A DNA stretch of 64,000 bases. It comes from Monosiga brevicollis MX1. Taxonomy: Eukaryota > Opisthokonta > Choanoflagellata > Craspedida > Salpingoecidae. The notes beneath the pieces are model-generated. The model was not told where the DNA came from and did not search any database. It saw nothing but the letters and a program-made list of their open reading frames with translations. A program made the translations under genes and the position numbers. The stretch lies in contig NW_001865041.1 in the NCBI RefSeq assembly GCF_000002865.3, positions 193,918 through 257,917 on the forward strand, written 5' to 3'. Of this stretch, positions 1 through 64,000 are shown piece after piece; position 1 is the stretch's first letter, and every line of letters begins with the position of its first letter.

Positions 1-2439
1 CACGTGGCTAGGGCTATTACAGCCGCGACGGCCAATTCGGCGGCCAAGGTGACTTTATCACGGCTCCAGGTGTATCTCACATGTTTGGCGAGGTATGCAT
101 CTTTGAGCTTGCCACCACAAGCACTTGATATGGGGCCATTTTCTCATGGCCTGCTGATGGATGGGCCAATGCATAGATGCTCGGTATCTGGATTACCACG
201 GAATGGCAGGCCTTGGGATGCCCTGATCGCCTGCGTCTAGTAGAGCTTGGGCCGGGGAACGGTGTTCTTATGCGTGACATAATGACGGCAAGTTGCTGAA
301 CTTCTTGCGCCGTTTGATAGGCGAGGCCAGACAACTCCGGGAAGCAGGGTACAATCACAACCTGCATCCGAGCTCGGCATTCAACGACCCATTCTTGATT
401 CTTCGCAGGTCTTGGATAAACATTTACCAGCGACAAAGATTGACATCAACTTGATTGAGAGCAGTCTTTTGCTGAGGTTGGCGCAGTTCCTGCCACCCAA
501 TGTTGTGTCCTGGCGCGCGCCCCCGTGTGCTGTGCCGCTCAAAGAATCAATCTCAACCCATTGTTTTTTTTTTTTCCTTTGGGCTTGAATCGTCGCCATG
601 CATCACATGCGTCACGTGTAGTGCAGAACAAGAGGCGACCATTTGCAACCGTGAACGGACCTCCCCAGCGCCCCTTCAGGACCCCAGCTTGCCCGGTCGG
701 TCCACAGGGCCCTCTTATTCAGTCGACCGACCTTTTCTGCTGTCAACAAACCTCCTGAATTTTTTTTTTTTTGGGTGGCCATGTGACCAAATCGTTCGAT
801 ATAGGGCCGTACCGCAAGGCAGACGCCGATCGCCGCCAGCTGCGCTGGTTCCGGCGCCTAGTGAGCTCGGCCTTCTCTTTGGGTGCTGGGCCGTGGCTGC
901 TGCGATGTTTTCCATGATATGCGCTCATGGAAAACCACTGCTCGTGTAGGATCAACTACTGACCGAAAACGCCGATCAAAAAACACATGGCAGCTCACTT
1001 GACCCCGTCATTGTTGGTATGTCGCTTTAGCCAGCTTGGAAGTGACAGCCGCTTGTGGACACCTCACCACTGTTGTTGATGTGTGACCATCGCACGGCAA
1101 CTCTCACGGCCAATGCCTTCCAACTTAGTGGCAAACGAATTTCTCGACGCCGCACCAATCTACCAGCTGCAGTATCAAAATGACCAGTGGCATGAGCGCT
1201 TGGTTGATGTCAACCCAGACCCAGCGCCAGGCGAGCTGCCCTTACGGTCAGCATCGCCAGCGGGTCTGCCTCTCTAGCTGTCCATTCGCCTCGATAGCCC
1301 GCTGATGCTGCTGCATTTCATCGAATGCTAGATTTGTGCTGAGTAAAGGTGAAACACCTGTCGTGACCATGATCAAGCAGACGCCCTCGTTCCTGCCAGC
1401 CCAACCCAAGGATGGGGATGTTGTGGAGTATTCACCTCGTGCGGCCGAAACATGCCTCCAAGTTGCCGATTTGCTCGGCCAAAGTGTCGGTGAGTGGTGT
1501 TAAACTCTTTGGCTCGCTCTCGCCCAGTAGACGCGCAGTTGCCCGTTTGCTTCATGCGAGCCTCGCAAGCCAAGGGAAGGGAGAGGGGGACTCAACACTG
1601 GGGGTCGAGCCGCTGGGAGACTGATGACTGCTGATGAATTTTTAGGCTCGGCGCTGCTTATCGACTATGGCCCCTGGTCTATGGAAACGGGCGACACTTT
1701 ACGGGTAGGGTTTGGCTGGCTCACGTGTCGTCGTGGCGTTACGTCATCTTGGTCTCATTGTGTTTCACCCATATCTCTCTTCGGCAGGCCTATCGACAAC
1801 ACGTGCAAGTCGATGTTCTTGATGAGGTTCGCTCCCTGGCGCTGTGCGTTGTTCCAAGGATGACTGCCTGGCCTCTTCATGCTTTGTTGTGATTTCATCA
1901 ATCTTTTCGGCTCCTATCGCCTTTTATGGACTTGATCTGTTTTGACAGCCGGGAACCGCCGATATTACGGCCGATGTTAATTTTGCGCAGCTCATGCATC
2001 TTCTGCAGAAACATGCACCTGGTGGGTCGATTCTCGCTCAACGAACCCACCTGTCTGGGCATACGCGCCAACGAAGGGTGTCATTGTTCTGTTCCCTGCC
2101 AAACAGGAGTGGCGCAACATGGGCCTGTGGCCCAAGGGAGCTTCTTGCTGCGTCTTGGCCTCGCTGAGCGTGCGCAACAACTCCTACACAAGGCCAAACT
2201 AGCCCAGGTATGCCTGGGTCAAGACAGGACACGGCATCGCTTTGGGCTTTTCCCCTCGGCAAGCTTCGCGCTCCTCACGACCGCCACATTTCTTTGACCC
2301 TGATCAGGATACCCAGCAAGCGCTGGCCATCAAGGCCAATGCCGAGATGCTGGTTCGAGAAGACAAAATGGGCCTGAGGTTCAAATGCCTGGGCTTGTCA
2401 AGCCCCGCCACCACCCGGTGTATGGCCGGGTTTTCGTAA
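1..2439 (+). CDS. NDUFAF7: NDUFAF7/MidA-type arginine methyltransferase, 5' end outside window
   Basis: Mitochondrial SAM-dependent methyltransferase family that, in animals, dimethylates an arginine of NDUFS2 during complex I assembly (family knowledge). Seen: family blocks in order on the + strand, split by introns: QGDFITAPGVSHMFGE near 44-92, the SAM-binding block ELGPGNGVLMRDIMT near 243-287, VANEFLDAAPIYQLQ near 1129, LLIDYGPW near 1651, PGTADITADVNFAQL from 1949, and a C-terminal exon (about 2310-2439) with EMLVREDKMGLRFK followed by TAA. At least nine exons are visible. The start codon and targeting peptide lie upstream of the window. Convergent with CBS; 3' ends are about 320 bp apart. 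Identity is secure from the order of motifs; the small exons near 300-480 and 1800 are approximate. Confidence 0.88.
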
Positions 2440-2761
2440 AAGTTTGCTCGGTATTGTCTACATTCACGTTCACTTTGAACAAAATGCACTGGCCGAATCA
2501 GTCCCGTGGATTCGATTTCAAAAGGTTGACGGCACGACGCCAAGCGAGAAGACACTTGAACGTCGATGCCCAGATAGCAAGCGGGCGATTGTTACGGCCG
2601 GGAAGCCAACACAAGAACAGTTTGCTACCATTCTTTGCCATAATCGATGAAAACAAAGAAAAAAAAACAAGGAACAAACAAAAAAAGGCACTGTGTGCAG
2701 AAATGCGCATTCCTCCCTCTGTGTGGCAAAATGGCTAGCAAATGATTGATGCACAAGAGGC
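2440..2761. other. Intergenic spacer between convergent genes
   Basis: About 320 bp between the NDUFAF7 stop and the CBS stop. It holds A-rich runs near 2647-2690 and is presumably 3' UTR of both genes. No coding pattern seen. Confidence 0.6.
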
Positions 2762-6047
<3,286 letters not shown>

Positions 6048-6674
6048 GTGACGGGGACGGCTGGTCACGACTGGTCGACGGGACAGAGCAAAAAAGAAAA
6101 GTAAGCCAAGGTGGCCAAGGGGAGCGAGGAGAAGGGTGAGGGAGAAGCAGAGTTGAACAACGTGGTTGACGACTTTTTTTCTGCTGCTGCTTTTTTTTTT
6201 TTTTTTTGGATTATTGCTGTGGTTTGTCTTACATGTACGTCTTCTGTGAGGAACACTGCGTTTGCTTCGTGGGGGCTTCAAGGTATTCTAAAGTAAGTGA
6301 GGCAGAACTTCTGCTTCAAGTTTGAATGGTGCTGCTTCTTCTGTCAACTTTCTTCGTCTGTCCGGCTCGTCATCATCAGCAAGCGCTGGAACAACAAACA
6401 CACAAACACAAAGGGCACGAGGCCTTTGTGTTTTGGAGGTAGGGTATTGGTTAATCAAGGTGTGCCGTATATACACTTTGCCTGGTATGCTCGTCCGGGT
6501 CGCTTGGCCACGCCACTGGTCGGGGCTATTGCAACATCAGCAGCCTTGAAGCATGCGTTACGTAATCGGTTCTTGAATGAAAACGACACGTGTTTTTCAG
6601 GCCAAACCGATAGCAAAATACGAAGAGAGAGAGAGAGAGAGAGAGAGACAGCGAGACGAGACAGCGACAGCGTC
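6048..6674. other. Upstream region of CBS with simple repeats
   Basis: About 630 bp holding a T-run near 6190-6208, a (GA)n tract near 6626-6648 and CTGACAATTC near 6680 just beyond. Likely CBS promoter and 5' UTR. No convincing gene seen. Confidence 0.4.
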
Positions 6675-6977
6675 TCATGCTGACAATTCACGCTGAGGTG
6701 GTTGGTGCGCTGCCGCCAGCAACCAGCCCGAGGTCAGATGTCCGTCAATGACCCTGTGCACGCACACGGTGGCACCGCTTGAGCCGACCGTGGTGCTTAA
6801 TGCGCAGCAGTGGCACACACCAAAAAGTTCATGACCGTTATCGCAAATAGCCAGCACCGACCGAAGTGAGTGCCATGGAGACCAGGTTGGGGATCGACGC
6901 CCCTCCTCTGAGGCCGAGGCCGAGCTAGACGCTGTCGGACTCTTTTCTGCTAGCAGTTCCGCCAGCGTTACGGGCAT
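6675..6977 (-). other. Open reading frame of unclear status, possible last exon of the helical protein gene
   Basis: A 100-codon minus-strand frame beginning MPVTLAELLAEKSP and ending PPQRELSA then TGA. It has a Cys/His-containing stretch (HELFGVCHCCALSTTV). It could be a final exon of the gene at 7058-11343 if a donor near 7090 is used. Otherwise the upstream gene stops at 7058 and this is a chance frame. Its final codons overlap a CTGACAATT element, which argues for promoter rather than coding use. No family recognised. Confidence 0.25.
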
Positions 6978-7057
6978 CGCGCTAATGGGCGATGCAGGCC
7001 CCAGCCCTGCTTCGGGCTCCTATTGAGCAGAATCAGCGCTGGACGCGAGCAGGCAAA

Positions 7058-10000
7058 CTAGCCTCCCGAGACATGACGCTTCAGACACACCGGCGGCAGA
7101 CGTTGCAGCAGGCCGAGAGCAAGGGTCGACGATGCATCCACAACCGCCAATGCATGCCTGGACAGTGCAGCGGCGTGTCAACATGGCCCACTCGTCGCGA
7201 CCGTCAAGCAGAGGAAAAGATCGATCGATGCCCGTGGTTCTGGGCGAGCGTACCTTGGTGATTTCTCGACCATGTCCGGGTTGGGCCGACCTGCCATCGC
7301 GGCTAGACGCTTCAAGCATGGCCTCAGCGACCACAGCTGCCAAGGGAAAGACACGCGCACACCACACTGACATCATCACACAACCGCCGCTGCAATTGTG
7401 CAGGCCAGCAGCCTCCTCTTGAGGGGGCAACGGGGACAAGGGTGCATTCTGACCAAGTTGATGGGTAACGGCCGGTTGTAAAGCTGCCAGTGGGCGCAAA
7501 AGCGGGCCTCAATAGAACCAGCTATTTTCCACACCCAATCAGATGCCATGAGCCATAGCGCAGAACCTCGAGCGCTCAAAAGATGTCTGTGTGCGTCCTG
7601 GACGCATGCATCTACCAAGTGCCTGCTCAAGCGCAGAAAGCGCATCAAGAGGCCGCGACAGCCCCAGAATGAGAGCATGCAGGCTGCTGCAAGCCGGAGT
7701 CTGAACGTGATCTCGAACGTAAGCCTCAGTTGTTGGGTGCCATGCATGGGCTAAAGCCAGGTTTCACAGAGTTCAGTTCAAGCAAGCGGATGCGGTGCCA
7801 AATCGACTAAAAGACAAACATGAACCTTGATCCGAGAGCTCACTTTGAAAAAAGTCAGCGTCAAGCTCCTTCATGTCAAACAACAACTGGCAGGTATGCA
7901 TGCATCATGCACGAGTGAGCCAGATCAGCAGTCGCGTGGTCGGATCAACCCGTGACCAGGCGATCGACACGTCTTAAGCAGTGAAGTTGAGCTAGGCATG
8001 GACTCACGTGCAGGAGGTCGAGCAAGAAGCGCTGCGACTCCACACCGTCGGGTTCCCAAACGCGCAGCCATCTACACCAAAAGGTTTTCCCATGAAGGGG
8101 CAAAATGACCTACGCATGCTTCACAAACAACAACAACCCCCCAGGCTCGAATCGCAACCAGGCCGTACCGCTTGAGGACATCGAGACACGGCGCGGACCA
8201 TGTGTGTGGAACTTGGTGAATGTGGAGTTGGAGGGCCAGCGCTACAAACAAGCGCACCGCCATCACGTCCAAAGTTCCGCTGCAGGCTGCCAAAGCCGTC
8301 TACTTCCACTTTTCATGTGAGCATTGATACTGAGGAACTGTCACAGCCCGCAGGCTTTCGCACCTGGACCACCAAAGCCAGCTGCCGTAGCATGTCACTT
8401 GCAAAGGACCGATGTCGCAGCTGCCGCTCAAACCCCAATAGCCAGGATGCTAGGTGCCTGAGCCCGTCACATTGTATTCCGGTATTGAGAGGTAGTATAC
8501 TGCGCCCCAACTTGTGTGAGCCGAGTACTATACCGTTGCAAGGCCACTCCCAAGATCGCGGGAGCCCGTGCACTCATGGCCAGTCGCGCCACGCTGCTCA
8601 AGCAGCGGATGTCAGTTAGTTCAAAAGTGCGACCATACATGTTAGTTTGTGAGACGCCCAAGGTCTTTCAGCAAGGGCTGTGAACGCACCTGGCCTCGTC
8701 ATGCACTGCTTCCAAGAGACAGGTCAAGGATTTGTCATCCAACGCTCGGTCGTTGCCTTCAATAAGCGCCTAAATGTCCCGTGCAGACAACCGCCATACA
8801 CAGCCAGCATCAGAATCCTTGTCATGATTGTTTTGGGTCAAGTTTCAAACGCACGACAATCATTCTTTGCGTCTCGGTATCCTCCGCCGGCAGGCGGGGC
8901 AGCTGTTCCAGGATGGGGTGCCAAGGACTGATGTCTGCAGGGGCAGACAGTTTGGCACCAGGATAAGCGTATGTCATCACACCGTCGGCATTTGTGGCCT
9001 CGTGTACAAACCGAGCAGAGGACTCTTGAGCAAAGGTTGGGCTGCCAAGTGCCATAGGGCTTGTAAAGCGCGCACGTCGCAAAAAGTTAAGCTTGGGTTA
9101 GCGTGACACAATTCCATCACGCAATTGGCTGTACATTCAGAATATATAAATAAAATAAAAAAGTTGAGCATGAGCGATTCACACACGCACGCGCGCACGT
9201 ACGCACGCGCGTACACAACGACTTGAGGGCTTTTTTTCCCCCAGCACGGGGGGCTTAGTCACCCTTGCACGTGCTTTGCGTGTGGCTGATAGCTACAGGA
9301 CTGGAATATAAGCAAAAGCAGACGTACCATCGAGCGTCGCTTGTGCCGTGGCTAAAAGCTGCAACGCCATGCCGTGTGCCCCACCCAAGGTCGTGTGCTG
9401 CTGGCGCCGGAGGGCGACAACCTGGTCAAAGGGAATGCGGGAGGCTAAAATGTGACTTGCGGGCTTCTCCAACAAGCTTTGTAGGTCAGACTCCGTGACG
9501 TGCTTCTCGAGCTGCAGTAGGGGGAGCAGCGCTTGGAGTGCACGTCGCCACGCCATAGGGTCCGACTTCACATAGCCCGGGGCACGCAAGGCCAGACGTG
9601 CAAGTGTGCGTAAGATCGGACCGGAATTGAGCATGGCCAGATTGTCTTGCGCAGAGGGACCACGATCCAAGGTGCCAATCATGTTGAGCCACAGCGCAAC
9701 GGCTAGGATGGCGCGCGGGATGCAGGTTTCCGGTGTGAGGCAATCGTCTAGGTGGCGCAGGCATCGATGCACTAGGGGCTCCCAAGACAACAGGGCTGCT
9801 ACCGATGTCATCACGGTTTGACTGGCAAGTTGCTCCAGCGCAGCACTGCTGTGGGCTAGCTGGGGGCAGGCAGGACGTGTTGGGTGGGCATCGAGGATGG
9901 CGGTAAAGTCGAGGAGCTCGCTGCCTTTTATGGGCCAGCTCCAACTGCAAGCCAGAGCCCAAACATGCCCACGAGTTTGATCTCGGGGCGTGGTAATGTT

Positions 10001-11343
10001 CTCAGTGAACACAGCGGCGTGATACTGACGACAGATCCGAGCGAGATTGTGTCGTCGGTCAGGGTCACGGCTATACTCGCGCTGCCACTCCTCGCATCGG
10101 GCGAGAAACGGACCAGGACTGGGACCGGAGTGAGTCTCATCGTGGACGCGCGGGACGAGCCACAGCTGAGCCAGGACCTCAAAGTACGGCAGCCGCTGAA
10201 CGATGGCGGGATGCTCGGCCCAATGAAGAAGGTGTTGAGTCAAGCGAGCTGCATCTTGGGCGGCCTGCGGCGACTTGTGCTGGCGGACTGTGGCCAGTTT
10301 CAGCAAGGGCAAGTGCTCGAGCTCAAGCACGGGCAAGCCCAAAAGCAATTCTGTCGTGAAGTGCACGACGGCGTCGGCATAAGAGCCTTGACTGTTCATC
10401 AGGCATTGGTGGAGGCAGGTACAGACGGCTTGCAGGGGCAGGCCTTCCAGTAGCCGTTGACCGTGATGGTTCATGTGGGCAAAGAGGGCGAAAAGAAGGT
10501 TGTTGGGTTCTCCAACAAGGCGCTTGAGAACGAGAAAGGCGAGCTCGCGCCAGCTGGCAAGCAATTGAGGATGGCGCAACTCGAGGCTTTGTAGGTGTAG
10601 GAGGTGCAACAGAAGCTCAGCCCGAGAGGGCACCAGCTCTTGGCAGCATTTGGCGAGAAAGGCGATGCTGCATTCAAGGGGCAGGACGGGTAGGAGATGG
10701 TGTTGGCGAGCATGCACGGCCAGGCGGACAGCCAAACGCAGTCCTGTTGGAGAGCCCTATCCTCAAACCGTAGTGGTCGAGCGTGGAATGCGTCCAGGGG
10801 GCTTGAGGTGTGCCTTGAAACCCAGCCAAAGTTACAGAACTTTGCTGCGAGACGCACCTGGGCCATCATGTGTTGTAGAGCGCGCGCGAGAAGGGTGGGA
10901 TCTTGGGCAAAGCTACGAGCCAGCAAGCCACGAAGGGCTTGATACGAGCGTTGGAGCTGGAATAAGCATTCAAGCGTTGTCATGGGATGGGAGATTGTGT
11001 GTTGGCGTGTGTTTGTGCGAGCGTGTGGCAAAGTGTGGCAGAAGTATGGTGATGGGGAGTCCCCTTTACCGTGCTCGGCGCTGGGCAGAACCGCGTGGTG
11101 GTGGCAGGCATTGATAAGGCCTTCACCCAGGTTTGGTTGTTGGGCCAGAACAAGATCAGCAACAATGGGCTGACGGTTGAGGGCGGACGAAATCTCAAGC
11201 AAAAGAGCGCCTGCCGCCTCTGAGGCAGTTTCAAAGAGGGCGAGCAGCTCCAAGGCACAATAAAGGCAGACGTCGCCCACTTGCCCGGCTTGATCATGTT
11301 GAGCGTGGCGCCGTCGAAGCTCCTCCCGGGTCAGGACCGGCAT
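7058..11343 (-). CDS. Large predicted alpha-helical protein, family not recognised
   Basis: Start chosen at 11343 (MPVLTREELRRRHAQ) because two promoter-like motifs lie 80-130 bp upstream and no upstream exon is apparent. Exons seen: about 11343-11075, 10981-10830, a very long one 10745-9331 (over 470 codons), then 9085-8830, 8310-8145, 8071-8009 (LRVWEPDGVESQRFLLDLL), 7888-7845 (LLFDMKELDADFF), 7723-7613 (SSLHALILGLSRPLDAL), one near 7500-7400, 7340-7250 (VVAEAMLEASSRDG) and 7157-7058 (LALGLLQRLPPVCLK, stop). The protein is Leu/Ala/His-rich with repeated amphipathic helices, like a HEAT/ARM-type solenoid. No TM segment or catalytic motif was seen. I could not place it in a named family; neighbours give no clue. 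Confidence 0.6.
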
Positions 11344-11424
11344 GGTGACCTGATGGTGTTTGCGTGTTGCTGCGGCCGAAGCAGAGGTTGCAAAATTGGG
11401 AGCTGACCCAATTGTCGACAAAAA

Positions 11425-11475
11425 CTGACAATTTGGCGGGAAAAAAAAAAAAAGGAGGCTTTGTGCTGACAATTC
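11425..11475. promoter_or_regulatory. Paired CTGACAATT promoter-like motifs
   Basis: CTGACAATTT at 11425-11434 and CTGACAATTC at 11466-11475, 82 and 123 bp upstream of the minus-strand start at 11343. Same motif as in other upstream regions of the window. Function inferred. Confidence 0.4.
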
Positions 11476-11935
11476 ATTTTTGTCATCCATTTCGAGCGTA
11501 AGCCCAGTCCTCTATGCAAGGGAAGGACAAAGAGATGGTGCAGAAGCATCCGGAGGTCCCGCCTTCGAGGCCCACCTTCACCAAACCATTGCTCCCTCCA
11601 GTTCCTCAAAATCGGGAGAGACTTGCCTTGACATCACGACTTCACGTGTACAGGTAAGGCACGGCCGGCCGGCACACGGCAAGGCACCCTGTGTAAAAGT
11701 TGAATTCTGGACCGCGTGATAGATGTAGATGTTTGTCTCACAAGATTGCCGAATGCCTTTGTCATGAACAGTTCGGCAGCAGGGGAGGCGAAAAGCGAGG
11801 GGCGAGGGGAGTGCCGGGTTTGACTTGCTCTGTGCGTCGCGAACGTGACCGTTCTTCATTGACTTGCAGTTGTCCGAAAGCGTTGGCCCCCTATGACGCT
11901 CTTGAATTTACGAGAAGAAGGAGAAGAGGGTGATT

Positions 11936-12160
11936 TCAATTCCTTCTTCTGACGAAGCCACATCCGTAACTGAGTGCCGTAAACGCAACGCATACGATGA
12001 ACACCACTACCATACGGGCGGGCTGGCTTGAGATGAGATCTGAGCTGTGTGTCCTAGCACGCCTTGCTTCCGCTGAACCCCAAGACTGCACCAACATGTG
12101 TCGTGACAAGAGTCGTTCCAACTCCTTTGCGACATCAACGTCCCCTTTCTTTGGGATCAT
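11936..12160 (-). CDS. Possible small tail-anchored membrane protein
   Basis: A 74-residue frame from ATG at 12160 to TGA at 11936. N-terminal half is charged (MIPKKGDVDVAKELERLL). The C-terminal end has a hydrophobic run of about 20 residues (MVVVFIVCVAFTALSYGCGF) followed by RRRN, the layout of a tail-anchored protein with a short basic tail. No homologue recognised, and no splice or transcript evidence. It may be a chance frame in the long intergenic space. Confidence 0.25.
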   Translation of the reverse strand: MIPKKGDVDVAKELERLLSRHMLVQSWGSAEARRARTHSSDLISSQPARMVVVFIVCVAFTALSYGCGFVRRRN

Positions 12161-13105
12161 CACGTCAGAAAGAGAAAACAAAAGAGACAAAAGCCAACGA
12201 GGTTGGGTCATGGAAAAGCCAAGCCAAGCCAGACAAGCAGAGAGCATGGTAAGGTCCAACCACGCCTGAGAGAGAGTGATCAGCTTAGGGCTGGGTTGGA
12301 GACCATGGCGTAGCAAAGCACACTGCGCTCAGAGAAAGGATGCATTGACGTTTCAAATCAGAGAGGCAATCACCGTGACATAAAGTTGGGGTCCGGTTGG
12401 GGCCCTCTCTTTGTTTCTCTCTCTCTCTCTCTGATTTTTTTTTTATCCGACACAACAACGGCAGTCGCCATCCATCTCTGCGCTGCTTTTGTATCACCTC
12501 CTCCTCCTCCTCCTCCTCCTCCTCTCCTTCTTCGCCTGCGCTTTGCCTTTGCCCGCTTGCTCGCTCGCCTTTCTGCCTGTTCGAAGGTGGTGTGGAGGTC
12601 TATCGTTTGAACCAGACAAAACCAACCAACAGATCGCTGCAATCAAGTCCTATCCGAGGTGCAGCCAAGTCGTCGATCTCGCTCTTGGGGCCCGATTAAC
12701 CAACCAACCCCAAGACACCCCGCGCCCTCCCCGCGCCGCCCGCTTCCTTCTTTCTTTTCGTTTTTGTTGCCTTCCACTCGCTCAGGCTTCTAGTTTCCTT
12801 TCAGAAGCTCTCTCTGGATCCTGGCGCATCCTATCCCAACTTTGCGCCCTGTTGTTGGCTGAATCTAATCTCAGCGCTTCCCCGCACATGACAACGACGT
12901 GCGCAGCGGGCGGCTGATTGTCTTTTCGCCCTTTTTTCGTGTTTTCATCTTGACCACACCCTAACCGGACTGGATCGTTGATATTTTTTCCCCTTGGTGA
13001 TTGCATCTTCCTTTCCTGGCCGCCCGCCACCTTTCACAGCACCTTTCCCCTCACAACCGCAAGACCTCTTCGTCTCGGCCTGACGCTGGACGCCTGCCCC
13101 GCACC

Positions 13106-16100
13106 ATGGCGGTGCTCGGCACTCGCATCTGGCCATGGGGCTTGCTCCTGGTCACCCTTTTGAGCTGTCTCTACTTATCTTCCGTTTCAGCTCAGACTGC
13201 CGACCCCTGCGACGGTGATCTGACTAGTGTCGAATCTTGCGACTGTGAAGTGTGCAAGGACCACAATAGCACCTGGCTCGAAGGCAAATGCTGCATCTAC
13301 AAGGGCATCCCCGCAACCTTGCTGGCTTTTGAACAAGCATCCCAATGGTCGACTCGCCTCAAAGAGTTCAATCTCTGTACCGGTGCCCGTGTCACGCTGA
13401 CGTACAACGGGCCTGACGGTCAGGGCAACGAGGATACCATGGAGGCCGATATTGCCGGGGATGTGGGCATCTCCTACACTGTCTCGGGTGGAGCCAAAGT
13501 TGAATCCAGTGGCGCAGGTTTGTGTCTCGGCTTGCTGAAACCTCTGACCTCTCAACCTCTTATTGCTTCTCCTACACCATGATTCTCGTCCTTCGCCCGT
13601 CACTGTAAACACACCTTGTCCCTCGTAGGCATCTATGACGCATACATTGTTCAGCCACCTTGGCTACCAGCCATCATTGATGGACTCAGCAACTTGAGCC
13701 CCTTCATCGCCAGTTCTCCCGCCCTCAATTGGAACGATGTCAACGCCGCCCTTCGTGCTTCCGTTTCCTTCAACAACAGCGTTCGGGCGCTTCCCCTCGA
13801 CTCGGATTATGTTGCCATTGGCTATCGTCAAGACGTTTATGACAAGTGAGCCACAATTTTTCGTTTTTCCTCCGCAAACTCCGTTCCCAGCTTTCAAGCT
13901 TCCGACTGTGACGAAGGTTGTATGCCCCGCTGCCTTGCTGCCCTGATTGACCACACTGCCCTCTCCTTTTTTCTGACGCGCATTGACACACAGATATGGC
14001 ATGAAGGCTCCCGAAACACTCGAAGAACTTGTTCAGCACTCCGAGTTCTTGAGCGGGCGTGATCACAATGACGATGGCGAGCCAGATTGGGGCTATTGTT
14101 TGACCCCACAGGTACAACGCTCTTGTCCATCTGAAGGATTGTTTCGTACCTGTAACATCTTGCGTCGCTACTACGATGTCTTTCAACAGCCCGAACGCTT
14201 CAGCTCCGACCGCATCTCACCGCATCTCACCCTTTTGCTTTCTCTCGGTCCAGGTCAATTACATGATGGCCTTTGTAGCCCCTGTGCTTCAGAAGTCTGT
14301 GCGGGCTTGTGAAGCTGAGGGCCTCTGTCAAGGCGCGCCGACCGGTGAAAACGTGTTTTTCAACGCCACCAATATGGAACCCCTCGTCAATAACGCTGGC
14401 TTTAGATATGCCATTCGCCTCTTCTTTCGCCTCTTGGCCAGCTCAAACTGCGTTGACGAATTGGCGCCCATTGGTACAAACAGCTATGCTCGAGGTCAGC
14501 GCCATGCGCTCACACTCACTCAAGCCTGCTGAATCTCGCCTGCTCTCGGTCCAAGGTTGATCCGTACCTGCTCATGATAGCTTCCCCCTTCCTTTCTCCC
14601 TTTCTTTCTCTCTCTGTCTCGCGCGCGAAAACAGGCAAATGCGATCGTAAAACAGCCTTTAAGACTGGCAAATGCGCTGGTGTCATCTCCATGCCGGGCA
14701 CATTGAACGAACTGCTCCTACCCACGGGCTCACTGACCATTAATCCCCGGCTTTATGATAACGGCTCGATTGAGTGGTACCCCACCCTTTCTCAGAATAG
14801 CTCGGGCGGTTACTGGGGCCGACGCCACATCTTTCCCGGCAGTGATCAAGTTTGGGATCACACCAATGATGTGGTCAAGACGTGCACTGCTCAATTGTGC
14901 CCCAAGGCATTGCCACACAGGCAAGATCCGGGCCTCTTGGTCAACTATGCCCCCTTCTTTGCTGAAGGTGGTGAATCGTACAGCATCCGTGATTCTACCT
15001 CGGAGCGGCAAAAAAATATCATGCAAGATCTCTTTGGTTGGCTATCATCGCTTCCCATTGACTTGGTACCTCTGACAGGCCAGTACCGCCGGTCACAAGT
15101 CAGCCCCGAAGCTGAGCAATCTCTTGTTGACAGTGGCTGGCCCCCCCAAGCTGCAGCCGATCTCCAACAAGTACGTGTCTATTCCAGTCTCTGGTCGGGC
15201 TTGTCTTGCAAAAAAATACATCTAAAAACACCAAGTGTAGTTGCGGATTGGTCAGATTTTGGCTTTTGGTTGGTCCTGATTTGCGAACGGTGTTCGACGT
15301 GGCTATAGGTGCTGAGCTTCATCTTTACAGATGACATAGCAGGTGGTAACCCGGTGCAAGACTTGCTTATGATTGGCTTTTCCGATTACATGACAGAGCT
15401 AAAGCTGCATTTGTTGGATGACTTTCTCCTCGACGTGGATTTGCTCAACACGCCAAAGGGCAAGCGGGATACCTTGTTTGCAGAGCGCCTTGAGGTTCAC
15501 ATTCAGGTGCGTGCGCTTGGCTGCAATTTGTCACCACATCGCATGACCTGCTTTTTTGATAACTTGGTTCAACGCCAAGTGACACCCTCGACGTATTGAC
15601 ACCCCGGGCCCTCACAACTGGGCCATGGTATAACCAGGCTCTGCATAATGCGTATTGGAGCATCACGGAGCGTTACGGCGTGTTGCAACAAGTACATCGC
15701 TGGCGCTCCTCCCTGGACCTCGAGGCCATGTCTGATGCAGAGATTTGTTCCTACTTCAGCAACGAGCGGCGACCTTCGACCTGTCCCACATCCGAGTCGG
15801 TGGGGGACCCTTCGCCTGTCGCCAGCGACGATGGATTGGAATCAGGGTATATCGTCGCAATTGGTATGTGTGCCGGGCGAAAAAAAACTTTTGGTCTGGT
15901 TTCTCGCCTGCCTTCGTCTTGCACGTGTCCTTATCGCTGAAACTGCTTTTGGTTGCAGTCATTAGTGTGCTGCTTCTCTCCCTGATTGTGGGCTTTTTTC
16001 TTTATCGTCGACACCAGCAAAAAATCATGCAACAGTACGTCACCACGTCCACCTCCCAGCTCCACCCCCCCCCCTTTTTTTTTTCTTCCTCTTGAGCCCT

Positions 16101-18575
16101 GCAGAACGTGGGGCTGGCATTCACGCGCGCGCATTGCTCTTCCCTGCACTTTTATGCCCGGCCTGATGTGCGGTGGTATAGGCAACTCAGCCTTCAGCAA
16201 ACCTCTCGGATTGCTGAGCTAATTCAGGAAGAGTTTGTAGCGCGATTCGGCGCCGATGCGGTGCGCGATCAAAAGTTTGAGTCACTTCAAGTGAGCAAGG
16301 ACCAAGTGGAAATCGGAGCACGGATTGGGTACGAAAGCTGTTTGTATCATGACGCTTTTCAGCATGCTACTCTTGCTTGCCTTTCGCACTCACTCCGCTT
16401 GCAATGCTTGCAAACATGAAGCGAGGGAGCTTTTGGAGTGGTCAACCTGGGCGTTTTTGTTGATACCTCGGGCAAGCGGCAAGACGTGGCCATCAAGAGA
16501 ATTAATCACGATGCTGGCCGCGATGAACAAGAGGTGGGGACCTTGACTTGCTTGTTCCTCTGCGATCACTTGACAGAGGCTCCTTGGCACCTTTTTGCTC
16601 ACCGCATGTGGTCCGTGTTGCTACTTGAAGACATTCATGTACGAGGCGCGCTTGCTAGCCATGTTGGATCATCCCCACATTGTCAAGGTGTATGGTGTGC
16701 AGTGTGCGACCAAGCCCATCATGCTCGTTCTGGGTAGGTATTGACCAACTTTGCTTCGGTCTCCGAACATCTTTTGATCGCAACCACAGCAACTTGGTGG
16801 TCAGAAATGGAGCGAGCTCTGTCTTCATGATCATGTCATTTGCGCTTGTGCATGTGTAGAGCTGATGCCTGGCGGAGATCTAGTCAGCGCGCTGCGATCT
16901 GTGTCTGAGGGGTTCTTTGCTGAAACAGAGCTGCTCAGCGTCTGTTCGAAGATTGCCGATGCCTTGAGCTACTTGGAACGTTGTAACATTGTGCATCGAG
17001 TGCGTCACCAATCGTGGCCTACGTTGTGCTTTGGTCTACGCTTTTGTTTTGTTTTTTGTTTGTTTTTCTCGCCTTTTGGCCAAGGCCATCTTCTTGATTG
17101 AACACTGACTGAAGCTGCCCGTGGCACAATTTGTAGGATATTGCCGCTCGAAATGTGCTGGTTGGTCGCCATCGCCTCGAGGACGTGCGCCTCAATGATT
17201 TTGGCATGAGCCGTCTTCTTGGTGGTGGCTCGGAGTACTGTACGTTGCGTTTGAACCGTTGCTGTGCACCACTCACTGCTTGCCAAGTTGAGCGGTGTGC
17301 CGGCTCGATACTCACGCGTTTGCTTTGTTTGCTCTTCCTCTTCTCATCCCGAAACAGACAACAAAAAGTCTGAGGATGCCGTGCCTATCAAGTGGCTTGC
17401 ACTCGAGGCGATTGAGAAGCACCAGTACACACATGCGAGCGACGTGTTTGCTTGGGGTGTCTTTGTTTGGTTCGTCACGATTGCTTGCGTTACAAAGATG
17501 GCGCGCTTCTCTCAAGGAGCGGGTAGCAGTGTCTCTTCCAACACCGCTGGCAACGCCTCTTCTGATCTTTCGTGCCTTGGGTCTGGGCTTGCGGGGTTCT
17601 AGGGAGGTCTTCTCCTATGGCGCGGCACCGTGGGCTGTGTACACGGCTGTTGAAACGGTTTTGGCCCTGTCTCGCGGCGATCGTCTACAGCGACCGCCGG
17701 CATGCCCGCACCGGCTATATGAGCTGTTGTTGAGCTGCTGGGAATCTGACCCAGACTTTCGACCCAGTTGCCGCGACCTGACACTTTTTTTCAAGTGCGT
17801 GACTCGCTTTTGTGCGCCTTGGGCCATGCCGTGGTTTTGAGAGTTCCCGTGGCAGTTTGTAGCCGTTCCTCTCACAGCCGGTGCTTTATTCGTTTGTGCT
17901 TCCATCCTGCACAGGAAAGTCAACGGTGTGTCCAAGCTATCGCTTCGCGAAGCGAGACGCACACAGGCCACAGTCACTTCGACCGGCACGATGTCGGCGT
18001 CGAACGAAACGACGCCAAATCCGAGTGGCTATGCAGGTGTGCGTACACAGGCTGACCTGGCCGCTCTGCTTGCACAGCGGAAGCGGGTGTCAGGCGAAAG
18101 CCTTCGTACTCCCGACACGTCATTGGGTGGCGTCGTCGACGAAGTGTTGGAGCAGGTGGGTCGAGTGAAAGCAAACGCCCTTGGGCGCTTGAGTGAAGAA
18201 CACCCGGGCTTCCGCCTTGACTCGACCAGCGGGGAAACCACGCCAGCGCAAAGTTTGCTTGATACAGCACATCAAAGCACGGTCGTCCACTCGACGACAG
18301 GTGGATCACCGATTGGCCCACCTTCACCCACAACCACGACAACGCTGCCGGATGCGCAAATGCCCCGCAACTCGAGCAACGATATTCAGCAAACTACCTT
18401 GCTTTCACGCTCCAGTTATGATCGAGCCGCCGCACCGGTTCTCATTTTTGAACGGTACGTTTGAGTTCATTTTACCAGGCTCCACATTGACGTTTTGTTT
18501 TGCTGTATCATCTCACGCCTACTTCCGGCCCTTGTCGCACCTAGGCCTGTCACACGATCATCCACCGTCCTCTAA
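13106..18575 (+). CDS. Receptor tyrosine kinase with solute-binding-protein-like ectodomain
   Basis: About 1180 residues in 17 exons. Signal peptide (MAVLGTRIWPWGLLLVTLLS, cut near SVSA|QT); a Cys-rich start (CDCEVCKDH...CC); an ectodomain with the pattern of bacterial family-1 extracellular solute-binding proteins (ALPLDSDYVAIGYRQDVYDK, LEELVQHSEF, DHNDDGEPDWG); TM helix at 15840-16034 (VISVLLLSLIVGFFLYRRH). The kinase keeps GEGAFGVV, VAIK, HRDIAARN (tyrosine-kinase type), DFGMSR, activation-loop Tyr-Tyr and PIKWLALE (ALE for the usual APE), so it should be active. A Ser/Thr-rich tail follows. The last intron (18455-18544) joins in phase to a tail ending RSSTVL, a possible type I PDZ ligand; reading through instead ends at 18464. 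The join near 15506/15570 is unresolved. AATAAA lies at 18726. Ligand unknown. Confidence 0.85.
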
Positions 18576-19225
18576 GAGTTGGCTTTTCAGTGCATCAAAA
18601 AGCAGATCAACCCGAGCTGATAACTTGCCCGCCTGATCATGAGCGTGTGCTCCGAGTGCGTGTCTGTGTCTGTGTCTGTGTCTGTGTGTTTGCCTGCATC
18701 GCAACGCAAGGCTTTGCACAATATGAATAAAAAACGGGACTTGAGACTGTGAACGAGGGAGTGGGCTGTGCCCGAACCTCGTCGAGGATCATGATTAAAT
18801 TGACTGGCATCTTGATACCATAACCCTGCGCTGATTCAACCAGCTCCCTTGGCACGCAGAGAGGTTTAGATTTTTTGAAAAACCCCCTCTTACAAAAACA
18901 GAGTACGCAGAGACAGCTGTAATGTGTGTGTGTGAGTGTGTGTGTCTACATGTGCGTCATGTGTTGAAAGGGGAATTGTATGGTGTGTGGTGGCTGTGCC
19001 CTCCAAAGCCCCAGAGAGAGGGCGCGTCCTGATTTTTTTTTTTTTTTTCCTTTGACTGTGTGAGGAGGTTTCATGGGCTGCCCTTGACCTCGGTGCTGCT
19101 GCTGGCTATCGCTGTCTCTGCCATTGCTTGGATTCCTTTGAAGTGAAGGGCGTGCTGAGCTCCAACACTACAGAAACGTTGTCAAGTGCAAGTCTGAATC
19201 CAGCGATCCTGCACGACCACCGACC
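18576..19225. other. Intergenic region between receptor kinase and WDFY-like gene
   Basis: 650 bp with TGTGTC repeats near 18660-18690, a poly(A) signal at 18726, GT-rich DNA near 18922-18945 and a T-run near 19035-19048. No gene seen. Confidence 0.5.
18726..18731 (+). terminator. Poly(A) signal AATAAA of the receptor kinase gene
   Basis: AATAAA 151 bp downstream of the proposed stop at 18575, on the coding strand. Confidence 0.5.
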
Positions 19226-20464
19226 ATGTCCAAAGCTGCCAAGCCTCAGCTAGTGGCACAGCTTCAGGGTCAGCATACCGGACCCATCAATGACGCCATC
19301 TATGTGCCTGACCACCATGCCGCCATCTCTGTGAGCGATGATAAGTGAGTTGCTCAACTGTCGTGTCCCCGGATGAAGCCGCCTCTCGTCGAAGGCGCTT
19401 GCGCGGTCGACAGTCCTTCTCTCGATCCCTGTCCTCCTTCCGCTGTTTCCTTCTTGCCCGAGCAGCTGAGTTGCTATAGCTCAAACGGCAGCGTGTGCTT
19501 GTCGAAATGAACGCATTGAGTTATTTGTGCATGGTCAGCCCGACTCATGCGGTGCCTTGTTGCATCATCTGTGCGCTTCGCGTAACATGCGCGACTCGTG
19601 ATTAGAAACGTCTTGATTTGGCTGCGCCGCGATGACGGGACCTACTGGCCGTCAGTGTGCCACCCCATGCCCTTTGCACCGACAGCGCTGTGCTATCATC
19701 ACGAAAGCCGACGTCTTTTTGTGGGCATGGACCAGGGCTCCATCTCGGTGCGTCCGCATGCATGGATATAAATCTCGGCCGTTTTGACGCTCGCCCTCCT
19801 GGCCTCGACTTGAAAAAGGGCCTATTCACCCACTGTGTACCTGCGCGGCCCATTCAGGAGTATGTGGTGAGCGAGGATTTCAATTCCATGACCACCACAC
19901 GTACCATGCCCGCTCACTCGGGCCGCGTGCGCTGCATTATCTACGACCATGAGCGCCAACTCGTGCTGAGCGGAGCCCATGACAAATGCATCACCCTTTC
20001 CAGTGCTGCTGATGGCAAGCGTCTCAGCGCCCACTCGCGTCCTGCTTGGGTCACCAGCCTGCAGGTATACATAGGCTTTTTTATTTCTAAGCTTGACTAT
20101 CGCCACACACTGGCCTCACAGGCTCGCTGCTGGTGCTGCCCGTGTAGTATGACGAAGACACGCAGAACGTATTCGTGGGCGATTATCGCGGCCTCATTGG
20201 CGTCTTGAAGATTGTCAACAACAAACTGCAGTTCATCAGCAACTTGGAAGGTCACGATGGTGAGTCTGTCCTTCTCATGACTGGGCTGTTCTGATGCCTT
20301 GTCAGCTCAGCTGGGTTGTCCGCCATGGTCCGTTTCCCGTGTCAAAACACTGTTGCTTGCAGGGAGTGTACGCTCCTTGCTGTGGGTCCCCGAACGCGGC
20401 TACCTTTTTTCAGGGTCATTCGACAAGTATGTCTGCCCTGCCCATGATCAACATCCCATCCTTG

Positions 20465-20497
<33 letters not shown>

Positions 20498-21815
20498 CTC
20501 GCGGCTCGTGACTTAATCTTGCCCTCAAAAATTCGACATCATACAGGACGGTCATTTGCTGGGATGTTGGAGGCAACAAAGGCATTTCCTATGAATTGAC
20601 TGGCCACAGGTGCGATCGACTTTCTCTGTGCAGCTAACCCACACCATTGCCTTGACCCTGCTCATTCCTGTGTTTGCTTTCTGTTTTACAGGAACAAAGT
20701 CCGCGGGTTGGCATATGTGCTCGCCGAAGATATCCTCATGTCCACGGGTGATGATGGCATGCTGGCTCTCTGGAACATGAAGGCGGAGCGTACACCAGTA
20801 AGAATGCCATGTTTTGCTGGCCCTCGACCCTGCGCTAAATGTTCTTCTCGACTCCGTGCTCTCATGGTCTTACATGTTTGGTGCAACTGTACCCCGATAG
20901 ACCCCGACATGGCAGGATGGTGATCTCTGCGCGCTCTGCTCGGAGCCCTTTTTTTGGAACTTCAAGGCCATGTGGCACAAAAAGTCCATCAGCTTCAAGC
21001 GCCAGCACCACTGCCGCCGTTGCGGCAAGGCCGTGTGTGACAAGTGCAGCCCTTCACGCCAAGCGTACCCAGTAATGGGCTTTGAGTTTGCTGTTCGCTT
21101 CTGCTCAACATGTGCCACCGAAGTCAAGGATGAGCCGTACGTCTGTGTCGTTTGGAATGGTGGAAATCATGGTGTTACCCGAACTCCTAGCATTGGCCCC
21201 AGTGTGCTCAAACTCTGGCTCGTGTGTGCCGAATGCCGCGTGGTGCCCTTCACGCTTGTATAGGAAAATTTCACTGGTCAAGCACTTCCCCATGCAACAC
21301 GAAATGTTGGGTCTGCGCTATGACCCCGAATGCTCTATCATTACCATTTGGTCCAATGACGGCGTCATCAAGGCACGGCATCCTTGTCTGGTGGTTCGCT
21401 GGCACCGTTCCCATGCCTCACTCATACAGAGACTGTATGTTCAACTTTTTGTCGATAGCTTCTGGACCCATCCCCAGTTCTGGCCTCCACGGCCGCCTTT
21501 TTGAGTGCCCAGGAGGCACAGGCCACGGCCATTGCTGCACATGATGGTGATGACGGTCCTCTTCCCGCACCTGGCGCTGACAAAGACAGCACGAAGGTGG
21601 TGGACATGACACAACGCCCCACCAGTGACGATGAAGGTGTGTGTTGACATGACGTGGCCTGGAGCATCTCCTCAAATCGTAGAGCCTGATCATCTATTCA
21701 TGCCACGTGCACCGGTACTCCAATGCTCACGGGCCGGTCGTATATCATCGCAGATGATGCCAGTGGCGACCTGCTATCCGAAGTCGTGGGTGCAGAGGAT
21801 CATGACAACTATTAA
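19226..21815 (+). CDS. WD40 repeat and FYVE domain protein (WDFY1/2 type)
   Basis: Endosomal scaffold family: WD40 blades carry a FYVE finger that binds PI3P. Start MSKAAKPQLVAQLQGQHTG at 19226. WD repeats across exons: NVLIWLRRDDGTYWP (after 19604), AHSGRVRCIIYDHERQL, VFVGDYRGLIGVLK, GSVRSLLWVPERGY, KTVICWDVGGNKG, HRNKVRGLAYVLAED. The FYVE domain at 20930-21137 keeps PFFWNFKAMWHKK, the basic patch KRQHHCRRCGKAVCDKC and the paired cysteines, close to the animal WDFY pattern. After FYVE a final WD-like block (21262-21380), then an acidic tail. The last intron (about 21637-21740) joins in phase to DDASGDLLSEVVGAEDHDNY and TAA at 21813-21815. A (CTG)n tract sits in an intron at 20466-20497. Confidence 0.88.
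20466..20497. repeat. (CTG)n microsatellite
   Basis: About ten CTG units inside an intron of the WDFY-like gene; not translated in the proposed model. Confidence 0.8.
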
Positions 21816-22138
21816 TCCTCTTTCAGAGAGCATCAACCCTCTGCCATGACTACAGTCGCGTGGACTTGCGTCCGCCCCTCTGCATGGATTACGAACTTGT
21901 CGTTGGCAGGGCATTAAGAATCGGGACATGCCAACCTCACCGCGGGCCATGGATTATGCAGGCATTTTGCCATGAGTTGTCAACCATTGTACCACGACCT
22001 GCATATGGGGATTCAAATGAAGCCAATCGGGAGTGGCCAGTGTGAGCGCGTTCAAACGATTCACATTTCATTCCTCTCTCCCTCTCTTTCTTTCTTTCTG
22101 TCTCTCACCTTTACCTTCCCCTCCGGTTGTGTGCCGTT
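21816..22138. other. Spacer between convergent WDFY-like and TMTC genes
   Basis: 323 bp with a CT-rich stretch near 22072-22110. Shared 3' space; no gene seen. Confidence 0.5.
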
Positions 22139-25072
22139 TTATGCTCGTTCCTGACTCCTCATCGCACGTGGGTTAGAAAGACGAACCTCGTATTGTTGTC
22201 GTGATTTGGCGTGATTTGGGTCATATTGCATTGCCAGACGCAAATCATGTAAGCACCCGGCATAGTCCTGGAGATAGAAGCGCGCAGTTCCCCGATTGAA
22301 TAAAAGCTCCACGTTGTAGGCGTCGCGCTCGAGTCCTTGCCTGTTAAGACGCCGTTGATGATCAACAACAAGCGGGAGAAAAAGGCCACAGTGCATATCA
22401 GAGGTGGATGAGGCGCGTGTTTGGAATGACGCTTGGTCAATCAGCTTGAAAGGCGAGTTTATAAAAACAGAGGCATCACTTGCGTAAAATAGTGATCGGC
22501 TTGGCGGTTGTTACTTTGGACGGCGGCAATGACACCAAGTCCCAGATACGCCGATGGGTGATGGGGATCGAGCTGCACCAGGCGCCACACTCGTCAGCGG
22601 GTGGTGGAAGCACGACGGCTTGAAAACACCTTGCCTAAACCTACCTGCATTGCAAGCTCGAAATAAGGCTTGGCTTGCGCGTAGTCTTGCTGCTGGTAGT
22701 AGAGGGTAGCAATAGCCGTCACAATGCGAAGCGAGGTTCTGGTTGAATCTTTTTTCTCGAGGCCTTGCGTGAGCACTTGAAGAGCTTCTTCATACTGGCC
22801 ACGATTCTGCAAGAGCGTGCCAAGATTCAGGTGCGCTGAAGCGTCTGAGGCGCTGGCTGACAACCGATCGCGAAAGAGGCGTTCGGCCTCATCCAACAGT
22901 TCAGCACGACGGGTCACATTTGTTTCTTGTTGAGCCGCCTGTGATTTTTTTTTTTTTTTGTCCAAAGTGACATGGAGTGAGTACAATGGGTCTTGCCAGC
23001 CCCGACATGCGTTTGCTGCATGCGATATGGTGGTGAGGTTGCTAAAATAGCAGATTTCAGCCTTTGTACCTGAGACATGAGCTGACCCAGGTTGATCGCA
23101 ATCTTGCTGTTGGCGGGATGCGTTCGATGTCCCGCAAGGTGCAAGCTAAGAGATGAAGATCAGGCCAATAAAAAACCAATCTTGAGTGGAGGCAAAAGGT
23201 GTGGATGGCAGTCAGAGTAGGTTTTTGGGCTGACATCCGTTGCCATTTGTGAATGGTGTACCTGTAGTCGGTTTGCCAGTCAAAGCTTCGTTGAACAGAC
23301 TGAGCCGCCATGGCCAAGAAGACGAGGCTAGCTAGCAAGAGGATACCGCGCGGGCCCAAGCGCGTTGACAGCCATCGTGCAGCCACGCCTGCCAAGAGGC
23401 AAAGGCCAATGCTGGGCAGGTAGAGAACCCGCTCGGCGATTACAAAGCCCACAGGAAAGAAGAGGTTGGACGCGGGCAGAAAAGGAAGGACAAGCGCGGC
23501 AAGGCCCAAGAGGGTCACCATGTGCAGGCGGCGCTTTTGCAACTGCTGCTCCTGATTGCATGAAATGGCAGACCACGGCCGTAGCAGGAGCCAAAGAACT
23601 CCCACGATTGCCACCCCATAAACCAGCATCAATGCGCCAAACCGGGGGTCCAGCGGTGACTCGAGGAGCGGTATTGTTTCGTGGGACCAATCATGACATA
23701 AGTTCAACGGCAGGACTAGGAGCTGAAGGTTAACCACGATGTAGTAGTTCATGGTGGCCCACTTTGTAAAGCCGGTGGCAAAGGCGGCGGGTACTTCATT
23801 GGCATTGAAGATGGGAGCCTGCTGGGCGTTCAGTTGTACACGCACAAGCAAGCTCAAAACACCAATGGCAGCAAGGCTGACGACGAGATTGCGCACCCGC
23901 TGCTGAAGCATAGATTTGAGCAGCAATCCGAGCGGCGAGCCTTCCGTAGTCCAATTGGCCTGAAGGCAGATGGCCAGGGCAGCCGCCGTGCCAAGCGCTG
24001 TGATGCCTTGTTCCTTGGCTAGCATAGAGCAAATGGCACAGAGAGCCACGCAGAGAACTTGAAGGGGCCAGGACCAAGTCCTGTGAGGCAACGAGAGGTG
24101 GAGTTGTGCAGCACGATAAGAAAATCGGCACATGAAAGCGACAACGGCAAGAGCAAGCGATCCAAGATCCAAGCAAAGAAAAGACGCGGACCGACTGGCA
24201 AACGCCAGCTTCCTCGTACTTGTTGAGTACGACCAGCAATGCCGTGAGATAGAGAATGCCGGCCAGAATTTCAGCGCGACCCACGATATTGCACACCTGG
24301 GAAGGCGAAGACGTCAGTGAGCAACCAAAGCGTGCACAGCGGGCGAGGGGGGGGCAAGATCAGCTGTGTTATCTCAAAGACAGGTCTACGAACTGCTTCC
24401 GTGTGGATGGGGTGCACTGCAAAGAGGAGGGCAGTGACAGCGGCCGGAAGGCGATCACGGTCAAACAGATGCCATGCCAGTCGGGCCATCATGAGACTTG
24501 CCACTGTGTGCAGCAGTACATTGCCCCAGTGAAAGCCGGCCGGGGCCATGCCCGCTAAAAGATTGTTCAACTTGAAGGTGGCAACGGTCAAGGGCCGGTA
24601 GGACTTGTGACTGCGCGCTGCCGTCATGGGAGTTCTGTTGCACCGGACGATGGTTGATGAAGAGGTCGGGTGGTTAAGCATTGGCTGCAGAGACAGAGGT
24701 GTGTAGCAGATTGAGGTTCAACTGGAGCAAAGCCGGCGTGCCCACATACCCCCAGAAGTCATGAGCCCAGAGATCGGACCAAGATGTGTCGAGACGGACG
24801 TCGGGGTTGGCCACCACCCCACGCGCATCATCAAAGACAAAGTCGCCTTGGAGGGAGGGCAGATGTACAGCAATGGCAGCAGCTGCAACCAACAGATATA
24901 CGGGGACAAAGCTGTAACGTGTGCGGGGTGTTGCCACAAAGGTGGTAGTGCCGGACTGTGTCTGGTTGTGGGTCTGGCGATCAGTCTCCCTCGCTTCGCT
25001 TGCCTGATCAGTGGCAGACACTTGGCGAGGGCGGCGGCGCACGGCTGCCAACGGCACCGAGCGACGCGTCAT
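22139..25072 (-). CDS. TMTC-type O-mannosyltransferase with TPR repeats
   Basis: ER multispanning family that, in animals, O-mannosylates cadherins and related proteins (family knowledge). Start at 25072 (MTRRSVPLAAVRRRPRQ), a basic N-terminus, then TM1 (FVPVYLLVAAAAIAVHL) and the first luminal loop GDFVFDDARGVVANPDV with the conserved Asp-Asp of GT-C enzymes, then HDFWGY. Exons continue with YRPLTVATFKLNNLL, HWGNVLLHTVASLMMARL, AVHPIHTEAV and CNIVGRAEILAGILYL, then several TM segments (24172-23260). TPR repeats at 22986-22594 (LNLGTLLQNRGQYEEALQVL, ATLYYQQQDYAQAKPYFELA) and 22396-22139 (LFNRGTARFYLQDYAGCL) close the protein. Length and order fit TMTC1-4; the paralogue was not decided. Choanoflagellates have cadherins, which would be plausible substrates. 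Confidence 0.88.
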
Positions 25073-25227
25073 CTTGCCTTCTGCGCGAATTACCTACGCG
25101 ATTGGGCAGCCACCCTCGGCCCTTGTCCCAACACCCCGTTTGTCGATGCGATCCTTCAGATCACACAGATGGCCCGGTAGAGCAGCACCTCGTTCGAAAT
25201 GGGGGGGTGAAAAAACACGAGAAACAT

Positions 25228-25264
25228 CTGACATTATTTTCATTCATTTCATTGGAATTGTCAG
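25228..25264. promoter_or_regulatory. Inverted CTGACATTA / AATTGTCAG pair
   Basis: CTGACATTA at 25228-25236 and AATTGTCAG at 25256-25264, 156-192 bp upstream of the TMTC start. Facing copies of the window-wide motif. Function inferred. Confidence 0.4.
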
Positions 25265-25868
25265 CAACGTGACATCGAATGAATGAATGAAAATGTGTAC
25301 ATGTACTGTACTTTAGAGGTGGCATTTTCATCATCCGATCAGCTTTTTGCCTGCAAGCCGTGTCTCCTCTTCTCTTCGGCAACATTCTGAAGAAGTATTA
25401 ACACCTGGTAGCGGGACTTGGATCGCCTTTTGTGTTTTTTTCTGTTTCTGTTTTTTTTTTTTTTTTTTTTTTTCTGATTCATATGGTTCTTGGTGATTGG
25501 TGAGTGGTGTGGGGGAAATGGGGGGCGATGGGAAGGGGTCAACGCATGGCAGCCGGGTCCTTGAAAGTGAGGGGAAGTTTGACAGGCAGGAACAGAAGGA
25601 GGGTGTGCGCTCGGACAGAGGTGTCTGCGCTCTTTTGCTGAGCGATGAGGCCGGCAATTGGATCAAGCCTCTTCTCGTCGGCTTGATGATCATGATCACC
25701 GCCTCTCATCCCTCTTGGGCCTGCGGCTTGTACATGCGGTATTAGACCCATTGTTTGCCCGTTACATCTGCGGCGGTTGCAAGTGTGCTTGTCATTCGTG
25801 CGTGTGGCCAACGCTACGGCCCGGGCCAGAGCTGCCTTGTTGTGGTACGAGACCCGGCCTCCGCGCGC

Positions 25869-25877
25869 AATTGTCAG
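25869..25877. promoter_or_regulatory. AATTGTCAG promoter-like motif
   Basis: Single copy about 165 bp upstream of the OSR1-like start at 26041. Function inferred. Confidence 0.35.
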
Positions 25878-26040
25878 AGGGCGCGGTGTGTTGGTGTTGA
25901 CTGGAATCTTCCCTGCAGCAACGCAGTGCGTCGTGCAAAACGCCATCATCTCATCCCACGGCAATCACGCCTGTACGCGCGCTGCTCCATCAGGTGAACT
26001 CTCAGGTTAAACCTGGTCTTCTACACCAGCAGCCGCGACC

Positions 26041-29429
<3,389 letters not shown>

Positions 29430-30115
29430 AGTACAAGGCTTGTCAACAGGCGCGACCCATAACTCGAGAAGCGGGCCTGTTGACATTTGGGTCTTTGTTG
29501 ATTTAGAGTCGTCAACTCGTTATCGTGTTGTGTTGAGACACTCAATTTTGGTTCAAACTTGGTCGGCTCAAAGGCCTGTTGTTCAGCAGCACCTTTTGCA
29601 ACGTTTTGCATAGTTTTTGGGGCCTCTTGGCATTCGCTCATCTCGCTGCGCTGACCATACAGAACGAGTTCTTGTGGGTGGATTGGTGGTCGGACAAAGC
29701 AAAGGAAAAAATAAAAATAAAACCCTCATCTAGAAACCGACTGAAGTAGAAGAAGGAATTAATTTGGAAACTTCGTGACATTCTAGCTGAGACGGCGTTT
29801 AAATTTGCGTTGCACATGAACAGGACACACACACACACAAGCTTTTTTTTTTTTCCCCCCGGGGGTACCTGCCCCAGGCTCGGACACAAGTGGTCGTGGT
29901 AGATCCACTCTTCCACCTCCATGCGCATGAACGAGACATAGACTTCTAAACCAAAAACCAAACAACAAAGAGAGAGGACGCTGTCCACTGTGGCCGTGTG
30001 CATACGTCTCGCATCGGACGCACACGGCAACGAATAACCAATGAGGCCAAAAGAAGGGAGGAATGGGAACGCAACGGAGCGGGGAGAGAGTGTTGTACAC
30101 ATTTGAGTGAAAAAC

Positions 30116-30154
<39 letters not shown>

Positions 30155-30702
30155 AAGAGAAAAGGTTGCGAGTGCAAACAGTGATCAAAAGCGATCAGCT
30201 GGGAACTACCGGCAAGAAAGGACCTCAAGGTACGGATTGACAGCGCAACAGCGAGAGGTACATCCGGAAAAAAGCTACAAGACAGAGCCAGGGCCATCTG
30301 GGGCCATGCAAACGGTACGCGCCAGGCAAGCAGCGCCCTTAACGCCCATGAAGCGAGCTCTGCAAATAACCCTGTGGTGAGGCATGCTCAACACCCTGCA
30401 GCTGGGGTTGACCGTTGACAGTCAAATCCAAGAGCTATGGCCAAGCAATCACGCTATTATGAGTGCCACAACCTTTGCTTGCGATAGGTTGCAGCTTAAA
30501 AATGAACCATGTGGCCCCAAACACGCACTTGACCAGAGTAGGCATCCCGAACTTCGACGCGTTCCTCCGTCACCCCGTTCTGACAGGACCTGCATCCAAA
30601 AACCTCAAGTCAGGTCTCGGTACTGGGAAGCCCGCGAAAGAAGCGGCCAGGGAACGAAGGAGAAACCAAGAAGACGAGCCCCTGACTAAGGATGCATTCA
30701 GC
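29430..30702. other. Intergenic region between convergent OSR1-like and DNAJB genes
   Basis: About 1.27 kb holding the poly(A) signal at 29710, a T-run and C/G run near 29843-29865 and a 36-nt A-run (30117-30152). Longer frames here are driven by the homopolymers; no convincing gene seen. Confidence 0.5.
29710..29715 (+). terminator. Poly(A) signal AATAAA of the OSR1-like gene
   Basis: AATAAA about 280 bp past the stop codon at 29429, in an A/T-rich stretch with a second overlapping copy. Confidence 0.45.
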
Positions 30703-31881
30703 TTACACAGTCTTGGTCACACGCTTGCCGTCGCGGATGGAGGTTGAGGTAGATTGCGAAGAAAACGAGCCGCCACCCGACATGGCGCCGCCAGACATCA
30801 TGTAGCTGGTAGGAGTATCAGCACAAGCAGAGGGTGTCGGTTGGCGTGGTGGGGCTCGCGACTTTGTGGAGGAGTGAAACTTGACCTTTACTCTCCGTGA
30901 CCCAATCCCCGGCTCGCACCTTTGTGAACTTGAGAAGCCGCCCATGGCTCCAAACGGTGAAGCGCCACCCATGTTGCCAAAAAAGGACGAGCCACCCATG
31001 CCAAAGGGAGAAGCGCCGCCCATCATGCTGCTGCCAAAGGGGGACAGGCCAAAGCCAGAACCACCCGCCATGCCCCCACTGAAGAAGGGGTCATTGAAGG
31101 GGCTGTCAAACATATTGCTCATAAAGTCCGAGTCTAGTCCCAAGAACGTGCCTGTGTGAGCATAGGGCCTGCGTTGCCAGCAAAAAAAGGCGAACCTGGG
31201 CCAGAGATGGGCAAACGAAACCCGGGCGTCGCGTGCGCTATGGAACTGTCAGCTAGCTAGTCTTGACGTACCGAACATGTCACCAAAGACCTCACGGAAG
31301 AGCTGATGGGCATCCCGGAACTGTGGTCCGGCACGACCCGAGGAGGCCGATGCTGATGCTTCGCCGAGCCCCTCGTGGCCGTAGCGGTCGTACAGTTGCC
31401 GCTTGGAATCTACGTAGCAGCATTCAAGGCAAGCAACATTGTTAACATGCAAATAAATTACAAGCAGTCAGATGGAGCATTTGTGACGAGGGATTTAGGC
31501 AGTGGGTCGTAGTGGGCACACACCATCCGAAAGAACCTCGTAGGCTTCGGCGACGAGCTTGAACATGGCCTCGGCTTCGGCCTCATTGCCCTGATTCTTA
31601 TCGGGATGATAGCGCAGAGCAGCCTTGCGGAATCTGTCGGCCATGCCATCAAGAAAACGTGTGAGTGTCCAGCTCGGCATGTCGGGGTAGTAGACACGCA
31701 TGCACACCCACACACAGGTATCAGAGTGATTGCATGGCATGGCAAGGCGGGGAAAAAAACGGGCAGCTCAAGGTGGCAAGGTAGAAGCAACGACGCACGC
31801 GCGACGAATCTCGTCCGAGTTGGCTTCGGCTTGGACGCCAAGCAGCTCGTAGTAGTCGAGCTTTTGATCAGCTGCGGTCAT
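30703..31881 (-). CDS. DNAJB2/B6-type Hsp40 co-chaperone
   Basis: Start [20 protein letters not shown] at 31881. The J domain continues over the first intron ([16 protein letters not shown]) with the HPD motif intact, then [13 protein letters not shown] and [13 protein letters not shown] (31410-31375). The middle is Gly/Phe/Met/Ser-rich (31125-30930: [32 protein letters not shown]), like the G/F linker of DNAJB6. The last exon ends [18 protein letters not shown] then KRVTKTV, matching the Ser/Thr-rich end of DNAJB6-type proteins. There is no zinc-finger region, so it is class B, short form. Expected role: J-domain stimulation of Hsp70 and holding of aggregation-prone clients. Divergent from the PRXL2C-like gene. 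Confidence 0.88.
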
Positions 31882-32878
31882 GATTCTGGAACCGTGTCAA
31901 TCTGCGTCTTCGTATGAGAGGAAAAAATTAAGCCAAAGAAGTCGGTGCTCGAGCCTTCTGCCTGAACCACTTGGGTCAGGTCGAAATGAAACGGAATTGT
32001 TCAACTTTTGCTGTCAAGCCTTCACTCCGGTTACACGGGGAAAGCACGAAAAAAAAATGCCCAAACAAGACCGTCAGCCCACCACACAAGACAAGCTTAC
32101 CTCAAGCTGGCAGACGCGCCCGATCAACAAAATCACAGCCCGTTCTTCGAATGCGAGCGTCTGCTTCAGAACACTCCTCTACAGCCAGGCGCCACGGCAT
32201 CAAACAGCGAGGCTAGTCAGACCCAACGGAATGCAGCACATCACACCTGTTGTGCTGGTATACGGGTAAGCAGGGTGGAAGGGTGGCATAGGCGCAGCAC
32301 CGCAGGCAGGCACAGGTCTTGACGCCGCCCGCTGTGGGCGCTGCACGCGGGCGGACAGGCGGTTGAACCTGTCATCGCGTCCTCTGTGACGCCATCACGA
32401 CCGTCATCACACTCGACACGTCCGCCGAGACCGAATGACGTTCCCTTCTCACCCACCCCTCACACCCTCCTCACTGGCCCGTGCTCTTCCTTGAGGCCGC
32501 GCCCTCGCCCTCACTACAATCCGACAGCCCGGAGGGAAGGGGTCGTCCCCGCTGCCGTTGCCTCGCACGCCAGCTTCTCTCACCTGCAAACGCCTGTCAA
32601 ACGCCGAAGAAAGTGCCATCTGCAACAACAGCTAATTTCATGTCGTTTTCTCACGCGCTCGACCAAGGGGACTCGAACAGACAGCTGCAACAAGTCACAA
32701 ATTCGCAACAATATCCACCTGCCCGACAAAGAAGCTTCCATCATCTTCTCTCTTTCTCAAATAAAATCTGACAAACCACTGGAAGGGTGTTACACATGTA
32801 ACTGTGTCGGTATTTGCTTGGAAGCCGTTTCTGCCCTCAAGCCAAGCAGCTCTTGGTTGTTTGTGCGTGTCAGTCGAA
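31882..32878. other. Divergent intergenic region between DNAJB and PRXL2C-like genes
   Basis: About 1 kb. CTGACAAA at 32767 lies about 110 bp upstream of the PRXL2C-like start, a weak version of the promoter-like motif. No gene seen. Confidence 0.45.
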
Positions 32879-33574
32879 ATGGCAGCGGGCGGGACGGGAG
32901 AGATGGCGACTGGGGCTGGGGTGGGCGCGAGCTGGGAAGACGTGGCCAAGATGACTGTGTATGATCATCAACAAGAGCCCTGCAGCCTTGGCAGCCTATG
33001 CTCACCCGGTCAAATGACCGCCATTGGTACGTTGGCTCGGGACAACTCTGCTCGTGTTCCGCCACCGCTCATCACGCATCACGCTACGCTGCCACCTCGC
33101 GTGTGTCGTCTAGTTTTTGTGCGGCACTTTTTATGATTTGTGTGCAAGGATTATGTTACCGATCTTGCCCGCGTGCCTGACGAGCACTGGGCTGGAGCGC
33201 GTGTGGTGGTGATTGGCTGCGCCAACCCCGTCTTTATCGACCGCTTTGCCGCTGACACCGGCTTCCCGGCCAGCAATGTGTATTGTGACCCGAAGCGTGA
33301 GGTCTACCAAGCCTTGCAGCTTCCAAGCGTCTTGGCCGCCATCAATGCATCTAAGAGTATCCACATTCACAGTTCGGCGCTTGGCGGCACGATGAACAGC
33401 ATCTATCGGGGCCTTCGTGCCATGCGTGCCCAAGGCAACGTAAAACAACAAGGTGGCGCCTTTGTCGTCAATGGCCAAGGCCAACTCATCTACGCCCATC
33501 GAGACCAGCGGCCCGAGGATCATTGTCCCATCAACACGCTGCTTGAGCAAGTGGGGGGTCGACCTTTTTTTTAA
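32879..33574 (+). CDS. PRXL2C: PRXL2C (AAED1/SelU3)-like thioredoxin-fold protein, probable selenoprotein
   Basis: Peroxiredoxin-like family in which fish and protist members use UxxC and human PRXL2C uses CxxC (family knowledge). Exon 1: 32879-33029 (MAAGGTGEMATGAGVGASWE ... QMTAI plus G). Intron 33030-33113. Exon 2: 33114-33574. Joined in phase, exon 2 begins VFVRHFL, then TGA at 33134-33136, then FVCKDYVTDL; human has VFVRHFLCYICKEYVEDL at this place. The TGA therefore falls exactly on the first active-site Cys, giving U-F-V-C. Downstream, VVVIGCANPVFIDRF, VYCDPKREVYQAL, QQGGAFVVNGQGQLIYAHRD and PINTLLEQVGG fit the family, with TAA at 33572. No SECIS could be confirmed because a 50-N gap begins 13 bp after the stop. 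A pseudogene or sequencing error is the alternative, but everything else is intact. Confidence 0.85.
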
Positions 33575-33587
33575 ATTGCCGATGAGC

Positions 33588-33637
33588 NNNNNNNNNNNNN
33601 NNNNNNNNNNNNNNNNNNNNNNNNNNNNNNNNNNNNN
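33588..33637. other. Assembly gap of 50 N
   Basis: Exactly 50 N, probably a placeholder size. It is flanked by a run of C and (CA)n at 33638-33675, a likely reason for the sequencing break. It hides the proximal 3' UTR of the PRXL2C-like gene. Confidence 0.95.
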
Positions 33638-33640
33638 CCC

Positions 33641-33671
<31 letters not shown>

Positions 33672-33675
33672 ACAC
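33638..33675. repeat. (C)n(CA)n simple repeat
   Basis: About 20 C followed by about nine CA units at the edge of the gap. Confidence 0.85.
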
Positions 33676-33929
33676 CGCCACGAGTGGCCCCCCTGTGAAG
33701 GTTGCGCTTGAAATTGTCTTGTGAACAAGGGCACAACCCGACTCCGTCCCGGATTCCGCTTGACTGGCCGATGTGTATGTGACTGGCGACGGTCTTGACC
33801 GGGCTCTCGTGAGTGTTCTTTGTTGGTTGGCATTCCTTTCCTTATCAATAACAGACAAACTATCGTGTATGTGCCCATGAGCACAGACAGACAAAGACAC
33901 GAGTATCTCTTGGGGATCCAATTGATCAA

Positions 33930-36583
33930 TTACTCATCCACCTCGTCGTCCATGGCCTCTTCAGACTCTACATGCTCCTCATCCACATCTTCTTGCACGC
34001 CCTCTTCTTCCTCATCGACCTCTTCACCTTGATCGTCGTTCTCAAGTGCAGTGTCAGCGTCTGATTCCATATTCTCGTCGTGGGCCGCCTCATCGGAATT
34101 GTGAGGAGCCTCGCCTTGCTCCGCAGCCTCGTTGACCTCAACGTCAAACTCCTTGGCCAGCTGAATCTGCACGTCACCCTCAAATCGCTTCACGAGACTG
34201 ACCAGGATGGTCTGCTGAAGCTTCTCATCGAAGGATTCAGTCGAGACCAGATATGTCTGCAACAGCTGCTTGCACTGGTGGGCGTAGTCCGGGTTGTCCT
34301 CGTGGCGCGGCGTTTCGCCCTCCTGCGCCATCTTCAGAATCATGTTGAGCGAATCAGCAATCTGCTCAAGTTGGGGCAACCGCGCAAACACGTCGGCGCT
34401 CAACTGGTGTAGCTTCCAGTGCCGACGGGCTTGGCGATATAAGAGCTTGTCAAAGACCTCTGGCAGGCGTTTGACGGTTCGTTCCCAGTTCTGCAAAAGG
34501 GTGTTGCACATAAACCCTGCCGCAGCATAGTTGAGCGCCACCGGGAATTGCGTCTGGTGCATGAGGAACCAATGGTAAATGTACAGTGGTCGTGTCAGGT
34601 CACCCTCGGACATGGCCAGGCATGCCACTCGCTGCAGGATGAGTTGCAGACTAAAGTTGCCCTGAGAAAAACAAAAGGTGCAGGAGTGCCCACGACCACG
34701 AAATACACCGTCAGACTCAGAGTCAAAGAGCCACGTCGCGCCGAAAAATGAGGCACATTCAAAGGTGACGACACGTACATCCACGGCGTGGCGGAGCGCT
34801 TTGGGGTTGTCAGTTCCGCGGTGGTCTGCAGGTGAATCAATGATTTCCTTCCGATGAGCAATGGCGTCTTCTGCAAGCATGTTGGCAATGGCGGCCACGT
34901 GATCCTATGTGACATTCAAGCGTGGGTGGATGATGAGGTATGTAATGTCAATCGATCCGGGGCTTCTCCCACCCCGCCTTCTTTTTTGGCCCTGCCCGCC
35001 GCTCTTCTTCTTCATTTTTTATCAACATGTTCTGCTCCGATCAGCCAACACTGACCTGCACGATGGAGCGAGTCAACTCGGGTACCACGTGTTTGGTCCG
35101 AGACAATACCGCGCGCAGGTTGTTGGAACAATGCAGCAACTGTCATGGACATGGCCACATGCATGCCACAGCATCCAGAAGTGCGTGAGACAGAATTGCA
35201 ATGCACTCTGAGACTTCAAGCAGCCGTCCATTGCGCGGCAAAGCTCACCTGCAGAAGAATGCGAAGCTGTTCGTCATGGCGCGGAAGCTTGCAAGCAGTG
35301 ATATTAGACTCCAATCGAGAGACGGCGATTTGGGCAAACGTCCATGCCAGGTGTGGGTGCAAGAGCATGAGGCCCACATCCAAAAGGGCCGTGGGCTCTT
35401 GAGCCAGGCTCGTCAGCGCTGCTTCAAGGTCTGTGTACATTTGGTCGGAGATGGCAGCGTCCTGGCATACCATGGTCAGGAGGGTCGCAAAACGACTGCA
35501 AGGGTCCTTGCTGGCAATGGCATCGGCCCCGGCACGGGTCAAGCCGTGGGATAGGCGTAGGCGTAGGCAGCCATAAGCCGGCTCGCCGTGCTTGACAAAT
35601 TGGCTGCGTAGCTCAACCAAAAGGGCTTCATACAACTTCATCTTGCTCCCAACGAGCTGCAGGAGCTCGGAAATCTCCGACGTGGCCTCCTCATCCAGGT
35701 CTGCGAAGGGATTGTCAAAGAGGCGATCGAAGAGCACGGGCAGCAGGCAGCGCTGGTTTAATCGCAAGGCAGCTTGGCGCAAGAACGGCCCAGCCACTGC
35801 CGTGAAGGCACCGGGTTTGGCCACCCACAGCTGCTGCTTCACATTGAGGTTGCACTGTTCCAAGAGGGTGGGGTGATTTTGCAGCTCTTCCAAATAACTG
35901 GGCTCGAGCTCGGCATTTTGGTTGAGGAGCTGGACCACGAGTGGTTGGATCTCCTCTGTAAGGGCAAAAGGCCAGCACAACTTGAGCGTATCCGTCAGCT
36001 GCTTGGTCGACATGGACGGGATGCGGGAGGCAAACAGCTCTTTGGCATGCGCCAGCACTGCTCGGTTCATCTGGTTTGTGACCCCGTGACGCATCGGATG
36101 AGCATGGCGCAAGGTACACACTTGGCCAAGAGGGCGCGCTGTGTTGGTCGGTCGCAAATCTAACCTCTGCGCGTGGGATGTTGAGCAGCCGCAGCATGGG
36201 CCAGGCAGGTTCTAGTAACGGCACCGTATGATGCTGTCCCAATGTTATGTGATGTTGGGGTGCGGTCAAAGGAGCGGACGCATGAGATCATGGAAGACAA
36301 ATTAGATCCAACACCCAGGACGGGGGGGGGGAGGTGGGTGATCAGTGACAGCAATAAGGTACGACGCTCAAGTGCAAGTGCACGGGAGGAAAGGCTTGCA
36401 TGCATGGGCGAATGCGTGCACCTGTTGGAAGTCACGGATTTCTCGGCGCGAGCGAAGCTTGGCGATGCGCTCCTTGACCGTGCGCCGGTCGAAGGGCAAC
36501 TGATAGCCCGATCGATCCGCAAGGCGCACGCGGCCCGACGGGCCCGCAGAGGCGGCGTGCGCAGCATCACGCCGTTGCTCCAT
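33930..36583 (-). CDS. NELFB: NELF-B (COBRA1) negative elongation factor subunit
   Basis: Subunit of the complex that holds RNA polymerase II in promoter-proximal pausing (family knowledge). Start MEQRRDAAHAASAGPSGRVR at 36583; second exon near 36240-36162 (PMLRLLNIPRAE); the long exon from 36071 runs MNRAVLAHAKELFASRIPSM ... NLNVKQQLWVAKPGAF, GSKMKLYEALLVELRSQFVK, CLRLRLSHGL, KDPCSRFATLLTMVCQDA and SDQMYTDLEAAL, which line up with human NELF-B blocks (VEVKRQIW, GKNVKLYDMVLQFLRTLF, VDPCHKFTWCLDACI). Later exons: LYIYHWFLMHQTQFPVALNY and DKLLYRQARRHWKLHQLSAD. The C-terminus differs from human: about 60 residues very rich in Asp/Glu (34110-33930), ending DDEVDE. Divergent from the FAPP2-like gene. 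Confidence 0.82.
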
Positions 36584-36732
36584 CTCTACGAATGTCAAGT
36601 TCACAAATTTTTGCAAGCTCAACCACCGTACCAAGGTCTCCCCTCGACCTCGACCTCGACACCCCACACACCCCAACAACCGCCGTTGGGATCCTGAGAC
36701 CGAAAAACTTCGACTCTCTCACTGTTTTGTGC

Positions 36733-36810
<78 letters not shown>

Positions 36811-37191
36811 AACGGTTCCAAAGTGCGATAATTTTCACACTTTCCTTCACATTCTTCTCTGCTGTGTGTCTCTCTCTCTCTCGATAAAATCTTGAGCGGT
36901 CGCGGGGCGGGGGGCGAGGGCTCGTGAGCAGCGTGTTCCATTCTCCCTCTCTCCCTCTCTGTCTCACACACACACACACTCGGTCTTCATCGCACTTTTC
37001 GTCTCTCTATTGAGAGTCTGGGGAGCCTCTGATTGGTTGCTTCACAAGGGCACACTTCGGGCCAGCCGCCTTGGACCTCGGCGTTGTTCAAGTCACACCT
37101 GTGGTTTGTCCCTTTCTCAAGGCGGGGGTCTGATCCCGCCGAGAGGCGGTGACGCTCTGGGCTACTTTGAGTTATCAGATAACCTGGCAAC
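36584..37191. other. Divergent promoter of NELFB and the FAPP2-like gene with microsatellites
   Basis: About 600 bp with (CT)n at 36740-36770 followed by (GT)n at 36773-36810, a second CT-rich block at 36868-36883 and a (CA)n near 36966. No gene seen. Confidence 0.55.
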
Positions 37192-39539
37192 ATGGCGCAC
37201 ACGGCCGCCGACAGCTCAGCTATGTTGGCGGGAAGCCTGTTAAAGTGGACAAACCTGTGGTCCGGCTGGCAGAAACGCTACTGCGTCGTGGCTCGTGACG
37301 GCCGCTTTTATTACTATTTGGATCAAAACACCATGGACAACGTCGGCAGCCGTGGCTTTATCGTCCTTGCCTCGGCACAAATCTCGCGTAAGCACCGCGC
37401 TCAGAGTCCTTGCGGTGTGCCCTGTCGAACCTTCCTGACCCTGGCGGTGCGTGCCACACAGCCGAAGCTGAAGACACTGATTTCAAGCTCATCTCCCACG
37501 ACACCACGATTCACTTTCGCGCCGTCGATGCCAGGTTTGGTCTGGTGCACCCAGTACTGCCTCGTTGTCCTGCGCATGCGCATGCCCTCACCCGCGCTTG
37601 TCGCCACCCCACTGGATTAGGGAGCGTCAGCGCTGGCTTTTGGCGCTCACATCAGCAAAAATTCGGGCCAAGCAAAGTCAGTCCGCGTACCTGGCAGCTT
37701 GCGCTCGAGCTGCATCCGTTCGGCTGCCGAGATCAATGGACTCTAACGGGCCCGAACGCACTGTCCTGAATCTTTCTCGTTTCCGACAGAGGACGATCGC
37801 TCCTTAGTTGAACCGGTCGTCGAGCAGCACACGCCACTCCCAGCAGCGCTAGGCCTACGCGGTGCAGATATGCCACCCCCAGTCATCATCCCGCGACACC
37901 TCCGCCCATCTGCCTCGCACCATAGTGCCCATCGACAGGTGCGTGCCTGCGCATCGACATTGTGTCCTCGGCCTCAGCTTTTTGACACTTCACCAACTCA
38001 ACTTGATGTAGGCCGTCCTGAACCTGGCAGAGCATGTTCGCGTGGCACAAAATATTGCCGCAAACCTCGGTGCCCTCTCCCATGTAGAGGCGTCGGGGCT
38101 CGTGGATGGCCTGGAGACCGAGCTGCAGGGCATGGCCAAGCTAGTCGCCTCGCTTCTCACCTCAGGTCCCGATCAAGGTCCGCAAGCGCACCGACGCTAG
38201 TGTGGTGACGGATGAGAAGTTGTTTGGTCTTACCCTTCCCTCTCCACCTCTATGCCGTGCACGTGACAGGTGACTATTCCTCCCAGTTTCACACCCCTGC
38301 CATTACAGATGATGACGATGATGAATCCCTCGAGGTGGCTGCCCTCCTGGAGGGCAGTGGGGAGGGCCTTGAACGGACGAGCTCCGTGGACACCTTCATC
38401 GAGCGCGATGACAGTCGCCGTGGGCCCCCGTCGCAGCTTCCCAACCTCAGCCTACTCTCAGCCGTGTCGTCGCCTGGCCCTGCAAGCCCCTTACGACCAC
38501 CCACTTTCTTCTCGCAAATGGACCACTCCTTCACGCGCTACCGGCTGCTGGAACGCCACGGCATCCCAACCTCACCTTTCCTAGCTGCTTGCCGCGCCAT
38601 TATTCCGTGTGTCGAGAAACTTGGAAGCACCGCGTTTGCACCCGTCAAAGGTGAGTATTTACAATTTGCAAGGTGAAACAATGCTTGTTCATGCCCCAAA
38701 GCATTCAGGCGTGTTTTGCACACCTCCCTGCTGCGCAGGCTGGTGGTCCACCCACGCTGACGTGTCTCTGCCTTTGGGTAGGCGATGTACTTGGCAACAT
38801 TGAAAAGATTGAAAAGGCCTATCTGATCGAACCAGACGGTCGACACACGCTGCAAGGTTTGCTCCACCCCAGTGACCCAACTCCACCCTCACCAAAGCGA
38901 ATGCGTGGCTTTGGAGCGGCGCTGGACATCAGTGCTCATCGTGTCGGGCGCTCTGGCGTAGCTCTGGTGCAGGACGAACTGACCCGAAAGGTGCATACAG
39001 CAAGCGGCTCGGCGACGGACGCCCTGCTCTGGCTGCAGCGTGCCCTGAGTTTTCTCTGCAGTATGTTGGAGGAGTTGGCCAATGGCAATCATAACATGTC
39101 AAAGGCAGCATCCAACGCGTACAACTCGACGCTGAGCAAGCACCACAACTGGATTGTACGTTCGGCGCTAAACTTTTGACTGCGTCTTGCTCCTTCAAGA
39201 GTCAAAAGCCGGATCGGAACGAGGGGGGCGACATGTGCATCCTTGACCACAGAAAAAGAAAGCAAAGGCGAGGTGGGGGAGTGAAAGGCCTTGTCCGTCG
39301 TCTCACGTTTTGTTTCTGTTCTTGTTTTGTTTTGTTTTTTTGCTTTGAAATCCGCACAGGTTCGCGGTCTTTTCTCGGTCGTCTTGCAGAGCGTGCCCGA
39401 GTACTCCACTTTTATCAAAACTCTGGGTCCGGCCAACGAGCACTGCGTGCTGGAAGACATGGAAGTCTACGTGACCGCCCTCAAGACGCAGCTTCGCATT
39501 CTACAATCCTTTTATGCTGATAATCATCTCGAGGTGTAG
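37192..39539 (+). CDS. PLEKHA8: PH + glycolipid-transfer-domain protein (FAPP2/PLEKHA8)
   Basis: Golgi lipid carrier: the PH domain binds PI4P and the GLTP domain moves glucosylceramide (family knowledge). Start MAHTAADSSAMLAGSLLKWT at 37192. The PH domain keeps the FAPP signature LKWTNLWSGWQKRYCVV, then DTDFKLISHDTTIHFRAVDA and RERQRWLLALTSAK. The linker includes an acidic Asp-run near 38310. The GLTP domain starts about 38520 (FTRYRLLERHGIPTSPFLAA) and keeps the sugar-binding residues: Asp, Asn and Lys in GDVLGNIEKIEK over the intron at 38652-38781, Trp in ALLWLQRALSFL, and His in SKHHNWIV. The last exon (39361-39539) runs VRGLFSVVLQSVPEYSTFIK to NHLEV, ending in Val like vertebrate GLTP proteins. 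All key ligand residues are present. Confidence 0.92.
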
Positions 39540-39975
39540 CGAGCACCACAGATGTCGACTACACACGCATAAACCCGTTATCTGCGTTTGTACATAATAC
39601 ACAGTGCTTGACCTGCCTCGTTTGTTAACAAGCCCTGCGATTGCCACCTTTGCTTGAATGTGTGCTGACACAACACAAGCAGTGCTGCCTCTACCATTTG
39701 ACCACCAGATTCTCACGACGTGCCCCTCTCCTCATACATACACTCACACAGAATGAGAAAATGTGGCTGCTGGGCCTGAAAACTCAATTGTAACGACCCA
39801 GATTTATTTTGTTTTTGCTTTTTTGAAAACCTTGCCTGCAGCCCAGCTCTCAGCGCGCATCCATCGTGTATGCCGACGAAAACACTCTGCTTCAATGCCA
39901 GTCACAAAACAAAACTCGCAGGGCCGTCAGTCTTCACCGAATCTTCTCAAGCGGAGCAAAAGTCCAGCCGGGTTT
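39540..39975. other. Spacer between convergent FAPP2-like and membrane-protein genes
   Basis: 436 bp, A/T-rich in parts. Nothing recognisable. Confidence 0.45.
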
Positions 39976-41882
39976 CTAGGCTGTGGTCGCAGGCAAGCTC
40001 GGGCTGGCCTGCTGGACCTCGACGGGATTGTATGTGTTATCTTCCGGATGAAGACCCTCGGTATCGTCATCATAGGCGGCATAGCCGTCCAGTTCGCGGT
40101 CTGTAGGCTCGAGCTCGGCCGAGGCAAAGTAGGCCGACACGGTCAAAGCGAGGTATGAAAACCACACGAAAAGAGCACCCGCACGGCCCTGGTCCACGTG
40201 CTTCTCGTCGCACGACGCGCTGATGCCCAGTGCGTACGAGAGACCAAACAAGGAAAAATACGCCGCAAAAACAAAGCTAGGGCACAAAAGGACCAAGCGC
40301 ATGCGTGAGCGGATCCGCACACAAGAGAGCGTTTAGGTATCGGGATATGATGAAGCTGATCATACCTGAAAAGTGCAACGGCACGGTGACGGCAAAAGAG
40401 TGCCACAGCCGTAAGCACCACAAGAAACACGTTGAATGAGGTGAAGCTGTACATCAGGAAGGAGCCCGAAGGATCAGCTGAGGAGCCGCCCGAGCGGCTG
40501 CTTGTTCCATAAAGTGGGTTGGCTGCAGACATGACAAGGCACGTGTCATGAGGGGACGTTTGCCTCAGCGCGTGTCATCAGGACGGGCCAGATGCATGAC
40601 GCACCCACGGGATCGCACGACCAAAGGATAATGCAGCCCAGGAAGGAGAGAACGGCACCAGCGCCGAGGGAAATGAGCTCTGGTGTAATATTGAAGTTGA
40701 GGTCCGGCTTTTGAGCAATCACGGCGGCGATGCCCAGATAAAAGCCGAAAAGATTCAGGACACCGCCAGCCAGAGCCTTTTGCAGTTCATGCTGTCGTAT
40801 GGTGCGAGAGGCAGGGTAGAAAGGTCAAGGGGTCGCACAATGCGCACCGGTTAAGACTCGGGGCTCGAGGGTAAGCTCGAGGATGCAGCGGGGCCTAAAA
40901 AGCATGCCTCAACGCCATGCCCCCAAAATCGCACATCAACTTCTGTTGGAAACCATACCTTGAGCTCGTCATTGGAATCGCCGATGAGATCAATCTGCTT
41001 TCTAACCTAAGGACACGGATGGCAATGCGCAGAGGGTCAGGGGCAAAGAATAGGGGCGGGAAGGAGCACAGGCTGTGAACCCCTGGCAAAAGCAAAGGAC
41101 GTACCAAGGTCATGGTGCCCCAGTGGGAGAAGGTACCGGTGGCAGAGTCGGCACCAATGATGCCGACCTGGTGGGTCATGACAATGAGAAGAAGTGGAAT
41201 GGTGGTTAGCAGCTGAAACTTGTAGCCTGCAAAGCACAACGAGATGTCGCAGCCCCGTTGCAAGCAGGTGAGATGTACCGCACAATCAGGCTACTTTGGG
41301 TGCATTCATTGACATGTGGGTCTCGATCACGCACTGTTGCGCAGGAGAAGGGCGCCAGCACAGCACACAATGAAGATCCAAGAGGTAAAGATAAAGTATT
41401 GCGTTGAAGCGTTGCCATCCTGTGCGCGGTCGGCCGCAAGAAAACAGTGAGGCCCATCGAGGCAGTACAGGGTTACATGCTGCTGGTAGCAGAGAGCAAA
41501 AGCATGCCCGCCAACTCGTTGCTCTCGAAGAGAGCGGCTCGAACAAGTCTGACCTTCTCAGGACCGGTGCTTCCGCTGCCTTGGGACTTGTGCTGGTAAT
41601 TCCAGAGGAGCGAGCTTCCAATCTAGTGAATGAGGATATCACCCACCCCAACCCCGACAAGGGGTGGCGTACAGAGGTTATGAGCAAAGTCAATGCAGTC
41701 GGAGAGCTAGACGAGTCTACTGCTTCGCAATGTTCGACTTGACACTGCCTTTCTGTGACAGGGGTCAATAGGCAGGCTGCAACGCACGAGAATAAAGAAG
41801 CCAGCGACGCCAATGAGGCCGAGGCGGATTTTGTTGTCACCGTTCAACATCATCTTGACGTTGTCACTCAGGCCCGACATGG
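39976..41882 (-). CDS. Multi-pass membrane protein, about eight TM helices, family not recognised
   Basis: Start MSGLSDNVKMMLNGDNKIRL at 41882. Exons joined by splice signals give hydrophobic segments in order: GLIGVAGFFILV; QYFIFTSWIFIVCCAGALLL (near 41395); FQLLTTIPLLLIVMTH (41215); a short hydrophilic exon KQIDLIGDSNDELK (41004-40962); LNLFGFYLGIAAVI (40770); LISLGAGAVLSFLGCIILW (40680); SFTSFNVFLVVLTAVALF (40450); LVLLCPSFVFAAYFSLFGLS (40300); GALFVWFSYLALTVSAYF (40180). A cytoplasmic-type tail follows with Tyr-rich, acidic sequence (GYAAYDDDTEG). The last pair of helices resembles the end of synaptogyrin-like MARVEL proteins (charged exoplasmic loop, then FxWFSYLAL), but I cannot assign the family. 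Confidence 0.7.
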
Positions 41883-42156
41883 CACGCTCCGGTCTCGCTG
41901 TCTGCCGAGCCGGAGAGCCAGTTCGTGAGCAAGTTCAAGAGCAGAGCAAAAGCAAACCCGTGCCAACGCCCATCCCAACCCTCTCAAACGCACGATATGA
42001 ACAACTTATAACAATCACCCCTACCCACCAAGCCCATCGAACCGCCCTATCCCTTCCCTGCTTCCCCTGCTTCCCCTGCTTCCCCTGCTTCCATCCCATC
42101 TCAGTCCTCTGCCCCGTCGCCGTCGCATGTTTCCCCACCACAAAGACAGAGGCGTT

Positions 42157-42158
<2 letters not shown>

Positions 42159-42235
<77 letters not shown>
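42159..42235. repeat. (GT)n microsatellite, about 38 units
   Basis: Uninterrupted GT dinucleotides in the divergent promoter between the membrane protein and the SAM-fold gene. Confidence 0.9.
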
Positions 42236-42236
<1 letters not shown>

Positions 42237-42297
42237 TAGTCTCCCTTTTCCAACTCAGCAACTTGCTTTCAACACACGGTAATAGTGACCACAACTG

Positions 42298-42313
42298 AAA
42301 TGTCAGACAATTT
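42298..42313. promoter_or_regulatory. AAATGTCAGACAATTT, motif in both orientations
   Basis: AAATGTCAG overlaps an inverted CAGACAATTT. It lies in a divergent promoter, 416 bp from one start and 230-245 bp from the other. Function inferred. Confidence 0.4.
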
Positions 42314-42542
42314 AGGCCAAAAGTGAAGTTGCGGTTTTTTTTTGTTTTTTTTTTTTTGCAGGTGGATACGGATACGGTGAGGCTGAGGCTGAGGCTGAGG
42401 CTGGTCTTTCGTTGCACCGCTTTTCGTGTGGAGCTCGCTTTCCGCTGGGACGGTTTGGGACCGCATGGACACCTCTGGAACTGCAAGCTTGTCCCATTAT
42501 CGCCGTGTTTGCCCGGCAATTCGACCTGGGGATCGGGTCTCA

Positions 42543-43606
42543 TGACGGCACCGCGAGCTTTGGTGGCGGGCGCTGACTTTCCTCATGAAGAGCTCATTCC
42601 CAGCCTCGAGTGGTACGTAGTACGGGCGTTTCCGTTCTCTAAAGGCACGCATGGGGCCTTGCGAACGCACCCTATGCTCATACCGCCCAGCCTTACCTTG
42701 CTTGATTGTATGCTCCTCTGGTCTTTGGTTTCGTGCCTAGTGCGCCGGCCTCCAGCTGTGTCACGTTGAGCGCTGATGAGCTCGATGCTCTCTGCCAGAC
42801 ACTGCACCGCATCCAAGTTCGCACCATCGTGAGCATTGGTTGCGGCTGTGGCTACGTCGAAGGCTTGCTTGAGCAACGCGGCCTCACCGTCCTGGGTGTT
42901 GATCTTCTGCAACCGGGCGATGACTTTGAGTCGTACCTCACCACCCCAGCTTACTGCTCTTGCCTGTATCGCGTCCCGCGCACCGCACTCTTTGACATCA
43001 GAGCCCGCTTGCCGCCGACAGCGCTAGACCCAGATCCACTAACACAAACAACGTTTCTCTTTTGCTTTGGTCGTCGTCTTCCCTGGCGTGACTACTTGGC
43101 ATGTTTTCCCGAGGTATGTGCTTCCTTGCGGTGTCACAAAGGTTGGCTGGGCGGGCAACTCTGCCAAGCTCACAGCCTGGTTCATCAAGATTGCTTATGC
43201 CCTTGTCATGGCGGACGTGGCCGCTCCAGCAGCCGACTCCAGTAAGCCCCCGCGCCCTTCATCCCGGGAGCACGTTAGCAACACAACTGGGCAAGGATTG
43301 AGCAAGTCACACGCGTGGTTCCCCGGTTTGATTGGCGCGCATTTCTTCACGTTGCACTACGCCTTGCGAGTGGCCAGGTTCAGTTGCACAGCCACATGCT
43401 TATGAGTTGAGCCAGTTGCTTGATTGGCAACAAGTCTGGTCAACTCCCTTGCGCACAATGGCACTACCAGCTGCGTGTGTTCTTGCTCGGCGCAACGCTG
43501 CAGCATAAGAGGGAGCGATGGTCCTCTCCAGACACTGCTGACTCTGCGAGTCGTTGCAGAGGTCGTGCTGTGCACGTCGACGCGCTGGCGCAACCAAGCC
43601 TTTTAA
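42543..43606 (+). CDS. SAM-dependent methyltransferase-like protein
   Basis: Possible start MTAPRALVAGADFPHEELIP at 42543, spliced in phase (42613/42743) to APASSCVTLSADELDALCQT. The main exon has a class I methyltransferase motif I, RTIVSIGCGCGYVEGLLEQ, with the acidic strand-2 end LTVLGVDL, then TFLFCFGRRLPWRDYLACF, a pattern recalling uncharacterised animal proteins of this fold. A later exon (about 43277-43383) reads QHNWARIEQVTRVVPRFDWR. The 3' part is uncertain; a frame ending at TAA 43604-43606 abuts AATAAA at 43609. Substrate unknown. Exons after 43114 are low confidence. Confidence 0.6.
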
Positions 43607-43966
43607 AAAATAAAATAGGCACACAATCACGAAGGCGTGGTCGATTCCAATCATGCATCAGGCTTTGCTTCAGAAGCCGGCCCGTCCCTGGCATGCCGGT
43701 CTCACACGCATATTCCCCTCTCGAGTTGACTACAGGAAACAATACCATCATCTCAGCGTGCCAACACACAATGGAGCCGCACAAGGCCTTGGGGGCCCCG
43801 AATCTTAGTGATTTGTCGGCACATCTGTGCTCTACAGGTCGAGCGTGAGGCCCTTGGCCTTGAGCACCGTTTCAAACCAGTGGTCACCCGCTGTGTGTCG
43901 CCCAATGCAATCAATGAGGCAATTACGGAACGGGGCAGATCTGAAAAGGTACATGGTTGCCGGCAA
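43607..43966. other. Spacer between the SAM-fold gene and METAP1
   Basis: 360 bp of convergent 3' space starting with AATAAA at 43609-43614. Short frames on both strands; none convincing. Confidence 0.45.
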
Positions 43967-46003
43967 TCACGTACTAGGCGAGTCAGGGTTGCGGCCCGTC
44001 AAAATCTCAACACCGTCCTCCGTCACCAGCAAAGTGTGCTCAAACTGCGCTGACCGCTTGCCATCCTACCAGGATGATTGCGCGAATCAACGAGAAAGTG
44101 GCTGGTCATGCCTGGCGGGGAAGACGTTGTGCAATTTGCCTTGCTCGGCACATGAATCGTCAAGTCGCGCTTCCTTGACCCAAATCATACCTTGGTGGTG
44201 ATGGTCCAGCTATCCGGCCAGGTCACGTCATCCCAGGTCCCCACGTTGATCAAGGGCTCGATCGTAAAGGTGTGGCCTGGCTTCATGACGCCAGCCGTCT
44301 TGTTACCTATCATCGTGGTTCAGGCATGAATCTACGTGCCGTTGTCATTTCAAAGAAGAGTGGAAGAGGTTGCAAATACTACGTACGGGCGTAGTGCGGA
44401 ACATTGGGGGCGCAATGAAAAAGGTTGTTGATGCCGTGACCGCAAACGCTGCGCACAACAGAAAAGCCATTGGCCTCTGCGTGCTCGGAAATCACCATAC
44501 CCAAGTCTCGATAGCGCACTCCAGGTTTGCCTACCCGCGCGGCGTTGATGAGCAGGGACCACATCACGGTGGATAAACGCGCACCATTGCGTGGCAGGGT
44601 TCTTCGCGGCGGCTATGTCAGAGCATGAGGAAGCAGGGGGGGCACAAAACAAACTCATGGCAATGGCGCGGTACAGGCACTCGTAGGCGACCTTCACTAG
44701 ACGGAAGGATTCGTCGTCCACTTCGCCAACCAGATACATCTCGTTCAAATCAGCGTGGTAACCGTGATAATACACCGATACGTCCACTAAGCAAGACGCA
44801 CGCAGATGAGCGATTTGCGATGCAGCTGGAGACAAGTGACAAGTCTACAAAAGGCCGATAGGCACGAACCATTGATGATATCACCGTCCTTGAGGGGATA
44901 TCCATCGGGAATGCCATGACAGATGACCTCGTTCAGAGAACTACATCATGCAGGCGCGACCGGTTTGGGGTGAGCGTAGCAACCGTGCGCCATCCAAGCA
45001 TGTGGCTCGCCGTATGATCGACGAGCAGATGACCAGGAACGGCGTGTTAACGCACGTGCAGCAGGATTTGGGGAATTGATAGTAGTTGAGCGGTGAAGGG
45101 TAGCAGTCACGCTCCAAGCAGGCCTGTGATGATCACCGCAACGTTAGTGCTGGGCGAAAAGGAGCGTAGGAAAAACTCACTGATACTCCCACATGCCCGG
45201 GGGGGCTCACCTTGTGGCACACGGCATCAATTTCATCTGTTGTGACGCCAGGCTTGATGATGCGGGCGCACTCGTCCAACACCTCGCGACCCAGCTGTGT
45301 ATGGCCGACGGTGCTTGGTTAACCGTTGAATGACACGAGCACGCCGGCCTCGAATACATGAGCGAGTGTCAAGTTTTACCTTGCAGACGTGCCGCATCTT
45401 TTCAATCTCCTCAGCGGAGAGCTGGCGCAACTGAGACTTGTTGCGGACCTCACTAATGGGCTCGCCAAGTGGGTGGAGTGCGTAGTCTGGCTTCTCGATG
45501 TGGGGCGGTATGGGCCGGCGCGGCGATTGGGCATAAGGCCGTAGGGGCCCCGTAAACTTGAAACCAGGAAAGGTCATGGGCACTGACTCGGCCATTTCTG
45601 CAACCCTCATGTGGCGGTCCAAAAAAAAAAAAATATCATGAGACTTGTGTTTGTGGGCACGACGTGCATACGCATCAAGTCGGCCCACGGGGTGTATGAC
45701 AGGGGTCAGACCGGAGGTAGCACGCTGAATGGCCAGCTTTGCCAATTTGTGGGTCATCTTGTGATCGTTCCAGGCCCCCTTGAAGCAAGCCTGATCCGAC
45801 CCAGCGCGTGATGGGTGAGTTGGCGGTGGGGGTCGCACTGGATACCGAGAATGGTAGGTTGATATCTCATGCCTCTCATCTTGAAGGAGCGATGGAGTCA
45901 CCTGGGAGCAGAAGAAGGAGCCGATGTCAATGTTCATCTTGATGCAAGTGGGGCATCGCATTGAAGCGGGCTTGTCACAGCCCTTGGTAGCGCACTTGAC
46001 CAT
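43967..46003 (-). CDS. METAP1: Methionine aminopeptidase 1
   Basis: Cytosolic metalloprotease that removes initiator Met. Start [20 protein letters not shown] at 46003; an N-terminal zinc finger of the C6H2 type completed in exon 2 ([18 protein letters not shown]). Then [58 protein letters not shown] and [14 protein letters not shown]. Catalytic exons: [40 protein letters not shown] (two metal Asp), [16 protein letters not shown] (metal His), [17 protein letters not shown] (metal Glu), [17 protein letters not shown] (metal Glu), ending PDSPST. All five metal ligands are present. About nine exons. Divergent from COPS5. Confidence 0.95.
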
Positions 46004-46247
46004 GACGAACGGTCCTCAGTGGCGGCGATCGGCGACAGTTCTTGGGACAAACTGAGCAATGAGCGTGGACGATGCGCCGCGTACGGGTTTGTCAAAGGCC
46101 ACCCACCCACAACAAGCTTCAGCGTCCCTCGAAAGCACCGTCACCGCACCTAGAGGTACCTCTCGCCACCGCCCGTCCGCAAACAAACGTTGCCCGATAA
46201 CGACGAAGAATCCGATCCAGTCCTTCGCCCACGCGAACCAATGCGAA

Positions 46248-46290
<43 letters not shown>

Positions 46291-46840
46291 ATTTGCTGAC
46301 ATTTCCACCTGTATCGGTTTTGTCAGACAAAATAGGGCTTCTTTTTGTGTCTTTTGTCTCTCTCTCTGTCTCTCTCCTGTCTCTCTCTCTGTCTCTGTCT
46401 CTCTCTCTCTCTCTCTTCTCTCTCTGTGTCTTTGCTGTTTATATCTTTCTCTTTCTGAAACTCTCGCTCACACACCCTCTCTCTCTCTCTCTCTCTTCAT
46501 TTCTTGTTGTCAGTGATCATTTGGGAGACGCGCAGAGAAACGGCAGTCGGCTGGGGTGTCGGGAGGGATAGCACGCGCTGGATGTTACTGGTCATCTTGT
46601 TAGCGTGGTATCTCAAGCAATCAATATCATCATCTCTGTTTGCCTGTGTGATTTGAGTGAGCTTGTGAAGCAATTGCTGCCGACGCGGCGACGCGGACGG
46701 CGCAGAGAGTTCTTTGGGCAAACCAACGGGAAGAGGACGCCTTGGTCCGTCGTGGCATCTTCGTGCTTCTCTCCAGTTGTTTCTTGACTGGCATTGACGG
46801 CAGGGAGCCACTTGCCCCGCCGTCGCTTACACGCGCCTGC
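46004..46840. other. Divergent promoter of METAP1 and COPS5 with microsatellites
   Basis: 837 bp with (GT)n at 46251-46289 and CT-rich DNA at 46355-46497. Promoter-like motifs sit between the two repeats. Confidence 0.55.
46296..46330. promoter_or_regulatory. CTGACATTT and TTTTGTCAGACAAAA motifs
   Basis: CTGACATTT at 46296-46304 and a near-palindrome around TGTCAGACA at 46318-46331, located about 300 bp from METAP1 and 510 bp from COPS5 starts. Function inferred. Confidence 0.4.
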
Positions 46841-49070
46841 ATGAGTGTGCCGCTTCCGAAACGGACGAGCTCCAGCGCAAACGGCATGAGTGCTTCGTCA
46901 GAACCCCTGTCCAAGGAGGCCAAAATGGCCCTGGATAACTTCATTCAAAGCAATGGCATCGAGGTGGGTCAACCCAAACCTGTTGCCTCGTGCGCACGTG
47001 TTTGCCTGCCTTTCAATCCTTTTCTTTGGTGAACTGTGGCGACGGAGGATGCCTGTTTCTTTGAATCAAAATCTTCCCATGAGCAAATGCACTCAACCCC
47101 GTCTCGTGTTGTCCGTCGAGTTCTTCTAGGCAGTTGACGACATTTATCGCTACGATCGAGATGCCCACAATGCTCAGGTCATGGCTGAAGGCTACAAGCA
47201 AGAGTAAGCTACCTCGCACCTGCTTGTGAGGCTGCTTCAACAGACTAGACCCCTGACGAAACATCGTCCGGGTTGCGTGCATCTTAGTGTGCATTACTTC
47301 AAGAAGGCTCGCATTTCAGCGCTTGCACTCTTAAAAATGGTACGCTTGGTCTACTTGCACCCTTGCGTCCTGGCGCAATAACCCAGTCCAATCAAGGCCC
47401 GTCTTCGCATGATCATGCTGGTTCTTGACACAGGTGATGCATGCTCGATCCGGCGGCAAGCTGGAAGTCATGGGCATCATGCAGGGCAAAATTGATGGCG
47501 ACACCATGATTGTCATGGACTCTTTTGCACTTGCCGTCGAAGGTCTGTCATGCTCCTAGTCACAGCACTCTCGCTCTGGAGCCACTGTACCACGCTCAGC
47601 CAATGTCGCCCCTTGCTACGGCACTGGTCTGTCACAGGCACTGAGACCCGCGTGAATGCTGGTGATGCCGAAGCCGGCTACATGGTGACGTACATGGAAA
47701 TGATTCAACGGGTTGGGCGGCACGAAAATATGCTTGGCTGGTATCATTCCCACCCGGGCTATGGATGCTGGCTTTCCGGCATTGACGTGGCCACCCAATC
47801 CACCAACCAGCTCCATCAGGATCCCTTCCTGGCCATTGTGGTTCGTTGCACGACCGCTCTTTGGCAGCACTGCCTGCCACGAACTAGTGCAAAGCCAAAG
47901 ATGGCGCGTGTTTCTCTCCGCATACCCACATCTCCCTCATCCGGTTGGCTCTGCTAGGTGGATCCAGTGCGCACGGCAGCCTCTGGCAAGGTCGAACTTG
48001 GCGCTTTCCGCTGCTACCCCCCGGTTAGTGACATGGTTGTTACGGACCTGGACGGCCGGTTATAACAACAAGCGCACAAGCTCAGTCCAATTCCACTGGA
48101 CGTTGTTTGGCTAGGATTATGTGCCCAAAGATGCTCCAAAGTCCGAGTACCAGACCATCCCCTCGGACAAGATTGAGGACTTTGGCGTTCATGCCAATGC
48201 GTACGTTGCGTTGTTTGCACTTGCACTCACTGCACAAGCGGGGCAGCTTGTACATGCCTTGGTGTCTTTGCGCCCGCCTGTTCACCCCACATGATTGTAG
48301 GTATTATCCCTTGGAGGTGTCGTATTTCAAATCCAGCCTGGATGACATGCTTCTTCGATCCCTTTGGAACCAATATTGGGCTGCAACCCTGGCTTCCTCG
48401 CCCCTGACCACCGTATGTCCCCATGCACATCTGTACAAGCAAGCGCTTCCGGTAGTATCGCGCACCTACGAGCAACTGGTCTCACAAACCTTCTTCTCCT
48501 TCTTCTTCCTCTTCCTCTTCTTCCTTTTCCTCCTCTCCTTTTCCTTTTCCTTTCCTTTTTCTCTTTGCTTTTCGCTCTGCCTGGAATTAGAGCGCCGCAT
48601 ACATCGACGGCCAGCTGGCCGACGTGGCCACCAAGTCACAGCAACAAGCAGAATCGGTTTGTATACCAGGGTGGTGCACTCGTATGGGACTCCAGCTGCA
48701 AAGCTAACTTTTTTTGCCCACACATCTCGGTAGAGCTTGAGCGGTCCGATGCGCTCGCTGACCATGTGGATAGAGCCCAAGAGCAAAAAAGGCGTTGATG
48801 ACCTTACCAAGCTCATTCAGGACAGGTACTCTTTTGCGCATTCCACCTGGCTTTGCCGCCAACTATGAATTCCCTTCGGTTTTGGCGTGTCACCGTACTC
48901 TGCCGTGCAAACAAGCCATCCTGTTGACGCGTGCTAACCGCGTATTGCACACGCTTTCTCCGTTTTGTCACGGCAGCTCCAAAGTGGCAATGGAGTTGAG
49001 CAAGGGCACCATGAGTCAGCATCTCAAGGAGCAGCTCTTTAACACCAATTTTGCTTCCCCGTCCAGTTGA
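46841..49070 (+). CDS. COPS5: COP9 signalosome subunit 5 (JAB1)
   Basis: JAMM-type deneddylase of cullins. Start [20 protein letters not shown] at 46841. Exons: [70 protein letters not shown] with the upstream catalytic Glu; [18 protein letters not shown]; then the complete zinc motif [20 protein letters not shown] (H-x-H-x7-S-x2-D). Next [68 protein letters not shown] and [17 protein letters not shown]. The last exons read [13 protein letters not shown] and [20 protein letters not shown], stop 49070. A pyrimidine-rich tract (48495-48580) is intronic. Full-length, catalytic residues intact. Confidence 0.95.
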
Positions 49071-49212
49071 TTCAGACGGAACCCTCGGACATGTACGAGT
49101 TGAATTGATTGTAACATCAGCTTGGCGCGCACCAAAATCCAACTCGTAACTTGCAGCACATCACCCACTGGCGCACGGCACCAGACACAAACCAAATCAA
49201 CAGATATAATCA

Positions 49213-49218
49213 AATAAA
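49213..49218 (+). terminator. Poly(A) signal AATAAA of COPS5
   Basis: 143 bp past the COPS5 stop codon at 49070, on the coding strand. Confidence 0.5.
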
Positions 49219-49432
49219 AACCAAAAACATGGTAGAAAGGAAACAGCAAAGGTATTTCAAATACGCAACTGGATGGAGGAATGGGCTTGCTTCATCGCAA
49301 CACGCCGTCATTCCAACAAGCAAAAAAACAGGCAGCTTTGGTGTATGGAACCAAAACTGCATAGAATAAGAATAACATGCATGGCGTTGACCGTCGAGCT
49401 GCACAGGGGAAAAGCAAAGCAAGAGTAGAGCA

Positions 49433-49485
49433 GCGCCGCACAACGCCGCACAACGCCGCACAACGCCGCACAACGCCGCACAACG
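49433..49485. repeat. 10-bp tandem repeat CAACGCCGCA
   Basis: Four perfect units at 49441-49480 with partial copies on both sides, followed by a looser CAGCACAG-type array to about 49550. Confidence 0.9.
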
Positions 49486-49742
49486 TCAAACTGCACAGCA
49501 ACAGAAACAGCACAGCACAGCACAGAAACAGCACAGCACAGAAACAGCACAATACCAAGACAAGCAAAGCTAAGATGAAACAGAGGGTAGAGGCGATGCA
49601 CCACAGCACCGCAAGCCAATGAGAATCTGGCTCACAGAAACTCAAAAGCGAGTAGATAAAAGCGTAGAAGCGGCGAGACCAGCGCAGCCGGTTCACTAGA
49701 CAAGGATTACACATTGAGGCCAGCCAGAGTTGCCTACAACGG

Positions 49743-52278
49743 TTACACGGTAGACACAGTTGCCGGCCCTTGTTGGATCATCAGCTCTGCATCGCCACCC
49801 GTCGCGGCGTCCAGATGGCGCAACCGGTGGTGGAGGTGTTTGACCTAGATGAAGACCCCGGGGGTCAGTGCGACTATCAGAGCAGCATCGGGGCGCATCC
49901 GGCAGAGAAACACGAGGACCAACCGTTTGCCGCAAGACGTGCCGTTCAAGCTTGAGATGTTCGACCTGGTTACTGTCCTGTTGGCCCTGCGCGAGCAAGT
50001 GCGAGGCTAGACTGCGCGACTCCTGCTCAATCAGGCCATGCTCCAACGCCAACTGCCTATCGTGATGTCATGTAATCCACGCAGTCAATGAGGGGGCATG
50101 AGAGGGCGGTGGTGTGGTGCAGTCTGGTAGCGGAGGACAATGCCAGACGTACAGGTAGGGCAACATGAGGCGCTGCAGATTTTGGTGGTCACTGAGTATG
50201 CAATTGAGTCGGTTGCGCAGCTCATCCGCTTCTTCTTGGCAGCCAATGCTGGCAGCTGTAGCCTCGCGAGCTTGGGTCAGGGCACGGTTCCGGGCCTCGA
50301 GGTGCTGACGAGTGGCCTCGTGCTCGGCTCCTAGTTGTTTACGCAAGAGATCACACCGAGCTCGCTCCTCAGACAGCAGAGCCATGAGCGCATCCGAATG
50401 AAGCTGCAACTCGCTGTGTGCCGCCTTGGCCTGTTCTTGTGCTGTCGTCGTGTCGTGGCATGCCTGCACGAGCTCAGCCTCTGTCTTGCGTTGCTCGGCA
50501 GAAAGCATCTTGACCATGTTCTGGGCTTCGATAAGCTTGCGATGGAGGTCAGCGTTGATGGTCACGGCCGCAGAGGCAGCATTGCCAGAGTGGGCGGCAG
50601 GAGGCTCAGTTTGCGTGGTCGCCACACAGCGGACCACGTTGGGCGCATGTGTGTCCTCCAGAGCACCATAGGAAGGAGGTCGCGATGACTGCTGCTTGCG
50701 CTGGAGTTCGGCCAGAACGTGCAGCACTTGCGATTGCAGGTTGTTGCACTGGGCCTGCAAATTTTTGCGTTGCCCGAGTAGGACAACAAGCTTGTCGTTC
50801 AATTCCTTCACCAGCTGTTCCGAGTCGCCGCGATCCAGTCGGTACCGCTTGACCTTGGCGCGCAGCTCTTCGATCTATGCCCGACACGCCCCAGGTAGTT
50901 CCATGAGAAAGTGGTGGATGCACGAAAAAGGCGAAATTCTCCTTGGTGTGGGCTTGGAAATTTGGAATCCGCGAAAGGCGGGCTGTGCGACAAATTGCTT
51001 GATTGGCCGAAATTACCTGGGTAAGAAGCTTGACCCGCTCATCCTGGGATTGCTCCAGTTGCTTCTCGAAGCGAAGGGCGACGGTTCGCCAGTGATCTGA
51101 TGATGCTCGAACAAAAAACTACAGCGCCCTCAAGTTGCAGTAGAATTTGTGAAGACATGCAAAAGGACAAGTCGTTGATGCACAAGGTTTGGCGGTAGAA
51201 GGGCGCGTTGAGGGGCCACAGAAATGGCAGCTTACATTGTTCCGGTCCACCACCTGTTGCGTGTGTTTGGAAGTGGCGGTGAGATCATCGAGTTGTGCCT
51301 TGAGGCGCAGCATCTGCGTCTGGAGCGTTGACACTTGTTCGATGGCCGTCTAGTAAGGGACGAGAGATCAAGACACCAAGCGCTGCAATGAGGCCAGCGG
51401 CAAGCCTGCGGAACGAGGCGGGTACCGTAGGAAGGTTGAGATAAAGCGATCGGACAGACCTGCCGCTGAGTTTCTGTATCGCGGAGCTTGGCCTGCGTAG
51501 CCTCAAGTTGCTATTGAGACAGGTGGACAAAAGGCGTGAAGATGAGGGCACAGGGCGAGAGCACAAGGACATGGCGAATGGGGTGTGGAGATTGAACAAC
51601 AAGAAGGGCGACAGGCGCCGCACCAAGTACCTTGGTGAGATCACGAGTGCGCTTGGCTTCGACCTTAACGACGGCCTTTTCGCGAATGTTTGGGGCCTAA
51701 ATTGAATCAAATCATGTCAGCGGCAATGAAATCGTCGTTTGAGTGAGCCCAAACGTGGTAGGTACGAAAGACGTCAGGATGAGGCACATGGCGTTGTAAG
51801 AGCCATGCGCATGACAGGGATGTTAGCTCCAGGGATAGCTGGCCAGGCACGGCGAACCTCGTCAAAATCGAGCTGACGGAGTGATAAAGCTGGCGAGGGT
51901 GCACGATCATGCAACTTTGGCACCTGCGCACCGTCCGACGCGAGGCAGAGTCGAAAGTAACGGTGAGTGGGGGAAGAAACACAGTGGCAGCACACGATGA
52001 TGAGGAGCAAAACTTGCATTTTCCTGGTCAGCACTGCGATTTTCTTGATCGCGAAGATGGCGACGGCGGGCCAAGAGGGGTGAGGTGTTGGCGCTCTGCG
52101 TCTGACGCAGGCCCTTGTCCTTGTCCTTGATGGACCAGTCTACGGAAGAGCAGGGACACGTCATTGAGGCAGCAGATGCAGCAGGCCGCGAGCAATCCCA
52201 AAGTGACGCACCTTGGACAGGTAGAATGTCGGTCGCCACAACGCCCATCATGTTGGAGTTCTCTGAGAACCAATCCAT
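49743..52278 (-). CDS. Coiled-coil protein, family not recognised
   Basis: Start MDWFSENSNMMGVVATDILP at 52278, then DWSIKDKDKGLRQTQSANTS (52140), KLHDRAPSPALSLRQLDFDE (51915), IREKAVVKVEAKRTRDLTK (51690), QLEATQAKLRDTETQR (51510), VSTLQTQMLRLKAQLDDLTA (51325), IEELRAKVKRYRLDRGDSEQ (50878) and a long coiled-coil exon to about 50140 (ELVQACHDTTTAQEQAKAAH, LLSEERARCDLLRKQLGAEH). The final exons read LALEHGLIEQESRSLASHLL and, after an intron at about 49850-49927, VKHLHHRLRHLDAATGGDAE to TAA at 49743. Heptad patterns run through most of it. VATTQTEPP near 50620 holds a TQT core like LC8 dynein-light-chain ligands. No catalytic domain; a structural or scaffold role is inferred. Confidence 0.65.
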
Positions 52279-52901
52279 AGTGCACGAAAGAAAGCAAAGG
52301 AAAAGGCAAGGCCACCAGGCAAGAACCACGCCCCGCGCGCTGGCGAGCGAGTGAGCACACAGCAAGGGACGGAGAAAGGCAGAAGAGCTGAACAACATTC
52401 GCCGGCACAAACGAGCACGCTCAAGACAACGAATGCACATGCACACGCGGGGGGGGGGCTTTGGATGGGATCGGAGGCCAGAGGAAGGGCAAAAGGCACG
52501 CCGGGTGCACCATGCCAACACTGACAAGTGTCGACAGCGGAACACACAAGTGCGCAGCGCAGACGCGCGGCCATTGCCCCGTTTCCTGCCCTCTGACCCA
52601 TCCCAGCCTGAGACCTGACCAAGGACTTGCGCACACGCACATAGAGGACAAGCTGACAGAGCGATAGCGTGACTGACCGTAGCTTGGTCAAGTGCAAGTG
52701 AAGGTGGTGGTGGTGGTGGGCCGGACCATGCAAACCCAACGCCGAGCGATGCAGCGCAAAAAAATCCACAGCCAGGCGTCAAATCGCAAGGCAATGGGGA
52801 TCTGAATGGAAAGCGTGAGAGGGAAAGGAAAAGGAAAAAAAAAAAAAGCTGACCGCCAGCGGCCACAGACTGCGTTGCAAGCAAGACAACAAGCAAAGCA
52901 A
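52279..52901. other. Intergenic region upstream of the coiled-coil gene
   Basis: About 620 bp; a (GGT)n at 52703-52720 and an A-run at 52836-52847. No gene seen. Confidence 0.45.
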
Positions 52902-54270
52902 TCAAGTCGTGTTTGTTGTTCCCCCAGAGGTGGATGAAGAACCAACGTCCTGCCTTGAGCTCGATCGGCTGTGAGAAGAAAGCGATGGGATGTCTGCGTG
53001 AGACAACACAAGACGGGGGAATGAGAAAATGGCGCCCCGTTTCACCTGCGACGAGAGAGGAGCGAGGCCCAGGGGCGCGTCACTTGCTTGTCGAGACAGT
53101 GTTGAACAGCAACGCGGTCGCCCATTACCAACCAATCACGCAGCAGTGGGTCACACACAAGCGCAACAAGGCGTTGAAGCACCAGGCACCAAACCACACC
53201 ACCACCACCCCCTATGAACCTTGCAAGAAGCCCTTGACCATGTCCCCACTTCGTTGGCTACACACCAGCCCATTTCCCAATGGGCAAGGGTCGTCCAGAC
53301 GCTTGGTCCTGACGACCTTTTCACGTGTCCTCCCGAGTGACCCTGGTGCCAGACCACCACCACCTGACGTGGTCGTCCCGCCAGCCTCTGCAAAGCAAGC
53401 AAGCGCTGACCCCTCGCCCGCACGCATGAAGCCACGGGATCTTATTTTTTTTGAAAAGACCGACAGCAGAATCGCTGGTAACGTTTTCAAAGATGCGTGC
53501 ATGTAGGCAAAATACCTTGGAACAGAGAGGCTGAAGGACGCTCATGGCGGTCGTGGGATCGGAGGCGTTCTTCCATGGAGGTGGCAGGGTCAACTGGCAC
53601 GAATTGATGACGCGGAAGCAGGATGTGCAGTGTAGAAAGACAAGGCCATGCACCACCACTTGTGCCGTTACAAATCGGATTTGGCATGGCCATGATTGAA
53701 GGATTTTGCGCACCACCAGTTTCAAAGTGGGCCCCAAGCCTTGTTTGGGCCCAGACACGAGGCAGATTGGCTCGCTTTGGTACATCAAGTGGCACGGGCT
53801 TCCTGCTTCCTCGGTGCCAAGGCCTCTGCGCGCCTAATCAGAGAAGCAACACAACGAGCAATGCCCAGAGCAGAAACTCTCGCGCGCATGGCACTCGTGG
53901 GCACTCATCGTTCTCCGCGTTGGGGGTGCGCCTCCCGAAAACGAACTCCCTTTTTTTTTTTTTTTTAACCAGGACGCCGCGACACGATAATACTCACGGG
54001 TGGGCTCGACCCATGCCCTGACGAGCCTGCGCACGCGCCCTTGATTCACTTCCCAATGTATTTCAATTTTGAGCTGCAGCGGTAACGTGGGTTTGCGTGG
54101 TGTTCAAGATGCCCAATATCTTTCATCAATCAGATGGCCTCTTACATGTTCTACCTGCTCCGATCCCTGCACCCCATCGTCAACACCCAACGGTTTGCTC
54201 GGGACCCTCACGACTTGCCAGGACCTGCTTTCTCTTCTTCCTCTCCCTGGCATGATGAAGGCTGGCCACA
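52902..54270 (-). CDS. Unassigned basic protein, four or more phase-consistent exons
   Basis: No family recognised. The model rests on splice signals that keep one frame: exon about 54081-54004 (LKIEIHWEVNQGRVRRLVRA), 53834-53513 (AQRPWHRGSRKPVPLDVPKR ... RHQFVPVDPATSMEERLRSH), 53481-53226 (ILLSVFSKKIRSRGFMRAGE ... DMVKGFLQ) and 53000-52902 (DIPSLSSHSRSSSRQDVGSS, stop). Every junction is GT-AG and in phase. An upstream exon with a possible start near 54270 (MWPAFIMPGRGRRES) is weak. The product is Arg/Ser/Pro/Gly-rich without TM segments. A Gly-rich patch (GGGG) and a Ser-rich tail suggest disorder. It could also be a non-coding transcript. Confidence 0.4.
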
Positions 54271-54320
54271 TGTGACGGTTTGCTACGAGCTATGGACACG
54301 GGATCTGTATTCGTCTCTGC

Positions 54321-54573
54321 CTAGGACTTGATCGTGTCAGCATAAGTTGCACGTGCGGCCGCAATCAACTCGGCATGCCTCAAAAGCACCATGGGTAAAA
54401 ACAGCAGCAGACAGCTTGTGGGCACGCATAGGTTTTCGGGCCACAAACTGTCTACAGCTAGGACTTGGTCGTGTAAGCATAAGGTGGCCACTATCAACGC
54501 GGCGTGCCTTGAAAGCTCCATGGGTAAACACAGCAGGAGACAGCTTGTGGGCACGCATAGGTTTTCGGGCCGA
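54321..54573. repeat. Direct tandem duplication, 137-bp period
   Basis: Unit 1 starts with CTAGGACTTG at 54321 and unit 2 with the same word at 54458. Both contain CATGGGTAAA and an identical stretch from GACAGCTTGTGGGCACGCAT into GGTTTTCGGGCC (54409-54441 and 54539-54571). It lies between the HSD-like stop and the next gene. A minus-strand frame crosses both units, but nothing else supports coding. Confidence 0.8.
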
Positions 54574-54584
54574 CACCAACCCTT

Positions 54585-55874
54585 TTACTGTCCAAGAATG
54601 GTGTACTGGAGGATGCGCTGCATCCCTTCGGGCACCAAGGCCGCCAAAATCCGGGTCGCATATAGCTCAGCAAAGGGATAGAACACCTCGCGTTGCCGCC
54701 GCTGTACTCCTGTGGCAATCGCGCGCGCCGTGTCTGCCGCCGACACGCGTGGGATGTGGTCAATTTCGCCGTGCGTGTTCTCGCGCGCTGATGTCGTGTC
54801 AATACTACCCAGAATGGCCAGAGTCATGGAGATATTGCTGGCCCGCTCGGCTAGCTCAAAGCGCAGCGAGTTGAAGAAGCCATGGAGCGCATGCTTGGTG
54901 GCAGCATAGGTGGCTACCCGTGGCAGGCCCAGCAGGCCCGCAGCCGAGCTCACTACAGCAAGGCGGCCGTTGGTAGCCTCCAAGTACGGGAGGGCATGCG
55001 CAGCCACATAAATATAGCTGAGGCACAGCCAGGTGGGTGCGATGAGCGGGTCAGAGGCTGAACCAGCAGAAACGGTGGACATTTTGCGAGCCAGAAAGCG
55101 CCAGACAGACCTGTAGGTGTTGACGCCAAAGTACCATTCCAAGTGACTGCTGATGTTGTTGTCCGCCATGTCCGTGAGCCAGTTCCCCCAGTAGCCGGCA
55201 ACGTGGTTCAGGATGACCGTGTCGATGCCCCCCATGTGCTCGGCGGCAGTGGCGACGAGTGCCTGAGCTCGAGCCTCTTCAGCTAGATCGCCTGCGACCA
55301 CATATGGCTAAAAGGGCACGACCAGATCATCAACCAAGGCGAACGATGAGCTGTGGAGCTGTTCAAGCCAAAAGAGGCGGCTAGTTGAGCATCCGAGTGT
55401 GTAGCGCCCGAGATGACACACCGTGCCGCCAAGCTGCTGGCAGCGCTTGGCTGCGTCGTTGAGCGGGCCCGTGCGACGAGCAGCAAGAACAACCTAGATG
55501 TCCAAGGCGAGCCATCATGCGCAGCTAGCTGACCGAACATGGGATGGGTCAAAGAGAGGCTGAAAGACGGCAATTCAGACCTGGGCATGATTTCGGCAGT
55601 ACAGCTGCATCAACTCAAAGCCGATGCCTTGGGAGCCCCCAGTCAGGATTACGCGCTGGCCTGCCAAGAAGCGATGAGCACACCAGACAAAAAAAAAAAA
55701 AAAAAAATCAGACAACCCGGAGCCAGTCTATGCCAGGGCAGGCGCTACCACTCGGCACAACTGACCCTGCAATTCCTCTTCTTGAAATCGTCGCCAACCA
55801 TTGTTGGGAATCACCCGAGTCAGCACCACAGCCAAGACCATCAGGGCCAACGCCCAGTGCCACCCGGCCGCCAT
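54585..55874 (-). CDS. 11-beta-hydroxysteroid-dehydrogenase-1-like short-chain reductase
   Basis: Membrane-anchored SDR. Start MAAGWHWALALMVLAVVLTR at 55874 gives an N-terminal anchor, then NNGWRRFQEEEL. Exon 2 (about 55655-55579) carries the NADP(H) motif RVILTGGSQGIGFELMQLY; exon 3 VVLAARRTGPLNDAAKRC; the last exon (55308-54585) PYVVAGDLAEEARAQALVAT, GGIDTVILNHVAGYWG, RLAVVSSAAGLLGLPRVATY and YAATKHALHGFFNSLRFEL, with the Ser-Tyr-Lys catalytic set (Y-A-A-T-K), and SMTLAILGSIDTTSA. NHVAGYWG in place of NNAG is typical of the 11-beta-HSD1 branch. Complete, about 330 residues. Substrate unknown; steroid use is not implied. Confidence 0.9.
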
Positions 55875-56697
55875 TGCGATCCGTTTTCTTCTTCTTCTTG
55901 CTTGAGTGTCAACAACTGTGAAAATGTCAGCAAAAATTTTTTTCCAATCAAATTGCGAGTCGAAATGTCAGAGCATAAGAGGCGTGCCGACTTGGGCATG
56001 GTGCCTTGGTGAGACAGTATAGGAAGGGGGGGAGGGAGGCTGGCTGATTGAAAACTGGCCAAGTAGTCAAAGAGTGAATTGTAGTGCTCTTCGGCGCAAG
56101 GTGGCTGGGGGGAAAGCATCCGCAAGCTTGAATTGACACGTGAATTGGTTTGACATGTGAATAAAATTCAGTAATTTTCGGCTTTTGAAAAAAGTCTGTT
56201 GACGATGGGGAGTTGAGGTCGAATCAAAAAGGTCAGGTAGTTCGGAAAGGATCAAGCAAAGATGCATCGACAGTGCTCGCAGCAGAGGTGATGAAACAAA
56301 TGCAAGGCGAGTGGGCCGCGTGAGTAAGGTCGACCGCGGCTGGGCAGGTGTGAGGGGACGAGTCAAGCCAGGTCTCGTCTTGTCTAGCAAGCGGTGTTGA
56401 GCTGTGTGGGTCGCTTGGTTTTAACTCAGGTAGTGGGACGCAGTTTTGTGATATGTGATGGCATGACAGGGGTGGGCCTCGCGTCTGGTTATTGGGCTGG
56501 TAGCTCGGCACATCGGGAAGCAGGACAACAATTAGCATGACACCAAGAACATTCACACAGGGTGGAGATAAGTCAATCAATCAAACAATCAATCAATCAC
56601 TTTGCAAGAGGTTGAGGCAGTCAGTCCTAGTCGAGAAGGGGCAAGTACGGATGGAGAAGAAGTGGAAAGTCGGATAGGGCACGGATTTGACGTGTCT
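55875..56697. other. Intergenic region between HSD-like and DAZAP1-like genes
   Basis: About 820 bp with two promoter-like motifs next to the HSD-like start and (AATC)n DNA near 56573-56597. No gene seen. Confidence 0.5.
55921..55971. promoter_or_regulatory. Two AAATGTCAG promoter-like motifs
   Basis: AAAATGTCAG at 55921-55930 and AAATGTCAG at 55963-55971, about 47 and 89 bp upstream of the HSD-like start at 55874. The closest and clearest case of this motif in the window. Confidence 0.45.
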
Positions 56698-59059
56698 TCA
56701 GCTCTCCTGCGATGGCTCGGACGTTTCGGGCACGGGCACTGGCGGTTCCGATGTCACAGCTGTATAATGGATGGGCATGGCCATCGTACCGGACACGACC
56801 ATGGGGGCGCCGGCATAGGCATAATTATAAGCAGCTAAAGCACAGATGCAGTTTCAGGTGCAGATCGAAGAGAGGTGTGTCAGCTCAAGTTGCAGATCGA
56901 CCCGAGCGTGGCGAGGTTTCTATCGATGGACGCACGATGTGGATAGCTTAGCAGGTATGGCGCTGAATTGATGGGACCGAGACCGGCTGAGGGGTAACCC
57001 GTAAAAGTTGGAGAGTAGTAGTTGCCAACTAGAGCAGATGCAAGCGCCACAGGTAGATAGGGTTAACTTTACCAGTATAGTATCAGGAATCATGAATCGA
57101 GGATGAGAACTGTGCAAGTGCCCGCCTTTGACGTACCCCAGTACGGCGAGGCGGCTGGGGCCGTGCCATAAAGCTGCTGTTGCTGAGCCCCTAGTTGTGC
57201 TTGACCAGCAAGGAGGTGCTGTTGTGCCAAATCGCGACTGCCAGCAGAGGCAGAGCGCGAGCTGGTGCGGCTGGATTGACTGCGAGGAACAGCCGCCTTG
57301 ACCTCAACCTTTGGGAATGGACAAGGGCGCGTGAGAGGTGGCGTTTCCAGCTCGGATCGGTGAGACTTTGGATGGCCAAAGATGTGCAGCAAAGACCTCC
57401 TGGCCCACCAGCATCTGGGATGTGCAAAGCAAAAAAAAAAAATTGTGGGTTGCCAGCACTCACTCGGTTGCCATCTATTGTGTGGTATTGTTGGCGTAGC
57501 ACGCTTTCGGCAGCTTCTTCTGTTTTGAAAGTGATAAAGCCGAATCCCCGTGGCCGGCCAGTGTCTCTGTCGCGTTGGCACAAGGCATCCTCGATCTAAC
57601 AAGGAGTTGGAGCTGATGAGAGCTATGCAAACCACAGAGGCGTTGCGGGGGGGTGGGGGGGGGGGCATCAACGCCCAGACAGAGAGGCGCGTACTTCACC
57701 AAACTGTACAAAATAGTTTTTGATCGAGTCTTCGTTCATGCTGCTGGCCAATCCACCCAGAAAGAGCTTTTTGATGGTCGTGGAGGCCGGATCACTGCTC
57801 GAGCGTGGAATGGCTCGCTTTGGGTCAATCTGGTGGCCATAACAGAAGTGGAAGCACCGTGATAAGCAAGCCGGTGTGATAGGCGCAGTTCAGCGGCAAA
57901 TGAAACCGGACAGCCGGCAAAAGACAGTCAACGCACCTCGCGATCACAGACGACATGGGGCCCAGAGCTCAGTACATCCGTCACTGACTTGGGATCCGCA
58001 AAGGTGACAAAACCGAAACCGCTGTGCATATATCATCACAAAGAAGCAACAGACGGGGGTATACGGTGTGTCAGACACCAACAAGCACACCAACTACGCT
58101 TGTGTGTGCGTGTGCTGGGTTCGTGTGATCTCCACCGCCAGGCAGAAATGACGAGGTAGCCCAAGCCAGAGGACAATAAGCAGGCTGCAGTGCCTGCCCG
58201 TGTGCCCCATGGCTTCCACTTTTGATCGTGTCATTCAGGTGAGCGATTCAAAGAGAAGATGGCTTGGTCGAGGAAGCGCGTACCGTGAACGCTGGGTCAC
58301 CGAGTCGCGCATGACCACGGCATCGATGACGGTGCCATAGCGCTGAAAGTAGTCAGTCAGCGATTCTGCAGCCGCGACGACGTCACCGGCAGGCACGATT
58401 GGTGGTTGTGCGTGACCCAACGAAGGAGGGTCCGATGAGCAGATGTGGTGTGCGGTGAGTATTAGTTGGCACAAGGCAGACAGGCACAAGGCAGGCAAAA
58501 GCTGCCTTGCGGGGCTGGAGGAGTTTTCGTCGTTGTGTGCAATGCTGCATGTGGATGGGCTTGTGTCCATGAGCCAGCAACGAGCAATGGGTAAAGAGAC
58601 CAACCAACCTTCATTGGTGTTCCAACTAATGCCACCAACAAAGAGTTTCCTAATGGGCATCGGCACACATTGGTCGAGGGCGTCGGTGAGCCAGTTGCGC
58701 CGGGACAAGACCAGACGACCCAGGAAGTGGGGTGGAGGCCGATCGGAGCGGTGATCAAGATCATGTGAGTTGTGAGTGTGGACAAAACGAGCTGCAAATA
58801 CCAAGATACAAACAGAAGCGTTGGGACGCGATCCGGAGCAAGGCCAGTCCAGCCGAGACAGCCACAGACCATGGAGACGCACACCCAGACAGCAACGAGC
58901 CAGCTAGCCGAACGATGGCAGACCAAGGGGACGAGCACGGTCGCAGCGACGCGACACCAGAGACATCCAGAGAGCGAGAGAGAGAGAGGGGGGGAGCCTT
59001 GAGTCATCATGTTGCCTTTGTCTGCTTCCTTTGTTTGACGCTTTTTGGGATAACGTCAT

Positions 59060-59098
<39 letters not shown>

Positions 59099-59387
59099 GT
59101 TGTTGTTGTTGTTGTTGTTGTTGTTGTCTGTGTGTGTGTTTTTGGTTTTTGTTCGTCCACATTTTGTGCGATTGGCTTAAATCGCCGCCTGTTTCTGTTT
59201 GAGCGATGGCGGCGGGGACTGACCTCTCAATGTCTTCGTTGGGATTTGTGTCTTGTGTGGCTGCCGTTTGAGGCGTTGGGGTCGTTTCGGGCTCGACGGT
59301 GGCCTCAGCAGCAGCCGCTGCGTTCATGTTGGTGGTGGGTGGCGGTGGCAGAGGGGGTGTTGCTTCCTCTCCCTGAGATGATGACAT
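56698..59387 (-). CDS. Two-RRM hnRNP of the DAZAP1/Musashi type
   Basis: mRNA-binding protein. N-terminal exon starts MSSSQGEEATPPLPPPPTTN at 59387 (Pro/Ala/Thr-rich) and splices in phase to RKLFVGGISWNTNE at 58648 (RNP2). RRM1 continues ESLTDYFQRYGTVIDAVVMR and GFGFVTFADPKSVTDVL (RNP1). RRM2: IDPKRAIPRSSSDPASTTIK, KKLFLGGLASSMNEDSIKNY, FGEIEDALCQRDRDTGRPRG, GFGFITFKTEEAAESVLRQQ. Then VEVKAAVPRSQSSRTSSRSA, a Gln/Ala-rich stretch, and low-complexity Tyr/Gly/Pro exons (VGNYYSPTFTGYPSAGLGP; AYNYAYAGAPMVVSG), stop at 56698. The Tyr-rich C-terminus resembles prion-like tails of hnRNPs. The order RRM1-IDPK-RRM2-VEVK is the DAZAP1/Musashi hallmark. Confidence 0.92.
59063..59127. repeat. (GT)n followed by (TTG)n in the first intron of the DAZAP1-like gene
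   Basis: (GT)n at 59063-59092, then (TTG)n at about 59099-59127, inside the first intron (59220-58649). Confidence 0.85.
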
Positions 59388-60392
59388 GCCACTGCAAGGG
59401 TCAAGGAGGAAATAACCCCTGAACCGCTCACTGCACAATTCGTTCATCGGTGTACAGAATGCATGTTGTGTTGTGCTGTTGTGGTGACGGTGACGTGAGT
59501 GCAAAGCCCATGGTGAGCTGCGGCTTGCTGCTGCTGTGCTGGTTGGTCAGCGTTTTGCGATGAAGCGCACATTGTGTTGGAGAGCTGGCTGAACGACGCG
59601 ACCACGCGACACCAGCCAGATGGGGAAACGGCATGGGATGTGGGTCTTTTGGCCCATGCCCAAGCGACAATACCTTGCACTGCTCTGGTAGGCAGGTAGG
59701 GTGAAATGTGGGACCTTTTGTCTGGGGGTTGTGCACAAGCATGGTTGTCAGATGAAACCCATCACGGCAAACGGCTGATGTGTAGAAAACGAACAACGTA
59801 GATCGTTCAACTCGCGCCCGAGCTCTTCCCCATCCGAAGGGGGCACTACTACGATCCTGGTTGCGCAGCAGCGATGAGCGATGCAGCTTTCTTGGTTGCA
59901 CCGTATGCCAATTCGAAAAGCAGGCATGTGCCGTCCTCCCCTGTAGTCTTTCGGATGGACATGGCTGTTGGGTGGCACCTGCTTGGAAAGGAAGGAACTG
60001 GGTGACTTTGGAATCATCACAGCTCTTCGGATCGCAAATGTCGTCGCCCTGACGCGAGGTTCATCCTGGGATTCTCGAATAGCCGAAGCGGGCATCTGAG
60101 AAGGGCCTGCCACACAAACCATTGATCTCAACAACTAGCCCCGATGCTCTGCAAGACTTTTCAAACCATTCGTTACAGGGTCGCGTTTCGGAGCGATCAA
60201 GACCTGCTCCCAAATCCCATAGCGTTGTTTCGTCTCAACACAGGATAAACCTAACCTGCGCGGCAGGTGCCTCTTCATCAAGTAGTTCCAACTTGTCGAA
60301 ATCAGTGAGCACGATGTTTGAAGCTTCACATTAGAGGGGTGTGATATCCCTTTAAATTTGACTGTGGCACTTTTTGTTGTCAAACAGAAATT
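59388..60392 (-). other. Upstream region with open minus-strand frames of unclear status
   Basis: About 1 kb. Long minus-strand frames run 59901-59428 (to ILYTDERIVQ) and 60134-59748 (GEELGRELNDLRCSFSTHQ). A short stretch at 60322-60258 reads SNIVLTDFDKLELLDEEAPA then a GT donor, which looks coding. A phase-0 join to VLIAPKRDPVTNG (ending at 60135) is possible. None matches a family. The first frame ends only 41 bp before the DAZAP1-like start, which argues it is 5' UTR. I do not call a gene here. Confidence 0.2.
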
Positions 60393-61088
60393 TTGACCAT
60401 CAAGTCGAGTTGTTCGAGCTCAACTTGTGCACGCCGCAGCACTTCCAAGCCGTTCAACCTTGTGCCAACCAGGGGACCTCCCCCCCCCGCCCCCGTCACC
60501 GCTTTCCCCAAACCAGTCCCCATGGATCACGTTTTGCAGCAGGTACTTGACGGATTTGCTCGTCAGGGCATGAGCTACGACATTAGCACCCTGCGCTTGG
60601 ATTCCGATGCCTTGGCGCAAGACCTGCTCCAGCCCAAAAAGTCGAGCACCACGGCACAGACAAGCGACGTTCAAAACCATCTGGCCTGGCACAGCAGCTC
60701 TGCCGTGGCTCGCAGCGGGCCACCCGACCCCACCAAGCAGCCCCGCCCTCACCGCGGCGTGTCAACAGACATTTACCGAGGTGACAGCACCAGTCAGATC
60801 CCACATAAAAAGCCCTTGGCGCCACGCCACGAGCCTGATCTCTATCGCGGAGAGGATCCGATCACCAAGATTGCCAGCAAACCACGTCCAACCGATGCAC
60901 GCACGCCCTGGACGGCCACAACCACCGACGACCTCGTACAGCAGCGCGCCAATCAGCAGCGCCGACCTCGCGAGGCCACAAGTGTCTTCGCCGCCTCGGA
61001 CGCGACCAGCGTGCCTGCTGCGGCGACCAGTCGCCCCGTCAGCCGCTATCGCCCGGCTGACAACTTTCGCGTGGGCCAAGAGTTTTAG
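60393..61088 (+). CDS. Hypothetical low-complexity protein, 5' end unresolved
   Basis: Open frame of about 230 codons ending NFRVGQEF then TAG. Likely real from MDHVLQQVLDGFARQGMSYD (60523) onward: LRLDSDALAQDLLQPKKS, then a basic, Pro/Arg/Thr-rich disordered part with a repeated motif, DIYRGDSTSQI near 60772 and DLYRGEDPITKI near 60837. Upstream, a different frame (NFDHQVELFELNLCTPQHFQ, 60389-60448) looks more protein-like than the open one. The two frames meet at a run of nine C (60480-60488), so a base may be lost or gained there, or there is a splice I cannot see. No family recognised. Confidence 0.5.
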   Translation: MTIKSSCSSSTCARRSTSKPFNLVPTRGPPPPAPVTAFPKPVPMDHVLQQVLDGFARQGMSYDISTLRLDSDALAQDLLQPKKSSTTAQTSDVQNHLAWHSSSAVARSGPPDPTKQPRPHRGVSTDIYRGDSTSQIPHKKPLAPRHEPDLYRGEDPITKIASKPRPTDARTPWTATTTDDLVQQRANQQRRPREATSVFAASDATSVPAAATSRPVSRYRPADNFRVGQEF

Positions 61089-61315
61089 CCACTCGTGCAT
61101 TACGCCCCAGTGCTAGTCCCTCACCCTGCAATTCACCACACATGGATCTTGGCTGAGCCAACCGCTTGCATGTTGTGGTGTGCCGTAAAGCCTGGGCATC
61201 CACCAGCCTTAACTATCAATTGACAATTTGCATTCTCCCCGCCGTCGCCACAAGGCAAACTAAACAGCCCGCCATGGACTTGAGCTGTTGATCACACAAC
61301 TCTGAAGACTCCTGT

Positions 61316-62151
61316 TTAGGGTCGCACGGCAAAACGATAGGAACCGCCGGACGGGGAATAGTAAATACCGTCAATCACGTTGCCTTCCGTGCTTTTTGGA
61401 GCCACCGCTACAGGTGGCTCATACTCACGCTACTCGTGGCCCACGGCCAAAACCGTACAGTGGATGAGCCGACAGAAAGCCAGAGACAAAAGCTGGCCTG
61501 CATTTGGACTGCGCGCGCTTCACAGGCAACTTAGGGCAGATACACATACCTCTCGGCTCAAGCTGGGACGCGGCGCACCAAAATCAATGGAGGGTGGTGG
61601 TAAAGTTGGGCGGCCAGTACTGGCTGCCCCACTCATCTGATCGCGCGCCCAGGCCACCTGAATAGGCTGTCCGAGCAATCGCTACATGACAGCCAAGGCA
61701 CGTAATTGATGATAGACCGACTCTAATACGCTTGCCGTGGCCCCATGCTTGCCACCCCCCCCCCCAGTAAAAGATCTCGAGTTGTGAAGGTCAGAAACAG
61801 AATCACTCACCAAGTCAGGCACGGCCAGGGCTCGCTCTGCATCACGTTGTGACACATATTTGACAAAGGCAAAGTGACGCTTGAGATGGATGCTGGCCAA
61901 CTGGGTAGGTGGGAGGCATCATCCAGTCAGACCAGAAGCTGTGAGGTAAGATGGTACCCTTTGCGACAATGTGACACACGCGGGTCCCACAATTATCCAG
62001 TTGGAAGCCTACCGGGCCGAAGCGCGAGAAGAGGGCATCAAGATCTCGCTCCGTCGTGCCGGGAGGCAGTTGAGGAATGTGCAGCGTTGATGCTTGCTAC
62101 GCCAGATCATCGTCGTGCATATTTTATTTCATTTTCATTGTTGTTCATACG

Positions 62152-62229
<78 letters not shown>

Positions 62230-62953
62230 GGGAGAGTAACGGTGCATGGCATCGCAGAAGTGAGTCGGCAATGGGACGATAGCGTGCGAGTCGAGGAGCT
62301 CGGAAACACAGTTGCCGCAGGGCAAACTCACCATGGAGTCGGGCCCAGGGGCACCACGGCCATGCATGGGCTCGTGTGGCGGTCCATAGCCTGATCCTGG
62401 AGCGTGAGAAGGTGGCGGACCTCCTCGACCTCGTTTGTCCTCGGGTCGGGCCCAAGAACCATCAACTCGATGTGAGCCCAACAGAATCTGATGGGCTGTC
62501 ATACGCCTGGTGGACATTGGTGTAGCCCGCATCACATTGAGCACCGCAAAGTTGGGAAGCATTGCAAACCAAAGGAGGTCTAGTTTTGCAAGTTGGGCGC
62601 GACGAGTAGATGGAACACTCACTCAATGGCAATCTCGGCTAGCTTGCGATTGGCAAAGTCGACAAAGGCAAAGCCACGATTATTGTGTGTGGGCGAGCGA
62701 TAGGCGAGCACATTGACCACGCCATCCAATTGCTACCCCGATTGCGGTACCAGCAAAGGTACGTGGTATGTAAGCGCATGCTACCATGCCAAACTAAATG
62801 CACGGTACCCCACCTGGGGAGGGCAGAGGATATGCTTCACGCCTGGCACTCGAAGCGACACACCTGGGCGAGCATGTTGTGAATCTGTTCCTGGGTCATG
62901 GTACGTGGTACCCCGCCCACAAAAAGGCGGTTGTCATTGGACGGCGGTCCCAT
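61316..62953 (-). CDS. SYNCRIP/hnRNP R-like RNA-binding protein
   Basis: Start at 62953, MGPPSNDNRLFVGGVPRTMT (RNP2), then EQIHNMLAQ|LDGVVNVLAYRSPT and NNRGFAFVDFANRKLAEIAI (RNP1). Next RMTAHQILLGSHRVDGSWAR with the Trp-Ala-x-P that follows RRM2 in SYNCRIP/hnRNP R, and a Gly/Pro/His linker. RRM3: STLHIPQLPPGTTERDLDAL, FSRFGP, LASIHLKRHFAFVKYV, RLLGQPIQVAWARDQ. The last exon reads PPVAVAPKSTEGNVIDGIYY to YRFAVRP, stop 61316. The RRM1 of vertebrate relatives is not seen. Because an acceptor-like TATATAGCAG abuts the ATG, an upstream exon is possible. A (GTT)n intron interrupts it. Confidence 0.82.
62153..62230. repeat. (GTT)n microsatellite, about 25 units
   Basis: Inside an intron of the minus-strand SYNCRIP-like gene, so (AAC)n in its transcript. 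Long Asn/Gln/Cys/Val frames over it are artefacts. Confidence 0.9.
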
Positions 62954-63729
62954 CCTGCTATATAAATTCCACGCTCGACCCGTCCCCTAACCGGGTGTGT
63001 ACTGTGGTTGGTTTAGACAGCAAGGCTCACGGAGGTCAAGCGCGCAGCGTCTGCGTCCAGAGAAAGAAAAAAAAAGTGAACAGTTTGCTGGCGTCTGACA
63101 TCTGACATCAGGTGGTTCGGCCGTTGTCAGACGATACGATGACAACACGTCAACAATGTTTTAAAGCCAAGAAAATGTCAGACTTTGTGCAAGACTCGAA
63201 TGTACCTTAATATGTTGTTCAGCGGGATAGTTCGGTCACCTCCTTGAAAGTAACATATGTATTCCCTTTTTGTAACAACATATTGCTCTTGGGATTGAGG
63301 CAGGTGCGATTAATTGGCAGTCAGTATTTCGGGTCGTGCTCGGCGATTCTGTCTGCTGTGCGTTTCAAATCAAGCACAGCAGAAGCGCTAAATTTTTGCG
63401 GATCAAACGAGGGTGCTCTTGTGTTCATACGCTTCCTGTGGATGCCATAGCAGCCCAAAGACCAGAAAATCATTTATTTTGAAATAAATCCCATTTCTTT
63501 TCCATACGAAACTTATTTGGCTTTGACTCTCTAGGGCTACATGGCTCTGATTGGTATGTCAAATGGCAGCGCCATAAGACGAGTCAGCGAAGCAATGAGA
63601 CAACTTGGTGGGTAGAAGCAGATGGACAAGACAAGTTCCGATTGATCAATGGTCATTCAAGGTTTATTTCGATTGACAAACGCCCGGGACGATTTTTTTT
63701 TCTAAACACTTAGTAAGCAAGCTGTTTCC
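62954..63729. other. Upstream region of the SYNCRIP-like gene
   Basis: About 780 bp with TATATAAATT at 62959 and several TGTCAG/CTGACA words. A/T-rich toward 63490 with AATAAA on both strands. No gene seen. Confidence 0.45.
63094..63181. promoter_or_regulatory. Cluster of CTGACA / TGTCAG motifs
   Basis: TCTGACATCTGACATCA at 63094, TTGTCAGACG near 63124 and AAAATGTCAG at 63172-63181, 140-230 bp upstream of the SYNCRIP-like start. Same motif as elsewhere; function inferred. Confidence 0.4.
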
Positions 63730-63948
63730 TCATTGGGTGGACTTAGACGATTTTCTCTTCTTGGGATGTGGTTGCCACTGCGCCACTCGTGCAAGGTGTG
63801 TTCGACGTGGAGACCGAGTTTGGACGATTGATGGGGAAGAGCTACGGTCCACAGCGGCGCTTGAGGCTTCTCGTGTTCGCGCCTCGGTACTTGCATGTGA
63901 TGTCTCTGATGCCGCCGTAGACGGCGTGGTGCACGGTGGACTTGTCAC
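63730..63948 (-). CDS. C-terminal exon of an unidentified gene leaving the window
   Basis: The exon begins after an acceptor (TTGCATTCAG, near 63958-63949) and reads VTSPPCTTPSTAASETSHAS, a Ser/Thr/Ala-rich stretch, then SPSIVQTRSPRRTHLARV and a basic end HPKKRKSSKSTQ with TGA at 63730. PKKRK is a classical monopartite nuclear localisation signal, so a nuclear protein is likely. The rest lies beyond 64000 and the family cannot be told. The opposite-strand frame (63737-63952) is judged a shadow. Confidence 0.5.
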   Translation of the reverse strand: MTSPPCTTPSTAASETSHASTEARTREASSAAVDRSSSPSIVQTRSPRRTHLARVAQWQPHPKKRKSSKSTQ

Positions 63949-64000
63949 CTGAATGCAATGATGAAGACGAGGAGTACAGATGAGAGTGAAGCCAACGAAG

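Follow-up and report, generated by a model that had tools for sequence, protein, structure and literature searches.

A SelU-family gene of the choanoflagellate Monosiga brevicollis in which an in-frame TGA very probably encodes selenocysteine

The stretch of DNA analysed here (the window) comprises 64,000 nucleotides of contig C54 of the Monosiga brevicollis genome and contains, on its plus strand, a two-exon gene of the SelU (PRXL2, Prx-like2) family whose reading frame is interrupted by a TGA codon. The coding part of exon 1 extends from the ATG at 32879 to 33026 (32879..33026, 148 nt) and ends in phase 1. It is followed by a phase 1 GT-AG intron of 87 nt at 33027..33113, with the GT donor at 33027 and the AG acceptor ending at 33113, and by exon 2 at 33114..33574, which encodes the Prx-like2 (AhpC-TSA_2) domain. 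The joined frame, assembled from the sequence by script, comprises 202 residues with one internal stop only, the TGA at 33134..33136, and ends at the TAA at 33572..33574. The TGA specifies residue 57 and is read here as selenocysteine (Sec) in position 1 of a UxxC motif, while the second Cys of this motif (C60) is encoded by the TGC at 33143..33145. A preliminary description, made without database searches, had read exon 2 as VFVRHFL-TGA-FVCKDYV after an in-phase splice, with a frame that stays intact for about 145 codons past the TGA and in which family blocks continue. This reading holds: the intron is of phase 1, the TGA is followed by 145 open codons up to the TAA, and the family domain lies within them, at residues 76-181; the coordinates and the N gap given in that description were likewise correct.

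The gap, of 50 N, lies at 33588..33637 in the 3′ UTR of the gene and is followed by a run of C and an AC repeat. A run of eight T residues in 33564-33587, directly 5′ of the gap, overlaps the stop codon, and because this run at the stop is so close to the gap the last residues of the predicted C-terminus are uncertain. There is little room for a 3′ UTR before a convergent neighbour on the minus strand (33930-36157), which includes a homologue of COBRA1 (NELF-B; PF06209, E 3.1e-20 for 35219-36157); Pfam gave no match on the minus strand for 33933-34898.

On the joined protein, Pfam AhpC-TSA_2 (PF13911) matches residues 76-181, all downstream of the TGA, with an E value of 4.1e-18 and a score of 66.2 bits, the cut-off being 27 (E 4.4e-17 in the genome search), and the protein combines this domain with the CxxC/UxxC motif, the combination by which SelU/PRXL2 proteins are recognized. 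The TGA aligns with the Sec or Cys of homologues and is flanked by homology on both sides, which is weaker on the N-terminal side, where PF00578 reaches 24.5 bits at residues 24-120 against a cut-off of 26. Among solved structures, phmmer matched the whole window protein to prostamide/prostaglandin F synthase (9us9_A, E 1.6e-5), and in this alignment the TGA residue corresponds to the first Cys of CVVC, as had been claimed in the preliminary description for the first Cys of CxxC. The sole internal stop of the 202-residue frame therefore coincides with the CxxC Cys column, which is more than expected by chance. The window protein and PRXL2B (prostamide/prostaglandin F synthase, PDB 9us9) are alike in this aligned motif and in their domain, but 9us9 is a Cys form, and M. 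brevicollis has a separate PRXL2B-like Cys gene. This second family gene, found by the family search of the genome, is a single exon at C51:531464-531954 with the site FGCRLC, and it matches 9us9_A far more strongly (E 8.4e-21) than the window protein does. A sequence of human PRXL2C, which we take to be the same protein as C9orf21, served as a lead only; it is identical to the window protein in 63 of 180 columns (35%) and covers the N-terminal side too. The label SelU2 (PRXL2C) is provisional; it comes from pairwise comparisons that covered PRXL2C, with this identity, and PRXL2B, with a weak match. The nearest NCBIfam model is SelL_rel_redox, at 91.6 bits below its cut-off of 120, and one scan of prokaryote genomes yielded no relative.

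Beyond the N gap, the 3′ UTR contains a SECIS-like element on the plus strand at 33695..33742, which was found by our own scan and by folding and which begins 120 nt past the stop when the gap is counted as 50 nt. It reads GUGAA (33695-33699), then GGUUGCGCUUG, AAA (33711-33713), UUGUCUUGUGAACAAGGGCACAACC and CGAC (33739-33742). In the predicted fold, helix II is formed by 33700-33709 with 33729-33738 (9 bp, one C-A mismatch), the AAA is unpaired, and an apical mini-stem lies within 33714-33728, with CUUG-UGAA-CAAG at 33718-33729 as its alternative. According to the scan, the element has the non-Watson-Crick UGA/GA quartet of a type-2 SECIS (UGAA/CGAC), its helix II and its AA before the apical mini-stem (here AAA), and it has GUGA in place of the AUGA in which an A precedes the quartet. 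The scan looks for R-UGA-N, 10-13 nt and AA, and for NGAN, with a helix II that has no fewer than 8 bp and an energy of -10 kcal/mol or lower, and it forces the quartet and the AA to be unpaired. Visual inspection had already shown the elements of SelU and of a glutathione peroxidase-type gene (GPx) when the scan was written, and the energies of the SelU, GPx and SelW elements were known when its thresholds were finally fixed, the match in the SPS gene being the only one blind to this setting. The element at 33695-33742 is the one start that the scan gives in the SelU 3′ UTR, and an equally good element arises in 5 of 1000 dinucleotide shuffles of 33638-33930. The unconstrained minimum-energy fold of 33680-33770 contains helix II and leaves the AAA unpaired, but pairs GUG 33695-33697 elsewhere rather than leaving it for the quartet, and this fold is no more stable than those of shuffles (z 0.33). 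A SECIS search of the 3′ UTR, which had been proposed in the preliminary description, gave a divided result in this region, part of which consists of Ns. The Rfam SECIS families, run with Infernal, gave no match at the gathering score in the whole window, and the four Rfam matches with E up to 10 in 33540-34000 did not include a SECIS, while our own scan placed an element in the 3′ UTR past the gap. It may be because of the GUGA signature that A-based SECIS models miss these genes.

Elements of the same kind accompany other genes with an in-frame TGA. The genome was searched for known selenoprotein families (Rdx, GSHPx, selD, Sep15_SelM and MsrA), the exons being read by eye, and three genes were found with a TGA at the site in question: a GPx on C56 (L013) with an active-site TGA (VINVA, then SF-TGA-GETKMSYEGM), a SelW on C48 (L012; MAQPVNVHVVYCGA-TGA-G, site YCGA-U-G), and an SPS (SPS2) on C47 (L016/L017; TDYAKLKG-TGA-GWFDP). 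These TGA positions are the established Sec sites of the three families, and gene models of GPx, SelW and SPS that stop at the in-frame TGA would be truncated. Five genes have the Cys form, namely Sep15 (ILEMCNCKL), MsrA (GTGCFWG), one GPx on C36 (GQCG), another on C50 (SECG), and the PRXL2B-like gene. MsrA was considered as a possible Sec form, as there is a TGA inside the match C5:49576-49740, but this match as a whole is downstream of the catalytic Cys (GTGCFWG), which puts the TGA off the Sec site, and the gene was counted as a Cys form.

Our scan finds an element at each of the four TGA genes (SelU, GPx, SelW and SPS), on the strand of the gene, and none at the five Cys-form loci, the latter being covered for about 1.5 kb to either side of their matched exons, a distance that does not necessarily take in the full 3′ UTR. 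The GPx element (L013 2271-2313) starts 65 nt after the stop of its gene and the SelW element (L012 2171-2217, reverse strand) 527 nt after the SelW stop, while the SPS element (L017 2469-2514, reverse strand) lies about 540 nt past the last recognised block of a gene whose C-terminal exon is unmapped. In a total of 281 kb of strand drawn from 25 sources, a sum in which loci that overlap are included, the scan gave two matches besides those in the 3′ regions of the four TGA genes, and both of these lie in the window. Shuffling was applied to SelU, GPx and SelW, and dinucleotide shuffles did as well in 2 of 1000 cases for the GPx 3′ region and in 9 of 1000 for SelW. The spacing GUGA-N13-AA is common to the four elements; it was taken from alignment A7, MAFFT having put the elements in the wrong register in some alignments and partly so in others. 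A covariance model built from the SelU and GPx elements and run over 16 loci found its own two members and ranked SPS (E 1.1) behind a chance match (0.059); SelW was not among its matches. When the GPx, SelU and SelW elements were folded with their flanks, lower helices of 6 bp, 7 bp (plus a side hairpin) and 3 bp, respectively, were predicted, with long internal loops and no common geometry. Both of the other places in the window were set aside, 55413-55463 on the plus strand as a chance match and 54211-54158 on the minus strand as probably one; the latter lies about 370 nt past an ORF that ends in TAA. The minus-strand segment 54158-54211 folds into a stable stem that resembles a SECIS (-22.5 kcal/mol, GUGAG...AAA...GGAG), and the ORF upstream of it resembles a short-chain dehydrogenase when read by eye.

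The genome also contains genes of the machinery for Sec insertion. The tRNA-Sec gene, with anticodon TCA (L004 1501-1586 = C55:481253-481338), scores 65.7 bits, well over the gathering score of 47, and ARAGORN, too, reports a tRNA-SeC (anticodon tca) at this position; the loose form of the tRNA-Sec search also matches all 14 control genomes, five of them over the cut-off. SepSecS is represented by five exon matches on C20, each above the cut-off, and the stops inside three of them were taken for intron ends. Domain 4 of eEFSec was matched at E 6.8e-21 and in none of the 14 control genomes, which are prokaryotes. The two selD/SPS matches are below the whole-protein cut-off, in a search that also gives loose matches in all 14 control genomes, and the active site has its own TGA. 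The matches to a probable PSTK at C56:2296158 (L022) are weak and under the cut-off, and no NCBIfam model scores better than PSTK on either of the two stretches tried; a KTI12-family match first taken for PSTK is far below the PSTK cut-offs and more likely KTI12, which leaves C56:2296158 as the better candidate. An M. brevicollis SBP2 sequence stands in the published alignment, as far as this is given in the relevant part of PMC2746813. The machinery in the genome thus includes tRNA-Sec, SepSecS, SPS2, an eEFSec domain and probably PSTK, with SBP2 taken from that paper. The preliminary description had named tRNA-Sec, SBP2 and eEFSec as genes to look for, and both the tRNA and an eEFSec domain were found, with SepSecS and SPS in addition.

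The alternatives to Sec (base error, pseudogene, alternative splicing and another amino acid) would each have to coincide by chance with both the element and the sister genes. A sequencing or assembly error, by which the real codon would be TGC or TGT and the gene an ordinary Cys-form PRXL2, draws on the closeness of the gene to the N gap and on the frequency of Cys forms in the family (PMC3473315, in passages on SelU), but the gap is about 450 bases away from the TGA codon, and the error must have hit the CxxC Cys exactly, in a gene that also bears a GUGA element like those of three other TGA genes, and we regard it as very improbable. Even less probable is a true stop, as TGA is in the standard code, in a recent pseudogene or in the gene of a truncated protein of 56 residues: there is no further stop in the 202-codon joined frame, the 56-residue product would be without the PF13911 domain, the next in-frame ATG (33392) is deep inside the domain, and a DNA search of the genome (39.5 Mb, 57 contigs) found exon 2 once and no second copy of it. 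Similarly improbable is that the TGA is spliced out through a later acceptor, or that another amino acid is inserted by near-cognate read-through, editing or a changed code, as of the AGs downstream (ending at 33148, 33184 and 33197) only 33197 keeps the phase and its use deletes the UxxC and a conserved block, and general reassignment of UGA is unlikely because the GPx frame, as read, terminates in TGA just past its last conserved residues.

The selenocysteine reading put forward in the preliminary description is supported by the SECIS-like element, by the three other TGA genes and by the Sec machinery genes, and it is concluded with high confidence that the gene is a Sec-containing SelU (PRXL2, Prx-like2) member in which the UGA of codon 57 encodes Sec. 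Judging from the anatomy of the gene, decoding would follow the standard eukaryotic route, with tRNA-Sec(UCA) delivered by eEFSec, and would be directed by the GUGA-type SECIS in the 3′ UTR, to which SBP2 is expected to bind. Sec would occupy the place of the first CxxC Cys of relatives, giving a thioredoxin-fold oxidoreductase whose nucleophile is a selenol and whose resolving residue is a Cys (UxxC), and in which, by analogy with the family, the U57 selenol and the C60 thiol would form the redox pair. SelU gene models that stop at the TGA at 33134-33136 would then be wrong.

Several known systems are comparable. As described in sections of PMC3473315, Sec forms of SelU1-3 occur in invertebrates, and among the invertebrates examined there the Sec form of SelU2 is found in Trichoplax only. 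The Trichoplax adhaerens SelU2 (C9orf21 type) resembles the M. brevicollis protein in having Sec in a Prx-like2 protein, but the latter comes from a choanoflagellate, outside the animals, and its assignment to SelU2 is provisional, depending on the human PRXL2C sequence that served as a lead. All vertebrate Sec-form SelU proteins fall in the SelU1 group according to a portion of PMC3316567, and SelU is reported from Ostreococcus and Thalassiosira in part of PMC2375036. The SelU1 selenoproteins of fish, birds and invertebrates and the SelU of these two algae share with the M. brevicollis gene the family and the use of Sec for Cys (PMC3316567, PMC3473315 and PMC2375036, in the parts cited), whereas the M. 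brevicollis gene is of another subfamily or lineage. GUGA elements make up 12 of the 21 SECIS of the sponge Amphimedon and also occur in green algae, and they are like those found here in that G replaces A before the quartet and AA stands in the apical part (PMC3473315, passages on SECIS). In M. brevicollis, by comparison, GUGA is present in all four elements examined, and the lower helices predicted for three of them have no common geometry. A passage of PMC6188563 states that tRNA-Sec is one of the differences between Capsaspora and the two choanoflagellates compared; as worded in that passage, the statement is contradicted by the M. brevicollis tRNA-Sec gene. A Monosiga SELO homologue is listed in a section of PMC3281104, and Monosiga is not named in the main text of the Secmarker paper (PMC5330540). 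Searches of open-licence literature by title and abstract, a scope outside which subscription journals fall, found no paper on choanoflagellate selenoproteins, nor did a search for PRXL2C/AAED1 with selenoprotein find one.

On balance, we favour the view that a functional Sec system operates in M. brevicollis, with four selenoproteins or more (SelU2, GPx, SelW and SPS2), all of them driven by GUGA-type SECIS elements, and that this system is undescribed in the literature searchable here. Choanoflagellates are the sister group of animals. If this view is correct, both Sec-containing SelU2 and the GUGA element predate animals, and the change of PRXL2C from Sec to Cys took place within animals. 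The SelU gene is a new example of a known use of Sec, as in some animals and algae, and its interest lies in the age of the trait and not in a new mechanism. A Sec-form SelU in a choanoflagellate would fix that age, Sec in the SelU2 line having previously been recorded in one animal only, according to passages of PMC3473315.
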